DNA of 64,000 nt from Rhodococcus sp. ABRD24. GTDB lineage: Bacteria > Actinomycetota > Actinomycetes > Mycobacteriales > Mycobacteriaceae. The stretch is from assembly GCF_004328705.1 (NCBI RefSeq), contig NZ_CP035319.1, positions 1,116,001 to 1,180,000 of the forward strand, in the 5' to 3' direction. Below, piece by piece: positions 1 through 64,000 of this stretch. Position 1 is the stretch's first letter. Every line of letters starts with the position of its first letter. The position numbers and the translations under genes are program-made. Under the pieces are notes generated by a model. That model saw only the letters and a program-made list of their open reading frames with translations, made no database searches and was not told the DNA's origin.

Positions 1-192
1 ATGCAGGGCACCGTCGTCAAGGTCGCCGTCGAGGAGGGCCAGGAGGTCGCCGAGGGCGATCTGATCGTGGTGCTCGAGGCCATGAAGATGGAGAACCCGG
101 TCACCGCCCACAAGGCCGGTGTCGTGACGGGCCTGGCAGTCGAGGCCGGCGCCGCGATCACCCAGGGCACGGTTCTCGCCGAGCTGAAGTGA
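1..192 (+). CDS. accA3: Acyl-CoA carboxylase biotin carboxylase/BCCP subunit, C-terminal end (partial)
   Basis: This is the last 63 codons of a gene that begins before the window, so the ATG at position 1 is an internal codon. The residues form a biotinyl-carrier hammerhead domain with the EAMKMEN signature. The biotinylated lysine is residue 29 as numbered here (bases 85-87), and the characteristic 35 residues follow it to the C-terminus. In mycolata this domain ends the long AccA3-type alpha subunit, which serves several acyl-CoA carboxylases (acetyl-, propionyl- and long-chain acyl-CoA) that supply fatty and mycolic acid synthesis. Neighbouring genes match the accA3 neighbourhood of M. tuberculosis as I recall it. 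Only the carrier domain is visible, so the choice of AccA3 over another alpha subunit rests on gene order. Confidence 0.85.
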
Positions 193-219
193 CACCTCGG
201 TAGCAAACCACTACCCCAC

Positions 220-262
220 CTGTGCGCGCCTTGCGGATCTCCGATTCGCAAGGCGCGCACAG
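220..262 (+). terminator. 16-bp perfect inverted repeat, likely accA3 terminator
   Basis: The arms at 220-235 and 247-262 are perfectly complementary (16 bp) around an 11-nt loop. The structure starts 27 nt after the accA3 stop. No T-run follows, which is common for actinobacterial terminators. The right arm touches the -10 box of the next gene, so the hairpin may also affect that promoter. Confidence 0.7.
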
Positions 263-268
263 TACTAT
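263..268 (+). promoter_or_regulatory. -10 box of a leaderless promoter for the DUF1707 gene
   Basis: TACTAT fits the actinobacterial TANNNT -10 consensus and lies 6 nt before the ATG at 275. There is no room for a ribosome-binding site, so the transcript probably starts at or next to the start codon. Confidence 0.5.
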
Positions 269-274
269 CCAGAC

Positions 275-682
275 ATGGCCGACGTCCCAGAGATCCGAAT
301 CGGTACCGCCGAACGCGAGCGCGCGCTCGATACACTCACGCGCCATTTCAGCGATGGTCGGCTCACGGTCACCGAGTTCGACGAACGCAGCGGCCGGATC
401 GCCGCAGCGACCACGCGAGGGCAACTCGAGCAGGTGTTCGTCGATCTGCCCTCGCCTACGCCCACGGCGACGCCCGCCACCACCGACGACGCGGACGACA
501 CGGACGACTCTCTGGGCTGGCGCAACACCGTCATGGCGGTGATCCCGTTCGTGGCGCTCGCACTGTTCTTCCTCGTCCCGATCGACAACAGCTGGTTGTT
601 CTTCCTCCTGATCCCCGCGACGGCCGCGATCCTGTTCGGCGCCGGCGGAAAGCGCCGCGACGGAAAGCGCCGCGGCCGCTGA
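275..682 (+). CDS. DUF1707 SHOCT-like membrane protein
   Basis: A 135-residue protein. Residues about 5-55 match the DUF1707 pattern of actinobacteria (an IRIG..ER..AL..L..HFSDGRLT..EFDER start, then an A.T..QL..VF.DLP end). An Asp/Thr-rich linker follows, then two hydrophobic segments at about 88-105 and 107-125, and a short basic tail. The likely topology is a cytoplasmic DUF1707 domain with a C-terminal membrane hairpin. The family has no established biochemical role. The start is supported by the adjacent -10 box, consistent with leaderless translation. The stop overlaps the next start by one base, so the two genes are probably co-transcribed. Confidence 0.85.
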   Translation: MADVPEIRIGTAERERALDTLTRHFSDGRLTVTEFDERSGRIAAATTRGQLEQVFVDLPSPTPTATPATTDDADDTDDSLGWRNTVMAVIPFVALALFFLVPIDNSWLFFLLIPATAAILFGAGGKRRDGKRRGR

Positions 683-1023
683 TGGAGCCGATCGAGATCA
701 ACGCCGGGGCCTGGTACCTACGCGCACTGCGGGCCGACGAACGGGTCGACGATCGGCCCGCGCTGCAGGGCGGCGGCATCACCGATCCCGATTACGTCGC
801 GCGACGGCGTGGTCAATGGGCGACCGACGAGCACTGTTCCTGGGCCGTGTGTGAGCCGACGACGGGCGAACTGCTCGCCGAGGTAGGTCTGACTCCGAAC
901 GGATCCGACGGCGTCCTGAGCGGCTGGGCACGCCCCGGCCACGAGGACGCCCTCGAGACCGCCACCGACTCCGTCCGCCGCTTCGCGGAGGGCGCCCTCG
1001 GTCTCACCGTCTCGCGAACCTGA
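682..1023 (+). CDS. Short GNAT-like protein, apparently C-terminally truncated
   Basis: A 113-residue protein that resembles the first half of RimJ/RimL-type GNAT acetyltransferases: an N-terminal YLRAL strand, a W..CEP.TGELLAEVGL strand pair, then a helix with SVRRFAEGALGL. It stops where the acetyl-CoA-binding second half of the fold would normally continue. The canonical V-x-P-x-x-R/Q-x-G-x-G/A acetyl-CoA loop is not recognisable; the equivalent region reads GWARPGHEDAL. It may therefore be inactive, a domain remnant, or a small binding protein. It starts on the stop codon of the DUF1707 gene and ends 5 nt before the VanZ-like gene, so the three probably form one operon. Assignment to GNAT is by pattern only. 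Confidence 0.6.
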   Translation: MEPIEINAGAWYLRALRADERVDDRPALQGGGITDPDYVARRRGQWATDEHCSWAVCEPTTGELLAEVGLTPNGSDGVLSGWARPGHEDALETATDSVRRFAEGALGLTVSRT

Positions 1024-1028
1024 CGCCG

Positions 1029-1373
1029 ATGCTCGACAGGCGCCAGGTACCGCTCGTGATCGCGACGGTCGTCGTTCTCCTGATGCTCTTCTCCCCTGGT
1101 TCGACCGTCCCGAGTGGCCCGGAGAACAGCGACAAGGTCACCCACGCGCTGATGTTCGCGGCGCTGGCATTCACCTCCCGCTACGCCCGCATCGGCGTCG
1201 GATGGACCGCCACGTGGCTGCTGGCGTTCGCCGCGGTCTCGGAGGTCCTGCAGGGCGCGCTGCCGATCCAGCGCAGCGGATCGGTGTGGGACGCGGCGGC
1301 CGACGCCGTCGGCATCGCGATCGGGCTGATGCTCGCGCGGGTGTTCGCCCGGCCGCTGCAGATACCCGCCTGA
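1029..1373 (+). CDS. VanZ-like small membrane protein
   Basis: A 114-residue protein with hydrophobic segments at roughly 9-22, 38-52, 58-78 and 92-110. It carries the VanZ-like pattern: SDK..H...FA.L near residue 40, then a SEVLQ...P..R.GS..D..AD..G hallmark in the second half. The teicoplanin-resistance protein VanZ gives the family its name, but most short actinobacterial members have no known function. A role in glycopeptide resistance is not implied. The gene lies 5 nt after the GNAT-like gene and converges on the phosphatase gene, with only 3 nt between the two stops. Confidence 0.8.
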   Translation: MLDRRQVPLVIATVVVLLMLFSPGSTVPSGPENSDKVTHALMFAALAFTSRYARIGVGWTATWLLAFAAVSEVLQGALPIQRSGSVWDAAADAVGIAIGLMLARVFARPLQIPA

Positions 1374-1376
1374 TCC

Positions 1377-2180
1377 TCAACCCTCGAGCAGGTGGGTGCG
1401 GATCGTGTCCTGGCCGGAGGCGTCGATGCCGAGTCCTTCGGTGAAGTAGCCCTCGATCGAGCCGAAGCTCTGCCGCATCTGGGCCAGCGCGGTCTGGAGG
1501 TACTCGGCGCGGACTCCGAGCACCAGTTCGAGCATCGTGGGATCGCCACCGGCGGCAGCGAACTTGTCGAACACCTGCTTGAATGACGGCAGCAACTGTT
1601 CGTTGGTGAGCAGGTAATCGTGGAAGACGTCGTCCTCGTCGACGCCCAGCAGGAGAAGCAACGACGCCGTGGCCCAGCCGGTGCGGTCCTTGCCGGTGGT
1701 GCAGTGGACGAGGGCCGGGAGGGCCTCCGGCTCCGCGAGGTGGGTGAACATCCCGCGATAGGACGCAAGCGCACTCGGCAGCACTATCAGGTCGCGATAG
1801 GTCTGCCGGAAGAGATCCATTGCCTGCTCGTCGCCGAGGTACCGCCGGAGGATCGACGGGTCCTCCATCAGGGCCCGCATCTGGGCGACCATCGATCCGC
1901 CCACCTTGTCTGCCAGCACATCCAGCGGGACCTCACGCGCCGACATCGGCGCCCGGTCGGGGGCGACGTCGCGTTCGGACAGAGTCCGTAGATCGAACAC
2001 GGTCACCAGGCCCAGTTCGGCAAGTCTGGCGGCGTCGTCAGCGGTGACCTTGCTCAAATCAGTCGACCGGTAGAAGCGGCCGAATCGGACCGTAGCGCCC
2101 TCGCGAGTGCGGTAGCCACCGATCTCCCGCAGGTTCGGGACGGACAGGATCGGGATACTCGTGCCAGGCGAAGTGGTCAT
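1377..2180 (-). CDS. Tyrosine/lipid phosphatase of the PtpB type (CX5R)
   Basis: A 267-residue cysteine phosphatase. Its HC-TTGKDR-TG active-site loop places the nucleophile at Cys160 and the phosphate-binding Arg at 166. The N-terminal NLREIGGYRT motif, the FDLR motif near residue 62 and overall length match the family of M. tuberculosis MptpB (Rv0153c), a triple-specificity phosphatase acting on phospho-Tyr, phospho-Ser/Thr and phosphoinositides. In pathogens such enzymes are secreted without a signal peptide, and none is visible here. The ATG lies 6 nt after TAATTT on its own strand, so it is likely leaderless. It converges with the VanZ-like gene. Substrate is unknown; this need not be the Rv0153c orthologue. 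Confidence 0.88.
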   Translation of the reverse strand: MTTSPGTSIPILSVPNLREIGGYRTREGATVRFGRFYRSTDLSKVTADDAARLAELGLVTVFDLRTLSERDVAPDRAPMSAREVPLDVLADKVGGSMVAQMRALMEDPSILRRYLGDEQAMDLFRQTYRDLIVLPSALASYRGMFTHLAEPEALPALVHCTTGKDRTGWATASLLLLLGVDEDDVFHDYLLTNEQLLPSFKQVFDKFAAAGGDPTMLELVLGVRAEYLQTALAQMRQSFGSIEGYFTEGLGIDASGQDTIRTHLLEG

Positions 2181-2186
2181 TGGCCC

Positions 2187-2192
2187 AAATTA
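2187..2192 (-). promoter_or_regulatory. -10 box of a leaderless promoter for the phosphatase gene
   Basis: On the minus strand the sequence reads TAATTT, then 6 nt, then the ATG at 2180. It sits directly against the terminator hairpin of the upstream gene. This is the same terminator-plus-leaderless-promoter layout seen at 220-275. Confidence 0.5.
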
Positions 2193-2193
2193 G

Positions 2194-2244
2194 ACGAACC
2201 CGGACGCCGAGGCACCGCTGCGGTGCCTCGGCGTCCGGGTTCGT
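2194..2244 (-). terminator. 24-bp perfect hairpin terminator of the MBL-Rieske gene
   Basis: The arms at 2194-2217 and 2221-2244 are perfectly complementary over 24 bp with a 3-nt loop. The structure starts 16 nt after the stop of the MBL-Rieske gene, and on the minus strand is followed by a T-rich stretch (CTAATTT). It is one of the strongest stems in the window. Confidence 0.85.
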
Positions 2245-2260
2245 GTCTACGCGGACTTCG

Positions 2261-3868
2261 TCAGCCGAGCTTCTTCGACCGCAGCTCGTGCCCCTTCGAC
2301 GTCTTGCAGCGTCCGGTCTCGAGATCCCACTGCCAGCCGTGCAGGTTGCACGTGAGGGTGGAGCCCTCGACGACGCCGAACTTGCTCAGGTCCGCCTTGA
2401 GGTGCGGGCAGCGGCGCTGGATCTCGTAGCCGCCCACCTCGATCGAGGCGCTGTCGTCGTGCGCCTCGGCGAACCAGCCGTCGGCGTACGCGATGCGCTC
2501 GTCGGTGAGGCATTTGAAGAACGTGTAGAGGAACTCGTTGTAGCCGCCGACGCGCCACGCCTCGAAGCGGGTGGACAGGAAGATCGTGTTGACCCAGTCC
2601 GGCTCGTCGTCGCGCAGGACGGTGCGCACCAGTTCCGGCGCAATCCGGAAGCCGTAACGGTACTTGCCGTCGCCGTCCCGCGGCGCCCGGACCGTACGGT
2701 TCGGGAAGTCCAGGACGACGGTCTCGTCACCCATCACGAGGCCCACCGGGTAGCCGATGCCGTCGCAGATCAGGTCGGACTGCGCCATGATCGGCTCGAA
2801 CTTGGCCTTGAGCGGGCCGAGCAGCGGCTCGCCCTCCGCCGGCGCCCACGTGGCCTTCTCGGCCGCGATGACCGGGGCCGTCCGCTGCGCCATGTCCTCG
2901 ATGTAGGCGGCCTTGTCGGAGAAGATCTTCTCGACGTCGGCGTCCGGGATCGGGTGCGCCAGCGTCGCCTTCTCGCCGTGGATGTCGACGGTCGAGCCGG
3001 GGATCATCAGCAGGCCTTGTGGAACCACCCCCCCGTCCCGCCCGTCATCGGCGTGGATCCGCATCTGCTCGAGGAACACGATCTGGTCGGGGAAGATGTT
3101 GCCCTCGTCGCCGTGATCGTCGTTCAGGTCGCGCAGCGCGTCGTCGAGGAACACCGGCGGACCGGCGGACGGCACGACCCACGTGGCGCCGACCTGCTCG
3201 ATGTAGCTGCGGCAACGGTCCATACCGCGCTGACGCTTCTGCTTGCCGAAGTTGCGCTTGGTGCCGGCCGGGATGTCGTAGACCATCGGGTACCAGATGG
3301 CGCCCGAGTACTGCAGCAGGTGGATGTCGATCTTGCCGAACGCCTCGAGCATCGGGTCCATGTCGACCGGGCGGGCGTCGTTCATGTTGAAGCACACCGT
3401 CTCGCCGTCGGAGACGACCAGGCCGGAGTCACCGATCGGGCCGTCGGCGGGCGCCCGCAGCGCGATGATCATGATGTCCAGGTCGCCCGGCTCGAGCGGA
3501 GCCTGCGGAGCGACCTCGATCCCGCTGGGCCCGATCCGGTGCTTGACGGAGTCCTGAGTCTCGAAGAACTTGGTGAACCCCAACTTGCGGAGTTCACGCT
3601 CGAGGTCCGGCACCGGGTAGTCCGGCAGCAGAACGGTCGCGTCCTTGTCGACGTGCCGCGCGAGCGTCTCCGGGTCGAAGTGGTCCTTGTGCAGGTGCGA
3701 GACGTACAGGTAGTCGACGTCGCCGAGGGCGTCCCAGTCGAGACCGGTGTTGTCCGGGAACGGGAACCACGACGCGAAGTACGCGGGATTCACCCACGGG
3801 TCGCAGAGAATCGACCCCGCTTCGGTCTGGATGTGGAATCCGGCGTGTCCGACGCTGGTGATCTGCAC
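2261..3868 (-). CDS. Metallo-beta-lactamase-fold protein with C-terminal Rieske [2Fe-2S] domain
   Basis: A 535-residue protein taken from the GTG at 3868, which has a perfect AGGAGG 7 nt upstream; the frame stays open further upstream but without such support. The N-terminal part is an MBL fold resembling UlaG/CMAH-type proteins, with a metal-binding H58-x-H60-x-D62-H63 motif after the VSHLHKDH strand. The C-terminus is a Rieske ferredoxin domain: Cys487-x-His489, then Cys507-x-x-His510 in CNLHGW. A Rieske plus an MBL-like domain also occurs in CMP-Neu5Ac hydroxylase, but there the Rieske is N-terminal. The expected role is a redox-coupled or oxygen-using metalloenzyme; the substrate is unknown. 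The gene is monocistronic, between a strong terminator and lat. Confidence 0.85.
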   Translation of the reverse strand: MQITSVGHAGFHIQTEAGSILCDPWVNPAYFASWFPFPDNTGLDWDALGDVDYLYVSHLHKDHFDPETLARHVDKDATVLLPDYPVPDLERELRKLGFTKFFETQDSVKHRIGPSGIEVAPQAPLEPGDLDIMIIALRAPADGPIGDSGLVVSDGETVCFNMNDARPVDMDPMLEAFGKIDIHLLQYSGAIWYPMVYDIPAGTKRNFGKQKRQRGMDRCRSYIEQVGATWVVPSAGPPVFLDDALRDLNDDHGDEGNIFPDQIVFLEQMRIHADDGRDGGVVPQGLLMIPGSTVDIHGEKATLAHPIPDADVEKIFSDKAAYIEDMAQRTAPVIAAEKATWAPAEGEPLLGPLKAKFEPIMAQSDLICDGIGYPVGLVMGDETVVLDFPNRTVRAPRDGDGKYRYGFRIAPELVRTVLRDDEPDWVNTIFLSTRFEAWRVGGYNEFLYTFFKCLTDERIAYADGWFAEAHDDSASIEVGGYEIQRRCPHLKADLSKFGVVEGSTLTCNLHGWQWDLETGRCKTSKGHELRSKKLG

Positions 3869-3977
3869 TCGTCTGCCTCCTCGATTGACCTCGACAATCG
3901 TAACGAGACGAAGCCGTGGACCCACCCGGCGCACCACGGTTGTGGGCCGGAACACCTGGTATTCGGGACCGAAGCCC

Positions 3978-5330
3978 CTACGCGGTGTCCCGGGCGCCGG
4001 CCCGGTCGAGCACCCGATCGAGCGCGTCGACGGCGGCATCGAGTTCGGCGATGGTGACCGTCAGCGGCGGTCGGAATCGGATCCCGCGCTCTCCGGTTGC
4101 GAGGAACAGGACCCGTTCGCGCTCGCGCAGCTCGTCCACCACCCGGTCACGCTCGGCCGCAGACGGCAGAGTGAGCGCGCACATCAGTCCGCGGCCCCGA
4201 GGTTCCGTGACCGTGCCGTGTCGGCCCGCCAGCTCCTCGAGCCGGCCCAGCAGGTGCGTCCCGCACAGTCGGGCCCGGTCGATGAGCCGGTCCTCCTCGA
4301 TCACCTCGAGGATGCGGCGGGCCCGCACCATATCGGTGAGGTTGCCGCCCCATGTCGAGTTGATCCGCGAGCTCACCTCGAAGACATTGTCGTGGACCTC
4401 GTCGACGCGTCCGCCGGCCATGATCCCGCACACCTGGGTTTTCTTCCCGAATGCGACGACATCGGGCGCAACTCCCAGCTGTTGATAGGCCCACGCGGTC
4501 CCGGTGAGCCCGCACCCGGTCTGCACCTCGTCGAGGATCAGCAGGGCGTCGTGCTGGTGACACAACGCCTGCATCTTCCGGAAGAACTCCGGATCGAAGT
4601 GGTGGTCACCGCCCTCCCCCTGGATGGGCTCGGCGATGAAGCACGCGATGTCGTCCGGGTTCTCGGCGAACGCGCGCCGAGCCTGCTCGAGCGCCCGGTC
4701 CTCGGCCTGCTCCACATCCCGACCGTCGGCGAGGTACGGCGCGTCGATGCGCGGCCAGTCGAACTTCGGGAACCGTGCCACCTTGGCCGGGTCGGTGTTG
4801 GTGAGCGAGAGCGTGTATCCGCTGCGGCCGTGGAAAGCCTCGGTCAGGTGCAGCACCCGGGTGCCCCGGCTCGGGTCGATCCCGCGGGACTCGTTCAGGC
4901 GGCTCTTCCAGTCGAACGCCACCTTGAGCGCGTTCTCCACCGCGAGGGCGCCGCCGTCGACGAAGAACAGGTGCGGCAGCGCCGGGTCGCCCAGCACTCG
5001 GGCGAACGTGTCCACGAACCGGGCCATCGGGACGGTGTAGACGTCGGAGTTGCTGGGCTTGTTCACCGCCGCCGCGGCCAGTTCGTGCCGGAACTGCTCG
5101 TCGTCGGCGAGCGCGGGATGGTTCATGCCGAGCGCCGAGGATGCGAAGAACCCGAACATGTCCAGATACGTCGTGCCATCGCGCAGGTCGACGATGTGGG
5201 CACCGCGGGAGGTCTCGAGGTCGAGGACGAAGTCGAACCCGTCCGCGAGCATGTGTGCGCGCAGGACGTCGAGTACGCGGCCGGGTGGCAGTTCCGAGTC
5301 ACCCGCCGCGGGGCGGACTGCGGTGCTCAT
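3978..5330 (-). CDS. lat: L-lysine 6-transaminase (lysine epsilon-aminotransferase)
   Basis: A 450-residue class-III PLP aminotransferase. It matches the actinobacterial Lat type: the DMFGFFASSALGMNHP start, the IAEPIQGEGGD motif, the LLILDEVQTGCG cofactor-Asp motif near 265-273, and the PLP lysine in AFGKK (Lys296/297). It transfers the epsilon amino group of lysine to 2-oxoglutarate and yields aminoadipate semialdehyde, which cyclises to piperideine-6-carboxylate. In M. tuberculosis the orthologue Rv3290c rises strongly in persistence. The ATG at 5330 was chosen because TAGCCT lies 6 nt upstream (leaderless); a TTG two codons earlier is possible. It is divergent from hglS-pcd, which complete the pathway. 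The lrp-type regulator that sits beside lat in M. tuberculosis is missing here. Confidence 0.93.
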   Translation of the reverse strand: MSTAVRPAAGDSELPPGRVLDVLRAHMLADGFDFVLDLETSRGAHIVDLRDGTTYLDMFGFFASSALGMNHPALADDEQFRHELAAAAVNKPSNSDVYTVPMARFVDTFARVLGDPALPHLFFVDGGALAVENALKVAFDWKSRLNESRGIDPSRGTRVLHLTEAFHGRSGYTLSLTNTDPAKVARFPKFDWPRIDAPYLADGRDVEQAEDRALEQARRAFAENPDDIACFIAEPIQGEGGDHHFDPEFFRKMQALCHQHDALLILDEVQTGCGLTGTAWAYQQLGVAPDVVAFGKKTQVCGIMAGGRVDEVHDNVFEVSSRINSTWGGNLTDMVRARRILEVIEEDRLIDRARLCGTHLLGRLEELAGRHGTVTEPRGRGLMCALTLPSAAERDRVVDELRERERVLFLATGERGIRFRPPLTVTIAELDAAVDALDRVLDRAGARDTA

Positions 5331-5336
5331 AGACAA

Positions 5337-5386
5337 AGGCTACGGCAGCATTCCGTGTCACGGCGGGCGCGGTTGACTCGTACCAT
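5337..5386. promoter_or_regulatory. Divergent lat / hglS promoter region
   Basis: Two facing TANNNT boxes lie between the genes: TAGCCT (5337-5342, minus strand, 6 nt before the lat ATG) and TACCAT (5381-5386, plus strand, 8 nt before the hglS ATG). Both transcripts would be leaderless. The 64-nt gap between start codons implies shared control of lysine breakdown. No clear operator palindrome was found. Confidence 0.45.
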
Positions 5387-5394
5387 CGAAGGCA

Positions 5395-6663
5395 ATGGCC
5401 GAAATCCACGAACTGCGGTCGAGATTCGCTGCGGCGCTGTCTCGTATGTACGGCCGCGAGGTACCCGCCTACGCGACACTCGTAGCGGTCACCGAAGCGG
5501 TCAATGCGGACTTTCTGGCCGCACATCCCGATTCGGCCGAGCATCTCGGCAGCATCGCGCGGGTCACCGCGGAACGTCACGGCGCGATCCGGGTCGGCAC
5601 TCCAGCCGAGATGCGGGACGTCACAATCCTGTTCGCCGGGTTCGGGATGCATCCCGTCGGGTTCTATGACCTGAGGGAGGCCACGCCACCGGTCCCGGTG
5701 GTGTCCACAGCGTTTCGCCCGATCGACGCCGGCGAGCTGGACCGCAACCCGTTCCGGGTGTTCACCTCGATGCTCACGACCGCCGATCGACGGTTCTTCG
5801 ACGCCGACCTCCAGCGCCGGCTCGAGGGCTTCCTGACGCGGCGGCGACTGTTCCCCGATGTCCTGTTGTCGCTGGCGCGTCGCTCGGCCGACGACAACGG
5901 ACTCGGTGAACCCGACGCCGGGCGGTTCGTCGAACTCGCCACCGGCGTATTCGAGCTGTCCTCCGAACCCGTCGACGGCGGCTGGTATCGCGAACTCGAG
6001 CAGGTGTCCGCGGTGGCCGCCGACATCGGGGGCGTGACCAGCACCCACATCAACCACCTGACGCCGCGGGTTCTGGACATCGACGACCTGTACGCCCGGA
6101 TGCAGGCGCGCGGAATTGCGATGATCGACCGAATTCAGGGCCCACCGCGGTGGGACGGCCCGGCGGTGCTGCTGCGGCAGACCTCGTTCCGGGCGCTGGC
6201 CGAGCCGCGGCGCTTCGCCGAGCCGGACGGTTCGATCTCCGACGGCGCACTGCGGGTCCGGTTCGGTGAGGTCGAGGCGCGTGGCATTGCGCTCACCCCG
6301 GCGGGCCGGGAGCTGTACGACCAGCTGATGACGGCGGATCCGTCGAATGCGAACGGGTTGTGGGACGGCCGTTTCCCGAGCACTGAGGACGAACTGGAGG
6401 CGCGCGGGATGGCCTACTTCACTTGCCAGGACGGGACTCGGCGACCGATCGTCTACGAGGACTTCCTTCCGCGCTCGGCGGCAGGCATCTTCCGGTCGAA
6501 CCTCGATACGGACACCAGTGCCGCGGCCGGAGTGGCCGGCGCCGCCTACGACCGCGGCTGGCTGTCGCAGGCTGTCGGCCGTGACGTGCACGACCCGTAC
6601 GAGCTCTACCGGCAGCAGCAGGAACTCGGTCAGCAGCGATATCCAGGAGAGGCGAGACGATGA
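5395..6663 (+). CDS. hglS: 2-oxoadipate dioxygenase/decarboxylase (DUF1338, HglS/YdcJ family)
   Basis: A 422-residue protein of the DUF1338 family. In Pseudomonas putida this family (HglS) was shown to be an Fe(II) enzyme with a VOC fold that converts 2-oxoadipate to D-2-hydroxyglutarate. The sequence has the family start (LRSRFAAALS.MYG.EVP.Y), the PVVSTAFRPI and NPFRVFTSML segments, and the GGVTSTHINHLTPRVLDID block that carries a predicted metal-binding His. Its location between lat and the semialdehyde dehydrogenase supports a role in lysine degradation, and the equivalent M. tuberculosis gene (Rv3292) has the same position. The 3' end overlaps the pcd start by 4 nt (ATGA), so translation is probably coupled. 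Confidence 0.85.
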   Translation: MAEIHELRSRFAAALSRMYGREVPAYATLVAVTEAVNADFLAAHPDSAEHLGSIARVTAERHGAIRVGTPAEMRDVTILFAGFGMHPVGFYDLREATPPVPVVSTAFRPIDAGELDRNPFRVFTSMLTTADRRFFDADLQRRLEGFLTRRRLFPDVLLSLARRSADDNGLGEPDAGRFVELATGVFELSSEPVDGGWYRELEQVSAVAADIGGVTSTHINHLTPRVLDIDDLYARMQARGIAMIDRIQGPPRWDGPAVLLRQTSFRALAEPRRFAEPDGSISDGALRVRFGEVEARGIALTPAGRELYDQLMTADPSNANGLWDGRFPSTEDELEARGMAYFTCQDGTRRPIVYEDFLPRSAAGIFRSNLDTDTSAAAGVAGAAYDRGWLSQAVGRDVHDPYELYRQQQELGQQRYPGEARR

Positions 6664-8189
6664 CACTTCCCGGCACCGAGACGCTGGCGGACCGTGCGAT
6701 CCGGGCACTGAATCACTGCGGCGCAGCGATTCCCGAGCCCACCGGCGAGACCAGCCCGGCCCCACTGACCGCCCGCACCCCGATCGACGGATCCGCGCTC
6801 GCGCAGTTGCACCCCACTACCACTGCCGAGGTCGAGATCGCGATCGGGCGGGCACACGAGGCCTTCCTCGCATGGCGGTCAGTCCCGGCACCCAAGCGCG
6901 GCGCGGTGGTCCGGCGGCTCGGCGAACTGCTCACCGAGCACAAGACCGACCTCGCCGGCCTGGTCACCCTGGAAGCGGGCAAGATCCGTTCCGAGGCGCT
7001 CGGCGAGGTGCAGGAGATGATCGACATCTGCGAGTTCGCGGTGGGGCTCTCTCGCCAGTTGTACGGCCGGACAATGGCGTCCGAGCGTCCCGGGCACCGG
7101 CTGATGGAGACCTGGCATCCACTCGGCGTGGTCGGGGTGATCTCGGCATTCAACTTCCCCGTCGCCGTATGGGCATGGAACACCGCGGTCGCGCTCGTGT
7201 GCGGCGACACGGTGGTGTGGAAGCCGTCGGAGGCGACGCCGTTGACGGCGATCGCGTGTGACGCACTGCTCCGCCGCGCAGCCACCGACGTGGGCGCACC
7301 GGACGGGCTGCACCAGTTGGTACTCGGAACGGCGATGGTGGGTGAGCAGCTCGTCGACGACCCCCGCGTCGCGCTGGTCAGCGCCACCGGTTCGGTGCGG
7401 ATGGGCCGCGCGGTGGCGCCGCGGGTAGCGGCCCGATTCGGGAGGTGCCTGCTGGAGCTGGGCGGCAACAACGCCGCGGTCGTGACGCCGTCGGCGGACC
7501 TGGATCTGGCGGTGCGTGGCATCGTGTTCGCCGCCGCGGGCACGGCGGGCCAACGGTGCACGACGCTGCGGCGCTTGATCGTGCACCGCTCGATCGTCAA
7601 CGACGTCACGAACCGGATCGCGGCCGCATACCGGCAACTGACGGTGGGCAATCCGTTCGACGACGGCGTCCTGGTGGGTCCACTGATCAACGAATCAGCC
7701 TGCAGCGCAATGCAGGCGGCACTCGATACCGCACGATCCGACGGCGGGATCCTGGTGACCGGCGGCGAGAGGATAGGATCCGGCGAATCCTTCTACGTCA
7801 CTCCAGCGGTCGTCTCGATGCCGGCCCAAACCGCGATCGTGCGCGCCGAGACCTTCGCCCCGATCCTGTACGTCCTCTCATACGACACGTTCGACGAAGC
7901 AATCGCACTGCACAACGGTGTGCCGCAGGGCTTGTCGTCGGCGATCTTCACGACCGATCAGCGGGAGGCCGAACGCTTCCTCGCAGCGGACGGTTCGGAC
8001 TGCGGGATCGCGAACGTCAACATCGGCACGTCGGGCGCCGAAATCGGCGGTGCCTTCGGCGGCGAGAAGGAGACCGGCGGTGGACGCGAATCCGGTTCGG
8101 ACGCCTGGAAGGCGTACATGCGCCGCGCCACCAACACCGTCAACTACTCCGACGAACTTCCCCTCGCCCAAGGGGTCGAGTTCGGCTAG
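6660..8189 (+). CDS. pcd: Piperideine-6-carboxylate / aminoadipate-semialdehyde dehydrogenase
   Basis: A 509-residue NAD(P)-dependent aldehyde dehydrogenase. Catalytic residues are visible: the general base Glu266 in LLELGGN and the nucleophile Cys300 in GTAGQRCTT, with the FNFPVAVW and GSVRMGR cofactor-binding regions between. The GQRCTTLRRL and GGAFGGEKETGGGRESGSD motifs are those of the antiquitin/AmaB/Pcd branch (ALDH7), which oxidises the cyclic or open product of Lat to 2-aminoadipate. It overlaps hglS by 4 nt and forms a two-gene operon. It converges with the SDR gene, whose stop overlaps this one by 4 nt. M. tuberculosis Rv3293 (pcd) holds the same place. Confidence 0.92.
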   Translation: MTLPGTETLADRAIRALNHCGAAIPEPTGETSPAPLTARTPIDGSALAQLHPTTTAEVEIAIGRAHEAFLAWRSVPAPKRGAVVRRLGELLTEHKTDLAGLVTLEAGKIRSEALGEVQEMIDICEFAVGLSRQLYGRTMASERPGHRLMETWHPLGVVGVISAFNFPVAVWAWNTAVALVCGDTVVWKPSEATPLTAIACDALLRRAATDVGAPDGLHQLVLGTAMVGEQLVDDPRVALVSATGSVRMGRAVAPRVAARFGRCLLELGGNNAAVVTPSADLDLAVRGIVFAAAGTAGQRCTTLRRLIVHRSIVNDVTNRIAAAYRQLTVGNPFDDGVLVGPLINESACSAMQAALDTARSDGGILVTGGERIGSGESFYVTPAVVSMPAQTAIVRAETFAPILYVLSYDTFDEAIALHNGVPQGLSSAIFTTDQREAERFLAADGSDCGIANVNIGTSGAEIGGAFGGEKETGGGRESGSDAWKAYMRRATNTVNYSDELPLAQGVEFG

Positions 8190-9013
8190 CCGGCCTGCTC
8201 GCCACGCCGCAACCGTGCGTCGTAGTCGGCCCGGGCGGTGGGGTCTACGCGGGTCAGTGCTCGCTCGCCGCCGATGGCGCGCCGGAACAAGCGCACCAGT
8301 CGTTCCGGTGCCACCGCCAGCCCAAGATCGAGGGCCGCGAGATAGCCGGGCACCGGCGTCTCGGCCCGACGGGTACGGACGGTGCGAAGGATCGCGTCGG
8401 CGATGTCCTCGGCGTCGACCGTGGGCAGGCCCTTGCCCAGAGGGATTCCCGACGTCAAGGTCGTGCGGGCTGCGCTCGGCAGGACCGTACTGACACTGAC
8501 CCCGTACTCGGCGAACTCGAGCCGGGCTGCGGCCGAAAGCCCCACGACCGCATACTTGCTCGCGTTGTACACCGCCAGCCCGGGGATCGCGATCTTCCCG
8601 GCCAGCGAAGCGACGTTCACGACGTGACCGCGTCCGCGCTCGATCATGGTGGGAACCACGGTCCGCATACCGTGGATCGGGCCCCACACATTGACGTCGA
8701 GCGTCGTCTCACAGGTCGCGTCCGGCACGTCCAGGAACGCGCCGACGGGCATCACGCCCGCGTTGTTGACGAGGATGTCGAGCGGGCCGACCGCATCTAC
8801 GCAGGCCGCCCATGACGGCCGCGAGCGCACGTCGAGCACGTGCGCGGTGCCGACACCGGCCGCGGAGGACTCCACCGCGTCCCGGTCGATGTCGGCGAGC
8901 GCCACTATCGCACCGTGCGCGGCGAAGGCCTTCGCGGTGGCGCGGCCGATGCCGCGGCCGGCCCCGGTCACCAGGACCCGGGCACCGGCGAGATCGATCC
9001 GTGGGTAGCTCAC
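8186..9013 (-). CDS. Short-chain dehydrogenase/reductase (SDR)
   Basis: A 275-residue classical SDR. It has the TGAGRGIG dinucleotide loop (residues 16-23), an NNAG motif near 82-85, catalytic Ser135, and Tyr148-x3-Lys152 in the YNASK motif. The GTG start at 9013 was chosen because it overlaps the stop of the upstream monooxygenase (GTGA), indicating translational coupling; a longer reading exists but would lie inside that gene. Co-transcription with a Baeyer-Villiger-type monooxygenase and a patatin-like lipase suggests a pathway in which an alcohol or ketone is oxidised to an ester and hydrolysed, or lipid remodelling as proposed for the mycobacterial mymA operon. Substrate unknown. Confidence 0.88.
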   Translation of the reverse strand: MSYPRIDLAGARVLVTGAGRGIGRATAKAFAAHGAIVALADIDRDAVESSAAGVGTAHVLDVRSRPSWAACVDAVGPLDILVNNAGVMPVGAFLDVPDATCETTLDVNVWGPIHGMRTVVPTMIERGRGHVVNVASLAGKIAIPGLAVYNASKYAVVGLSAAARLEFAEYGVSVSTVLPSAARTTLTSGIPLGKGLPTVDAEDIADAILRTVRTRRAETPVPGYLAALDLGLAVAPERLVRLFRRAIGGERALTRVDPTARADYDARLRRGEQAG

Positions 9014-10488
9014 TGCGCCACCTTCTCTGAGGTATCCACCGAGGTGAGATACGCCGATTCGTCGAATTCCCGCAGTCGTTCTCGCATCCGGCCCGTCGAC
9101 CACGGCCAGTTGAAACTGTTGCGGCCGTTGACGTCCAGAGAGTAGCTCTGACAGCCGCCGGCATTGTAGACGGTGGTGGCGAGGGCCTCCTGAACCTCGG
9201 CGTTGAACGCTGCCTGGACCTCGGGCCGGGTCTCCATCCGGGTCCAGCCCGCGGCCCGGGCGGCAGTAAGGGCTGCGGCCAGGTAGTTCAGCTGCGCTTC
9301 GAGGACCATGAATGCCGACGAGTGACCGGTTCCGAGCGACGGACCGAGCAGCAAGAATGCATTGGGGAATCCGGCGACCGTGGTGCCCAGGTAGGCCTGG
9401 GGGCTGCCCTTCCAGTGGTCGTCGAGGCTGCGGCCCTGACCGTCGAAGATCCTGCCGGCGATGGGCATGTCGAGGATGTGGAATCCGGTCCCGAAGATGA
9501 TGGCATCCACCCGCCGTTCCTGACCGTCTGCACCGATGACGACGCTGCCCCGCACAGTCCGCACCGCGTTGGCATGCACCTCGACGTTGGAGCGATTCAA
9601 CGCCGGATAGTACGTGTTGGACATCAGCAGCCGTTTACACCCGAGCGTGTAATCCGGCGTCAGGTCCCGGCGGAGCTCCCGGCACCGGATTTGCGCCCGT
9701 AGCTGGGCGCGGCCGATCTGCTGGATGATCCGCAGGATCCACGGCTTCCCGAACCCGACGCCGAGCGCCTCCATGAGGCCGTACTGGGTGCGCCGCAATG
9801 CCCTCGACGCTCCCGGAATGCGCCCCATCGCGGACCGCACGGGTGCGGGCAACAGCGCGTCCGGCTTGGGCAGCACCCACTGCGCAGTGCGCTGATAGAG
9901 GTGCAGCTCGCCTACTGTGGGCGCGATCTCGGGTACGAACTGCACTGCAGATGCGCCGGTCCCGACGACTGCCACGCGCTTGCCCGTCAGGTCGTAGTCA
10001 TGGTCCCAGCGCGACGAGTGGAAGACCTTGCCGGGGAAGGTGGCGAGTCCCGGGACATCGGGGATCAGTGGCTGGTTCCAGGGCCCGGCCGCCGCAATCA
10101 CCACGTTCGCCGTGAACGTCCCCTTCGACGTCTCCAGCCTCCATCGGTGCGCCGGCTCGTCCCAGTCGGCCCGCAGCAGTTCGGTGCCGAACTCTACGCG
10201 CTGGTGCACCCGGTGTTCGGCGGCTGTCCGCTCGATGTACTCGCGGATCTCGTTCTGCCCCGCGAACAGTCGGCTCCAGCCGGTATTGGGCGCAAACGAG
10301 TACGAGTACAGCGCCGATGGCACGTCGCACGCGCACCCCGGATACGTGTTGTCCCGCCAGGTTCCGCCGAGCATGTCACTCTTCTCGAGCACGACAATGT
10401 CGCCGATCCCCCTCCGCTGCAACCGGATCACGGCACCGATGCCGGAGATCCCGGCGCCGACGACGATCACCTCGTGGTGGCGGGTCAT
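9010..10488 (-). CDS. Flavin-dependent Baeyer-Villiger-type monooxygenase
   Basis: A 492-residue class B flavoprotein monooxygenase. The FAD motif GAGISG lies at residues 11-16. The BVMO/FMO fingerprint FPGKVFHSSRW is at 151-161, and the NADPH motif GTGASA follows at 176-181. The GGTWRDNTYPGCACD segment is typical of the MymA/EthA-like subgroup. Such enzymes insert oxygen into ketones or oxidise sulfur and nitrogen atoms, and in mycobacteria also activate thioamide drugs. It overlaps both neighbours by 4 nt (the patatin stop/start ATGA upstream and the SDR start downstream), so the three are one operon. The divergent TetR gene is the likely regulator. Confidence 0.9.
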   Translation of the reverse strand: MTRHHEVIVVGAGISGIGAVIRLQRRGIGDIVVLEKSDMLGGTWRDNTYPGCACDVPSALYSYSFAPNTGWSRLFAGQNEIREYIERTAAEHRVHQRVEFGTELLRADWDEPAHRWRLETSKGTFTANVVIAAAGPWNQPLIPDVPGLATFPGKVFHSSRWDHDYDLTGKRVAVVGTGASAVQFVPEIAPTVGELHLYQRTAQWVLPKPDALLPAPVRSAMGRIPGASRALRRTQYGLMEALGVGFGKPWILRIIQQIGRAQLRAQIRCRELRRDLTPDYTLGCKRLLMSNTYYPALNRSNVEVHANAVRTVRGSVVIGADGQERRVDAIIFGTGFHILDMPIAGRIFDGQGRSLDDHWKGSPQAYLGTTVAGFPNAFLLLGPSLGTGHSSAFMVLEAQLNYLAAALTAARAAGWTRMETRPEVQAAFNAEVQEALATTVYNAGGCQSYSLDVNGRNSFNWPWSTGRMRERLREFDESAYLTSVDTSEKVAQ

Positions 10489-11441
10489 GCGCGGGCTCCT
10501 GTCGATCGCGTGATGGCGGCCTGCTGCGCGGCGGTGCGGGTGCTGCGCAGCGAGTGTTCGAGGGTCGCCAGCCGGCGCCGGTCATCCATGAAATTCGGGC
10601 CCATCACCGCCAGATCGTCAGCGGTCGCGTCGAGGCGGACAACCCGGGTGCCGGACGCCTCGAGCCTCGCAACCTCGGCGTCCAGGCCGGCGCTCATCCA
10701 GTTCCGGAGTGCCAGGCGCTCGAAGACCGCGGCGCCACGGGCCTTCGTCCTGCCACGAGAGGCCATGGGCGCCAGCACGATCACCTCGTCCAGGCCGCAG
10801 CGAGCCAGCAGATCCACCGACGCAGTGGACGCCGCGCCGCCGTCGACGAAGCGCCGAGTACCGACCTGCACCGGGGGCATCCACCCCGGGATCGCCCAGG
10901 ACGCACGCAACGCCTGCGACAGTGTCGCCTCCGGGGCACCGGGAGAACCGAACGCGACTCGCTCGCCGGTGTCGTAGTCCATCGCGACCAGCCGGGTGTC
11001 CGGATGGGAGACCCAACCATCGTCGGCGGCGAGACGGGTCGCGAGCCGGTCCAGCCAGCCCGGATCGCCGCCGCCCTGCGGCAGTAGCCCACTCAGCGCG
11101 GTGATGGTCGACGGCCCACGCCTGATCAGCCCGGGCGATCCGAAACGCAGCCTGGGCAGCGGCGGCAACCGCCCGGGTGCAGCCGCGAGGTGGTCCGCGA
11201 GCGCCGGATGCGTCGACTCCCCCAACTGCATCGCGAGAATCTCGTCGACACCGATTCCGCTGCCCAGCATCGTCACCAGTTCGGCGCCGGCCGAGGTACC
11301 CATCAGGACATCGGCGTCACGCGGATCCCAGCCGAACACGTCCCGCACCGCGACCAGGGCGGCGACCGTCCATGCTGCGCCCAGAGTTCCCCCGCATCCG
11401 ATCACCAAGCCACGACTGAGATGTGTGTCACTCGACGTCAT
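10485..11441 (-). CDS. Patatin-like phospholipase/lipid acyl hydrolase
   Basis: A 318-residue patatin-family hydrolase with the full Ser-Asp dyad: the oxyanion loop GCGGTLGA at about 15-22, nucleophile Ser50 in GTSAG, and Asp200 in the VDGGAA motif. Patatins hydrolyse acyl esters of phospholipids or neutral lipids. No signal peptide is visible, so it probably acts in the cytoplasm or on the inner membrane face. It is the first gene of the patatin-BVMO-SDR operon. The ATG at 11441 lies 6 nt after TAGTTT on its strand, so the operon mRNA is probably leaderless. A TetR-family gene diverges 62 nt away. Confidence 0.9.
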   Translation of the reverse strand: MTSSDTHLSRGLVIGCGGTLGAAWTVAALVAVRDVFGWDPRDADVLMGTSAGAELVTMLGSGIGVDEILAMQLGESTHPALADHLAAAPGRLPPLPRLRFGSPGLIRRGPSTITALSGLLPQGGGDPGWLDRLATRLAADDGWVSHPDTRLVAMDYDTGERVAFGSPGAPEATLSQALRASWAIPGWMPPVQVGTRRFVDGGAASTASVDLLARCGLDEVIVLAPMASRGRTKARGAAVFERLALRNWMSAGLDAEVARLEASGTRVVRLDATADDLAVMGPNFMDDRRRLATLEHSLRSTRTAAQQAAITRSTGARA

Positions 11442-11468
11442 ATCCAGAAACTAACAGGATCCAGATAC
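11442..11468. promoter_or_regulatory. Divergent promoter with direct repeats (possible TetR operator)
   Basis: Two near-identical 10-mers, ATCCAGAAAC (11442-11451) and ATCCAGATAC (11459-11468), are spaced 17 bp apart. They overlap the TAGTTT -10 box (11448-11453, minus strand) of the patatin operon. The repeats are direct rather than inverted, which is unusual for TetR sites, so the operator assignment is tentative. Confidence 0.4.
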
Positions 11469-11503
11469 TCTTGGTACCCCAAATGCCCGAGGAGATTATC
11501 CGG

Positions 11504-12136
11504 ATGCCCCGTCTGACCCGCTCGGAGAGCCAGGCCCACACCCGGGCCGACCTGCTGGCCACCGCCCGCGACCTGTTCCTGACGGACGGTTATGCCGCGA
11601 CGTCGCTGGAGAAGGTCGCCGAGACCGCCGGGTACACGAAGGGCGCGGTGTACTCGAACTTCCGGGGCAAGAAGGAGTTGTGCCTCGAGGTCCTGCACCT
11701 GATCCACTCGACAAAATTCGAAGAGGTTGCCGAACTGCTCGCGGCGGACGACGGGCTCGACAGCACGCTCGCCCGCTTCCAGGACTGGGCCGAACGCACA
11801 CTCGGCGATGTCGGCTGGACGATGCTCGAATTCGAGTTCATCGCCGCGTCCCGCCACGATCCGGATGTGCAGGCCGCACTGGCCTCCACACTGGGGATGG
11901 CTCACGGAATGGTTCTGGCACTGCTGAATCCACTGACGGAGGCGAGCGGGACGACGCTCCCGATCCCACCCGACGACGCCGCCCGCAGCATCCTCAGCCT
12001 GGGCATCGGACTCGGCATCCAGCGCGCGATCGATCCCACCATCTCGGCGCGCATCGTCACCGACAACCTGCGCGCACTGCTCCGCCAGAGCCCGCCCCTC
12101 CCCGACTCTGAGGCGAGCGATCGGCCAGGTCAGTAG
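11504..12136 (+). CDS. TetR-family transcriptional regulator
   Basis: A 210-residue protein. The N-terminal helix-turn-helix has the TetR pattern: ARDLFLTDGYAATSLEKVAE, then AGYTKGAVYSNFRGKKELC. The C-terminal ligand domain is not informative. The ATG at 11504 was preferred because GAGGAG lies 9 nt upstream; an ATG at 11483 in the same frame has no such site. Its divergence from the patatin-BVMO-SDR operon suggests it represses that operon, with a lipid or ketone as a possible inducer. It converges with the secreted-protein gene, and the two ends overlap by 7 nt. Confidence 0.9.
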   Translation: MPRLTRSESQAHTRADLLATARDLFLTDGYAATSLEKVAETAGYTKGAVYSNFRGKKELCLEVLHLIHSTKFEEVAELLAADDGLDSTLARFQDWAERTLGDVGWTMLEFEFIAASRHDPDVQAALASTLGMAHGMVLALLNPLTEASGTTLPIPPDDAARSILSLGIGLGIQRAIDPTISARIVTDNLRALLRQSPPLPDSEASDRPGQ

Positions 12137-12729
12137 AGCGTGGCGATGAAATCGAAGACGGCGGGCTGAACCGCTGGATTGTTGTTGGTGATCCCGGTGA
12201 CTGCGCCGATCGCACCACCGATCGCCGCACCCGGGATGCAGCCGACGAACAGGAAGAGCACGCAGCCCACGACGGCACCGACTCCCGCGCCGATCTGCGC
12301 ATTCATCGCCCCACCGTTGAACCAGCCCTGCTCGATCTGCCGGACCATATTGTCGTAAGCATCCTGGCGAGCGTCCACGTTGTGCAGCGCCGCGACGCCC
12401 TGTGCCGGGATCGCCGGTGTCAGGGTGAGCCTGCTGCCGTCGACGGACGGAATCAGCGGTACGTCGACTCCGGCCACCTGGTATGTCAGCGGGATTGCGC
12501 CAACGGTTGCACCTTCCGGGTCGACAACCTCGACACCGTTGCCCGCGACCCGGAAGGTTCCGGAATCGAGAACGGTATCGAGCGATGTGCCGTTCGCGCC
12601 GATCTGCGTCTGATAGTGGATGGCGCCGGGGCCGGCCGGCGGCCCCGGCTCGGCGTAGGCGGTGCCCGTGGCCACACCCAGCGCCGCGATGGCAAGCACG
12701 GACACGGCGGTAGTCCTGTGGAGTTTCAT
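12130..12729 (-). CDS. Secreted protein with C-terminal glycine-zipper segment, function unknown
   Basis: A 199-residue protein with a Sec signal peptide (residues 1-26, cleavage expected after AYA). The mature N-terminal half is beta-rich and contains a VAGNGVEVVD segment. Near residues 128-165 there is a Gly/Ala zipper (AQIGAGVGAVVG...GAAIGGAIGAVTG) with two Cys, which could insert in a membrane or the mycolate outer layer. The profile resembles small exported proteins common in Rhodococcus and Nocardia; I do not recognise a characterised family. GGGAG precedes the ATG. The gene stands alone. Confidence 0.75.
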   Translation of the reverse strand: MKLHRTTAVSVLAIAALGVATGTAYAEPGPPAGPGAIHYQTQIGANGTSLDTVLDSGTFRVAGNGVEVVDPEGATVGAIPLTYQVAGVDVPLIPSVDGSRLTLTPAIPAQGVAALHNVDARQDAYDNMVRQIEQGWFNGGAMNAQIGAGVGAVVGCVLFLFVGCIPGAAIGGAIGAVTGITNNNPAVQPAVFDFIATLY

Positions 12730-12790
12730 GGGGGCTCCCTTCTGGACAGGAAGACGGCCCCGACCAGGTCAAAGACCGTCCGGAACATCC

Positions 12791-12801
12791 ACTAGACTAG
12801 T
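12791..12801. promoter_or_regulatory. ACTAG-A-CTAGT palindrome in the promoter of the secreted-protein gene
   Basis: A perfect 5-bp inverted repeat with a 1-bp centre. On the minus strand it contains TAGTCT, a TANNNT-like -10 box about 60 nt upstream of the secreted-protein ATG. The rest of the 12730-12975 gap (246 nt) shows no convincing gene. Confidence 0.3.
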
Positions 12802-12975
12802 TAAGTGGAGGCCGGTCCGTACGGCCTATCCGAGATTCTCGACCGACTCTCGGCCGACTTCGACGACGGGTCCCGTCGCCCGCTGGGCAGCGCCCGGCGA
12901 TGTCCGATTCGACCGCATTGACCGCCTCCACCGCGTCGCGGTGGGGAACGCGGTAGGGACGCCACCGACCGCTGC

Positions 12976-13737
12976 CTAGCGTGCGTCTTGCTGCAGCAGG
13001 TCTCGCGCAGAGCGGATCGCTGCCCGGAGACTCTCCCGGTCCGGTGTGAGGCTCCCGATGATCTGGTCGATATCTCGCAGACCGGCACGGCCGAGGAGAC
13101 GCTTTTCGTTGGTGACCCATTCACCACGCTCAGCCAGCACCGCGTGGGCGGTCTGCATTGCCGCGGTCACCAGCGCGCCGGCAACCTCCGCAAGCTGACC
13201 GCGCGCGGCGTAACCGTCCTCTGCATAACTCAGCGTGAGCGCGGCGTTGCCCCGCCACATCGTCGATGCGGACGCGCGCAACGCGTCCGGGAACGTCGGC
13301 TGTGGCAGTCTTTCACCGCGCAGCTGGCGGTTCGAGGCGAGTTCTGCCAGCAACAAATAGCTCGGGATGCCGGCCAGGTGGAACATCAGCGGCTCCCAGT
13401 GAAACCGTCCCTGGGCGGCCTCCTCCAGCTCACGCTCGACCACCGCAAGGTCGCGGTAGTGAATATCGACCTTGCGGCCGCTGATCTCCAGCAGAGCGCC
13501 GCCGTTGAACACCCCGCCACCCCAGGCGCCGAAGTCGGAGACCTCGCCGGACCAACCAACTGCCCGCAAGTGATCAGGAAGAAAGCCCTCGCGGTAGTAG
13601 ACGGCCAAGTCCCAGTCACTGTCCGGCGTGTTCGTCCCGAGCCCGCGCGAGCCGCCGAGAGTGACGGCGTGCACTCCGGGAAGAACTGCAAGAGTGTCAG
13701 CGACACTGTCGAGGAAAGTGGTGTCAGATTCAGGCAT
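12976..13737 (-). CDS. Nucleotidyltransferase-fold protein
   Basis: A 253-residue protein whose first 45 residues carry the minimal nucleotidyltransferase signature: GGSRGLGT with Gly29-Ser30, then DSDWDLAVYY with metal ligands Asp41 and Asp43. The remaining part is helical and resembles the DUF4037/aminoglycoside-nucleotidyltransferase-like architecture. It could adenylate a small molecule, act as an antitoxin-type MNT protein, or be inactive. No HEPN partner gene is adjacent, which argues against a HEPN-MNT toxin-antitoxin pair. The ATG at 13737 has AGGAG 7 nt upstream and is preferred to an upstream in-frame start at 13782. Confidence 0.8.
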   Translation of the reverse strand: MPESDTTFLDSVADTLAVLPGVHAVTLGGSRGLGTNTPDSDWDLAVYYREGFLPDHLRAVGWSGEVSDFGAWGGGVFNGGALLEISGRKVDIHYRDLAVVERELEEAAQGRFHWEPLMFHLAGIPSYLLLAELASNRQLRGERLPQPTFPDALRASASTMWRGNAALTLSYAEDGYAARGQLAEVAGALVTAAMQTAHAVLAERGEWVTNEKRLLGRAGLRDIDQIIGSLTPDRESLRAAIRSARDLLQQDAR

Positions 13738-13934
13738 GAACACGCTCCTGTGGAAGTGAAGTAAAAACGAACGTCGATACACAATTCACAACACGCCGGA
13801 GCGGGGCTCAACGGCGCGACTGTCAGCGAAATCGGGGCGGACGCAGTTCTCACTTCACGCGCAGCAGTTTACACGCAGACAGGTCGCGGGCGGGTTGGCG
13901 AAGTGTGTCGGTGCCGACAGGCAAGATGGACTGC

Positions 13935-16900
13935 ATGGACGCCGTCCTTGCCCGCTTCTCCGCACCCACCCGGGAGTGGTTCGACGGTGCCTTTCACGCC
14001 CCCACGCCGGCGCAGCTGGGCGCGTGGGACTCCATCGCGAGCGGGGCACACACGCTCGTCGTCGCCCCTACCGGGTCCGGGAAGACGCTGTCCGCGTTCC
14101 TGTGGGCGCTCGATCAGCTGGCGTCCACCCCACCCGACCCCGACGCCGAACGCCGTACGACGAAGGTCCTCTACATCTCCCCGCTCAAGGCGCTGGGTGT
14201 GGATGTCGAACGCAACCTGCGTGCCCCGCTGGTCGGCATCACCCAGACCGCGAAGCGCCTCGGCGCCGAGCCGCCGGAGATACGGGTGGGTGTGCGTTCC
14301 GGCGACACCCCCACCGGCGAACGACGCAAGCTGATCAAGACGCCTCCCGACATCCTCATCACCACCCCCGAATCGCTGTTCTTGATGCTGACGTCCTCGG
14401 CCCGGGAGACCCTGACCGGTGTGGATACCGTCATCGTCGACGAGGTGCACGCGGTAGCCGGGACCAAACGCGGCGCGCACCTCGCGCTGTCGCTCGAGCG
14501 CCTCGACCAGCTCCTCACGAAGCCCGCCCAGCGGATCGGATTGTCGGCCACCGTCCGTCCGCACGAGGAGGTGGGCCGGTTCCTCGCCGGTGCTGAGCCG
14601 ATCCGGATCGTCGCCCCGCCGGCGGCGAAGACGTTCGATCTGACGGTGCGGGTCCCGGTCGAGGACATGACCGAACTGGGCACCGCCGAACCCGATCCGG
14701 ACTCGGTGTCGCCGACGCCGCAGGCCGGGTCCATCTGGCCGCACGTCGAGGAGCAGATCGTCGATTTGATCCTCGAGCACCGCTCGTCGATCGTGTTCGC
14801 GAACTCGCGTCGTCTGGCCGAGAAGCTGACCGCACGCCTCAACGAGATCTATGCCGAGCGCCTCGGCGGGACCGTCGAGAAGCAGGGCAAGCCGCCCGCA
14901 CAGATCGGGGCTCCCACCGAGGTCAACTACGGCGCCGACCCTCTGCTCGCGCGGGCCCACCACGGGTCGGTCAGCAAGGACCAGCGCGCGATCATCGAGG
15001 ACGATCTCAAATCCGGTCGGCTGCGCTGCGTCGTCGCCACCAGCAGCCTCGAACTCGGAATCGACATGGGTGCGGTCGATCTCGTCGTCCAGGTGGAGGC
15101 ACCGCCGTCGGTCGCGAGCGGACTGCAACGCGTCGGCCGGGCCGGCCACCAGGTGGGTGAGGTCTCCCGCGGCGTGCTGTTCCCCAAGCACCGCACCGAC
15201 CTCATCCACTGCGCCGTCACCGTCGAACGCATGTCGGCGGGGCAGATCGAGAGAATCGAAATCCCCACAAACCCCCTTGACATCCTGGCGCAGCAAACCG
15301 TGGCCGCCACCGCACTCGAACCGCTCGACGTGGAGCATTGGTACGAGGTGGTCCGGCGCAGTGGCTCGTTCGCGACTCTGCCGCGGTCGGCGTACGAGTC
15401 GACACTCGACCTGCTCGCGGGGCGCTACCCGTCGGACGAGTTCGCCGAACTGCGGCCGCGCCTGGTGTGGGACCGCGACGCCGGCACCCTCACCGGTCGG
15501 CCCGGATCGCAGCGGCTCGCCGTCACCTCCGGCGGTGCCATCCCCGATCGGGGTCTGTTCGCCGTGTACATGATCGGTGAGCGGCAATCGAGGGTCGGCG
15601 AACTCGATGAGGAGATGGTGTACGAGTCTCGCGTCGGCGACGTGTTCGCGCTCGGCGCCACCAGCTGGCGGATCGAGGAAATCACGTTCGACCGTGTGCT
15701 GGTCAGCCCCGCCTACGGGCTCCCCGGACGCCTGCCGTTCTGGCACGGCGACGGACTCGGCCGCCCCGCCGAACTCGGGGAGGCGCTCGGCGGGTTCCTG
15801 CGAGAGTTGTCCACCAGTACGCAGGAAGAGGTGACCACCCGGCTCGCGGCAAGCGGCCTCGACACCAACGCCACCTCCAACCTCACGGCACTGATCGACG
15901 ACCAGCAGCAGGCGACCGGGCGCGTGCCCACCGACAAAACGCTGGTGGTGGAACGGTTCCGCGACGAACTCGGCGACTGGCGACTGGTCCTGCACTCCCC
16001 CTACGGCCTACGCGTGCACGCGCCGTGGGCACTCGCGGTCGGCGCCAGACTACGGGAGCGCTTCGGCGTCGACGCCGCGCCCACCGCGTCCGATGACGGG
16101 ATCATCGTGCGCCTCCCCGACACCGAGGACGACCCACCCGGCGCCGAACTGTTCGCATTCGAGCGCGACGAGATCGAGGACATCGTCACCGACGAGGTGG
16201 GCGGCTCCGCGCTGTTCGCCTCACGGTTCCGCGAATGTGCCGCCCGCGCACTGCTGTTGCCGCGCCGCACCCCTGGCAAGCGGGCACCGCTGTGGCAGCA
16301 GCGGCAACGCTCCGCACAACTGCTCGACGTCGCCCGCAAGTACCCGACTTTCCCGATCCTGCTCGAGACGGTGCGCGAATGCCTGCAGGACGTCTACGAC
16401 CTGCCCGCACTGCGCGACCTCTTCGGCCGTATCGCCCGGCGGCAGATCCGCATCGTCGAGGTCGAGACGGCGTCACCGTCGCCGTTCGCGAGCGCACTGC
16501 TGTTCGACTACGTCGGCGCGTTCATGTACGAGGGCGACAGCCCGCTCGCCGAGCGTCGGGCTGCGGCGCTGTCCCTCGACTCGACGCTGCTCGCCGAATT
16601 GCTCGGCCGCGTGGAGTTGCGAGAACTCCTCGACGCCGACGTCATCGACAAGGCCGAGCGTGAGCTGCAACGCCTGGTGCCCGAGCGCCACGCCCACGAC
16701 GTGGAGGGCGTCGCCGACCTACTGCGGATGCTCGGTCCACTCACCACCGAGGAGGCCGCCGCCCGCGCGACCGTCGACCCGTTGCCGTGGCTCGAGAATC
16801 TGGTGAAACACCGTCGGGCACTGCATGTCTCGTTCGCGGGCCGTCAATGGTGGACCGCAATCGAGGACGCCGCCCGGCTGCGCGACGGCCTGGGGGTGCC

Positions 16901-18503
16901 GCTGCCGATCGGCACGCCCGCGGCGTTCATCGAACCGGTCGACGACCCGCTGGGCGATCTGTTGAGTCGCTTCGCGCGCACCCACGGTCCGTTCACGCTC
17001 TCCGAGGCCGCCGACCGGTTCGGCATCGGCTCGGCCGTCGCCCGGGACGTGCTGATCCGACTCGCGAACGACAAGCGCGTGGTGGAGGGCGAATTCCGGC
17101 CCGGCGCCACCGGCAGCGAGTGGTGCGAGGCGGAGGTGCTGCGTCGTCTGCGCCGGCGTTCGCTGGCCGCGGCCCGCGAGGACATCGAGCCGGTGAGCAC
17201 CGCGACTCTGGGGCGGTTCCTGCCGAGCTGGCAACATGTCGGAGGCTCGCTGCACGGACTGGACGGTGTCGCGACCGTCGTGGAACAGCTTGCAGGCGTA
17301 CCGGTTCCGGCGTCGGCTCTCGAATCACTGATCCTGGGTGCGCGGGTCCGGGACTACTCCCCCACGATGCTCGACGAACTCACCGCGACCGGCGAGGTGC
17401 TGTGGGCGGGCTCCGGACAGATCTCCGGAAAGGACGGCTGGGTGAGCCTGCACCTGGCCGAGTCGTCGCCGCTCACCCTCGCCGCGCGCTCCGACGGTGA
17501 TCGCGCGGACCTCACCGAGATGCACCGCGCCGTCCTCGACACCCTCTCCGGCGGCGGCGCGTACTTCTTCCGTCAACTGTCGGACGCACTCGGCGCAGCG
17601 GGCATGACCGCCTCCCGCGGCGTCGACGACGCCGCCCTGACTTCCGCCCTGTGGGATCTGGTGTGGGCCGGATACATCGGCAACGACACCCTCGCGCCGC
17701 TGCGAGCGCTGCTGTCGGACACGTCGCGCTCCACCCCGAGCCACCGCACACCCCGGCGCGCTCCCCGCGCACACGCTTACCGGCGGCTGGGTCGGCCCAC
17801 GATGCCCACCAGGCCCGGACCGCCCACCGCGGGAGGACGCTGGTCGATACTGCCGGAACCGGACCCGGACCCGACGCTGCGCGCGCACGCCACCGCGGAC
17901 CTGCTACTCGAGCGCTACGGCGTCGTCACCCGAGGATCGGTTGTGAGCGAGAACGTTCCCGGCGGATTCGCGTTGATGTACAAGGTCTTCAGTGGCTTCG
18001 AGGACGGCGGACGCTGCCGCCGCGGCTACTTCGTCGACACCCTCGGCGGTGCCCAGTTCTCCACCTCGGACGTGGTCGACCGGCTGCGAAGCTACAGCGA
18101 CTCGATCGAGGGCCGGCACACCTCCACCCCCGCCGTGACGCTGGCAGCGTGCGACCCCGCGAACCCGTACGGCGCGGCGCTGCCGTGGCCGCCGTCGATG
18201 TCGGGCCAGGACGCACCACGGCACCGGCCCGGCCGCAAGGCCGGTGGACTCGTGGTGCTCGTCGAGGGCGAGCTGGTGCTGTTCGTCGAACGCGGCGGAC
18301 GCACCGTGCTCACGTTCACCGATGACATCGGGGCGCTGCGGACGGCCGCCGAGTCACTGGCCGCCACCGTCAAGCGCGGCGGCATCGACAAGGTAGTCGT
18401 CGAGAAGGTGGACGGCGCGACGATTCACGGCAGCGACTTCGCGCAACTGCTGGCCGAGGTCGGCTTCTCGGCGACGCCCCGCGGATTCCGATTGCGGGCG
18501 TGA
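13935..18503 (+). CDS. lhr: Lhr, large ATP-dependent 3'-5' helicase
   Basis: About 1522 residues, the usual size of bacterial full-length Lhr (about 1500). It has the superfamily-2 motifs: Walker A APTGSGKT at 44-51, Walker B DEVH at 169-172, the IVFANSRR motif IV region, and QRVGRAGH (motif VI) at 398-405. These are followed by the winged-helix/Lhr-core domain and the long Lhr C-terminal region. In mycobacteria Lhr is an ssDNA-dependent ATPase that unwinds DNA:DNA and RNA:DNA and is induced by DNA damage. The ATG at 13935 gives the family-like start; an in-frame GTG at 13905 and an ATG at 13926 are alternatives. Only 4 nt separate it from nei2, and the pair is conserved in mycobacteria. Confidence 0.95.
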   Translation: MDAVLARFSAPTREWFDGAFHAPTPAQLGAWDSIASGAHTLVVAPTGSGKTLSAFLWALDQLASTPPDPDAERRTTKVLYISPLKALGVDVERNLRAPLVGITQTAKRLGAEPPEIRVGVRSGDTPTGERRKLIKTPPDILITTPESLFLMLTSSARETLTGVDTVIVDEVHAVAGTKRGAHLALSLERLDQLLTKPAQRIGLSATVRPHEEVGRFLAGAEPIRIVAPPAAKTFDLTVRVPVEDMTELGTAEPDPDSVSPTPQAGSIWPHVEEQIVDLILEHRSSIVFANSRRLAEKLTARLNEIYAERLGGTVEKQGKPPAQIGAPTEVNYGADPLLARAHHGSVSKDQRAIIEDDLKSGRLRCVVATSSLELGIDMGAVDLVVQVEAPPSVASGLQRVGRAGHQVGEVSRGVLFPKHRTDLIHCAVTVERMSAGQIERIEIPTNPLDILAQQTVAATALEPLDVEHWYEVVRRSGSFATLPRSAYESTLDLLAGRYPSDEFAELRPRLVWDRDAGTLTGRPGSQRLAVTSGGAIPDRGLFAVYMIGERQSRVGELDEEMVYESRVGDVFALGATSWRIEEITFDRVLVSPAYGLPGRLPFWHGDGLGRPAELGEALGGFLRELSTSTQEEVTTRLAASGLDTNATSNLTALIDDQQQATGRVPTDKTLVVERFRDELGDWRLVLHSPYGLRVHAPWALAVGARLRERFGVDAAPTASDDGIIVRLPDTEDDPPGAELFAFERDEIEDIVTDEVGGSALFASRFRECAARALLLPRRTPGKRAPLWQQRQRSAQLLDVARKYPTFPILLETVRECLQDVYDLPALRDLFGRIARRQIRIVEVETASPSPFASALLFDYVGAFMYEGDSPLAERRAAALSLDSTLLAELLGRVELRELLDADVIDKAERELQRLVPERHAHDVEGVADLLRMLGPLTTEEAAARATVDPLPWLENLVKHRRALHVSFAGRQWWTAIEDAARLRDGLGVPLPIGTPAAFIEPVDDPLGDLLSRFARTHGPFTLSEAADRFGIGSAVARDVLIRLANDKRVVEGEFRPGATGSEWCEAEVLRRLRRRSLAAAREDIEPVSTATLGRFLPSWQHVGGSLHGLDGVATVVEQLAGVPVPASALESLILGARVRDYSPTMLDELTATGEVLWAGSGQISGKDGWVSLHLAESSPLTLAARSDGDRADLTEMHRAVLDTLSGGGAYFFRQLSDALGAAGMTASRGVDDAALTSALWDLVWAGYIGNDTLAPLRALLSDTSRSTPSHRTPRRAPRAHAYRRLGRPTMPTRPGPPTAGGRWSILPEPDPDPTLRAHATADLLLERYGVVTRGSVVSENVPGGFALMYKVFSGFEDGGRCRRGYFVDTLGGAQFSTSDVVDRLRSYSDSIEGRHTSTPAVTLAACDPANPYGAALPWPPSMSGQDAPRHRPGRKAGGLVVLVEGELVLFVERGGRTVLTFTDDIGALRTAAESLAATVKRGGIDKVVVEKVDGATIHGSDFAQLLAEVGFSATPRGFRLRA

Positions 18504-18507
18504 GCGA

Positions 18508-19293
18508 ATGCCCGAGGGAGACACCGTCTGGCAGGCCGCGCACCGGCTCGACACAGCCCTCGCCGGTCACACACTGACCGAATGTGACATCCGGGTGCCG
18601 CGTTACGCGACCATCGACCTGTCCGGGCACACGGTCGGCTCGGTGATCCCCCGCGGCAAGCACCTGCTCACCCGCGTCGGCGATCACACGATCCACACCC
18701 ATCTGAAGATGGAGGGCGCCTGGCATGTGTACTCGCGGGGAGCACGGTGGAAGCGCCCCGCACACCAGGCCCGGATCGTGTTGGGCACCGAAGACACCGT
18801 TGCCGTGGGATTCTCGCTCGGTGTCACCGAGGTGATCGCCACCGCCGACGAGAGCTCCGTCGTCGGGCACCTGGGTCCGGATCTGCTCGGCCCGGACTGG
18901 GACGCCGCGACTGCGACAGCGAATCTGGCTGCGGCCGAGAACCGTCCGATCGGTGAGGCGTTGCTCGATCAGCGCATCATGGCAGGCATCGGCAACGTGT
19001 ACCGCAACGAGATCTGCTTCCTGCGCGGCATCGATCCCCGCACCCCCACCTCCCGGGTCCCCGACCTGCCGAAGGTGGTCGGCCTGGCGCACCGACTGCT
19101 CCAGGCCAACCGCGCTCGCACCGTCCGCGTCACCACCGGTGATCGGCGGCCCGGCCGACGCGACTGGGTCTACGGGCGCGCCGGCCAACCATGCCTGCGC
19201 TGCGGAACCCTGATCGTTACCGAGGAATTCGGAGAGGAACCCGGCCGCGAACGTTCGATCTTCCGCTGCCCCAACTGTCAACCGCAGCGCTGA
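18508..19293 (+). CDS. nei2: Fpg/Nei-family DNA glycosylase (endonuclease VIII type)
   Basis: A 261-residue bifunctional glycosylase/AP lyase. The catalytic N-terminus PEGDT (Pro at position 2 after Met removal, Glu3) is intact, as are the HLKMEGAW and H2TH regions (DQRIMAGIGNVYRNE). It ends in a four-Cys zinc finger (C-x2-C...C-x2-C, last 30 residues). This enzyme class removes oxidised pyrimidines and makes strand breaks at abasic sites. It follows lhr by 4 nt, which suggests joint action in oxidative damage repair. Its 3' end overlaps the converging TetR gene by 16 nt. Confidence 0.93.
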   Translation: MPEGDTVWQAAHRLDTALAGHTLTECDIRVPRYATIDLSGHTVGSVIPRGKHLLTRVGDHTIHTHLKMEGAWHVYSRGARWKRPAHQARIVLGTEDTVAVGFSLGVTEVIATADESSVVGHLGPDLLGPDWDAATATANLAAAENRPIGEALLDQRIMAGIGNVYRNEICFLRGIDPRTPTSRVPDLPKVVGLAHRLLQANRARTVRVTTGDRRPGRRDWVYGRAGQPCLRCGTLIVTEEFGEEPGRERSIFRCPNCQPQR

Positions 19294-19883
19294 CCGGCAC
19301 CGACGAGCAGACCGACACAGTGCGCGACGAACCGATCGCGAGTGGTGTCCACTGTGCCGTCGAGGTATCCGATGAACAGACTCGTCAGCGCACCGACCAG
19401 TCCGACGGCGGTCATCTGCCGCTCATCGGCGTCGGTGATCTGCGACAGCTGCTCGTGCACGAGGAGCACAAACGCCGGTGCCAGTTCGAGCCCATGCCCG
19501 CCCAACGCGGGTTCGGTGAGCGGCGCGAGGAGCAACACCCGACCGCGTGCCGGGTGGTCGACCATCAGCTTCACGAACGCCGATACGGCTGCCGACGCCC
19601 GTTCCCGCCCCGAATCGACTGATGCGACGGCGGCCACCAGCGCGTCATGGGCCTGTCGCCCCACTTCCTCGTACACAGCGCGGACAAATTCGTCCCGATC
19701 GGCGTAACTCTCGTAGAAGTACCGTTCGGTGAGCCCGGCGGCGCGGCAGACCCCACGGACACCGACGGCCGCACCGCCCTGCGCGCCCAGCAGTTCGATG
19801 CCCGCGGCGAGCAGTGCATCGCGCCGAGCCGCACGGCGCTGCTCGATGCCGGTGCCCGCCCACGTCCGCCGCGTACCCACCAC
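19278..19883 (-). CDS. TetR-family transcriptional regulator
   Basis: A 201-residue protein with an N-terminal TetR HTH (ALLAAGIELLG then VRGVCRAAGLTERYFYESYAD) and a helical C-terminal domain. GGAGG lies 1 nt before the GTG at 19883 and 4 nt before a second GTG at 19880, so the second may be used. It is divergent from the DUF2236 gene, with an 80-nt gap that holds that gene's promoter, and is the likely regulator of it. The 3' end overlaps nei2 by 16 nt. Confidence 0.88.
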   Translation of the reverse strand: MVGTRRTWAGTGIEQRRAARRDALLAAGIELLGAQGGAAVGVRGVCRAAGLTERYFYESYADRDEFVRAVYEEVGRQAHDALVAAVASVDSGRERASAAVSAFVKLMVDHPARGRVLLLAPLTEPALGGHGLELAPAFVLLVHEQLSQITDADERQMTAVGLVGALTSLFIGYLDGTVDTTRDRFVAHCVGLLVGAGQRCG

Positions 19884-19894
19884 ACCTCCGAGCC

Positions 19895-19923
19895 TTGACC
19901 GCGTACCAGCCCGATCCTAATCT
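19895..19923 (+). promoter_or_regulatory. -35/-10 promoter of the DUF2236 gene
   Basis: TTGACC (19895-19900) and TAATCT (19918-19923) are separated by exactly 17 nt, the ideal sigma-70-type spacing. A TGAC-N10-GTCA inverted repeat directly downstream could be the site of the divergent TetR protein. Confidence 0.55.
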
Positions 19924-19963
19924 GACAACGGGTGTAGTCAATTGCATCCGGAAGGCGGCCCTC

Positions 19964-20902
19964 ATGACCCGTTCGGATACGTCGGCACCGATACCGCTCG
20001 GACCCGACTCGCTGACCTGGCGCTACTTCGGCGACTGGCGCGGCATGCTCCAGGGGCTGTGGGCCGGGTCGATGCAGAACATGCATCCCGGCCTCGGCGC
20101 GGGCGTCGAGCAGCACTCCAGGTTCTTCGAGGAGCGGTGGGAGCGGCTCTTCCGCTCGCTGTACCCGATCGGCGGTGTGGTGTTCGACGGCGACCGCGCA
20201 CGGATGACGGCCGAGGAGGTCCGCGACTACCACCGGGGCATCAAGGGCGTCGACGCGAAGGGCCGTCGCTATCACGCACTCGATCCGGAGACGTTCTACT
20301 GGGCGCATGCCACTTTCTTCATGGGCACGATCCTGGCCGCCGACCACTTCGCCGGCGGCATCACGGAGGCCCAGAAGCGACAACTGTTCACCGAGCACAT
20401 CCAGTGGTACCGGCTCTACGGGATGAGTATGCGTCCGGTCCCCGAAACCTGGGAGGACTTCCAGCACTATTGGGATCATATGTGCCGCAACGTCCTCGAG
20501 GACAACAAGGCCGCCCGCGACGTGCTCGATCTGTCGGATATCGGCCGGCCCCCGTTCCTCATGTGGTTGCCCGAACCGATCTGGCGCATCGCCCGGATAC
20601 CGGTGTCGAAGGGCTTCGTGTGGCTCACCATCGGGCTCTACGACCAGCCGGTCCGCGATCTCCTCGGCTTCCGGTGGCGTCCGGTCGACGCGTGGGTGCA
20701 CCGCAGGGTCGGCCGCCTCGTCAACGCCGTCTTCCGTCTGGTGCCGACCCGCCTGCGCAAACATCCCCGCGCGCGCAGCGGCATGGACCGGGCCAGTGGA
20801 CGCGTGCCGGCCGATGCGCCGCTGGTGCACACACCGGCACGCAATCTGCCGCCCCTCGAACACCGCGACGACCCGAGCCACTATGTCCCGCCCATGAGCT
20901 GA
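19964..20902 (+). CDS. DUF2236 (MpaB/Lcp-like) putative haem oxygenase
   Basis: A 312-residue protein of the oxygenase-MpaB/DUF2236 family, which includes latex-clearing protein and the fungal oxidase MpaB. It has the conserved opening (PDSLTWRYFGDWRGMLQG.WAG), a WAHATFFMG motif with a candidate haem His, and a P..W.DF..YW segment. Lcp-type members bind haem b and cleave isoprenoid chains; the reaction of this branch is not known. The ATG at 19964 has GGAAGG upstream. It is controlled by a good -35/-10 promoter and probably by the divergent TetR protein. Confidence 0.85.
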   Translation: MTRSDTSAPIPLGPDSLTWRYFGDWRGMLQGLWAGSMQNMHPGLGAGVEQHSRFFEERWERLFRSLYPIGGVVFDGDRARMTAEEVRDYHRGIKGVDAKGRRYHALDPETFYWAHATFFMGTILAADHFAGGITEAQKRQLFTEHIQWYRLYGMSMRPVPETWEDFQHYWDHMCRNVLEDNKAARDVLDLSDIGRPPFLMWLPEPIWRIARIPVSKGFVWLTIGLYDQPVRDLLGFRWRPVDAWVHRRVGRLVNAVFRLVPTRLRKHPRARSGMDRASGRVPADAPLVHTPARNLPPLEHRDDPSHYVPPMS

Positions 20903-20921
20903 TTGTGCAACGCTCTGTCCC

Positions 20922-21461
20922 ATGGAATCGGATCTCCACTCATTGATGCACCGGCCCCTACTGAGTCGTTCGGTGCCACTCGACAGAGACAACGCTGCGA
21001 GCCGGATCAGCGCCTACGTGTACGGCAACATCCTGATTCTGGCCGTGCTGATTCCGGAAACCGTCTCCCGCAGCGACTCCCGAACCATCGCTGTGGTTGC
21101 CGGCACCGCACTGTCGACGTTCATCGCGCACGCGTTCGCCGAAGGGGTGGGTAAGTCGGTCCGCTCGGGCCGCCAGCTGACGACCGCCGAACGGCTGACC
21201 GAACTGCGCGACTCGGTGCCGGTACTCAGCTCGGCGGTCGTCCCGATCATCGTGCTCACGACCGCAGTCCTCGGGTGGCTCGAGCCGTTCACCGCTCAGG
21301 TGATCGCCGAGGTCGCGATCCTGGTCCGGATCGCGTCGATGGTGTTCGTCATCACTCGTCTACGGGGCGAACGCCCCTCGGGTAACACGCTGATCGCCGC
21401 AGCGGCACTGGCGGTCGGCGCCACGGCGATCGTCATCCTCAAGGTCGTGCTGACTCACTAG
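20922..21461 (+). CDS. Four-helix integral membrane protein, unknown function
   Basis: A 179-residue protein with four predicted membrane segments at about 31-48, 58-73, 102-120 and 150-176, separated by a charged loop (GKSVRSGRQLTTAERLTEL). I do not recognise a named family. It follows the DUF2236 gene by 19 nt and may be co-transcribed. The 3' end overlaps the end of glpD by 23 nt, so the two mRNAs are antisense at their ends. Confidence 0.72.
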   Translation: MESDLHSLMHRPLLSRSVPLDRDNAASRISAYVYGNILILAVLIPETVSRSDSRTIAVVAGTALSTFIAHAFAEGVGKSVRSGRQLTTAERLTELRDSVPVLSSAVVPIIVLTTAVLGWLEPFTAQVIAEVAILVRIASMVFVITRLRGERPSGNTLIAAAALAVGATAIVILKVVLTH

Positions 21462-23226
21462 AGACCGCACCCGGAACCGGTTCCAGAATCTCCGATCTGG
21501 CCTCCGGTGCGGCCGCCCGCAGCGCGTCCGCGGACAAGTCGTCCGGCTGCGCCTGCGACATCACCTCCGCCTCGACTCGGGCGCGGAAGGTCTCGACCTC
21601 CCGGTCGATCATCGCACGGTCCCAGCCCAGGACCGGTGCAACCAGTTCGGCCACCTGCTCGGCACAGTTCACACCGCGGTGCGAGTACTCGATCGAGATC
21701 CGGGTGCGCCGCGCGAGGACGTCCTCGAGATGCAGCGCGCCCTCGGCGGCGGCCGCGTACACGGCCTCCACCTGCAGGTAGTCGGGGGCATCGGTAATCG
21801 GTTGCAGCAACTCGGGGCTGTCCTTCGCCAAATCGAGGACCTCGCCGATCAGCGAGCCGTAACGGTCCAGCAGGTGCTTGACGCGATACGGGTGCAGACC
21901 GTGCGCCTCACCTAACTGCACCGCCTGATTGACGAGTGCGAAGTACCCATCGGCGCCGACCAGCGGCACCTTCTCGGTGATCGACGGCGCGACGCGGGCC
22001 GGGATGTCCTCCGATGCGAGGTCGACGGCGTCCATCCCCATCACCCGGTATGTGGTGTACTTGCCGCCCGCGATCGCGACCAGACCCGGCGCGACCCGTG
22101 CGACAGCGTGCTCGCGCGAGAGCTTCGACGTCTCGTCGCTCTCGCCCGCCAGCAGCGGGCGCAGACCGGCGTAGACGCCGTCGATGTCGTCGTGTGTGAG
22201 CGGGGTGACCAGGACCTTGTTGACGTGGCCGAGGATGTAGTCGATGTCGGCCTTGGTCGCGGCCGGATGCGCGAGGTCGAGGTTCCAGTCGGTGTCGGTG
22301 GTGCCGATGATCCAGTGACCGCCCCACGGGATGACGAACAGCACCGACTTTTCGGTGCGCAGGATGATCGCGGCGTCGCTGACGATCCGATCACGGGGAA
22401 CCACAATGTGGACGCCCTTCGACGCGCGGACCCGGAAACGCCCTCGCTGGCGGGACAGTGCCTGGATCTCATCGGTCCACACACCCGTCGCGTTGATGAC
22501 GACGTGTCCCTTCACCTCGGTGGTCGCGCCGGTCTCGGAGTCCCGGACCCGCACGCCCGACACCCGGTCGGCCTCCCGCAGGAATCCCACCACCTGGGTA
22601 GATGTGCGCACGACTGCTCCGTAGTGCGCAGCGGTCCGCGCGACGGTCATGGTGTGGCGGGCGTCGTCGACGACGGTGTCGTAGTACCGGATTCCGCCGA
22701 CGAGCGAATGCCGCTTGAGCCCCGGCGCCATCCGCAGTGCACCGGCCCTGGTGAGGTGCTTCTGCGCTGGAACGGACTTCGAACCGCCCATCCGGTCGTA
22801 GAGCAGGAATCCCGCCGCCATATAGGGCCGCTCCCACACCCGATGCGTCAGGGGGAAAAGGAATTTCAGCGGCTTGACCAGGTGCGGCGCGAGCGTCGAC
22901 ATCGACAGTTCGCGCTCGTGCAGCGCCTCGGAGACCAATCCGACCTCTAGCTGCTCGAGGTAGCGGAGCCCACCGTGGAACATCTTCGAGGAGCGAGACG
23001 ACGTGCCGGACGCGAAATCCCGCGCCTCCACCAGCGCGACCCTCAGTCCACGCGTCGCGGCGTCCAGCGCAGCGCCCACGCCTACGACGCCGCCACCGAT
23101 GACGACAACGTCGAACTGCTCGGTCCCCAACTTCTCCCAGGCCTGCTCCCGCTGTCGCGGACCCAGGAATTGCACACCAGGCTGCTTGTCCAACTCGGGC
23201 TCCCGTGGCTTGTCGACGAATCTCAC
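21439..23226 (-). CDS. glpD: Aerobic glycerol-3-phosphate dehydrogenase
   Basis: A 595-residue FAD-dependent, membrane-associated dehydrogenase oxidising glycerol-3-phosphate to dihydroxyacetone phosphate with electrons passed to the quinone pool. The FAD motif [11 protein letters not shown] is near residues 41-51. The [20 protein letters not shown] segment, the GTTDTDW motif and the C-terminal DUF/cap region match M. tuberculosis GlpD2 closely. A GTG start at 23226 is preceded by a weak GGA site. It is divergent from glpK, so glycerol uptake metabolism is encoded on both sides of a 48-nt gap. Confidence 0.95.
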
Positions 23227-23274
23227 TCCAGGCTAGTAGCTTCGTGCCCACACCGCCGAGAGACGAGGACGCCT

Positions 23275-24765
23275 GTGACTGAGTACATCGCCGCCATCGA
23301 TCAGGGCACCACGTCGAGCCGGTGCATGATCTTCGACCACGGCGGTCAGGTGGTCGGCGTCGCGCAGAAGGAACACAACCAGATCTTCCCGCAACCAGGC
23401 TGGGTTGAGCACGATCCTGACCAGCTCTGGAGCAACACCCGAGAGATGGTGGGCGCGGTGCTGGCGAAGACGAATCTGACGGCCGGGGACATCGCCGCGG
23501 TCGGCATCACGAACCAACGCGAGACCACAGTGGTGTGGGACCGAGAGACCGGCAAGCCCGTCTACAACGCGATCGTGTGGCAGGACACTCGGACAGATCA
23601 CCTGTGCGCCGAGATCGGCGGCGACGAGGGACGCGGCCGGTTCCGCGCAGCCACCGGGCTGCCGTTGTCCACGTACTTCTCCGGCCCCAAGATCCGGTGG
23701 ATCCTGGACAATGTCGACGGCGCCCGCGAGCGCGCCGAGGCCGGAAAACTGTGCTTCGGCACGATCGATTCCTGGCTCATCTGGAACCTCACCGGCGGCC
23801 GGCATATCACCGACGTCACCAACGCGTCCCGCACGCTGCTGATGAACCTCGAAACCCTCGACTGGGACCCGGACATCTGCGACGCAATCGGAGTCCCGAT
23901 GTCGATGCTGCCCGAGATCCGCAGTTCATCGGAGGTATACGGCGACCTCATGCTGCCCGGAATCTCGGCGGGTATTCCGATAGCCGGGATCCTCGGCGAT
24001 CAGCAGGCCGCGACCTTCGGACAGGCGTGCCTGTCCGTCGGCGAGGCCAAGAACACCTACGGCACCGGAAACTTCTTGTTGCTCAACACCGGAACGACGG
24101 CGGTACAGAGCGACCACGGACTGCTCACCACTGTCTGCTACAAACTTGGCGGCAAACCGGCGGTCTACGCCCTCGAGGGCTCGGTGGCAGTCACCGGCTC
24201 GCTGGTGCAGTGGTTGCGCGACAACCTCGGAATCATCCAGTCCGCCAAGGATATCGAACCGCTTGCCAAGACGGTGGACGACAACGGTGGCGCGTATTTC
24301 GTCCCGGCCTTCTCCGGTCTGTTCGCACCACGGTGGCGGCCCGACGCGCGCGGCGTCATCGCCGGGCTGACCCGGTTCGTCAACAAGGGCCACCTCGCCC
24401 GAGCTGCACTCGAGGCGACCGCCTACCAGACCCGCGAGGTCATCGAGGCAATGCGGGCCGACTCCGGCGTCGAGCTCAGCTCGCTCAAGGTCGACGGTGG
24501 CATGGTCGTCAACGAGACGCTCATGCAGTTCCAGTCCGACATCCTCGGTGTTCCGGTCACCCGCCCCGTCGTGAACGAGACGACCGCACTCGGCGCCGCT
24601 TACGCCGCGGGCCTGGCGGTCGGCTTCTGGAAGAGTGAGGACGAGATCCGCAGCAACTGGGCCGAGGACAAGACGTGGCAGCCGGCCATGGACGAGGCCG
24701 AATGCGACCGTCTCTACAGCGGATGGAACAAAGCCGTCGAACGCACCTACGGGTGGGAGGACTGA
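23275..24765 (+). CDS. glpK: Glycerol kinase
   Basis: A 496-residue FGGY-family kinase that phosphorylates glycerol with ATP. The opening [18 protein letters not shown], the GWVEHDP motif, the GITNQRET segment and the TYGTGNF / ATAYQTREV motifs of the ATP site are all intact. The GTG at 23275 places the family-typical N-terminus right after GAGG; the upstream extension overlaps glpD and is not coding. It is divergent from glpD and provides the substrate for that enzyme. It converges with the ccsB-like gene, with 13 nt between stops. Confidence 0.96.
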
Positions 24766-24778
24766 CCCGGGGTACGAG

Positions 24779-25753
24779 TCAGTTCAGTCCGGCGTAGGAG
24801 TGAAGCCCGGAAACGACGAAGTTGATGGCGAACATGTTGAACAAGGTCGTCGCCAACGCGGCCACGTTGATCCACGAGGCCCGCAGACTGCGCCAGCCAC
24901 TGGTGGAACGGGCGTGCAGGTAAGCGGCATAGAGCACCCAGGCGATGAAGGAGACCGTTTCCTTCGGGTCCCACCCCCAGAATCGGCCCCAGGCGGCTTC
25001 GGCCCAGATCGCGCCGCAGATGATCCCGATCGTGTAGAGCGGGAACCCGATGATCGTGGTGCGGTACGCGACCCGGTCGAGCAGGCTCGCCTCGGGCAGG
25101 CGCGCAGCGATCCACGCAATCGGCCGGTGAGCACTCCCGTTGCCTCGGACCGCGAGTACGTGAAGGAGGCTCGCGGTGCTGGCGAAGGTCAAGATGCCGG
25201 ATGCCGTGACGATGACCGTGACGTGGATGGCTATCCAGTAGGACCGCAACGCCGGCACCACCGGAGCCGCGTCGGCATACATCGCCGCAGCGGCGACGAA
25301 GAGCAGAATGACCACCGGCGCCAGGACGAACACCGTCAAGGTGCGGATAGGGAACCGACGCAATGCCACCAGCCAGCAGATGACCGTGGCCGCGCACAGG
25401 AACAACGCATACTCGTAGAGGTTGCCGAGGGGCCAGCGGCTCGTGGCCAGACCTCGCAGCACGATTGCCGCTATGTTGAGCGCAGCCGCGACGATCGTCA
25501 CGGCGACCGCCGCCCGCCCGGCCCGTTCACTCCAGGGCCGCCGCCCCGGCGTCGTTCCCGCAACGGGCGGCTCGACGGAAGCCGGACCTCCCGCTCCTAC
25601 GGACACCCGCGCGCGAACGTCGGCTGCAACGCGATTCCGGACCGACGCTCCCGCGAAATCGAACACCGAAAGAACAAGCGCAAGAATGTAGATCGCAAAC
25701 GCTGACGCGAACGCGTAATCACTGTATTGGGCCAAGGCCGTATCGACCGGCAT
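24779..25753 (-). CDS. ccsB: CcsB/ResC-like cytochrome c biogenesis protein (orphan copy)
   Basis: A 324-residue membrane protein of the CcsA/ResC type, the haem-handling half of system II cytochrome c synthetase. About eight hydrophobic helices are visible, as is the tryptophan-rich haem-binding WGRFWGWDPKETVSF motif in the second half, with flanking His residues in AWVLYAAYLHAR. System II normally needs ResB/Ccs1 and CcdA/ResA, and none of these lies nearby. It could be a displaced single copy, a second copy, or a haem-handling protein with another partner. The ATG at 25753 was chosen for the GGGGGTGG upstream. It lies alone between glpK and an aminotransferase. Confidence 0.85.
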   Translation of the reverse strand: MPVDTALAQYSDYAFASAFAIYILALVLSVFDFAGASVRNRVAADVRARVSVGAGGPASVEPPVAGTTPGRRPWSERAGRAAVAVTIVAAALNIAAIVLRGLATSRWPLGNLYEYALFLCAATVICWLVALRRFPIRTLTVFVLAPVVILLFVAAAAMYADAAPVVPALRSYWIAIHVTVIVTASGILTFASTASLLHVLAVRGNGSAHRPIAWIAARLPEASLLDRVAYRTTIIGFPLYTIGIICGAIWAEAAWGRFWGWDPKETVSFIAWVLYAAYLHARSTSGWRSLRASWINVAALATTLFNMFAINFVVSGLHSYAGLN

Positions 25754-25857
25754 GGATTCCACCCCCGGAACTCGTCTACTACTACAGCAGATCGTAGACG
25801 GTGGCCATGCGGCGGGATCCACACCATCCCCGCACCCCCGGCGCTACACACTCCGTC

Positions 25858-27057
25858 TCAGCCCAGAGCTCGGTGCGCCGCCGCGAGTCGCGCCACGGCC
25901 TCGTTCAGAGTCTGCGCGGAATTGGTCGCGAAACACAGCCGGGCGCCGTGCGCATGCCCGCTGCCGAGTGCGAATGCCGAGCCCGGCACGAAGGCGACGC
26001 CGCGCCCCACCGCAGCCTCGAGTAGTACCGCCGTGTCGGTCCCATCCGTGAACTCGATCCAGCAGAACATGCCGCCGTGCACGGATGCCTGCGCGATGCG
26101 GTCACCGAACGCACCCTCGAGCGCCCCGAGAAGCGCCCGGGCCCGGCCCGAATACACCGTCCGGATGGTGTCCAGATGCCCGCTCAACCATGGGCGGTCC
26201 CCGAGCAGTTCCGCCGCGATCTGCTGGGTGAGCGACGATCCGCACAGGTCCGCGCCTTGCTTGAGTAGTTCGACGGCCTCGCACACTCGCCGGTCGCCGT
26301 GCAGCCAGCCCACCCGCAGTGCCGGCGCCAGTACCTTCGATGCACTCGACAACCGGATGACGCGGTCGGAATGGGCCGCGACGGGCACGGGCGCGGGCGT
26401 ACCGAACCACAGCTCGCCGTACGGATCGTCCTCGATGATCCAGAAGCCGTACCGGTCTGCGAGGTGCGCGAGGTGCGCACGTCGCGGTGCCGAAAGCACC
26501 ACGCCGCGAGGGTTGTGGAAGTTACTGACCGTGTGGACGAGTTTGGGCCGCAGACCGGACGCGAGCACCCGCTCGAGCGCTGCAGTGTCCATGCCGTTCT
26601 CGTCGAGCGCGACGGGCACCAACTGGGCCTGCGCGGCGCGGAACACTTGGAGCGCACCGGTATAGCCGGGGTCCTCGACGACGACGGCTTCGCCGGGATC
26701 GAGGAGCACCTGCGCGAGCAGGCTGAGCGCCTGCTGCGAGCCGTGCGTCACCACCACCTCGTCCGTCTCCACCCGTCGCCCGATGCGTTCGCACTCCCAC
26801 GCCGCGACGGTCTCACGTAATGGCGCCCAGCCCGGCGTCTCGCCGTACTGGACCGCCCGCGGATCCTGCAGCGCTCGCGTCGCGGCCTGCGAAATACGTT
26901 CGGCGGGAATCATCTCCGTTGCCGGAAGCCCGCCGGCGAGACTGACGACCTCCGGACGAGAGGTGAGCGTCAGCAGGTCACGGATGGCCGAACTGTGCAG
27001 GCCCGCCATGCGTGTGGACAGCGCGAGGGAGGAACCGGGAAACGAATCGAATGGCAT
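25858..27057 (-). CDS. PLP-dependent aminotransferase, LysN/aminoadipate-transaminase type
   Basis: A 399-residue fold-type I aminotransferase of the class I/II MocR-catalytic-domain branch, without the N-terminal DNA-binding domain. The order of motifs is SLAGGLPA near 40, QYGETPGW, THGSQQALSLLAQ, EDPGYTG, NFHNPRGVV, IIEDDPYGEL and the PLP lysine in SSASKVLAPALRVG. This branch includes 2-aminoadipate aminotransferase (LysN) and aromatic aminotransferases. Given lat, hglS and pcd in the same window, conversion of 2-aminoadipate to 2-oxoadipate is an attractive role but is inference. GGAG lies 8 nt before the ATG. Confidence 0.85.
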   Translation of the reverse strand: MPFDSFPGSSLALSTRMAGLHSSAIRDLLTLTSRPEVVSLAGGLPATEMIPAERISQAATRALQDPRAVQYGETPGWAPLRETVAAWECERIGRRVETDEVVVTHGSQQALSLLAQVLLDPGEAVVVEDPGYTGALQVFRAAQAQLVPVALDENGMDTAALERVLASGLRPKLVHTVSNFHNPRGVVLSAPRRAHLAHLADRYGFWIIEDDPYGELWFGTPAPVPVAAHSDRVIRLSSASKVLAPALRVGWLHGDRRVCEAVELLKQGADLCGSSLTQQIAAELLGDRPWLSGHLDTIRTVYSGRARALLGALEGAFGDRIAQASVHGGMFCWIEFTDGTDTAVLLEAAVGRGVAFVPGSAFALGSGHAHGARLCFATNSAQTLNEAVARLAAAHRALG

Positions 27058-27206
27058 GGAGACAACTCCGCAGTCGAGGAACTGCCGTCGCGCACGACGG
27101 CGAAGGACGAAGGCAGGAACACCCAGGTCGCCGACGGATCCTCGTGGCGGAGAGCGATGCGGTAGGCCGATGGTTCTCGACCCACCTATCGGATCATCCC
27201 ACAGCT

Positions 27207-27246
27207 CTCACCACCATGTGAAACTGACATCCCACATGGTGGTGAG
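27207..27246. terminator. 14-bp perfect inverted repeat between lpdA and the aminotransferase gene
   Basis: The arms at 27207-27220 and 27233-27246 are perfectly complementary around a 12-nt loop. The repeat lies 8 nt after the lpdA stop, so termination of lpdA is the simplest reading. It is less GC-rich than the other terminators here and sits about 150 nt upstream of the aminotransferase start, so an operator function is also possible. Confidence 0.55.
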
Positions 27247-27254
27247 CGAATGGA

Positions 27255-28658
27255 TCAGTCCAGGTCGTCGTGCCGCATGAGCTGCCGTGAGGCCTCGGTG
27301 ATGGACCCCGACAGCGACGGGTACACCGAGAATGTCTGCGCCAGATCGTTGACAGTGAGGTTGTTCTGGACGGCGATCGCGATCGGCAGGATCAACTCGG
27401 ACGCCGTCGCCGCGACCACGACACCACCGATGACCACACCGGTCGCGGGCCGGCAGAAGATCTTCACGAAACCGCGACGCAGACCGGACATCTTGGCTCG
27501 CGGGTTGGTGCTGAGCGGCAGCATGACGGTGCGGGCGGGGACCTCGCCGTTATCGATCGCGGCCTGGCTGACGCCGACGTTGGCGATCTCGGGGCGAGTG
27601 AACACCGCCGAAGCGACGGTCTTGAGCTTGATCGGGCTCACGCCCTCACCGAGCGCGTGGTACATCGCGATCCGGCCCTGCATCGCCGCAACCGAGGCGA
27701 GCGGCAGGAGGCCGGTGCAGTCACCGGCGGCATAAACACCCGATACGGAGGTGCGGGAGACGCGGTCGACGCGCAGGTACCCACCCTTGTCCAACTCGAT
27801 GCCGACCTTCTCGAGGCCGAGACCGCCGGTGTTGGGGGTAGAGCCGACCGCCATCAGGGCATGGCTGCCGGACACGGTTCGGCCGTCCGAGAGCTTGACG
27901 ACAACGCCGTCCTCGGTGCGCTCGACGGCATCGGCCCGTGCGTGCTTGACGAGCGTCACGCCGCGCTCCGCGAGGACGTCCTCGAGAACCAGCGCAGCAT
28001 CGGCGTCCTCGTGCGGCATGACGCGGTCACGGCTGGACACCAGCGTGACCTTGACGCCCATCTCCGTGTACGCGGACACGAACTCGGCGCCCGTGACACC
28101 GGAACCGACGACCACCAGATGCGAAGGCAACTCCTCGAGGTCGTACAGGTGGCGCCACGTGAGGATCCGCTCTCCGTCCGGCACCGCGCCCGGCAGCACA
28201 CGGGGGCTGGCGCCGGTGGCGATGAGGACGACGTCGGCTTCGAGAACCTTCTCCTCGCCGGTGGCCAGGGTCGCGCGGACCTGGTGCGCAGCCATGCCGA
28301 CCTGCGGGTCGATCAGTTCGGCCGTACCCGACAGAAGCTGGACGCCGACGCTCTGCAGGCGGGTGCGGATGTCGGACGACTGGACCTGAGCGAGGTTCTT
28401 GACCCGGGAGTTGATCTGCGGCAGCGAGATCGACGCGCCGGCCGGATCGAGAGAAATGCCCAGGTCGGTGGCGCGGCGCATGTCGGTGCGGATGCCGGTC
28501 GAGGCGATGAACGTCTTCGACGGCACACAGTCGAACAGGACACACGCACCACCGATGCCGTCGGAATCGACCAGAGACACGGAAGCGCCGTGTTGTGCGG
28601 CTACCAGCGCTGCCTCGTATCCGGCAGGTCCGCCACCGATGATCACAATCCGGCTCAT
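27255..28658 (-). CDS. lpdA: NAD(P)H-quinone dehydrogenase of the LpdA type
   Basis: A 467-residue flavoprotein disulfide reductase family member: FAD motif IGGGPAGYEAA at the N-terminus, redox pair C-x4-C in GGACVLFDCVPSK, and NAD motif GSGVTGAEF. The C-terminal segment reads VYPSLSGS where true lipoamide dehydrogenases have H-x-HPTLSE, so the catalytic His-Glu pair is missing. That absence is characteristic of M. tuberculosis LpdA (Rv3303c), which acts as an NAD(P)H:quinone reductase contributing to oxidative-stress resistance. The gene is divergent from the gamma-glutamylcyclotransferase gene, as in M. tuberculosis. Confidence 0.92.
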   Translation of the reverse strand: MSRIVIIGGGPAGYEAALVAAQHGASVSLVDSDGIGGACVLFDCVPSKTFIASTGIRTDMRRATDLGISLDPAGASISLPQINSRVKNLAQVQSSDIRTRLQSVGVQLLSGTAELIDPQVGMAAHQVRATLATGEEKVLEADVVLIATGASPRVLPGAVPDGERILTWRHLYDLEELPSHLVVVGSGVTGAEFVSAYTEMGVKVTLVSSRDRVMPHEDADAALVLEDVLAERGVTLVKHARADAVERTEDGVVVKLSDGRTVSGSHALMAVGSTPNTGGLGLEKVGIELDKGGYLRVDRVSRTSVSGVYAAGDCTGLLPLASVAAMQGRIAMYHALGEGVSPIKLKTVASAVFTRPEIANVGVSQAAIDNGEVPARTVMLPLSTNPRAKMSGLRRGFVKIFCRPATGVVIGGVVVAATASELILPIAIAVQNNLTVNDLAQTFSVYPSLSGSITEASRQLMRHDDLD

Positions 28659-28832
28659 TCGTCCTCCAAGCTCGCCGCGCCCGCCGGGATCTCCAGCAGG
28701 CCCGATGACAACGCTATTCCAGTGACCGGGACCACGCGGGCGAAGGTCCCCCGTCGACGTCTACATCGGCGCCGAACGAGCCCGGACGAGCGCCGGACGG
28801 TCTCCCGCTACCCGCCACCCGTGAACACGGAT

Positions 28833-28838
28833 TAGGCT
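28833..28838 (+). promoter_or_regulatory. -10 box of a leaderless promoter (gamma-glutamylcyclotransferase gene)
   Basis: TAGGCT lies 7 nt before the GTG at 28846, with no ribosome-binding site between. The preceding 28659-28832 gap shows no other feature that I can support. Confidence 0.5.
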
Positions 28839-28845
28839 TGCCGCC

Positions 28846-29307
28846 GTGCCGATCTATGCCGCCTACGGGTCCAACATGCATCCGGAACAGATGCTCGAGC
28901 GCTGCCCGCACTCGCCGATGGCGGGGACCGGGTGGCTCAACGGATGGCGGCTGACCTTCAGCGGCGGCGACATCGGCTGGGAGGGCGCGCTGGCCACCGT
29001 CGTCGAGGACCCTGACTCCAAGGTGTTCGTCGTCCTGTACGACGTGCCCGACGAGGACGAGGTGCGGCTCGACCGCTGGGAGGGCTCCGAGCTCGGCATC
29101 CATCGCAAGATCCGGCTCCGCGTCGACACCGCCGACGGGCCGGTGCTGGCCTGGCTGTACGTGCTCGACGCCTACGAGGGCGGCCTGCCGTCCGCTCGCT
29201 ACCTCGGTGTGATGGCCGACGCCGCGGAGATCGCCGGCGCCCCCGCCGACTACGTGCGCAGCCTGCGCACCCGCAACAGCCGCAATGTCGGGCCCGGCAC
29301 CCCGTAA
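28846..29307 (+). CDS. Gamma-glutamylcyclotransferase-family protein
   Basis: A 153-residue AIG2/GGCT-fold protein. The substrate-binding YGSN motif is at residues 6-9 (AAYGSNMHPEQM), and a candidate catalytic Glu lies in the DRWEGSELG segment near residue 69. The fold releases 5-oxoproline from gamma-glutamyl compounds, but bacterial members often have undefined substrates. It begins with GTG directly after a -10 box (leaderless). M. tuberculosis Rv3304 occupies the same position next to lpdA. Confidence 0.85.
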   Translation: MPIYAAYGSNMHPEQMLERCPHSPMAGTGWLNGWRLTFSGGDIGWEGALATVVEDPDSKVFVVLYDVPDEDEVRLDRWEGSELGIHRKIRLRVDTADGPVLAWLYVLDAYEGGLPSARYLGVMADAAEIAGAPADYVRSLRTRNSRNVGPGTP

Positions 29308-29366
29308 TCTCAGCGCCTTCACCGCCTCCACCACCTTCACCACCCGGCTCAGCAGTCCGGCGCAGC

Positions 29367-30518
29367 TCAGGTCTGCAGCACCAGGTTCGTCAGCACCCGC
29401 ACTCCGGTCGTCAGAGCCCGCTCGTCGATGTCGAACGTCGGCTGGTGGATATCCAGTTGCTCGCCGTGACCGGACCACACCCCCAGCCGCGCCATCGCAC
29501 CGGGAGCCTCCTCGAGGTACCAGGAGAAATCCTCGCCGCCGCCCGACTGCGGCGTGTCGGCGAGCGCGTCCGGGCCGATCGCCCGCACCGCGTCCTCGAA
29601 CATGCGCGCGGAGATCTCGTCGTTGACAACGGGTGGCACGCCCCGCCGATAGTTGAGCTCGTACCGCACCCCGGTGGGCGCGAGCAGCCCGTGCACGATC
29701 TCGCGGACCGTCGGCTCGAGCAGTGCCCACGTGTCGTGGTCGCCCGTGCGCACCGTGCCGGTGAGGATGCCGCTGCGCGGGATCGCGTTGGGGGCCTGGC
29801 CGGCACTCACCGCGCCCCACACCATGACGGTGCCGCTGCGCGGATCGATCCGGCGGCTGAGCATCCCGGGCAGCCCGGTGATCACCGTACCGATCGCGTA
29901 CACCAGATCGGTCGTCAGGTGCGGACGGGACGTGTGGCCTCCCGGCGAATCGAGCACGAGTTCGACGGTGTCGGCGGCCGAGGTGATCGCGCCGACACGC
30001 ACCCCAACCTTGCCTGCTTCGAGGCGCGGATCGCAGTGCAGCGCAAAAATTCTCGACACTCCCTGCATACCGCCCGCGGCGACGACGTCCAGCGCGCCGC
30101 CGGGCATGACCTCCTCGGCCGGCTGGAAGATCAGCCGCACCCCGATCGGCAACTGTGGCAACGAGTTCAGCGCGAGTGCCGTGCCGAGCAGGATCGCGGT
30201 GTGGGCGTCGTGGCCACATGCGTGCGAGACGCCGGGAACCTGCGACGTGTACGGCGCACCGGTCGCCTCGTGCATCGGCAGCGCGTCCATGTCTGCCCGC
30301 AGACCGATTCGCATTCCGCCCGGGCCGATATCGCAGACCACGCCCGTCCCGCCGGGAAGCAGCAGCGGCGACATCCCAGCCGCCGACAGAGTGCTCGCGA
30401 CGAACGCGGTGGTCGCGAACTCGTGTCGCGCCAGTTCCGGATTTGCATGGAAGTGCCGTCGCCAACGCGACAGGTCCATCGCGTGATCCGCCAGCCAGTT
30501 CTCGATCCCGACGTTCAC
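29367..30518 (-). CDS. M20-family amidohydrolase (AmiA1-like)
   Basis: A 383-residue M20D metallopeptidase/aminoacylase-type amidohydrolase. It has the HANPELARHEF start, an ACGHDAHTAILLGTA metal-binding block with the conserved Cys, and an IFQPAEEVMPGGA segment containing the catalytic Glu. Members hydrolyse N-acyl amino acids, indole-3-acetyl conjugates or similar amides. It overlaps the upstream amidohydrolase by 4 nt and is its operon partner. The pair corresponds to amiA1/amiB1 (Rv3305c/Rv3306c) by order. Substrates are not known for either. Confidence 0.88.
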   Translation of the reverse strand: MNVGIENWLADHAMDLSRWRRHFHANPELARHEFATTAFVASTLSAAGMSPLLLPGGTGVVCDIGPGGMRIGLRADMDALPMHEATGAPYTSQVPGVSHACGHDAHTAILLGTALALNSLPQLPIGVRLIFQPAEEVMPGGALDVVAAGGMQGVSRIFALHCDPRLEAGKVGVRVGAITSAADTVELVLDSPGGHTSRPHLTTDLVYAIGTVITGLPGMLSRRIDPRSGTVMVWGAVSAGQAPNAIPRSGILTGTVRTGDHDTWALLEPTVREIVHGLLAPTGVRYELNYRRGVPPVVNDEISARMFEDAVRAIGPDALADTPQSGGGEDFSWYLEEAPGAMARLGVWSGHGEQLDIHQPTFDIDERALTTGVRVLTNLVLQT

Positions 30519-31714
30519 CGTCGAGCCACCCCCTCGAGCAGGCGCACCCGCTGATCTTCGTCGAGCGCGGCCCGGATCGCGGTGCGCGCCAGGGCGATCG
30601 CACCGTCGACAACGGCCCGATCTGCGGACTCGTTCACACTGGCCGCAGCGAACTCCGGCTGATGGGTCACCGCGCCACCGGAGTCGATGCCGACGACCGG
30701 GTGGATGCCGGGCAGCACATGGGTGACATTGCCCATGTCCGTACTGCCCAGCGGGCGTGATGATTCCAGGTCCACGGGCAGTGGCGTGCGGCCCAGATCG
30801 CCGATCTCGTCACGGTAGGCGCCGACCAGCCACGGGTCCGGTTTCAGTTCCGCGTAGGTCGGTGACACCGTCCGCACTGCGTGAGTGCAGCCGGTCGCGA
30901 GGGCGCCTGCCGCAAAACAGGCCTCGGCCCGCGCAGCCAGTTCCTCGAGGGACTCCGCGGTCCGCGCGCGTAGGTAGTACAGCATCTCGGTTCGCGCCGG
31001 AACGATGTTCGGCGCGGCGCCACCGTCGCTGACGATGCCATGCAACTGCTGCCCCGGTGCGAGATGCTGACGCAACAGCGCCAGAGACACCTGTGCGACG
31101 GTGGTGGCGTCGGCGGCGTTGCGGCCGAACTCCGGTGCAGCCGAGGCATGCGCCTCCCGGCCTGTGTAGGTCACCGCGATGTCCGCGAGCGCCAGCGAGG
31201 TCGCACCGACGATGTCGAACGGGCCCGGATGCACCATGAGCGCCGCGGCGACACCGTCGAATGCACCTCGCTCGAGCATCAGGACCTTGCCGCCGCCGGT
31301 TTCCTCCGCAGGCGTGCCGATGACGCGGACGGTGATACCGAGCTGATCGGCGAGCGGCGCCAGCGCAACTCCCGCGCCGACGGCCGCCGCCGCAATGATG
31401 TTGTGCCCGCACGCATGCCCGATCTCGGGCAGCGCGTCGTACTCGGCACAGATCCCGATCACCAGCTCGCCACTGCCGAAGGTCGCGTCGAACGCCGTCG
31501 GCAGATCAGCGATGCCGGAGCGCACCTCGAACCCGCGTTCGCGAAGCAACTCGGAAACCTTGGCCGCGCTGCGGTGCTCCTCGAACGCGAGCTCGGGTTC
31601 GGCATGGATGGAATGAGACAGCGCAACCAAGTCGGGCCGCGCGGCGAGTACCGCCGCGGACGCCGCTGCCGATGGTGCGGACGGCGAGCCTGCAGCCGAG
31701 AACCCTGAATTCAC
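30515..31714 (-). CDS. M20-family amidohydrolase (AmiB1-like)
   Basis: A 399-residue M20 amidohydrolase. It has the SIHAEPELAFEEHRSA start, the EIGHACGHNIIAAAAVGAG metal-binding motif and a TPAEETGGGKV segment that carries the catalytic Glu. The AbgB/p-aminobenzoyl-glutamate hydrolase branch of M20 looks most similar (GGAAPNIVPARTEMLYYLRA segment). The N-terminus is Ala-rich but not a signal peptide. It is the first gene of the two-gene operon and overlaps the second by 4 nt. The two may form a heteromeric pair as AbgA-AbgB do; this is inference. Confidence 0.88.
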   Translation of the reverse strand: MNSGFSAAGSPSAPSAAASAAVLAARPDLVALSHSIHAEPELAFEEHRSAAKVSELLRERGFEVRSGIADLPTAFDATFGSGELVIGICAEYDALPEIGHACGHNIIAAAAVGAGVALAPLADQLGITVRVIGTPAEETGGGKVLMLERGAFDGVAAALMVHPGPFDIVGATSLALADIAVTYTGREAHASAAPEFGRNAADATTVAQVSLALLRQHLAPGQQLHGIVSDGGAAPNIVPARTEMLYYLRARTAESLEELAARAEACFAAGALATGCTHAVRTVSPTYAELKPDPWLVGAYRDEIGDLGRTPLPVDLESSRPLGSTDMGNVTHVLPGIHPVVGIDSGGAVTHQPEFAAASVNESADRAVVDGAIALARTAIRAALDEDQRVRLLEGVARR

Positions 31715-31751
31715 AGTCCCCAGTCTGTCACCCCACCGAAGCGGGGCCCGA

Positions 31752-32450
31752 CTATCCGAGCTTGAAGTTGCTCTCGTCGGTCAAGGTGCCCAGTGCCACC
31801 AGCGCATCCCGGTGAATCCCGCTCTTGATGCCGGACAGATTGGCTCCGTGGGTCGCTACCAGCGCCGATGCTCGCGCGACGGCAGCCCCGAGCACCAGAT
31901 CGCCCTCGACGGCGTCGTCGACGATTCCGGCAGCGAGCGCATCGGCTCCGCCGTAGCGCCGACCCGTCGTCATCGCCTCGACGGCCGTCTGCCGGGGCAG
32001 CCGCGTCGACAGCAACGTCGACATGCCCACGGTGAAGGGCATGGTCAGGTTGACCTCGGGCAGGCAGTAGTAGCCACGGTCACTGCGCATCACCCGGAAA
32101 TCGTGAGAACTCGCCAGCATCGCGCCCGCCCCGAACGCGTGGCCCTGCACCGCCGCGACGGTTGCCATCGGGAAGGTCAGGATCCGCGAGAAGATCGTGT
32201 GGACCCGGTCCAGATACCCGGGCAGCTTGTCGAGGTTGACGAAGATCCAGTCGGTGTCGAGCCCGTTGGTGAAGAACTTGCCGGTCGCGGTGGTGACCAG
32301 CGCCGCGGGACCCTCGTGCGCCTCGACCTCGTCGAGCAGTGCGTGGGTGGCATCGATCCAGTCGGGGTGGAACCGATTCTCGTTGTCCGTCTCGCCCTCG
32401 GAACCGAGGTAGAGGACGAAGACGTCGCCTTGGCGATTCAGGTATGGCAT
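31752..32450 (-). CDS. Enoyl-CoA hydratase/isomerase (crotonase) family protein
   Basis: A 232-residue crotonase-fold protein, taken from the ATG at 32450 because TAATAT lies exactly 7 nt upstream on that strand (leaderless). The oxyanion-hole segments are visible: ATGKFFTNGLDTDWI, and VAAVQGHAFGAGAMLA. The length and DNENRF.PDW segment resemble the Delta3-Delta2 enoyl-CoA isomerase-like branch found in plants and actinobacteria. Catalytic Glu positions of the classical hydratase are not obvious. It is divergent from punA, with a palindromic operator candidate between. Confidence 0.85.
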   Translation of the reverse strand: MPYLNRQGDVFVLYLGSEGETDNENRFHPDWIDATHALLDEVEAHEGPAALVTTATGKFFTNGLDTDWIFVNLDKLPGYLDRVHTIFSRILTFPMATVAAVQGHAFGAGAMLASSHDFRVMRSDRGYYCLPEVNLTMPFTVGMSTLLSTRLPRQTAVEAMTTGRRYGGADALAAGIVDDAVEGDLVLGAAVARASALVATHGANLSGIKSGIHRDALVALGTLTDESNFKLG

Positions 32451-32457
32451 GTCAGCG

Positions 32458-32507
32458 ATATTACCCATTTACTACCCGTGAGTAACTTTTGGTGGCACCA
32501 CTACTGT
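32458..32507. promoter_or_regulatory. Divergent leaderless promoters with a TTACT-N7-AGTAA palindrome
   Basis: The minus-strand -10 TAATAT (32458-32463) serves the crotonase gene and the plus-strand -10 TACTGT (32502-32507) serves punA. Between them, at 32469-32485, lies TTACT-ACCCGTG-AGTAA, a perfect 5-bp inverted repeat. A dimeric repressor bound there would cover both promoters. Confidence 0.45.
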
Positions 32508-32515
32508 GTTCGTTC

Positions 32516-33301
32516 ATGCACACACTCGAGCAGCAGGCCTCCGACATCCTGGCCGAACGCACCGGCGTCGCAAAGCATGCAGCTGCCGTCATCCTCGGTT
32601 CCGGCTGGCAGGCCGCCGCCGACGCGCTCGGCGAGCCCGTTGGGGTGGTGCCGATGGCTGAGCTGCCCGGGTTCGCGACCCCATCCGCATCCGGCCATGC
32701 CGGCTCGGTGCTGTCGGTGCGTGTCGGCGAGACCCCGATCCTGGTGCTGCTCGGCCGCGCCCACGCCTACGAGGGTCACGACCTCGCCCGCGTGGTGCAC
32801 CCGGTCCGGACCGCGATCGCGGCCGGAGCGGAGACCGTCATCCTCACCAACGCGGCCGGCGGCATCCGTGCGGACATGCGTGTCGGCGAGCCCGTCCTCA
32901 TCAGCGACCACCTCAACCTCACCGCACGCTCACCCCTCGTCGGCGCCGATTTCGTGGACCTGGTCGATGCGTACAGTCCGCAGTTGCGCAGCCTTGCCCG
33001 CACGATCGACCCCTCCCTGAGTGAGGGGGTGTACGCGGGCCTGCCGGGACCGCACTACGAGACCCCCGCCGAGATCCGCATGCTGCGCACGCTCGGCGCC
33101 GACCTGGTCGGGATGTCCACCGTCCACGAGACCATCGCGGCCCGTGCGCTCGGCGCCCGCGTCCTCGGAATCTCGCTGGTGACGAACCTCGCGGCCGGAG
33201 TCACCGGTGAGCCGCTCGACCATGCCGAGGTCCTCGCCGCCGGACTGGCGTCGGCCGCCCGGATGGGCGAGCTGCTGCGCGAACTCGTGTCGCGGCTGTG
33301 A
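32516..33301 (+). CDS. punA: Purine-nucleoside phosphorylase
   Basis: A 261-residue trimeric-type PNP, splitting (deoxy)inosine and (deoxy)guanosine with phosphate to free base and ribose-1-phosphate. The family signatures are present: ILGSGW phosphate loop, [17 protein letters not shown], the [13 protein letters not shown] signature containing the base-site Glu, and VTNLAAG with the Asn. The ATG at 32516 follows TACTGT by 8 nt, so it is likely leaderless; an in-frame GTG at 32489 is less likely. The end overlaps pmmB by 4 nt, so ribose-1-phosphate is released next to a phosphosugar mutase. Confidence 0.94.
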
Positions 33302-34788
33302 CCACCCAGAGCACGGTGCATTTCGGCACGGCCGGCCTGCGCGGTCCGGTCGGAGACGGCCCCGAGTGCATCAACATCGACGTCGTCGAACGCACGACGG
33401 CCGGGCTCGCACGGTGGCTGCAGGACCGCTGCCTCGGAGGCGGCACCGTCGTCGTCGGACGCGATGCCCGCCACGGTTCCGCCGAGTTTGCGGTTGCCAC
33501 CGCGGAAGTTCTTGCCGCCGAAGGATTCGCGGTGGCGCTGCTGCCGCGTCCGTTGCCCACTCCCCTCGTGCCGTTCGCAGTCCGCCGCCTCGGCGCGGTG
33601 GCCGGAGTCCAGATCACGGCGTCACACAATCCGCCCACCGACAACGGCTACAAGGTGTATCTGTCCGGTGGCGCCCCGCTCGCGGCCCCAGCGGACCGCG
33701 AGATCGAGACCGCGATCGCGCGGATCACGCAGATTCGACGCAGCCCGGTCACCCCGATCGACGACACTCTGCTCCACGAGTACCTCTCCCGAGTGGCGAC
33801 GCTGCCCTTCGGCACTCGCCGAGATATCCGGATCGCGCTGACCCCGCTGCACGGAGTCGGTGGGGAAACCGTGGTGGCTGCCCTGCGGGCGGCGGGATTC
33901 ACCGACATCCACACCGTCGCATCGCAGTTCGTGCCGGACCCGGACTTCCCCACGGTCGCGTTCCCCAACCCCGAGGAGCCGGGCACCCCGGACGAACTGC
34001 TCGCACTCGCGGCCGCGGTGAATGCCGACATCGCAATCGCTCTCGACCCCGACGCGGACCGCTGCGCCGTCGGCGTACCCGCGCCCGACGGCTGGCGGAT
34101 GCTCACCGGCGACGAAACCGGCGCCCTGCTCGGTCAGCGGATCCTCGCGCATGCCCCCACCGGATCGCTCGTGGCGACCACGATCGTGTCGTCGACACTG
34201 CTCGGCAAGATCGCGGACGCTCGCGGCTTCCGCAGCGCGCGGACTCTCACCGGATTCAAGTGGCTCGTACGAGCCGGGGACGGCCTGGTCTACGCCTACG
34301 AGGAGGCCGTCGGACACTGCGCCGACCCCGACGTCGTCCGGGACAAGGACGGGATATCCGCGGCCGTTCTCGTCGCCGATCTGGCAGCCGAGCTCGCTTC
34401 CGAGAACCGCACGCTGCTCGACACACTCGACGATCTCGCCGTCGAATTCGGCGTGCACGCCACCGGTCAGGTATCGCTGCGGGTCGAGGACCTCGCCGAC
34501 ATCACCCGCATCATGAACCGGGTCCGCGCGCATCCCCCGGCCGAGATCGCAGGCAGCCCGGTGGAGACGGTGGACCTCAGTGAGGTACGCGGGCCGCTGC
34601 GCACGGACGCGGTCACGTTCACCGGCCGGGATCTCCACGTGACGGTTCGCCCGTCCGGTACCGAACCCAAGCTCAAGTGCTACTTCGAGGTGGTCGAGCC
34701 GGTGCCCGGCCGCGCCGCGCTATCGGCCGCCCGGGCCGCGGCACTTACGCGACTCGAGAGCATCCGGCGGTTCGCGCAGGCGCTCTGA
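33298..34788 (+). CDS. pmmB: Phosphoglucomutase/phosphomannomutase-family enzyme
   Basis: A 496-residue alpha-D-phosphohexomutase. The phosphoserine is Ser109 in the TASHNP motif. The metal site [10 protein letters not shown] lies near residues 249-258, and the C-terminal phosphate-binding loop reads [12 protein letters not shown]. In purine salvage the enzyme could interconvert ribose-1-phosphate and ribose-5-phosphate (phosphopentomutase activity is known in this family), linking it to punA, with which it overlaps by GTGA. M. tuberculosis Rv3308 is named pmmB by order. It converges with upp, with 11 nt between stops. Confidence 0.93.
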
Positions 34789-34799
34789 CTGCTTATCCG

Positions 34800-35423
34800 C
34801 TAGCGCGGGCCGAATTGCCGGTCGCCGGCATCACCGAGGCCCGGCACGATGAACGCGTTCTCGTCGAGCCCCTCGTCGACGGTGGCAGTCACGAGGCGCA
34901 CCGGATACCCGGAGTTCGCGAGCGCCTCCACGCCTTGCGGGGCGGCGACGACACACACCGCGGTGATGTCGGTGGCGCCACGCGCGACGAGCAGGTCGAA
35001 CGTGTGCACCATCGAACCGCCGGTCGCGAGCATCGGGTCGAGCACGTACACGGGAATACCGGACAGGTCCGCGGGCAGCGATTCGAGATACGGAACCGGC
35101 TGATGGGTCTCCTCGTCACGGGCCATGCCGACGAACCCGACCTGGGATTGCGGGATCAGCGAACTCGCCTGCTCAACCATGCCGAGCCCGGCCCGCAGAA
35201 CTGGAACCAGCAACGGCGGCCGGGCCAACCGGACTCCGGTGGTGACAGCGACCGGGGTCGTGACCTCGAACTCCTCGACCGGCGCGTCCCGGATGGCCTC
35301 GTAGATCAACATCTGGGTGAGCCTGCGCAACGCGGAGCGGAACGCTGCGTTGTCGCTGCGTTCGTCTCGCATCCTCGTCAGAAGTGCAGCTGCCAGAGGA
35401 TGGTCGACCACGTGCGTTTCCAT
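34800..35423 (-). CDS. upp: Uracil phosphoribosyltransferase
   Basis: A 207-residue type-I PRTase that makes UMP from uracil and PRPP. It has the YEA.RD.P interface, [18 protein letters not shown] (PRPP loop), [12 protein letters not shown], and the PRPP signature [15 protein letters not shown]. The ATG at 35423 gives the conserved [12 protein letters not shown] start; the in-frame upstream ATG at 35468 adds 15 residues unlike the family. It is part of the nucleoside salvage block that continues with add-deoA-cdd at 39-42 kb. Confidence 0.95.
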
Positions 35424-35532
35424 GACGTCAGAGGATAGTGCGGCCCGCGAGGCCGGCCGCGATTGCATGGAACCGATTGACCGGCACGAACGTCGAACCC
35501 TGTGACGGATTCAATTCGGATCGGGGGGCACG

Positions 35533-35850
35533 ATGAGTGAGATGTCGGCGGCAACCGAGGCAATCGCGGCCTTCGGAGCCACCGCGGCCACCATGGCCGC
35601 GCAGTCGGAGGCCGCCGCAGCGGGAGCGATCGCGGCCGGACCGGCCCTGCTCGGACCGGTGTTCGGGCTGATCGGAGGGGACTTCGTTGCGGCCTTCGCG
35701 TCGGCACACACCTCCCACACGACCGAGATCAGTCGACTGTCCTCGCTGTGGGCTTCGATCGGCGCGGCCGCCATCACGACCGCCACCGCCTACGACGTCA
35801 CGGATTCCGGCGCCGCCGCCTCGCTGGGCAGGACAGGAGTCCCCGCGTGA
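35533..35850 (+). CDS. Small Ala-rich protein, type VII secretion target (EspC-like)
   Basis: A 105-residue helical protein with no signal peptide. The middle and end (AFASAHTSHTTEISRLSSLWASIGAAAIT.ATAYDVTD) have the pattern of the ESX secretion-associated EspC/DUF2580 family, where one helix-turn-helix hairpin is followed by YD and a short tail. The A-Y-D-V-T-D tail is close to the YxxxD/E secretion motif spacing (Tyr then acid). GGGGGG lies just before the ATG. It overlaps the NlpC/P60 gene by 4 nt and starts a four-gene cassette. Family assignment is by pattern and context. Confidence 0.65.
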   Translation: MSEMSAATEAIAAFGATAATMAAQSEAAAAGAIAAGPALLGPVFGLIGGDFVAAFASAHTSHTTEISRLSSLWASIGAAAITTATAYDVTDSGAAASLGRTGVPA

Positions 35851-37013
35851 TCGACGTGCTCGCCCGCCCCATCATCGACCTGCTCGGCACATTCGGATCG
35901 GGTGCACTGCCCAGCGGGTCGCCCGCCGACGCGATGCGCGCGGCATCCGCCGCGATCGACGCCGTCCACGCGCTGGGCCGTACCGGAATCAGCGACCTCG
36001 GCGGGGTCTGGACCGGTGTCGCCGCCGACGCCGCGATCGGCAAGGCCGAGGCGACGCAGGCGTCGTCGGTGCAGCTCTCGGACCGGGGACGCGAAATCGC
36101 CGCCGTCGTCGACGCCGCCTCGGAGTGCGTCCGCGCCGGCACCGCCGAACTACAGGGCATCCTGCAATCGTTCCTGTCGATCGCGACCAACGCACTCCCG
36201 GTCCTGGCAACGCCGGCCGGTCAGGCGATGCTCATCAGCGCCGCGATCGAGCACCTGGGCCGGGCACTCGCAGTCGTCGCGCGGGTACGTAGCGAACTGG
36301 CTGGGCACACCGCGTCGATGGTCACGCTCACCGCACCAGACTCGGTCCACACCGAGGCGCGAACGGTCGCCGCGTCCGTCAGCGCCCCGGCATCCGGCAC
36401 GCCCACCACGGCCGCCGCGGCGATCCCGGCCCCGGGCGCCGCTCAGTCCGACGCCGTGAGCCGATTCGCGTCCAGCTTCGCCGGCTCGTACATCCCCACC
36501 ACCTCGGCATTCCGCAGCGCCACCGCCCGCACCACTCCCTACGGCCTCGGGGCACGCTCGTCCGTCGACACCGGTAGCGGTGCGGGGTCCAGTTCGTACG
36601 ACCCACGATTCGGCGGGAGCGGCGTCGAAGTCCTGCTACCCGACGGCAGTACTGCGGTGGCACCCAACAAGGAGGCCGCCGACGCGGTCCGTTACGCACT
36701 CACCCAACAGGGCGTGCCGTACCAGTGGGGAGGAACCTCACCGGGGCAGGGTCTGGACTGCAGCGGCCTCACGCAATGGGCCTACGGCGAGGCAGGCGTC
36801 GACCTGCCCCGCCTCGCGCAGGAACAAACCGTCGGCACCCCGGTGGATCCGGAAAACCTGATGCCCGGCGATCTCGCGGTGTGGGACGGTCACGTCGCGA
36901 TGGTGATCGGCAACGGTCAGATGGTCGAAGCCGGGGACCCGGTCAGTGTCAGCTCGATTCGCACCACCAACATCGGTATGGCCTTCTACGGCTTCTACCG
37001 TCCCACCGAATGA
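35847..37013 (+). CDS. NlpC/P60 (C40) peptidoglycan hydrolase with WXG100-like N-terminal domain
   Basis: A 388-residue protein from a GTG that overlaps the upstream stop (GTGA) with AGGAG ahead. Residues about 20-160 are long Ala-rich helices with a central V-W-T-G turn, as in WXG100/ESX substrates. A Ser/Thr/Ala/Pro-rich linker follows (about 160-250). The C-terminal NlpC/P60 domain has Cys305 in DCSG, His349 in GHVAMVIG and Glu361, with the 12-residue His-Glu spacing seen in RipA. There is no Sec signal, so export by a type VII system is the likely route. It would cut D-Glu-mDAP peptide bonds in the wall. Neighbours are an EspC-like protein and two small helical proteins. Confidence 0.85.
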   Translation: MIDVLARPIIDLLGTFGSGALPSGSPADAMRAASAAIDAVHALGRTGISDLGGVWTGVAADAAIGKAEATQASSVQLSDRGREIAAVVDAASECVRAGTAELQGILQSFLSIATNALPVLATPAGQAMLISAAIEHLGRALAVVARVRSELAGHTASMVTLTAPDSVHTEARTVAASVSAPASGTPTTAAAAIPAPGAAQSDAVSRFASSFAGSYIPTTSAFRSATARTTPYGLGARSSVDTGSGAGSSSYDPRFGGSGVEVLLPDGSTAVAPNKEAADAVRYALTQQGVPYQWGGTSPGQGLDCSGLTQWAYGEAGVDLPRLAQEQTVGTPVDPENLMPGDLAVWDGHVAMVIGNGQMVEAGDPVSVSSIRTTNIGMAFYGFYRPTE

Positions 37014-37033
37014 TCCGATCGGGAGAAACGGTC

Positions 37034-37378
37034 ATGACCACCGACACACCCCCACCGACGACTGTCGCCGCGACCGCGCACAACCGCGCGCGAACCGTCG
37101 CGGTCCGGGCTACCGAGTCCGGCCTACCGCTCGACGTGCTGATCGACGCACGGGAACTGCAGTACGGTGGTCCGCGCCTGGCTGACCAGATCCTGCGACT
37201 GTGCCAGCAGGCCGCCCGCGAGGCCGGTGCCCGGCGACGCGAGGAGCTTGCCCGCGACGGCGTGCCCGCCGAGCTGCTCGACCGGCTCGGGCTGCCCACC
37301 CGCGATCAGGTGGCCGCAGCGCAGCAGATCGACGACGAGAGTCATGCGGCTCCCCTGACCTGGATGCGGCCGGTATGA
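37034..37378 (+). CDS. Small protein of the NlpC/P60 cassette, unknown function
   Basis: A 114-residue protein with a Thr/Pro-rich start and a helical middle (LIDARELQYGGPRLADQILRLCQQAAREAGARRR). The end has a loop-helix LLDRLGLPTRDQVAAAQQ. I do not recognise a named family. It lies 20 nt after the hydrolase and overlaps the next gene by 4 nt (ATGA). The position, size and absence of export signals suggest a cytoplasmic partner or chaperone for the secreted proteins, by analogy with ESX accessory genes; this is inference. Confidence 0.7.
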   Translation: MTTDTPPPTTVAATAHNRARTVAVRATESGLPLDVLIDARELQYGGPRLADQILRLCQQAAREAGARRREELARDGVPAELLDRLGLPTRDQVAAAQQIDDESHAAPLTWMRPV

Positions 37379-37704
37379 GCGAACGGGAGATGGACGCGCT
37401 CGTCGCTCGTGCGACCGCACAGGTGGACCTCCTCGAAGAGACGCTGACCGCGCTGCAGTCCATCCGGGCTGTCGCCTCGAGCGAGGACGGTCGGGTGCGC
37501 GCAGAGGTCGACGGACACGGCACGCTGACCGGGCTGTGGCTGAGCGAATCGCTCCTCGACGTCGATGCCCGGGCTCTCGCGCAGACGATCACACACACCG
37601 CCCACCGAGCCGCGGCCGCTGCGGCGGAGGAACGGATCCGGGTCACGACAGCTCTCTACGACATGTTCGCGGCCCCGTCCGGGAATCGCTCGAGGATCGG
37701 CTGA
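37375..37704 (+). CDS. YbaB/EbfC-like small protein
   Basis: A 109-residue protein with two long helices flanking a short three-stranded sheet (ASSEDGRVRAEVDGHGTLTGLWLSESLLDVDARALAQTI). This is the layout of YbaB/EbfC nucleoid-associated proteins. Divergent YbaB-like proteins of this kind are frequent beside ESX-related genes in mycolata, where their role is not established. It overlaps the previous gene by ATGA and ends the cassette; the next gene has its own promoter. Confidence 0.75.
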   Translation: MSEREMDALVARATAQVDLLEETLTALQSIRAVASSEDGRVRAEVDGHGTLTGLWLSESLLDVDARALAQTITHTAHRAAAAAAEERIRVTTALYDMFAAPSGNRSRIG

Positions 37705-37739
37705 GCTGTGTCCCGCTATATCTTTGGGCCGGAGCTGGC

Positions 37740-37745
37740 TAGGCT
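37740..37745 (+). promoter_or_regulatory. -10 box of a leaderless promoter (acidic Rv3311-like gene)
   Basis: TAGGCT is 7 nt before the ATG at 37753. The box and spacing are identical to those before the gamma-glutamylcyclotransferase gene at 28846. Confidence 0.5.
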
Positions 37746-37752
37746 TCCGGCC

Positions 37753-38976
37753 ATGGCTGGAGACATCGTCCCGATCGAACTCGGACTCACCCGAGGCGAC
37801 CTCGTCACGCTGTGGGCACCTCGCTGGCGCGAGGGCGACGACGAGTGGGAGGCCTTCCTCGGACACGAAGAGGACCTGTACGGATTCCGGTCCGTCGCCG
37901 AACTCGCCGCGTTCATCCGAACCGACAGCGACAACGACCTCGTCGAGCATCCGGCGTGGCCCGTCGTCTCCAAGTTGGCCGCACCCGAGCTCGAGCCCGA
38001 CGAGAACTTCACGTTCGATCTCGTCGGTGTGCCCGAGCTAGCCGCAGGCGACCCCGAGGCCCTGGTCATTACGGAGCTCGAGCGCACACTTGACATGACC
38101 CGCAACATCGGCGAGGTCTGCGACCTCGATCCCATCCTGAAGTTCTTCGAGGCGCACCCGGTCCTCGGCTACCTGCGCGGCGGGGTCGGTGAGTTCGCCG
38201 GCCGCGAAGGCGAGGCGCTGTGGGATCAGATCGGTGCCGCCGTCGCCACCGACTGGGACGCGGTGCTCGACGCGGTGGACTCGATCGTCGCCACACCGGA
38301 TGTCGATGCGAACGCCGTCGCCGTCGCCGAAGCCGAGGTGCTCGCGGCCGAAGAGAACGTGCTCGACGCCGAAGACGACACCGACGCGGACTACGACGAG
38401 TACGACACCGAGGACGAAGAGGTCGAAGAGACCTTCTGGAATCTCGTCGGGATCGACCCGATCCGGATCATCACCTCCGACGCCACGTATTACTCGCTGC
38501 GCTGCTACCTCGACGATCACGCGGTGTTCCTCGGCAGAGGAGGCCGGATCTCGGTGTTCAGCTCGGAGCGCGCGCTGGCGCGGTACCTCGCCGACAACCA
38601 CGAGCACGACCTCGCGCGCGTCAGCACGTACGAACAGGTGCAGACCGCGGCCGTCGACGGATCGCTCGAGATCGAGGTCACCGACGAGAACGTCTACGTG
38701 CTGCCGGGGCTGGCCGACGATTTGGCCGAAGGACCCGATGCCGTGGACGCCGACCAGCTCGAATTGGCGGTGGAACTGTTCACCGACGCCGCCGACTTCG
38801 CGAAGGACGACACCACCGACGCCGCGCTCGCCGCATCCACCCCCTTGGGCTGGTACATCTCCTACATCCTCGAGCCGAGCCCGAGCCGAATGACGCCGAA
38901 CCCGCCGTACACTGCCGAGTCCGAGTCGTGGCGGGCGCTCGAGCGCGAGTTCGAGGCACGCCTGCACCCGGAGTGA
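37753..38976 (+). CDS. Conserved acidic protein (Rv3311-like, sometimes called primosomal protein)
   Basis: A 407-residue, strongly acidic cytoplasmic protein. Two similar halves are visible: an N-terminal unit (IVPIELGLTRGDLVTLWAPRW then FRSVAELAAFIR) and a second unit from about residue 215 (IDPIRIITSDATYYSLRCYLDD then FSSERALARYLADN). They are joined by a linker rich in Asp/Glu near 185-210. The repeats suggest an internal duplication. Order and length match M. tuberculosis Rv3311. Database names such as 'primosomal protein' have no experimental basis that I know of. The ATG at 37753 was chosen on the leaderless -10 box. Confidence 0.8.
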   Translation: MAGDIVPIELGLTRGDLVTLWAPRWREGDDEWEAFLGHEEDLYGFRSVAELAAFIRTDSDNDLVEHPAWPVVSKLAAPELEPDENFTFDLVGVPELAAGDPEALVITELERTLDMTRNIGEVCDLDPILKFFEAHPVLGYLRGGVGEFAGREGEALWDQIGAAVATDWDAVLDAVDSIVATPDVDANAVAVAEAEVLAAEENVLDAEDDTDADYDEYDTEDEEVEETFWNLVGIDPIRIITSDATYYSLRCYLDDHAVFLGRGGRISVFSSERALARYLADNHEHDLARVSTYEQVQTAAVDGSLEIEVTDENVYVLPGLADDLAEGPDAVDADQLELAVELFTDAADFAKDDTTDAALAASTPLGWYISYILEPSPSRMTPNPPYTAESESWRALEREFEARLHPE

Positions 38977-38981
38977 GACCC

Positions 38982-40066
38982 TCAGCCGATGAGCACCGCG
39001 TAACCAGGCTTGATCACGTCGTCTATCAGCGCCAGCCGCTGGTCGAACGGGATGAACGCTGACTTCATCGCGTTGATGGTGAATCGTTCGAGATCACTCC
39101 ACCCGTATCCGAAGGTGGCGGCCAGCATGAGCATCTCGCGGCTCATCGAGGTGTCGCTCATCAAGCGGTTGTCAGTGTTCACGGTGACGCGGAACCGCAG
39201 CCGCGCCAGCAGGTCGAACGGGTGTTCCTCGAGCGTGGCGACCGCCCCGGTCTGGACATTGGAGCTCGGGCACAGCTCGAGCGGAATGCGCTTGTCACGA
39301 ACGAAGTTTGCGAGCCGACCGAGAGTCGCACTGCCGTCCCGCGCCACCGTGATGTCGTCGGTGATGCGGACACCGTGACCGAGACGGTCGGTGCCGCAGA
39401 ATGCGATGGCCTCGTGAATGGATGGCAGACCGAATGCCTCGCCCGCATGGATCGTGAAGTGCGCGTTGCACGTTCGCATGTACTCGAAGGCATCGAGATG
39501 CCGACTCGGTGGATATCCCGCCTCTGCCCCGGCGATGTCGAACCCCACCACGCCGCGATCCCGGAACCGGACCGTGAGCTCCGCGATCTCCCGGGACCGC
39601 GCCGCGTGCCGCATCGCGGTGAGCAGACATCCGACACGGATCTCTCGACCGGCCGCCCGCGCCGCAGCCTCCCCCAGGCGGAACCCGGTCAGCACGTGCT
39701 CGACGACGTCGTCCAGGCTGAGCCCCTCCTCGAGGTGCTGTTCGGGGGCGAACCGCACCTCCGCATAGACGACGCCGTCGGCAGCGAGGTCCTCGGCGCA
39801 CTCGCGCGCCACGCGTTCGAGCCCGGCGGGGGTCTGCATGACCGCGACGGTGTGGGCGAAGGTCTCCAGGTACCGCTCGAGCGATCCACTGTCGGCCGCA
39901 TCGCGGAACCACACGGCGAGGGCGTCGGGAGTTGTCGCGGGGAGTCCGGTGTATCCACACTCGACTGCAAGATCCGCGACTGTCGACGGGCGTAGCCCCC
40001 CGTCGAGGTGATCGTGCAGCAATACCTTCGGGGCCCGGCGGATGTACTCGAGATCCAGCGGCGCTG

Positions 40067-40070
<4 letters not shown>
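38982..40070 (-). CDS. add: Adenosine deaminase
   Basis: A 362-residue metal-dependent deaminase converting (deoxy)adenosine to (deoxy)inosine. Zinc ligands are seen in [11 protein letters not shown] (H-x-H) and [10 protein letters not shown], with a conserved LGHGVRI motif and Asp residues in [10 protein letters not shown] near the C-terminus. The product feeds punA, encoded 6 kb away. It is the third gene of the cdd-deoA-add operon, overlapping deoA by 4 nt (ATGA). It converges with the acidic-protein gene, 5 nt between stops. Confidence 0.95.
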
Positions 40071-41397
<1,327 letters not shown>

Positions 41398-41401
<4 letters not shown>

Positions 41402-41808
41402 GTGAGATCCCCGCGGAGAACCCCGGCCTCGTCGGGGCCGAAGGCATCGGGAAGCAGGTCACCGAGTGGGCGCGGCCCGGTTCGGGTGTCGACGAGCAAT
41501 TCGGCGCCGCCGTGCTCGAGCAGGAGCTGCCGACAGCGTCCACACGGCATCAGGATCTCCCCCTTCCCATCGCAGCAGGTGAATGCTCTCAGACGCCCGC
41601 CACCACCGGAAATTAAGTTACCGATGAGTACACATTCGGCACACAAACTGAGACCGTATGAGACATTTTCCACATTGCATCCCGCGACGATGCGTCCGTC
41701 GTCCACGAGCGCTGCCGCCCCCACCGGGTACCGCGAGTACGGCGCATAGGCAGCCCCCATTACCCGATGCGCATTGTCGCGCAACAACTTCCAGTCGACC
41801 AGAGCCAT
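41398..41808 (-). CDS. cdd: Cytidine deaminase
   Basis: A 136-residue tetrameric-type deaminase converting cytidine or deoxycytidine to uridine. The zinc site uses three cysteines: CAECVLIGN (Cys with catalytic Glu) and PCGRCRQ. The YSRYPVGAA start and GCNVENVSYGLSLCAE motifs are intact. The ATG at 41808 yields the family-typical N-terminus; upstream codons in frame are not coding. It leads the cdd-deoA-add operon and diverges from sdhCDAB across a 253-nt gap. Confidence 0.95.
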
Positions 41809-42061
41809 AGACCCCCATCCAACCATGCGACCTGAATGGATGCAGAGAATCGACAGTAAGCACCAGCGGCGATATGGGCAGGCAAACCTAACAAATATTT
41901 CGGAGGGCGTACGAACTGCTACGGGAATTAGTTCCCGGATTCGGTTGGGTTTAGAGTTCACAGGAGTCGGTTTAGGTTCTCGTCGAGCCCGAGCTGTGGT
42001 ACTCCCGAACAGTGTTGCAGGCTCGACGCGCCCACCAAAGACGTTGGAGGCACAGCACTCG
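41809..42061. promoter_or_regulatory. cdd / sdhC divergent control region
   Basis: The 253-nt gap contains a 6-bp inverted repeat with a 4-nt spacer (CGGGAA-TTAG-TTCCCG, 41922-41937). It also holds a pair of inverted 7-mers, AACCTAA (41885-41891) and TTAGGTT (41972-41978), which resemble halves of the IdeR/DtxR iron box. SDH contains haem and three Fe-S clusters, so iron control would make sense, but no full IdeR box is present. A clear GGAGG (42046-42050) is the ribosome-binding site of sdhC. Confidence 0.35.
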
Positions 42062-42466
42062 ATGAGCAGCACGACGGAAGCCGCTCCCGCAAAGGAGCGC
42101 ACCCGGTCGCTATACCGGGGCGACCCCGGCATGTGGTCCTGGGTACTACACCGGATCACCGGCGTCGCAACATTCTTCTTTCTCTTCGTCCACGTCCTGG
42201 ACACCGCACTCGTGCGCGTCAATCCGGACACCTACGACCGAGTCATCGAGACCTACAAGAACCCCCTTGTCGGTCTCATGGAGCTCGCGCTCGTGGCTAT
42301 GGTGCTCTACCACGCATTGAACGGCCTGCGGGTGATGCTGGTGGACTTCTGGTCGAAGGGCCCCCAGTACCAGCGCGTCATGCTCTGGGGCATCCTCGCG
42401 ATCTGGTTCGTGGTGATGATTCCGGCCGCAGGGCGCATCTTCTACAACATGTTTGCGGGGCACTGA
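42062..42466 (+). CDS. sdhC: Succinate dehydrogenase cytochrome b556 subunit
   Basis: A 134-residue membrane anchor with three membrane helices (about 30-48, 68-86, 103-124). The SdhC pattern is intact: LHRITGVATFFFLFVHVLDTA and the haem-ligand region VLYHALNGLRVMLVDFW. It anchors the enzyme and helps form the quinone and haem b sites. The ATG at 42062 has GGAGG 11 nt upstream and gives a family-length protein. It starts the sdhCDAB operon; sdhD begins 1 nt after its stop. Confidence 0.95.
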   Translation: MSSTTEAAPAKERTRSLYRGDPGMWSWVLHRITGVATFFFLFVHVLDTALVRVNPDTYDRVIETYKNPLVGLMELALVAMVLYHALNGLRVMLVDFWSKGPQYQRVMLWGILAIWFVVMIPAAGRIFYNMFAGH

Positions 42467-42467
42467 C

Positions 42468-42911
42468 ATGACGACAGAAGCCAAGTCGCTGGGCACGGCA
42501 TACGACCGCCCGGCCAGCCTGGACAACCCTCGCTCGCCGCGTCGCGCCGCGAAGAACAACTTCGAGCTCTACGCATGGCTGTTCATGCGGTTCTCGGGCC
42601 TGGCACTCATCGTGCTGGTACTGGGCCACCTGTTCATCATGCTGATGCTCGACGACGGTGTGCACCGCATCAACTTCGCGTTCGTCGCGGGTCGCTGGTC
42701 CAGCCCGTTCTGGCAGTTCTGGGACCTCACCATGCTCTGGCTCGCCCAGCTGCACGGCGGTAACGGCCTGCGCACGGTCATCGCGGACTACTCGCGTAAG
42801 GACTCCACCCGGTTCTGGCTCAACACGATCCTGGTCGTGTCGATGATCCTGATCATGGGCCTGGGCACCTACGTCATCTTCACCTTCGACCCCAACATCT
42901 CGGCGAGCTAG
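42468..42911 (+). CDS. sdhD: Succinate dehydrogenase hydrophobic anchor subunit
   Basis: A 147-residue anchor subunit with three membrane helices (about 40-60, 78-95, 115-138). It has the family LFMRFSGLALIVLVLGHLFI segment with a candidate haem or quinone His, and a LHGGNGLRTVIADYSR loop. The ATG is 1 nt after the sdhC stop, so translation is coupled. With SdhC it forms the quinone-reducing membrane part of complex II. Confidence 0.95.
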   Translation: MTTEAKSLGTAYDRPASLDNPRSPRRAAKNNFELYAWLFMRFSGLALIVLVLGHLFIMLMLDDGVHRINFAFVAGRWSSPFWQFWDLTMLWLAQLHGGNGLRTVIADYSRKDSTRFWLNTILVVSMILIMGLGTYVIFTFDPNISAS

Positions 42912-42926
42912 GGGAGCAGAAACTTC

Positions 42927-44678
42927 ATGCAGGAACATCGTTATGACGTCGTCATCGTCGGCGCCGGCGGCGCAGGCATGCGCGCAGCCATCGAGGCCGG
43001 GCCCCGCGCCCGCACCGCGGTCCTGACCAAGCTGTACCCCACGCGCAGCCACACCGGTGCCGCGCAGGGTGGTATGTGCGCCGCGCTGGCCAACGTCGAG
43101 GAAGACAACTGGGAGTGGCACACCTTCGACACCGTCAAGGGTGGCGACTACCTCGCTGACCAGGACGCCGTCGAGATCATGGCCAAGGAAGCCATCGACG
43201 CGGTGCTCGACCTCGAGAAGATGGGTCTCCCCTTCAACCGCACGCCCGAGGGGAAGATCGACCAGCGTCGTTTCGGTGGTCACACCCGCGATCACGGCAA
43301 GGCTCCGGTTCGCCGGGCCTGCTACGCCGCGGACCGTACCGGCCACATGATCCTGCAGACGCTTTACCAGAACTGCGTCAAGCACGACGTCGAGTTCTTC
43401 AACGAGTTCTACGCGCTCGATATCGCAATGACGGAGACCCCTGAGGGTCCCGTCGCGACCGGTGTCATCGCCTACGAACTGTCCACCGGCGAGATCCACG
43501 TCTTCCACGCCAAGTCGATCGTGTTCGCCACCGGTGGCTCGGGCCGCATGTACAAGACGACGTCCAATGCACACACCCTCACCGGTGACGGCATGGGCAT
43601 CATCTTCCGCAAGGGCCTGCCGCTCGAGGACATGGAGTTCCACCAGTTCCATCCGACGGGCCTGGCCGGACTCGGCATCCTCATCTCCGAGGCCGTCCGC
43701 GGCGAGGGCGGCATCCTCCGTAACGCCGACGGCGAACGGTTCATGGAGCGTTACGCCCCCACCATCAAGGACCTCGCGCCGCGCGACATCGTCGCCCGCT
43801 CGATGGTGCTCGAGGTGCTCGAGGGTCGCGGCGCCGGCCCGAACAAGGATTACGTCTACATCGACGTCACGCACCTCGGCGAGGACGTGCTCGAGGAGAA
43901 GCTCCCCGACATCACCGAGTTCGCGCGCACCTACCTGGGCGTCGACCCGGTCACCGAGCTCGTCCCGGTGTACCCGACCTGCCACTACGTCATGGGCGGT
44001 ATCCCCACCAAGATCCGCGGTGAGGTGCTGCGCAACAACGAGGACATCGTCCCCGGCCTGTACGCCGCCGGCGAGTGCGCGTGCGTGTCGGTGCACGGCG
44101 CGAACCGTCTGGGCACCAACTCGCTGCTCGACATCAACGTCTTCGGCCGCCGCGCCGGCATTGCCGCCGCAGAGCACGCCGAGAACAGCGACTTCGTGCC
44201 GCTGCCGGAGAACCCGGCGAAGATGGTCGAGGACTGGCTCCAGGTCATCCTGTCCGACCACGGCCACGAGCGCGTCGCGGACATCCGGACCGAACTGCAG
44301 CAGACCATGGACAACAATGCATCGGTGTTCCGCACCGAGACCACGCTGACCCAGGCGCTCAAGGATGTGCGTGCTCTCAAGGAGCGCTACAACCACATCA
44401 CGGTCCAGGACAAGGGCAAGCGCTACAACAGCGACCTGCTCGAGGCCGTCGAGCTCGGCTTCCTGCTCGAAATGGCCGAGGTCACCGTCGTCGGCGCACT
44501 CAACCGCAAGGAATCGCGTGGCGGCCACGCCCGCGAGGACTACCCGGACCGCAACGACGCCGAGTACATGCAGCACACCATGGCCTACAAGGTGGGCGAC
44601 GGTCTGCTCTCCGACATCCGTCTCGACTACAAGCCGGTGGTCCAGACCCGCTACGAGCCCATGGAGCGTAAGTACTGA
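42927..44678 (+). CDS. sdhA: Succinate dehydrogenase flavoprotein subunit
   Basis: A 583-residue FAD subunit that oxidises succinate to fumarate. It has VIVGAGGAGMRAAIE (dinucleotide site), the FAD-linking His in TRSHTGAAQGG, the GHTRDHGKAPVRR substrate region, the active-site Arg block ARDIVARSMVLEV-like segment (reads RDIVARSM), and VHGANRLGTNSLLDI. GGGGAG precedes the ATG. The end overlaps the sdhB start by one base (TGATG). Confidence 0.97.
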   Translation: MQEHRYDVVIVGAGGAGMRAAIEAGPRARTAVLTKLYPTRSHTGAAQGGMCAALANVEEDNWEWHTFDTVKGGDYLADQDAVEIMAKEAIDAVLDLEKMGLPFNRTPEGKIDQRRFGGHTRDHGKAPVRRACYAADRTGHMILQTLYQNCVKHDVEFFNEFYALDIAMTETPEGPVATGVIAYELSTGEIHVFHAKSIVFATGGSGRMYKTTSNAHTLTGDGMGIIFRKGLPLEDMEFHQFHPTGLAGLGILISEAVRGEGGILRNADGERFMERYAPTIKDLAPRDIVARSMVLEVLEGRGAGPNKDYVYIDVTHLGEDVLEEKLPDITEFARTYLGVDPVTELVPVYPTCHYVMGGIPTKIRGEVLRNNEDIVPGLYAAGECACVSVHGANRLGTNSLLDINVFGRRAGIAAAEHAENSDFVPLPENPAKMVEDWLQVILSDHGHERVADIRTELQQTMDNNASVFRTETTLTQALKDVRALKERYNHITVQDKGKRYNSDLLEAVELGFLLEMAEVTVVGALNRKESRGGHAREDYPDRNDAEYMQHTMAYKVGDGLLSDIRLDYKPVVQTRYEPMERKY

Positions 44679-45454
44679 TGTCCGCACCTGTCATGGACAA
44701 GGACGCACCCGCGCTGCCGCCCGTGCCTGAGGGCGCCGTCATGGTCACCCTCAAGATCGCCCGGTTCAACCCCGAGGACGGCGAGGGCCAGCACTGGGAG
44801 AGCTTCCAGGTCCCCACTCTGCCGACCGACCGTCTGCTGAACCTGCTGCTGTACGTGAAGGGCTATCTGGACGGCACCCTGACGTTCCGTCGCTCCTGCG
44901 CGCACGGCGTGTGTGGCAGCGACGCGATGCGGATCAACGGCGTCAACCGTCTGGCCTGCAAGGTCCTGATGCGCGACATGCTGCCCAAGGACGGCCGGCC
45001 GATCACCATCACCGTCGAGCCCATCAAGGGTCTGCCGGTGGAGAAGGATCTGCTCGTCGACATGGAGCCCTTCTTCGACGCTTTCCGCGCCGTGAAGCCG
45101 TTCCTCATGACCTCGGGCAACGAGCCGACCCGCGAGCGCATCCAGTCGCAGGCGGACCGGGCCCGCTTCGACGACACCACCAAGTGCATCCTGTGTGCCT
45201 GCTGCACCACGTCGTGCCCGGTGTACTGGAGCGATGGCAGCTACTTCGGCCCGGCCGCGATCGTGAACGCGCACCGCTTCATCTTCGACAGCCGTGACGA
45301 GGGCGCCGCCGAGCGTCTCGACATCCTGAACGACAAGGAAGGCGTGTGGCGCTGCCGCACGACCTTCAACTGCACCGAAGCATGCCCCCGTGGCATCCAG
45401 GTGACGAAGGCGATCCAGGAAGTCAAGCGCGCGCTGCTCTTCGCCCGCAAGTGA
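44678..45454 (+). CDS. sdhB: Succinate dehydrogenase iron-sulfur subunit
   Basis: A 258-residue subunit with three Fe-S clusters. The [2Fe-2S] ligands lie in RRSCAHGVCGSDAM plus a later Cys (NRLACKVL), the [4Fe-4S] ligands in CILCACCTTSCP, and the [3Fe-4S] ligands in CRTTFNCTEACP. It passes electrons from SdhA to the quinone site. It ends the operon and is followed 26 nt later by a strong hairpin. Confidence 0.97.
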   Translation: MSAPVMDKDAPALPPVPEGAVMVTLKIARFNPEDGEGQHWESFQVPTLPTDRLLNLLLYVKGYLDGTLTFRRSCAHGVCGSDAMRINGVNRLACKVLMRDMLPKDGRPITITVEPIKGLPVEKDLLVDMEPFFDAFRAVKPFLMTSGNEPTRERIQSQADRARFDDTTKCILCACCTTSCPVYWSDGSYFGPAAIVNAHRFIFDSRDEGAAERLDILNDKEGVWRCRTTFNCTEACPRGIQVTKAIQEVKRALLFARK

Positions 45455-45480
45455 TGTTCCCGTAGCACTCTGCTCAACCT

Positions 45481-45539
45481 CGTTTTGCGCACTTGTCGCT
45501 GTTCCCGGTGTTTCCGGGGCGCGACAGGTGCGCAAAACG
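45481..45539 (+). terminator. 19-bp stem with nested hairpin, sdh operon terminator
   Basis: The arms at 45481-45499 and 45521-45539 match over 19 bp with one position that can form a G-U pair. The loop itself contains a CCCGG/CCGGG mini-stem. It lies 26 nt after the sdhB stop. There is no U-run after it on the plus strand. The ends read CGTTTTGCGCAC/GTGCGCAAAACG, giving an A/T tract at each foot of the stem. Confidence 0.75.
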
Positions 45540-45635
45540 CGTATCAGGGGCAGGTCATGTGAGGGTGCCGCGACACGCCCGTGACCAGTCTCACCGCGAC
45601 ACTCAGGGACACCTTCCCTACCCTGGACTGTCGTA

Positions 45636-47000
45636 ATGACTGCTCTCGACAAGACTGTGCTCGACAGGACTGTGCTCGACAGGACTGTGCGACGGCGCAT
45701 TCTGCTGACTGCCACGGCCGCCGCGTTCGCCTTCGGTGCCGCGGCTGCTCCGGCAGCTGCGCTCCCCGCAGCGGCCCAGCCACCGCCGGCGGTCGATGCC
45801 GGTGTCGCGCCCACCACCACTCCCCCGTTCAGCACCCCGAGCACCGACAGCTGCCCGCACCGCGCGTCGCCGCCCCCGGCGATCGACTTGTCCGAGGTGC
45901 CGCGCCCCGGAGAGACGGCGCCGGCGCCGGTCCCGGTGCCGGACAGCCCCGTCGGCGGCGACGCGCTCGGCGGCTGTGGCATCGTCACCGCCCCGGGTAC
46001 ACCGCCGCTACCTGCCGAGATCTCCGCGACCGGCTGGCTTGTCTCCGACCTCGACACCGGCCAGGTCCTCGCCGCGAAGGACCCGCACGGCCGCTACCGG
46101 CCCGCCAGCACGATCAAGGTGCTGCTCGCGCTCGTGGCGCTGGACGAACTCGACCTGAACACGACGATCGTGGCAGACACCGCGGCAGCGTCCGTCGAGG
46201 GCAGTTCCGCCGGTCTGGGTGTCGGTGGCACATATACCAACCTGCAACTGATGCAGGGCCTCGTGATGCGGTCCGGCAACGACGCCGCCGAGGCGCTCGC
46301 ACAGCAACTCGGGGGCGTCGAGGCCACGGTTGCCAAGATGAACGCGATGGCGCAGACCCTCGGCGCACTGGACACTCGGACGGCGTCTGTCTCGGGGCTG
46401 GACGGCCCCGGCATGTCGACCTCCCCCTACGACCTCGCGCTGGTCTTTCGCGCGGCGATGCAGAACCCGACATTCGCTCAGCTGATCTCGACGGAGTCGA
46501 TGATGTTCCCGGGTCACCCGGCAGACCCCACCGTGCCCGACAGCAAGCCGGTCGAGCCCTACCCGATCTACAACGACAACCTGCTGCTCGCAAACTATGC
46601 GGGCGCGCTCGGCGGTAAGACCGGCTACACCGACGATGCCCGCCAGACGTTCGTCGGTGGCGCCGACCGGGACGGCCGCCAGCTCGCAGTGACGCTCATG
46701 GCCGCGGACGTCCTGCCGATCCGGCCGTGGGAACAGGCCGCACGCCTGCTCGACTACGGCTACGCACTCGATCCCACGGCGTCGGTGGGGACGCTGGTCG
46801 ATCCAGTTCCGGTGTCCGGCGGGCCGGCCGTCCTGGTCGCCGGCCCCGATACCCACGGACCGGGAGGAATGGACCTGGCATCGGGCTCGGACCTGCCCAA
46901 CAAGGACCTGGCCGGCCGCGTCGCGGTGGGTGTCGTCGGCTCCGGTGTGGTCGTGGGGCTGCTCGGCTGGGCCCGTGCACTGGTCCGACGGCGCCGCTGA
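45636..47000 (+). CDS. dacB1: D-alanyl-D-alanine carboxypeptidase (penicillin-binding protein, DacB1-like)
   Basis: A 454-residue exported PBP of the S11 family that trims the terminal D-Ala of peptidoglycan stem peptides. The motifs are RPASTIK (SxxK), RSGND (SxN) and GGKTGYT (KTG). A hydrophobic signal segment lies at about 21-47, a Pro/Ala-rich stretch follows, and the C-terminus has a membrane anchor (VAVGVVGSGVVVGLLGWA) ending in RRRR. The first codons contain three 15-bp tandem repeats encoding LDKTV-LDRTV-LDRTV, so the translated start could be the ATG at 45636 or one of the GTG codons inside the repeats. M. tuberculosis Rv3330 has the same place. Confidence 0.92.
   Translation: MTALDKTVLDRTVLDRTVRRRILLTATAAAFAFGAAAAPAAALPAAAQPPPAVDAGVAPTTTPPFSTPSTDSCPHRASPPPAIDLSEVPRPGETAPAPVPVPDSPVGGDALGGCGIVTAPGTPPLPAEISATGWLVSDLDTGQVLAAKDPHGRYRPASTIKVLLALVALDELDLNTTIVADTAAASVEGSSAGLGVGGTYTNLQLMQGLVMRSGNDAAEALAQQLGGVEATVAKMNAMAQTLGALDTRTASVSGLDGPGMSTSPYDLALVFRAAMQNPTFAQLISTESMMFPGHPADPTVPDSKPVEPYPIYNDNLLLANYAGALGGKTGYTDDARQTFVGGADRDGRQLAVTLMAADVLPIRPWEQAARLLDYGYALDPTASVGTLVDPVPVSGGPAVLVAGPDTHGPGGMDLASGSDLPNKDLAGRVAVGVVGSGVVVGLLGWARALVRRRR
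45645..45689 (+). repeat. Three tandem 15-bp repeats at the 5' end of dacB1
   Basis: Units 45645-45659, 45660-45674 and 45675-45689 differ by a single base (AAG/AGG) and are in phase with the reading frame. Each adds five residues before the signal segment. Copy number could vary without breaking the frame. Confidence 0.85.
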
Positions 47001-47006
47001 CGCCCG

Positions 47007-48032
47007 TCAGTCGCCGCGCCGCTTCCACAGCCCGGCGAGGCCGATCGCGGCCAGTGCGCCGGCTCCGGCCAGTGCGAGGGCCTCACGCACCGACGGGGTT
47101 CGTCGTACCTCCACCCGCGGCCGGATGACCGCCGAGTCCGGTGGCGGCACATGCGCGTTGGCGAGGTTCTCGTGCGCCGTCGCCGCCCACGCCGTGACGA
47201 ACAGCAGCAGCCGGGCCGTCAGATAACTGAACACCAGCAGACCGATGATGGGGCCGAATGCCACACCGGCCGGCCCGCGGCTGACCACCGCCAGGTAGAT
47301 CGCGCCGACCTGCCGGAAGATCTCGAACACGATTGCCGCGGCCAGTGCGGCCCGAGCCGCACTGCGCAGCGTCACTGGTTCCCGCGGCAGACGCGCGATC
47401 ACCCAGGTGAACACCGCCCAGGTTGCGAGCAGGCCGACGGCGAACGACACGATTCGCACGAGGACCCCGATTCCGGTCACATTCTCCGCGCCGAGCCATT
47501 CGATCACGCGGGTCGCGACCGGTCCGTTGCTGAGCGCCGACAATCCGAACGAGACCACCAGGGCCAGGCCCAGGCCGAGTAGCGCGACGAAGTCTCTCAG
47601 CTTGGTCATGATCATCCCGCGCGGCTCGCGGGTGGTCTCCCACATCGCCGTCAGTGCGTCGCGCACATTCGCAATCCACCCGAGCCCCGCGTATGCGGCG
47701 CCGAGCAGACCCAGCACACCGACGCTGGTACGGGCGTTGATCGCGGAGTCGATCAGATCATTGATCGTCTCACCCAGCCCGCCGGGGATGTTCTGGCTCA
47801 CCTGGTACTGAATCTCGGTGAGCCACTCGGGATGACCGGCGAGGAGGAAGCCCCCGACTGCGAACGCGACCATCAGCAGCGGCACCAGCGCCAGCACCGT
47901 GAAGTAGGTGATCCCGGCGGCGTAATAGTCGCCCTTCTGCTGCTGATAGCGCCCACCCGCCCGGATCAGGTGATCGAGCCACGGCCGCGCGGCTCGCTGC
48001 CTGTCGAGAAAGCTCGGCGCGTCGTCCGCCAT
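47007..48032 (-). CDS. YihY/BrkB-family inner membrane protein
   Basis: A 341-residue membrane protein of the YihY (formerly 'RNase BN') family. It has the AAGITYFTVLALVPLLMVAFAVGGF first helix, a long second domain with five more helices, and the conserved GPIIGLLVFSYLTARLLLFVTAWAAT segment. The family's function is unknown; the old RNase BN label is wrong. The C-terminal part adds another hydrophobic segment (LALAGAGALAAIGLAGLW). It lies 8 nt after trpS on the same strand, matching Rv3335c-Rv3336c. Confidence 0.9.
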   Translation of the reverse strand: MADDAPSFLDRQRAARPWLDHLIRAGGRYQQQKGDYYAAGITYFTVLALVPLLMVAFAVGGFLLAGHPEWLTEIQYQVSQNIPGGLGETINDLIDSAINARTSVGVLGLLGAAYAGLGWIANVRDALTAMWETTREPRGMIMTKLRDFVALLGLGLALVVSFGLSALSNGPVATRVIEWLGAENVTGIGVLVRIVSFAVGLLATWAVFTWVIARLPREPVTLRSAARAALAAAIVFEIFRQVGAIYLAVVSRGPAGVAFGPIIGLLVFSYLTARLLLFVTAWAATAHENLANAHVPPPDSAVIRPRVEVRRTPSVREALALAGAGALAAIGLAGLWKRRGD

Positions 48033-48040
48033 GTGTGGAT

Positions 48041-49952
<1,912 letters not shown>

Positions 49953-49959
49953 GCGAAGA

Positions 49960-49965
49960 ACCGTA
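49960..49965 (-). promoter_or_regulatory. -10 box of a leaderless promoter for xth
   Basis: TACGGT on the minus strand, 7 nt before the GTG at 49952, fits the TANNNT consensus. It decides between the two possible starts. Confidence 0.4.
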
Positions 49966-49989
49966 GCCGACGGAAGGGACACGGGGCCG

Positions 49990-51189
49990 TCACCGGCGAG
50001 CCGTCACCACCGCTACGGCGAAGATCCCTGCACCAGCGACAGCGAGAACCGCTCCCACCAGGGCGGGTGCGGTGTAGCCGAATCCGGCAGCGATGACGAC
50101 GCCGCCGATCCACGCTCCGAACGCATTGGCGAGGTTGAAAGCCGCATGGTTCAGCGAGGCCGCGAGGGTTTGGGCGTCCGCCGCGACGTCCATCAACCGG
50201 GTCTGCAGGCCCGGGCCCAGCGCCGCGCCGGCCACACCGACCAGAAAGAGCACGACCAGCGCCGTGTAGGGGTTGTGTGCGGCTGCGGCGAACAGGGCGA
50301 GCAGCACCGCGAGTGCGCACATCGCCGCGAACGGCCCCCTGGTGGGGGCCAGGTCCGCCAGGCGGCCACCGACGACGTTGCCGAGCACGAGACCGACTCC
50401 GTAGATCATGAGAGCGATCGGCACGAGCGCTTTCGGGAGCCCCGCCACGTCGGTCAGGGTCGTGCTCACGTACGTGTAGACGGCGAATGTACCGCCGCAG
50501 CCCACCGCGGCAACCGCCAGCGTCAACCACACCTGGCCGCGCCGCAGGGCGCCGAGCTCGACGACCGGACTGGTGACGCGGATGTCCCGCAGCGGTGGCA
50601 CCCACGCCGAGATCGCGAGCACGGTCACCGCAGCGATCGCCGCGACGAGTGCGAACGCGCTGCGCCATCCCAGGCCCTGTCCGATCCATGCCGCCGCGGG
50701 CACGCCCAGGACGTTGGCGATCGACAGCCCCATCAGCACCGAGGCAACCGCCTTGGCGCGGTGACCGCGCTCTGCGAGGTGCGCGGCCACCAGCGATGCG
50801 ACACCGAAGTAGGCGCCGTGCGGCAGTCCGGCGACGAACCGCGCGAGCATCAGGGCCTCGTAGTTCGGGGCAAGCACGGTGATGCCGTTCCCGACGGCGA
50901 AGGCGACCATCAGCGCGATCAACAGCCTCTTGCGGGGCATGCGTGCCGCGAGGGCGGCGATGAGCGGCGCGCCCACCACCACGCCGAGTGCGTACGCAGT
51001 GATGACGTGCCCGGCCGTCGGCTCGCTGACGCCCGTCCCAGCCGCGATCTCGGGCAGCAGGCCCATCGCGACGAACTCGGTGGTGCCGATGCCGAAGCCA
51101 CCCATCGCGAGCGCGAACGTCGCCCGGCGACGCGCCGCCGACGACAGATGTGTGCCCGTAACCACCGGGGCGGGGGCCGAGACCGTCAC
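49990..51189 (-). CDS. MFS transporter (DHA1/AraJ-like drug or sugar efflux)
   Basis: A 399-residue major-facilitator protein with 12 predicted helices. It has the GFGIGTTEFVAMGLLPEIA first helix, the RMPRKR loop 2-3 basic motif, and VLGVPAAAWIGQGLGWR (the efflux-specific motif C-like region). The best family match by pattern is the DHA1 group that includes AraJ, SotB and chloramphenicol exporters. The substrate cannot be told. The gene ends 7 nt before the open frame upstream of xth. The icd terminator lies just 5' of it. Confidence 0.88.
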   Translation of the reverse strand: MTVSAPAPVVTGTHLSSAARRRATFALAMGGFGIGTTEFVAMGLLPEIAAGTGVSEPTAGHVITAYALGVVVGAPLIAALAARMPRKRLLIALMVAFAVGNGITVLAPNYEALMLARFVAGLPHGAYFGVASLVAAHLAERGHRAKAVASVLMGLSIANVLGVPAAAWIGQGLGWRSAFALVAAIAAVTVLAISAWVPPLRDIRVTSPVVELGALRRGQVWLTLAVAAVGCGGTFAVYTYVSTTLTDVAGLPKALVPIALMIYGVGLVLGNVVGGRLADLAPTRGPFAAMCALAVLLALFAAAAHNPYTALVVLFLVGVAGAALGPGLQTRLMDVAADAQTLAASLNHAAFNLANAFGAWIGGVVIAAGFGYTAPALVGAVLAVAGAGIFAVAVVTARR

Positions 51190-51230
51190 GAGACCATGCT
51201 TTCCATCGCGAGGACGTTAGTGAACAAAAG

Positions 51231-51267
51231 GAAACGGGACGTTCCCAGTAGGGGAACGTCCCGTTTC
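51231..51267 (-). terminator. 16-bp Rho-independent terminator of icd
   Basis: The arms at 51231-51246 and 51252-51267 are perfectly complementary over 16 bp with a 5-nt loop. On the minus strand the stem is followed by CTTTTG. It starts 18 nt after the icd stop, and is the most classical terminator in the window. Confidence 0.92.
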
Positions 51268-51285
51268 GGTGAAGGGGTTACGCGA

Positions 51286-52503
51286 TTACGCGCGGGCCTT
51301 CTGCAGATTCTCGTCGAGCGTACCGAGGAACTCCTCGGTGGTCTGCCAACCCTGGTCGGGTCCGATCAGCAGTGCGAGGTCCTTGGTCATCTGGCCGTTC
51401 TCGACGGTCTTGATGACGACATCCTCGAGCTGCTGCGCGAAGTCGATGACCTCGGGGGTGTTGTCGAGCTTGCCGCGGTGCTCGAGTCCCCGGGTCCACG
51501 CGAAGATGGACGCGATCGGGTTCGTCGAGGTGGGCTTGCCCTGCTGGTGCTGGCGGTAGTGGCGCGTGACGGTGCCGTGTGCGGCCTCCGCCTCGACCGT
51601 GCGGCCGTCCGGGGTCATCAGCACGGAGGTCATCAGACCCAGCGAGCCGTAACCCTGTGCGACGGTGTCCGACTGCACATCGCCGTCGTAGTTCTTGCAG
51701 GCCCAGACGTAGCCACCCTCCCACTTGAGCGAGGAGGCGACCATGTCGTCGATGAGGCGGTGCTCGTAGGTGAGGCCCGCAGCGTCGAACTCTGCCTTGA
51801 ACTCCTCCTCGTAGATCCGCTGGAACTCGTCCTTGAACATGCCGTCGTAGGCCTTGAGGATCGTGTTCTTGGTGGAGAGGTACACCGGGTAGTTCTGCTG
51901 CAAACCGTAGGCCAGCGACGCCCGCGCGAAGTCCTGGATGGACTTCTTGTAGTTGTACATACCCATGACGACGCCGCCGTCTTCGGGCATCTGGCACACC
52001 TCGTGCTGGATCGGCTCGGAGCCGTCCTCGGGGGTGTACGTGATGGTGACGGTGCCGGCGCCGGGGACCTTGAAGTCCGTGGCGCGGTACTGATCACCGA
52101 ACGCGTGACGGCCGACGATGACCGGCTTGGTCCAACCCGGGACCAGACGCGGAACATTCGAGATCAGAATCGGCGCGCGGAAGATGGTGCCGCCGAGGAT
52201 GTTGCGGATGGTGCCGTTCGGGGAACGCCACATCTTCTTCAGGCCGAATTCCTCGACCCGAGCCTCGTCGGGGGTGATCGTCGCGCACTTGACGCCGACG
52301 CCGTGCTCCTTGATTGCGTTCGCCGCATCGATCGTCACCTGGTCGTCGGTCGCATCGCGATGCTCGATCCCCAGGTCGTAGTACTCCAGATCGACATCCA
52401 GGTAAGGATGGATCAGCTTGTCTTTGATGAACTGCCAGATGATGCGAGTCATCTCGTCGCCGTCGAGTTCGACGACCTTGCCTTCGACCTTGATCTTGGA
52501 CAT
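51286..52503 (-). CDS. icd: NADP-dependent isocitrate dehydrogenase (homodimeric, eukaryote-like)
   Basis: A 405-residue enzyme of the TCA cycle converting isocitrate to 2-oxoglutarate and CO2. It is the short homodimeric type (M. tuberculosis Icd1), unlike the E. coli-type enzyme. Key blocks are [20 protein letters not shown], the [12 protein letters not shown] substrate loop, [14 protein letters not shown] (metal-binding Asp), and [15 protein letters not shown] (NADP site). The ATG at 52503 has AGGAGG 13 nt upstream. An AT-rich segment at about 52598-52614 is a plausible promoter on the minus strand. Confidence 0.97.
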
Positions 52504-52800
52504 GGGGGCTTCGCGTCCTCCTAGGAAGTTTCCCTGGTTCCGTTCCCTGGGTAATGCGGGTGTGCGGGCCACTTTGTGAGTGAGCCCGCCAACGGTTCAA
52601 TTATCAAACGTATACGGTCCGGGCCCCCGGGTGAGGGACGACCCAAACATGACGAGCGTACTGCTATCGCTCGCTGCCGCAACCGCGACCCCGGAACCGG
52701 AGACGCTACCTACCGGTAACTTTGCGGACTCCGAGACCCACGCGGACCCTTTCGCCGGAAATATCCGGTGCCCTGCTTTTCCCGCACCGGTATCTGCCGC
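52504..52800. other. Intergenic region between icd and the metY leader
   Basis: About 300 nt without a supported gene. Apart from the icd ribosome-binding region it contains a CGTATACG palindrome (52609-52616) next to an AT-rich stretch that may be the icd promoter. The rest is GC-rich and shows no coding pattern that I trust. Confidence 0.4.
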
Positions 52801-52806
52801 TAAGAT
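52801..52806 (+). promoter_or_regulatory. -10 box of the metY-metX leader transcript
   Basis: TAAGAT fits TANNNT, and 8 nt later the first base of the riboswitch P1 helix begins (52815). The transcript would therefore start exactly at the riboswitch. No convincing -35 box was found. Confidence 0.5.
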
Positions 52807-52814
52807 CACGGCAA

Positions 52815-52932
52815 GGTCATGAGTGTCAGCATCGAGCCCCGGCTTGCTGGCCGGCAACCCTCCAACCGCGGTGGGGTGCCCCGGGTGATGACCAGGTTTC
52901 CCGACGCAAGTCGGGTGACAAGCGCGGGTCCG
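52815..52932 (+). ncRNA. SAM-IV riboswitch
   Basis: The sequence shows the SAM-I-like core of actinobacterial SAM-IV elements. P1 is GGTCAT (52815-52820) with ATGACC (52888-52893). Between them are the GCTTGCTGGCCGGCAACCCTCC-type segment (in two parts, 52842-52863) and the GTGGGGTGCCCCGGGTG strand. A GCAA-capped hairpin (52900-52915, CCCGAC/GTCGGG) and the downstream GCGCGGGTC strand follow, the features that separate SAM-IV from SAM-I. It senses S-adenosylmethionine and lowers expression of methionine synthesis genes. A GGGTCC/GGACCC hairpin (52926-52945) shares bases with the 3' strand and may form the alternative structure. metY starts 135 nt downstream. Confidence 0.93.
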
Positions 52933-52978
52933 CTGGGACGGACCCACTGACCGGGCCATGCCCCACCGGAGGTTCATC

Positions 52979-52999
52979 ATGTGTTGTTGTCGCAGATAG
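52979..52999 (+). CDS. Six-codon cysteine-rich leader ORF (MCCCRR)
   Basis: The ORF reads ATG-TGT-TGT-TGT-CGC-AGA-TAG, so three consecutive Cys codons follow the start. It has a perfect ribosome-binding site (GGAGG, 52968-52972) with 6-nt spacing, stronger than that of metY. It lies between the SAM-IV riboswitch and metY. Polycysteine leader ORFs in mycobacteria act as cysteine-responsive attenuators of sulfur operons: when charged tRNA-Cys is scarce, ribosomes stall on the Cys codons and downstream expression rises. A comparable role for metY-metX is inferred. A GC-rich hairpin (53022-53034) follows the stop and could be the alternative structure. Confidence 0.75.
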   Translation: MCCCRR

Positions 53000-53067
53000 C
53001 CCAGATTCCCGGGCGCGCGCGCGGCGCTGCGCCGACACCACTTTCAGAACCTGGAGTTAGAGCACTC

Positions 53068-54381
53068 ATGACCGAAATCACGGATGCCACGATCGATCCG
53101 ACGGCCAACTGGAGCTTCGAGACCAAGCAGATCCACTCGGGTCAGTTGCCCGACGGCGCCACCAACGCCCGCGCGTTGCCGATCTACCAGACCACCTCGT
53201 ACACGTTCAACAACACCGACCACGCGGCGGCGCTGTTCGGGCTGGCCGAGCCGGGCAACATCTACACCCGCATCATGAATCCGACGCAGGACGCGGTCGA
53301 GCAGCGGATCGCCGCCCTCGAAGGTGGCGTCGCGGCACTGCTGCTGGCCTCCGGCCAGGCGGCCGAGACGTTCGCGATTCTCAACCTCGCCGAGGCCGGC
53401 GACCACATCGTGTCGAGCCCGCGCCTGTACGGCGGGACGTACAACCTGTTCCACTACTCGCTGCGCAAGCTCGGCATCGAGGTCTCGTTCGTCGAGGATC
53501 CCGACGATATCGAGCAGTGGCGTGCCGCCATCCGCCCGAACACCAAGGCGTTCTACGGCGAGTCGATCTCCAACCCGCGCAACGACATCCTGGACATCCC
53601 CGGGATCTCGAAGGTCGCACACGAGAACGGCCTGCCGCTGATCGTCGACAACACGGTCGCGAGCCCGTACCTGATCCGTCCGTTCGAGCACGGCGCAGAC
53701 ATCGTCGTCCACTCGGCCACCAAGTACCTCGGCGGCCACGGCACCGCGGTCGCCGGCGTGATCGTCGACAGCGGCAAGTTCGACTGGACACAGGGCCGGC
53801 ACACCAACTTCACCACGGCCGACCCCAGCTACCACGGCGTGGTGTACGCAGACCTGGGCGCACCGGCCTTCGCCCTCAAGGCGCGCGTGACGCTGCTGCG
53901 CGACCTGGGTGCGGCCATCTCGCCGTTCAACGCATTCCTCATCGCGCAGGGCATCGAGACGCTGAGCCTGCGGATGGAGCGCCACGTCGCAAATGCGAAG
54001 GCCGTTGCCGAGTACCTCGAGGCCCGGCCGGAGGTCACTTCGGTGTCCTACGCCGGTCTGCCGTCGTCGCCGTGGCACGAGCGTTCCAAGACGATCGCCC
54101 CCCGCGGCACCGGCGCGATCGTTGCGTTCGAGCTGGCCGGTGGCGTCGACGCGGGCAAGAAGTTCGTCAACGCTCTGAGCCTGCACAGCCACGTCGCCAA
54201 CATCGGTGACGTCCGCTCGCTGGTCATCCACCCGGCATCGACCACCCACTCGCAGCTGACTCCGGCAGAACAGCTGGCTTCGGGTGTGACACCGGGGCTG
54301 GTCCGGCTCGCGGTCGGTATCGAGGGCATCGACGACATCCTCGCCGATCTCGATGCCGGGTTCGCGGCGGCAGCATCTTGA
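53068..54381 (+). CDS. metY: O-acetylhomoserine sulfhydrylase (aminocarboxypropyltransferase)
   Basis: A 437-residue PLP enzyme of the Cys/Met metabolism family, converting O-acetylhomoserine and sulfide to homocysteine. The PLP lysine is Lys219 in [11 protein letters not shown]; the [20 protein letters not shown] start and [12 protein letters not shown] block are typical of MetY. The ATG at 53068 has GGAG about 11 nt upstream. It is controlled by the SAM-IV riboswitch and probably by the Cys leader ORF. The stop overlaps the metX start (TTGA). In M. tuberculosis the pair is called metC-metA (Rv3340-Rv3341). Confidence 0.96.
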
Positions 54382-55517
54382 CAGTCAGCTCTGTGCGCAA
54401 CGCCCGTCCGGCCGGATTTCCTCCGCCGGACGGGCAGTTGAGCAGCATCCAGATCGGCTCACTCGAGCTCGAGAACGGTGTAGTGCTGCCCGATGTGACT
54501 CTCGCGATCCAACGGTGGGGCGAGCTCTCCCCCAACCGGGACAACGTGATCCTCGTCGAGCACGCGTTGACCGGTGACTCGCACGTCACCGGTCCCGCGA
54601 ACGACGAGCATCCCTCGCCCGGCTGGTGGAACGGGATGATCGGCCCAGGCGCTCCGATCGACACCGACGAGTGGTGCGTGCTCGCGACCAACGTGCTCGG
54701 CGGCTGCCGCGGCACGACCGGCCCAGGGTCACTCGCCGCCGACGGCTCGGTGTGGGGTTCCCGGTTCCCGGAGATCTCCATCCGCGATCAGGTGACCGCC
54801 GAGGTCGCGCTGGCCGACCTGCTCGGTATCGAACGTTTCGCGGCCGTCGTCGGCGGCTCGATGGGCGGCATGCGCGCGCTCGAGTGGATCGTCGGTCATC
54901 CCGACCGGGTCGCCGCGGCACTGATCCTCGCGGTGGGTGCGCGCGCGACGGCAGACCAGATCGGCACGCAGACCACTCAGATCGAGATCATCACCAACGA
55001 TCCGGACTGGCAGGGCGGCGATTACCACGGCACCGGTCGCATTCCGCGCACCGGACTGGGCCTGGCCCGCCGGATCGCACACTTGACCTACCGCGCCGAG
55101 AACGAGCTGGACTCGCGGTTCGCCAACCACAACCAGGGTGACGAAAACCCTTGGGACGGCGGACGCTACGCAGTGCAGAGCTATCTCGAGCATCAGGCCG
55201 ACAAGCTGGTTGCGCGGTTCGACCCCAGCACCTACGTGCTGCTCACCGAGGCGATGAACCGCCACGACGTGGGACGCGGCCGCGGCGGCGTCGAGGCCGC
55301 GCTGGCGTCCACCGACGTTCCGGTGATCGTCGGCGGAGTGGACTCGGATCGGCTGTACCCGTTGCGACTGCAGCAGGAACTCGCAGACGGGCTGCCCGGC
55401 TGCGCCGGGTTACGCGTGCTCGAGTCCAAGGATGGGCACGACGGTTTCCTCACCGAAGCCGCCGCCGTAGCCAAGCTACTGACCGAGACGATCGAACTGG
55501 CGCGCGCGGCCCGCTAG
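54378..55517 (+). CDS. metX: Homoserine O-acetyltransferase
   Basis: A 379-residue alpha/beta-hydrolase-fold enzyme that uses acetyl-CoA to acetylate homoserine, giving the MetY substrate. The nucleophile is Ser161 in [14 protein letters not shown]; the remaining triad members are the Asp in [10 protein letters not shown] and His in SKDGHDGFL. The start is an unusual TTG that overlaps the metY stop (TTGA); the next residues [10 protein letters not shown] lead into the family N-terminus, and no better start is seen. Length equals that of the M. tuberculosis protein. Confidence 0.95.
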
Positions 55518-55529
55518 GTCCGCAACGCG

Positions 55530-55805
55530 TCAGTCGGTGCCGAGTGGATCGATCGAGACCGCGAGCCCGATGATCGCGACGCCCACCAGGGTCATCGCGC
55601 CCACGTCGAACCACTTGCCGCGCACCTCGAGTAATCCGACGCGTTCGGGCGCGAGGATCGCACGCAGCACCGCAGCCAGCAGCATGGCGCCGCCGAGGAC
55701 GAAAGCGCCTCGCCGCCAACGGTCGGCGATGACCAGCACAAATGCGGCCGCCACCACGAGGAGGACGGCCAGCATCGGCAGGTTCCGGCGCGCGAACCGC
55801 GTCAC
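55530..55805 (-). CDS. DUF3017 small membrane protein
   Basis: A 91-residue protein with three hydrophobic segments (about 9-27, 34-50, 66-84) and a basic N-terminus (MTRFARRNLP). It matches the DUF3017 family, found next to folD in actinobacteria (Rv3355c). Function unknown. It lies 9 nt downstream of folD on the same strand and is its operon partner. It converges with metX, 12 nt between stops. Confidence 0.85.
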   Translation of the reverse strand: MTRFARRNLPMLAVLLVVAAAFVLVIADRWRRGAFVLGGAMLLAAVLRAILAPERVGLLEVRGKWFDVGAMTLVGVAIIGLAVSIDPLGTD

Positions 55806-55814
55806 TGCGTGAGC

Positions 55815-56684
55815 CTAGGCACGCACACCAGCGAGTTGTTCGGCCCGCTCCACGACATTGCTGAGCAAGAAGGCGCGCGTCAGCGGCCCCACTCCACCCG
55901 GGTTCGGCGAGATGAATCCGGCGACCTCGCGGACGTCGTCGGCGACGTCCCCTCGTAGTCCGTCGGCGGTCCGGCTGACGCCGACGTCGAGGACTGCGGC
56001 GCCCGGCTTCACCATGTCGGCCGTGATCAGGCCCGGCACGCCGGCGGCCGCGATCACGATGTCGGCCTGGCGCACCTGCGCAGCGAGATCACGGGTTCCG
56101 GTGTGGCACAACGTAACCGTCGCGTTCTCCGACCGGCGGGTGAGTAGCAGGCCGATGGGCCGGCCAACCGTGACACCACGGCCTACGACCACGACGTGCG
56201 CACCGGCGATCGGGACCTCGTAGCGGCGCAGCAGGTGGACGATGCCGCGCGGGGTACACGGCAGCGGGGCCTCTTTGCCGAGGACCAGGCGGCCCAGGTT
56301 CACCGGGTGCAGGCCGTCGGCATCCTTCTCGGGATCGATGCGCTCGAGCGCGGCGTTCTCGTCGAGGTGCTTGGGCAGCGGCAGCTGCACGATGTAGCCG
56401 GTGCACTCGGGGTTGGCATTGAGTTCATCGATGGTGGCTTCGAGATCGGCCTGCGTGATGTCGGCCGGCAGGTCGCGGCGGATCGAGGTGATGCCGACCT
56501 TGGCGCAGTCGTTGTGCTTACCGCGCACGTAGGCAGCCGATCCCGGATCGTCGCCGACCAGCACCGTACCAAGTCCGGGCGTGATGCCCTTCTCCTTCAG
56601 GGCTGCCACCCTGGCCTCGAGGTCGACGAAAATCTCGTCGCGGGTTGCTTTGCCATCCAGGATCGTTGCAGTCACGGCGACCAT
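55815..56684 (-). CDS. folD: Bifunctional methylene-THF dehydrogenase / methenyl-THF cyclohydrolase
   Basis: A 289-residue enzyme interconverting 5,10-methylene-THF and 10-formyl-THF with NADP. It has the [24 protein letters not shown] block that carries the catalytic Tyr and Lys, the [31 protein letters not shown] signature (two adjacent pieces), and the [19 protein letters not shown]ossmann loop. TAGCCT lies 6 nt before the ATG (leaderless). The 56685-56850 stretch upstream has no gene. Confidence 0.96.
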
Positions 56685-56690
56685 TGTTCC

Positions 56691-56696
56691 AGGCTA
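56691..56696 (-). promoter_or_regulatory. -10 box of a leaderless promoter for folD
   Basis: TAGCCT on the minus strand, 6 nt before the ATG at 56684. The same box and spacing are used at lat, and the same box at the LysR gene (7 nt). Confidence 0.45.
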
Positions 56697-56850
56697 GCTT
56701 GGCTAGTTGTCACCGGCTCCAGATCTTCCTGGTCCACGAGTTCTCCCGGCCTACCTCAGCGGTGGCACCACGGCGCCGACACCCTCGACCAGTGCAGTTG
56801 CTCCGACTCCGGGTGATGGCAAGTTCGGCGGTTGGTGGGACCTGACCGTG

Positions 56851-56902
56851 CTCCAGGATCAGCAGGGCTCCAGGATCAGTAGGGGCTCCAGGATCAGTAG
56901 GG
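56851..56902. repeat. Three tandem 17-18-bp repeats at the 3' end of mfpA
   Basis: Units 56851-56867, 56868-56885 and 56886-56902 share CTCCAGGATCAG-C/T-AGGG. The copy nearest the gene contains the mfpA stop codon and last residues; the two further copies lie after it, so they look like duplications of the gene end into the intergenic region. Confidence 0.85.
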
Positions 56903-57511
56903 CTCGACTACCAACCCGGTCGCGTTCGCGTACGCCACCGCCTGCGTGAGCTCCACCTGTGTCTTGTCCAGCTTGGCGCTGGTCCAGAGGCCGGGATCGA
57001 CATGTGCGCCGCGCAGATCGGCACCCTCGAGGCGCAGACCCCCGACCCTCGCGCCGGTCAGGTCGACCGACCGCAGGATCGCCTTCCGCATGTCAGTTTC
57101 GACAAGGTTGGCCTCCCGGAATCGGCAGTCCGTGAAATCCAGCCCCCGCAGGTCGGCCCCGCCGAGCGATACCAGCGTGAAGTCCACCTCGTCGACCACC
57201 AGGGGCCGCAACCGACAGTCCGAGAACGTCGATCCGAGCAGGCTGGAAGACCGGAAACTGCTGTGCCACAGCGTCGTCCTCGCAAACGTACAGGATCGGA
57301 ATGCGGACCCGAAGTGATGTGAATCGGTGAGATCGGCGCCCGTGAAGTCGCACTCGGTGAACACCACGAACTCGGTCCGGAGTTCGCTGAGATCCGCATC
57401 GCGAAAGCTGCACACGGTGTAGTGTCGGCGGCTCCACGACTGCTGCGCGATGCACGCGTTCGAAAAGTCCTCGCCGACGATCTGCTCGACATCCACGGTC
57501 ATGAGATCCAT
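56894..57511 (-). CDS. mfpA: Pentapeptide-repeat protein MfpA (DNA gyrase-interacting)
   Basis: A 205-residue right-handed beta-helix built from A(D/N)LXX-type repeats. The segments SAFRSCTFARTTLWHSSF and CRLRPLVVDEVDFTL, and the HVDPGLW end, closely parallel M. tuberculosis MfpA (Rv3361c), a DNA mimic that binds DNA gyrase and affects fluoroquinolone susceptibility. Its location between folD and the spoU-like gene also agrees. The ATG at 57511 with GGGAG upstream was chosen; an ATG at 57502 is the alternative. It adds about 20 residues to the N-terminus of the M. tuberculosis protein. The mfpB-E conservon that accompanies it in mycobacteria is absent. Confidence 0.88.
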   Translation of the reverse strand: MDLMTVDVEQIVGEDFSNACIAQQSWSRRHYTVCSFRDADLSELRTEFVVFTECDFTGADLTDSHHFGSAFRSCTFARTTLWHSSFRSSSLLGSTFSDCRLRPLVVDEVDFTLVSLGGADLRGLDFTDCRFREANLVETDMRKAILRSVDLTGARVGGLRLEGADLRGAHVDPGLWTSAKLDKTQVELTQAVAYANATGLVVEPY

Positions 57512-57552
57512 GGTGCTCCCATCCACTGACAATGTGTGGACAGCCCAGCCGA

Positions 57553-57903
57553 TCAGACCTTCTTGACCACGCTGGACTTGAGCTGCATGGGCCCGAAGCC
57601 GTCGACCTTGCAGTCGATGTCGTGCCCGTCCACCCCGTCGACGAGGCGGATGTTGCGAACCTTCGTTCCGGCCTTGATGCCGCTGGGGCTGCCCTTGACC
57701 TTGAGTCCCTTGACGACCGTGACCGTGTCGCCGTCGGCGAGGACGTTGCCAACGGCATCTCGGATCACTCCAGACTCCCCGGACGCCGCTTCTTCGGACG
57801 TCGGCGCCCACTCGTGCGCGCACTCCGGGCACACCAGCAGCGACCCCATCTCGTAGGTGTATTCGCACGAACAATGGGGACAGGGCGGCAGGGTCTGGTC
57901 CAT
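57553..57903 (-). CDS. PhnA/YjdM-like zinc-ribbon protein
   Basis: A 116-residue protein with an N-terminal zinc ribbon (CPHC...CPEC) and a C-terminal SH3-like KOW-type domain ([32 protein letters not shown]). This is the YjdM (old PhnA) family. The old link to phosphonate use is not supported, and the function is unknown. The ATG at 57903 gives the family start. It lies 41 nt upstream of mfpA on the same strand, so the two may be co-transcribed, and diverges from trmL. Confidence 0.88.
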
Positions 57904-57988
57904 TCGGGCGATCGTATTCGAGACCTCGTCGGAGGCTTCCGCCCGGCCACGTACAACCCGCCAAGCTCGCGGCTGGCAAGCTGAACGC

Positions 57989-58453
57989 GTGTTTCGAGTG
58001 ATGTTCCACGAGCCGCGGATCCCGCCCAACACCGGCAACGCGATCCGCATGGTCGCCGGAACCGGGTGCGAGCTGCATCTCGTCGGCCCGCTGGGGTTCG
58101 ACCTGTCCGAGCCGAAGCTGCGCCGCGCAGGTCTGGACTACCACGATCTGGCCTCGGTCACCGTGCATGAGAATCTCGATGCGGCGTGGACGGCGCTGGC
58201 GCCGGAGCGGGTGTTCGCGTTCACCGCACACGCGACGACGTCGTATGCCGACATCTCGTATCGGGAGGGCGACGTGCTGCTGTTCGGGCCGGAACCGACC
58301 GGTCTCTCGAGCGAGGTGCTGGCCGATCCACACGTGACCTCTCACGTGCGGATCCCGATGGTGCCGGGCCGCCGGTCGCTGAACCTGTCGAACGCGGCCG
58401 CCGTAGTCACGTACGAGGCGTGGCGCCAGCACGGCTTCGCCGGAGGCGAATGA
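57989..58453 (+). CDS. trmL: tRNA (cytidine(34)-2'-O)-methyltransferase
   Basis: A 154-residue SPOUT methyltransferase that methylates the 2'-O of the wobble base in tRNA-Leu. The trefoil-knot motifs are intact: the [16 protein letters not shown] first motif, [14 protein letters not shown] (SAM loop) and [22 protein letters not shown]. The GTG at 57989 is used here; another GTG at 57998 or an ATG at 58001 would also fit the family start. The M. tuberculosis gene at this place is spoU (Rv3366). Its 3' end is duplicated (see the repeat). Confidence 0.92.
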
Positions 58454-58481
58454 ACAACGCAGCGCCGGAGGCGAATGAACA
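58438..58481. repeat. Direct repeat of the trmL 3' end (19 bp, period 25)
   Basis: CGCCGGAGGCGAATGAACA occurs at 58438-58456, including the trmL stop, and again at 58463-58481. The second copy is non-coding. It resembles the stop-codon duplication at mfpA. Confidence 0.85.
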
Positions 58482-58494
58482 GCCCCAGCGCCCG

Positions 58495-59409
58495 CTAGCT
58501 CCTGGCGAGCCCCATGCCGTCGCGGGCCATCGCGATGTCCAGGAAGTCCCGGGCGGCGCCGCGCAGCCCGCGGGACTCGTCCCATACCGCCTGCAGCCGC
58601 CGCGGCATCCGCAGCCCCGCCACGTCCACCGAGACGAGTCGGCCGTCGGTGAGGTCGGCCTCGACCGCGAGCGATGACACGACGGCGGGTGCGTTGCCCG
58701 CCACCACGGCTGCCTTGACGGCCGTGCACGACGTGAGCTCGAGCAGCGGTGCGACGCATCCGGGCACGGCGTGCTCGAGCGTCGTGCGGGTGCCGGAGCC
58801 GGGTTCCCGCTGGATCAACGCGGTCTCGGCCAGTTCGGCGGCCGCGATCGGCGCGCGCCGGATCCACTTGTGCCCGGGCGGGACGATCACCACCAGCTCG
58901 TCCCGGGCCACCTCGACCGAGCGCAGCCCGTTCGGGACGACCGGGCCCTCGACGAAGCCGAGGTCGGCTTCCCCCGCACGCACCTGCGCGGCGACATCGG
59001 TGGAGTTGAGCAGCCGGACCGAGGTGACGACACCGGGATGCTTGCGGCGCATCGTCACCGTCCAGCCCGGAACGAGGTATTCGGCGATGGTCATGCTCGC
59101 CGCGACCGTGAGGTTGGCCTCCCGTTCGCCGCGCAACGCTGCGACGCCCGACGCGAGTTCCTCGGCCGAGGCGAGGATCGCGGACGCCCATTCCAGGATC
59201 AGTGCGCCCTCGGCAGTGGGCTGGACGCCGCCGGCGCCGCGGTCGAACACTCGGATGCCCAGTTGACGTTCGGCGGAACGTACCCGCGCACTCACCGCCT
59301 GCTGACTGAGGCCGTGTTCACGGCCGGCCGCACCCATACTGCCGAGCCTGCCGACCGCGACCAGCACATCCAGCGCAGCGAGCTCGGGGACATGGTGCGA
59401 AAGCGGCAT
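58495..59409 (-). CDS. LysR-family transcriptional regulator
   Basis: A 304-residue LTTR. The N-terminal winged HTH reads LDVLVAVGRLGSMGAAGREHGLSQ then AVSARVRSAERQLG, followed by the type-2 periplasmic-binding-like effector domain. TAGCCT lies 7 nt before the ATG, so the mRNA is probably leaderless. It diverges from a TDT-family transporter gene and probably controls it; a palindrome in the gap is the likely binding site. Effector unknown. In related arrangements (LTTR plus TehA/TDT) the ligand is an organic acid or sulfite, but this is not shown here. Confidence 0.9.
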   Translation of the reverse strand: MPLSHHVPELAALDVLVAVGRLGSMGAAGREHGLSQQAVSARVRSAERQLGIRVFDRGAGGVQPTAEGALILEWASAILASAEELASGVAALRGEREANLTVAASMTIAEYLVPGWTVTMRRKHPGVVTSVRLLNSTDVAAQVRAGEADLGFVEGPVVPNGLRSVEVARDELVVIVPPGHKWIRRAPIAAAELAETALIQREPGSGTRTTLEHAVPGCVAPLLELTSCTAVKAAVVAGNAPAVVSSLAVEADLTDGRLVSVDVAGLRMPRRLQAVWDESRGLRGAARDFLDIAMARDGMGLARS

Positions 59410-59416
59410 ACCACTA

Positions 59417-59442
59417 AGGCTAGACCCACAAACGGTGTTTGT
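59417..59442. promoter_or_regulatory. LysR promoter and operator: -10 box plus ACAAAC-GGT-GTTTGT palindrome
   Basis: The minus-strand -10 box TAGCCT (59417-59422) serves the LysR gene. The perfect 6-bp inverted repeat at 59428-59442 lies directly upstream of it and 59 nt before the transporter ATG, where an LTTR would both repress itself and activate the divergent gene. Confidence 0.5.
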
Positions 59443-59501
59443 ACCCCATCTACCCCGAGGCTTCTACCGGGGACAACCCCGAATGCCGCAGACTCAGTTT
59501 C

Positions 59502-60569
59502 ATGATCACACGTCCGCGTCTGGCCCACCTGACCCCCAACTGGTTCGCCATGGTGATGGGAACCGGCATCATCGCCGTTGCTACGACTTCACTCCCGGTG
59601 AGCCTGCCGGGCCGACGCGGAATCGCCCTCACCTTCTGGCTGCTGGCAGTGGCGCTGTTGACCGTGCTCGTCGCTGCTTTCGCAGTCCACTGGATGCGCT
59701 ACACCGAGCACGCCCGCACCTACGCCCGCAGCGCCGCAATGTTCCCCTTCTACGGCGCGTTGCCGATGGCCGTGCTCACCGTGGGCGCCGGCACTGCAGC
59801 GGTGGGGCCTCAGCTGATCGGCAGCGGGATCGCATACGGGATCGCGGGCACCCTGTGGGGCATCGGCACCCTCGGCGGGCTGGTGACCTGTTCGGTGATG
59901 GGGATGCGTCTGCGTGCCGTCGCCGACCGCGGCAACCCCACCCCCGCATGGCTGATGCCCGTCGTGCCCCCCATGGTGTCGGCCGCGACCGGCGCGGCCC
60001 TGGTCTACCACCTACCCGAGGGTGCGGCTCGTGTGGCGATGCTCGCCGGCTGCTACGCCCTGTTCACCCTGGCCCTGGTGGCCGCACTCGGAATCATCGT
60101 GATGGTGGGATTCGAGATCAACGAGCGGGGACTTCCCCCAGTCCAGATGCTGCCGACCGTGTGGATCCCGCTCGGCATCGTCGGACAGTCGGTGGCGGCG
60201 GCGAACCTGCTCGGCACAGCGGCAGCGAGCACCATCGACCACGGTTTCGCCGATGCCCTGCATATCTTCGGGCTCGCGTACGGCCTGCTGATGTGCAGCG
60301 TGATGGTCTTCGCCCTTACCGCGGTCAGCGTCGTGACCGTGCGGGCCTTCCGACAGGGCCTGAAGTTCACCATGAGCTGGTGGAGCTTCACCTTCCCCGT
60401 GGGCGCGTGCGCTGTCGGGATGGGTGCGTTCGGCGTAGCTGGCGACTTCGCGGTCGCACGCGTGCTGTCGGCAGCCCTACTGGGTGCCCTGCTCATCGCC
60501 TGGTGCGTGGTCGCAGTGCACACCGCACACGGGGTTCGGACCAAGGCACTGCCCACCGTCCCGGCCTGA
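59502..60569 (+). CDS. TDT-family transporter (TehA/SLAC1-like)
   Basis: A 355-residue membrane protein with ten predicted helices, opening with LTPNWFAMVMGTGIIAVAT, the hallmark of the tellurite-resistance/dicarboxylate transporter (TDT) family. Members include TehA, Mae1 malate transporter and Ssu1 sulfite exporter; SLAC1 channels share the fold. Substrate cannot be assigned. The nearby persulfide cluster makes sulfite export worth considering, but the divergent LysR is the only regulatory link visible. The ATG at 59502 gives the family start; there is no strong ribosome-binding site. Confidence 0.87.
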   Translation: MITRPRLAHLTPNWFAMVMGTGIIAVATTSLPVSLPGRRGIALTFWLLAVALLTVLVAAFAVHWMRYTEHARTYARSAAMFPFYGALPMAVLTVGAGTAAVGPQLIGSGIAYGIAGTLWGIGTLGGLVTCSVMGMRLRAVADRGNPTPAWLMPVVPPMVSAATGAALVYHLPEGAARVAMLAGCYALFTLALVAALGIIVMVGFEINERGLPPVQMLPTVWIPLGIVGQSVAAANLLGTAAASTIDHGFADALHIFGLAYGLLMCSVMVFALTAVSVVTVRAFRQGLKFTMSWWSFTFPVGACAVGMGAFGVAGDFAVARVLSAALLGALLIAWCVVAVHTAHGVRTKALPTVPA

Positions 60570-60582
60570 TCGGCCGGGACGG
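60556..60582. terminator. 11-bp bidirectional hairpin between the TDT and DUF302 genes
   Basis: CCGTCCCGGCC (60556-60566) and GGCCGGGACGG (60572-60582) pair perfectly over a 5-nt loop. The left arm overlaps the last codons of the transporter gene. It lies between two converging stops and could serve both. Confidence 0.75.
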
Positions 60583-60587
60583 GGCGG

Positions 60588-60974
60588 TCAGGCCAGTGCG
60601 TCGATCGCGGCCTGGAGCCGGGTGGTGGCTTCGGCGGCGACCGACTCGAGCCCCGGCTCGTTGGTCACCTCGACCATGAGCCGGGGATTCATCGCCTCGA
60701 CCACCACCTCGTCACCATCTGCACGGACCAGAACGTTGCACGGCAGCAGCAGACCGATCTGACGATCGACGCCGACGGCGCGGTGCGCGAGCTGCGGATT
60801 GCACGCGCCGAGGATGACGTACGGTTCCATCTCTGCGCCGATCTTCGCCTTCAGCGTCGCCTGCATGTCGATCTCGGTGAGCACACCGAAACCCTGCTCC
60901 TGCAACGCAGCCCGCGTCTTGGCAATCGCATCGTCGAACCCGGTGTTCAGCCGGGTGGTAATTCCCAGATCCAT
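60588..60974 (-). CDS. DUF302 protein
   Basis: A 128-residue DUF302-family protein. The pattern TRLNTGFDDAIAKTRAALQEQGFGVLTEIDMQATLKAK, a VILGACNPQLAHRAVG segment with a conserved Cys, and LLLPCNVLVR with a second Cys are typical. Structures show a TBP-like fold; the function is not known, although it often sits with rhodanese and persulfide genes. AAGGAG precedes the ATG. It lies 61 nt downstream of the CstR-like gene on the same strand, and may share its transcript. Confidence 0.9.
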   Translation of the reverse strand: MDLGITTRLNTGFDDAIAKTRAALQEQGFGVLTEIDMQATLKAKIGAEMEPYVILGACNPQLAHRAVGVDRQIGLLLPCNVLVRADGDEVVVEAMNPRLMVEVTNEPGLESVAAEATTRLQAAIDALA

Positions 60975-61035
60975 CGTTCGCTCCTTCGGTTGGCACTTCC
61001 CAGTTACACGAGCGCCCAGTTACACGAGCGCCCGG

Positions 61036-61371
<336 letters not shown>

Positions 61372-61428
61372 TCATCCGGGTGAGAATTCGCGGCGGCTTC
61401 GTTCGCCGCTGTCTGGTGGTCCACGAAG

Positions 61429-61460
61429 GTCCGGTCGAGCACTCGAGACCTCGACCGGAC
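61429..61460 (-). terminator. 11-bp hairpin terminator after the rhodanese gene
   Basis: GTCCGGTCGAG (61429-61439) and CTCGACCGGAC (61450-61460) pair around a 10-nt loop, 9 nt after the rhodanese stop. It separates the cdr-rhodanese transcript from cstR. Confidence 0.7.
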
Positions 61461-61469
61461 TTCGGGGAA

Positions 61470-61778
61470 CTAGCTGCCGGACTCGACGGCGCGGCCGGAC
61501 TGCAGCCACGCCATGGTGCCGCCCGCGACGTTCACGGCATCGATCCCGCGAGCCTCGAGGTACTGCGCGGCTTGCGCACTGCGCCCGCCCACAGCACAGA
61601 TGACATACACCGTGTCATCGGCCGGAACCTCGTCGACGCGCGCGACGAACTCGCTCAACGGGATCGAGACCGAGCCGGGGACGCGCACCTCGACGAACTC
61701 GTCCGTCTCCCGGACATCGACGAGCGGGGCGCCCGTGGCCAGCACCGATTCGAGTTCGGTCACGTCAATTTCGCGCAT
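61470..61778 (-). CDS. Single-domain rhodanese (sulfurtransferase)
   Basis: A 102-residue rhodanese with the active-site loop CAVGGR (Cys61 to Arg66), which binds a persulfide. The LVDVRETDEF start and AGGTMAW end are family hallmarks. It moves sulfane sulfur between donors such as thiosulfate or glutathione/mycothiol persulfide and acceptors. It follows the cdr gene by 26 nt on the same strand, with GGAAAGG before the ATG at 61778; the in-frame extension to 61850 is not supported. Confidence 0.92.
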   Translation of the reverse strand: MREIDVTELESVLATGAPLVDVRETDEFVEVRVPGSVSIPLSEFVARVDEVPADDTVYVICAVGGRSAQAAQYLEARGIDAVNVAGGTMAWLQSGRAVESGS

Positions 61779-61804
61779 GGGGCCCTTTCCGAAGGTTCTG
61801 TGGT

Positions 61805-63445
61805 TCAGGAGACGCCGACCGGCGTGTGCACACGTCGCCCCGCGTCCCACGTGATGTAGCCGCCGTCGAGGTTAGCCGCGGGCCGCCCCAGCTGTCCGAG
61901 CAGCCGCACCGCGGTGTGTCCACGCTGGCCCACCTGGCAGTGCACGATCAAGTCGCCGGCCGGAAGTTCACCGACCCGTTCCCTGAGCTCGTCGAGCGGC
62001 ACGTTCACAGCGCCGGGGATGGCGCCGGCCGCGAACTCGTCAGCGGTACGGACGTCGACCAGCGACGCGCCGCCAGCCAACAGACCATCGAGTTCGTGCC
62101 ACTGGACGGTACGGGTGGAGCCGGTGCGCATGTTGTCGGCGATGTAGCCGAGCATGTTCACCGGGTCCTTTGCCGAACCGAACTGCGGCGCGTATGCGAG
62201 CTCCAGGTCGGCCAGATCGGACGCCGTCAGCCCACCGGTCATTGCGGTGGCGATGATGTCGATGCGCTTGTCGACGCCCTCGCCGCCCACGGCCTGAGCA
62301 CCGAGGATCGCATCAGTTTCCGGATCGACCAGCAGCTTGATCGACATCTGCTGAGCGCCCGGGTAGTACCCGGCGTGCGACTGCGGATGCGTGTGGATCG
62401 CGTTGTAGGCGCGACCGGATGCCCGCAGCCGCTTCTCGTTCCAGCCGGTCGCGGTAACGATCAATCCGAAGACCCCCACGACCGCGGTACCCGATGACGC
62501 TCGCGCATGCACGGGCCGGCCCGCGATGACGTCGGCCACCAGTCGGCCCTGCCGGTTCGCCGGGTTCGCCAGCGGAATCAGGGCGGCGGTGTCGCCGATC
62601 GCGTCGTGCTTCTCGACGGTGTCGCCGACAGCGAAGATGTGTGGCGCCGACGTGCGCATCTGGTCGTCGACTGCGATCCCGCCGCGCTCGCCCAGCGTCA
62701 GGCCGGCCATCTTCGCGAGGGCCGTCTCGGGCCGGACTCCGATCGCCATGACGACGACATCTGCCGGGACGGTGCGCCCGTCCGCCAAGTCGACAGTGTT
62801 TGCGCCGATGGCGGTCAGCTGGGTGCCGAGTTCGAGGCGCACCCCGTTCTCGCGCATCCGGTCGGCCACCGGTGCGGCCATCTCGGGATCGAGCGGAGCG
62901 AGCACCTGATCGGCGAGCTCGACGACGGTGACGTCCAGGTCGCGGTGACGCAGATTCTCGGCCAATTCGACGCCGATGAACCCGGCACCGACGATGACCG
63001 CACTGCGCGCCGACGCCATCTGACCGACCAGACGGTCGACATCCTCGACATCACGCAGGATCAGGGCACGCTCGACGCCCGGCAGTGGCGGCACGATTGG
63101 GCTCGCGCCGGTGCTCAGGACCAGCTCGTCGTAGCTCTCGACGTAGGTGTCGCCCGAGTCGAGGTTGTGGACGGTGACGGTGCGGGCGTCGGGCTCGATC
63201 GCAACGACCTCGCTTCGCACTCGAACGTCCAGCCGGAAGCGCGCGCCGAGACTCTCCGGCGTCTGCAGTAGCAGCTCGTCACGGTCCTCGATGATGCCGC
63301 CCGCGTAGTACGGCAGACCGCAGTTCGCGAACGACACGTGCGCGCCCCGTTCGAACACGACGATCTCCGCCGATTCGTCCAGACGACGCATGCGGGTGGC
63401 CGCGGACATGCCGCCGGCGACACCTCCGACGATGACAACCTTCAC
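61805..63445 (-). CDS. cdr: CoA-disulfide reductase with C-terminal rhodanese domain
   Basis: A 546-residue flavoprotein. The pyridine nucleotide disulfide reductase part has VVIVGGVAGGMSAATRMRRL, a single active-site Cys42 in FANCGLPYY (as in CoADR) and an IVGAGFIGVELAENL NAD(P)H site. The C-terminus (about 455-546) is a rhodanese with Cys503 in CQVGQRG. CoADR-rhodanese fusions of this type reduce CoA persulfide/polysulfide to CoA-SH and H2S. The GTG start at 63445 has AGGAGG 6 nt upstream. The promoter carries a perfect CstR operator. It leads the cdr-rhodanese operon. Confidence 0.93.
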   Translation of the reverse strand: MKVVIVGGVAGGMSAATRMRRLDESAEIVVFERGAHVSFANCGLPYYAGGIIEDRDELLLQTPESLGARFRLDVRVRSEVVAIEPDARTVTVHNLDSGDTYVESYDELVLSTGASPIVPPLPGVERALILRDVEDVDRLVGQMASARSAVIVGAGFIGVELAENLRHRDLDVTVVELADQVLAPLDPEMAAPVADRMRENGVRLELGTQLTAIGANTVDLADGRTVPADVVVMAIGVRPETALAKMAGLTLGERGGIAVDDQMRTSAPHIFAVGDTVEKHDAIGDTAALIPLANPANRQGRLVADVIAGRPVHARASSGTAVVGVFGLIVTATGWNEKRLRASGRAYNAIHTHPQSHAGYYPGAQQMSIKLLVDPETDAILGAQAVGGEGVDKRIDIIATAMTGGLTASDLADLELAYAPQFGSAKDPVNMLGYIADNMRTGSTRTVQWHELDGLLAGGASLVDVRTADEFAAGAIPGAVNVPLDELRERVGELPAGDLIVHCQVGQRGHTAVRLLGQLGRPAANLDGGYITWDAGRRVHTPVGVS

Positions 63446-63473
63446 GATCTACCTCCTCGATGTTGAAGTCGAG

Positions 63474-63491
63474 TATACCCCAGGGGGTATA
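63474..63491. promoter_or_regulatory. Perfect CstR-type operator upstream of cdr
   Basis: TATACCCC-AG-GGGGTATA is an 18-bp palindrome of the exact CsoR/CstR class, 28 nt upstream of the cdr GTG. The distance to the start equals that of the second operator before cstR. Confidence 0.85.
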
Positions 63492-63513
63492 TAACCCGCG
63501 TGTGAATCCGCTC

Positions 63514-64000
63514 TCAGCGGAAGTCCCGCGATGTGGTCGACATCCGCAGATCCATCAGTTGGAGATGGTCCGCGACGATCGTCACCGCGCCTTCCGCGTT
63601 CTGCACCCGCCCGCGCACCAGCAGGGCTGGAGCGCTGTTCGCCAACTTGCGGTACTTCGCCCACAGTCCAACCGAGCACACGACATTGACCATTCCGGTC
63701 TCGTCCTCGAGGTTGACAAAGGTCACCCCGGCAGCCGTCGCGGGACGCTGCCGGTGTGTCACCGCTCCCCCGACCAGCACCCGGTCCCCGTCCGGGACGT
63801 CGAGCAATTGCGATGCCGGGACCACCCCGAGCGCGTCGAGTTGCGGGCGCAGGAACTCGGTGGGGTAGGTATCCGGCGAGACACCAGTGGCCCACACATC
63901 GGCGGCGGCGAGTTCCACATCGCTCATGCCGGGCAGTGTCGGGGCACGCGTGGACGCACCCATCCCCGGCAGCCGGTCTGGACGCTCGCCCGCCGCGGCA
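63514..64000 (-). CDS. dnaE2: Error-prone DNA polymerase III alpha subunit DnaE2, C-terminal end (partial)
   Basis: The last 161 codons of a minus-strand gene that runs off the window; the frame stays open to 64000. The visible part is the OB-fold/C-terminal region of DnaE2: DVWATGVSPDTYPTEFLR, the LLDVPDGDRVLVGGAVTHRQRP start of the OB fold, and TFVNLEDETGMVNVV. In mycobacteria DnaE2 works with ImuA'/ImuB in damage-induced mutagenesis and is under SOS/ImuA control; those genes and the promoter are outside the window. M. tuberculosis Rv3370c has the same order relative to mfpA and spoU. Confidence 0.9.
   Translation of the reverse strand, partial: AAAGERPDRLPGMGASTRAPTLPGMSDVELAAADVWATGVSPDTYPTEFLRPQLDALGVVPASQLLDVPDGDRVLVGGAVTHRQRPATAAGVTFVNLEDETGMVNVVCSVGLWAKYRKLANSAPALLVRGRVQNAEGAVTIVADHLQLMDLRMSTTSRDFR

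Follow-up and report, generated by a model that had tools for sequence, protein, structure and literature searches.

The leader of metY and metX in Rhodococcus sp. ABRD24 carries a SAM-IV riboswitch followed by a short cysteine-rich upstream ORF (uORF), which raises the question of whether these two elements act one on the other or side by side. The locus lies in a 64,000-nucleotide stretch of contig NZ_CP035319.1 (positions 1,116,001 to 1,180,000) that was analysed as a whole and is here called the window. An initial annotation had noted the order of riboswitch, GGAGG, MCCCRR ORF and metY-metX, and had proposed a two-input gate, open only when SAM and cysteine are both low. The observation is real: the parts were located in the window letters, by Rfam match and by NCBIfam cut-offs (Table 1), and the six-codon ORF is present with its Shine-Dalgarno (SD) sequence at the spacing described. 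The model matched by the metY product is named bifunctional O-acetylhomoserine/O-acetylserine sulfhydrylase, and 68 bases separate the uORF stop from metY. The divergent neighbour of the leader is a gene for NADP-dependent isocitrate dehydrogenase (51286-52503, minus strand).

Table 1. Parts of the metY-metX leader, in window coordinates
Feature	Position	Strand	Basis or remark
-10 box TAAGAT	52801-52806	+	Window letters; TANNNT spacing common to relatives
SAM-IV riboswitch aptamer	52815-52930	+	RF00634, 121.3 bits; long invariant stretches in a 44-sequence alignment
Tail CGCGG, likely 3' strand of PK-2	52923-52927	+	Partner CCGCG at 52866-52870; complementary by eye, putative pairing
Hairpin GGGTCC/GGACCC, candidate expression platform	52926-52931 / 52940-52945	+	Shares two bases with the tail
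uORF SD GGAGG, spacing 6	52968-52972	+	Window letters
Cysteine uORF ATG TGT TGT TGT CGC AGA TAG (MCCCRR)	52979-52999	+	Window letters; conservation
C-rich spacer from uORF to metY ribosome site	53000-53052	+	Contains small hairpin 53022-53034
Weak metY SD GGAG, spacing 11	53053-53056	+	Window letters
metY	53068-54381	+	PRK07812, 857 bits against a cut-off of 703
metX, homoserine O-acetyltransferase, overlapping the metY end	54378-55517	+	NF047917, 606 bits against a cut-off of 475

The aptamer and the cysteine uORF

The aptamer is the sole Rfam match in the window at the gathering threshold; it is full length (positions 1-116 of 116) and its 121.3 bits compare with a gathering score of 38. The initial annotation had placed it at 52815-52932; the start holds, and the end moves in to 52930. 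Its suggestion that the transcript starts at the riboswitch is supported by the TAAGAT box and by the spacing of such boxes in relatives: among 118 leaders with both ends locatable, a set that was not de-duplicated, 109 have a TANNNT box beginning 13 or 14 bases 5' of the aptamer. The predicted transcript start is expected at the aptamer's 5' end. SAM-IV thus sits in the 5' leader of sulfur-metabolism genes, with the promoter at its 5' end and metY-metX downstream. SAM-IV directly upstream of metY is known, for example at M. avium MAV_4315 (PMC3774663), as is a pseudoknot, PK-2, at the SAM-IV 3' end (PMC6890682).

The stem that follows the tail, proposed earlier as a candidate switch structure, can be read in the sequence at the positions given for it. 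A stem of six pairs occurs after the tail in 94 of 116 distinct leaders, and compensatory forms exist (GGGTTC/GAACCC and GGGCCC/GGGCCC). The count alone proves little, because shuffled sequences average 48.7, with a maximum of 61. In L191, L192, L216 and other uORF-less Mycobacterium metY leaders, we noted by eye two stems, GGGTCC..GGGCCC and CCCCTG..CAGGGG, that share bases. They seem mutually exclusive over the metY SD, and SAM-IV could plausibly use them as a translational platform.

Of 118 distinct intervals between aptamer and metY, 66 hold an ORF that is preceded by an SD and has two or more Cys in codons 2-7; 50 dinucleotide shuffles yielded 0.30 on average and never more than 2. The antisense strand gave one by the same criterion (1/118). 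A stricter count, with three or more Cys among the first four codons past the start, finds 45 of the 118 intervals, against 0.00 when shuffled. Of 61 distinct uORFs, 60 begin with ATG and 57 have GGAGG or AGGAGG as their SD; in 27 the last Cys is separated from the stop by exactly two codons. The codons after the Cys run vary freely and the Cys codons hardly at all: codons 2-4 comprise 140 TGT and 15 TGC, the others being mainly Ser or Arg codons a single base away, and TGG does not occur. Among uORF Cys codons, TGT outnumbers TGC 166 to 17, as against 23 TGT and 110 TGC in the 36 long ORFs of the window.

The initial annotation had staked its reading on conservation of the Cys codons in close relatives, and this was borne out: all 14 Prescottella leaders keep the ORF, with two or three Cys codons in the run. 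A longer ORF from an in-frame upstream start, MPHRRFIMCCC, was rejected; it is out of frame in L013, and its ATG is absent in leaders of the R. triatomae clade, such as L018. We also set aside the cysteine content of MetY as support for the uORF. The window MetY has no Cys residues, and the same is true of 23 of 24 MetYs with a uORF, 20 of 26 with SAM-IV only, and 20 of 21 named MetYs whose leaders lack the SAM-IV pattern. Lack of Cys is thus frequent with and without the uORF, and is a property of MetY.

Occurrence across relatives and specificity for metY

We examined 188 metY leaders, 14 from Prescottella (the window's own genus), 100 from others of the family and 74 species-named. This table stands without six of 106 prepared regions and without six of 80 named loci (L173, L204, L227, L229, L238 and L240). 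A SAM-IV text pattern matched 129 of the 188 leaders, 75 of them having a uORF by the two-Cys criterion given above; removal of identical intervals reduced the 129 to 118 (the sets overlap). An Rfam rescan of 29 of the 59 pattern misses yielded 11 more SAM-IV leaders, L140 and ten others. Two of these carry a Cys uORF, L140 and L237, the latter from a metagenome-assembled genome with MSCCRRMLLR.

Counted over distinct leaders, the uORF is present throughout Prescottella (g1, 14/14), the R. triatomae clade (g21, 4/4), the Antrihabitans clade (g15, 4/4) and the Aldersonia clade (g19, 2/2), and in most leaders of Rhodococcus g23 (8/10), of g6, the group with R. yunnanensis (9/12), and of g22 (3/4). 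Further named Nocardia (6/6) and further named Rhodococcus (4/4) have it, as do the single leaders of g11, g17, g26, g28 and g31 (1/1 each) and one of three in g20. Counts are 1 of 11 in g29 and 3 of 20 in named Mycobacterium. By the two-Cys criterion it is absent from g9 (0/2), g10 (0/2), g18 (0/3), g24 (0/2) and named Gordonia (0/3). Assignment of g22 to Nocardia and g29 to Mycobacterium is by leader likeness, and 'Rhodococcoides-like' is our own label for g6. Degenerate forms such as MRCRHC, MCRDC and MCRTCR were seen in g11, g17, g20 and two leaders of g23. In all, the criterion leaves 52 of the 118 SAM-IV leaders without a uORF, including most of those from mycobacteria; a Cys run too late for it to count is seen in some mycobacterial leaders (MRASLHPLTRCCCR; MRASIGLLVGCCCH). 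The parts, their order, their joint conservation across genera and their link to metY are established.

Two genome titles deserve comment. The tail-to-metY stretch of L233, titled Kitasatospora arboriphila, is identical to that of genome G143 (L158, label g10, from the window's family), and the L233 contig may be misplaced or contaminated. The leader and uORF of L168, titled Rhodococcus ruber IEGM 1391, resemble those of the g6 group (L075, L163), and its species label may be wrong.

Specificity for metY was assessed with 29 further SAM-IV loci. Three had no recognised core and four of the other 26 were metY leaders; control locus L249 was judged a metY leader by its likeness to L103. None of the remaining 22 leaders, which precede 20 class V aminotransferase-like and two rhodanese-like genes (named by our own reading), has a Cys uORF. 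At the level of the order, 24 of 28 loci were readable and four had no core; several f1 loci are genomes already in the leader table, and the match of L284 lies inside metY. Here the uORF was found in 2 of 8 metY leaders versus 0 of 16 other SAM-IV leaders, and both cases, MSRRMCCCRS and MSCRMCCRH, stand before metY in another family (f4).

Other observations were made among the SAM-IV loci. The window's genome has a second SAM-IV (G000:C1:3291160-3291274, L002), upstream of a gene assigned by eye as class V aminotransferase-like. In L248, L252 and L259 the N-terminus of the class V aminotransferase-like protein is strikingly Cys-rich, and might be a cysteine-sensitive start. Genome G378 of family f4 has 11 SAM-IV matches, and several f4 relatives have 4 to 8.

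The Rhodococcus group g27 has a different arrangement at metY. In seven of its nine scanned metY leaders (L072, L082, L086, L091, L102, L112 and L132), a GTG ORF with a Cys run of CICGC or CMCGC kind follows a TANNNT box at a distance of exactly 7 bases. The SAM-IV text pattern matched none of the nine, and an Rfam scan of five (L072, L082, L091, L104 and L132) found no SAM-IV. A leaderless-looking Cys ORF where SAM-IV is missing supports cysteine sensing at metY. The g27 leader L140 does have SAM-IV, with the uORF MSCCCG.

How the two sensors may be connected

The uORF starts 24-109 bases past the tail (median 59, n=75). In uORF-less leaders metY itself starts 25-119 bases past the tail (median 53, n=19, being those of 54 such leaders with a recognisable SD nearby). 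The uORF sits where uORF-less relatives have their metY start, and for this reason the riboswitch may control the uORF itself, forming one nested switch rather than two independent ones. In L142, a g22 leader without the uORF, metY itself occupies the slot after the tail, so the uORF appears to have replaced a direct target. The uORF SD begins 11 bases past AAGCGCG in 7 Rhodococcus leaders and only 4-7 bases past it in 13 others (Nocardia, the Antrihabitans clade and g26); such closeness suggests that SAM probably gates the uORF itself. Hiding the tail in predicted folds made the uORF SD costlier to open, with an increase above 0.5 kcal/mol, in 41 of 75 leaders, and less costly in 12. The cost rose from 3.72 to 7.04 kcal/mol in the window and went the opposite way in L003, L006 and L007, so that Prescottella shows both directions. 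We consider it evenly balanced whether SAM-IV switches translation of a cysteine-sensing uORF, such that cysteine is read at metYX only when SAM is low, with either sign of the cysteine effect.

The best single reading, to which we give tentative preference at somewhat less than even confidence, is a two-sensor switch in series, with SAM gating a cysteine-sensing uORF and metY made when both metabolites are low. The SAM-IV aptamer, made first, would use its 3' tail to permit or block initiation at the uORF. The uORF would be the cysteine sensor: if translated, its Cys codons would be passed by ribosomes supplied with charged Cys-tRNA, and would stall those without. At high SAM the uORF would go untranslated and metY would be off. 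At low SAM with sufficient cysteine, the ribosome would finish and leave, and metY would be low. With both low, a ribosome stalled on the Cys run would keep the following RNA open, and metY and metX would be made. The RNA might be kept open against pairing over the metY ribosome-binding site (RBS), or against Rho; both the sign and the route of this effect on metY are putative.

The output step was modelled in leaders whose metY SD could be recognised and whose spacer was long enough, 58 of the 75 for ribosome masking and 55 for duplexes. With a ribosome masking the RNA at the last Cys, the predicted cost of opening the metY RBS drops by over 1 kcal/mol in 14 of the 58 leaders, and its mean shifts only from 6.84 to 6.37 kcal/mol. 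In the window masking raises the cost from 4.06 to 6.2-7.1 kcal/mol, the wrong direction. The duplex of the window's post-Cys stretch with the metY RBS is predicted at -12.9 kcal/mol, versus -7.6 for non-cognate pairs; over the 55 leaders, mean energies are -8.2 kcal/mol for cognate, -7.5 for non-cognate and -7.9 for shuffled partners. The modelling weakly suggests that the start of the spacer can pair with the metY RBS in the window. Complementarity is clear only in the Rhodococcoides-like leaders, where GAUACGCCCCGU just past the Cys run complements ACGGAGUAUC around the metY SD, and where the model has a stall releasing the metY RBS. The spacer is rich in C and poor in G, C exceeding G in 55 of 56 leaders, and its composition could suit Rho; long uORF-less leaders (n=26) lean likewise, with 38% C and 26% G. 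Lineages may vary in the output step.

Several candidate output structures were tried and rejected. The hairpin at 53022-53034, named by the initial annotation as a switch candidate, can be read in the sequence, and found no compensatory support in an alignment of 17 leaders of Prescottella and the R. triatomae clade (one leader of that clade, L087, is not in the alignment). It lacks a T-run, and terminator scoring gave nothing at this place. Nor was an intrinsic terminator scored after the uORF; the sole terminator-like site in 52600-53200, at 52753-52770, is upstream of the promoter. The consensus fold of the same 17 leaders has seven pairs with no compensatory change, and a conserved anti-SD structure was rejected. 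A CCC element 9-12 bases past the Cys run is present in 25 of 59 leaders, versus 11.2 in shuffles (maximum 18), and is enriched without being general, in a stretch that is C-rich. In the window fold the uORF SD, GGAGGUUC, pairs with a GAACCU that precedes the metY SD; by eye this pairing is broken in several relatives.

Other explanations were weighed against the series switch. It is rather unlikely, though it deserves the most attention of these, that the leader holds two independent devices, SAM-IV alone lowering metYX (for instance by Rho-dependent termination) and the uORF acting separately on the metY RBS, with the inputs multiplying. The Prescottella leaders, with 59 bases and a hairpin between tail and uORF start, agree with such independence, as do the divided fold predictions, with 41 of 75 leaders in which a hidden tail shuts the uORF SD off and 12 in which it exposes that SD, and the C-rich spacer, which could serve Rho. 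It fits poorly with the 13 leaders in which the uORF SD is 4-7 bases off the tail, since an occupied aptamer could hardly spare that SD, and with L142, which has the same genus label and no uORF, and has metY in that slot. We think it unlikely that the switch is nested with the opposite cysteine sign, such that uORF translation promotes metY by termination-reinitiation or Rho protection, metY is on at low SAM with sufficient cysteine, and a stall lowers it. In four distinct leaders (L070, L080, L093, which is the same genome as L178, and L098) the uORF stop codon does run into the metY start as ATGA; two further ATGA/GTGA strings lie far from metY. Riboswitch-controlled uORF translation is needed for PPE2 expression in M. 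tuberculosis, as described in PMC11260477. It would also make sense to save sulfide for cysteine when the latter runs low. Against this, the uORF stop lies 18-187 bases from the metY start in most leaders tested, too varied for general coupling. Known cysteine uORFs, moreover, reportedly induce at low cysteine.

The remaining alternatives deny the uORF a sensing role. That it encodes a functional Cys-rich micropeptide, binding metal or thiol and co-regulated with metY by SAM-IV, is very improbable: MCCC does stand out chemically and the Cys run is often followed by Arg, but residues past the run vary freely, length ranges from 5 to more than 30 codons, and the Cys codons are mostly the one that is rare in window ORFs. 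The strong preference for TGT over TGC could instead mark TGTTGTTGT as a conserved, untranslated RNA motif, the least probable explanation of all, given that start codon, SD and stop are kept and that, at codons 2-4 of the 61 uORFs, TGC stands in for TGT in 15 cases and TGG in none. If SAM-IV does gate a uORF that senses cysteine, whichever the sign of the cysteine effect, the direct target of the riboswitch would be a second sensor. The leader would then be a conditional RNA attenuator of nested design, taking two inputs at the methionine/cysteine branch and common to several genera plus a second family.

Relation to known systems

In R. qingshengii IGTS8, which has two MetYs (PMC9426449), the MetY peg3888 is up 2.9-3.1 log2 in dibenzothiophene versus sulfate culture (PMC8557817). 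This rise, in one of two copies and whichever its leader, is only consistent with sulfur-supply control. If the series switch is correct, RNA alone combines two end products at the methionine/cysteine branch point, upstream of a branch-point enzyme annotated as able to make homocysteine or cysteine. Leaders with both sensors, leaders with SAM-IV only, and leaders with a leaderless-looking cysteine ORF and no SAM-IV match form a natural comparison set. There would also be a warning for annotation, that a riboswitch's first target can be an unannotated sensory ORF.

Canestrari and colleagues are said to have described, in Mol Microbiol in 2020, polycysteine leaderless short ORFs of mycobacteria at which stalling at low cysteine leads to induction. 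Like these, the window uORF is a short ORF of consecutive Cys codons before sulfur genes, and the read-out proposed for them is ribosome speed. Unlike them, it follows a riboswitch and usually has six codons in relatives; its GGAGG SD and its place ~165 bases from the predicted transcript start led us to class it as working like the leaderless attenuators, not as a member. The work of Canestrari and colleagues is summarised in PMC9031893 and cited in PMC13236596, and the legend of Extended Data Fig. 7 in the latter concerns candidate cysteine uORFs of M. tuberculosis, its text naming no genes.

Other riboswitches are known to share a transcript with a uORF. The M-box before pe20 of M. tuberculosis resembles our case in having a conserved uORF, Rv1805A, between aptamer and gene, and the M-box translational platform is described as acting on that uORF (PMC12810186). 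Unlike the cysteine uORF, Rv1805A is a conserved peptide, not a codon-based sensor, and the ligand is Mg2+; the main text of that paper mentions neither SAM-IV nor cysteine. The B12 riboswitches at metE and ppe2 of M. tuberculosis likewise combine a riboswitch and a translated uORF on one gene, and uORF translation there can be required or repressive, according to PMC11260477. They differ in their B12 ligand, and the relevant passages of that paper describe no second metabolite sensed by a uORF.

M. avium MAV_4315 has the same aptamer before the same gene (PMC3774663). Unlike the window, many of the mycobacterial and Gordonia leaders examined lack a Cys uORF by our criterion, and their tail directly precedes the RBS of metY. 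Among openly licensed papers we found no description of SAM-IV and a cysteine uORF in series on one operon, which is no proof of absence. Two inputs at a met operon, SAM plus tRNA charging, are described for the Xanthomonas SAM-I riboswitch (PMC7270179); there, unlike here, uncharged initiator Met-tRNA rather than Cys-tRNA is the second input, and it binds the expression platform directly with no uORF. Each sensor of the metY leader is of a known kind; the combination appears to be new.
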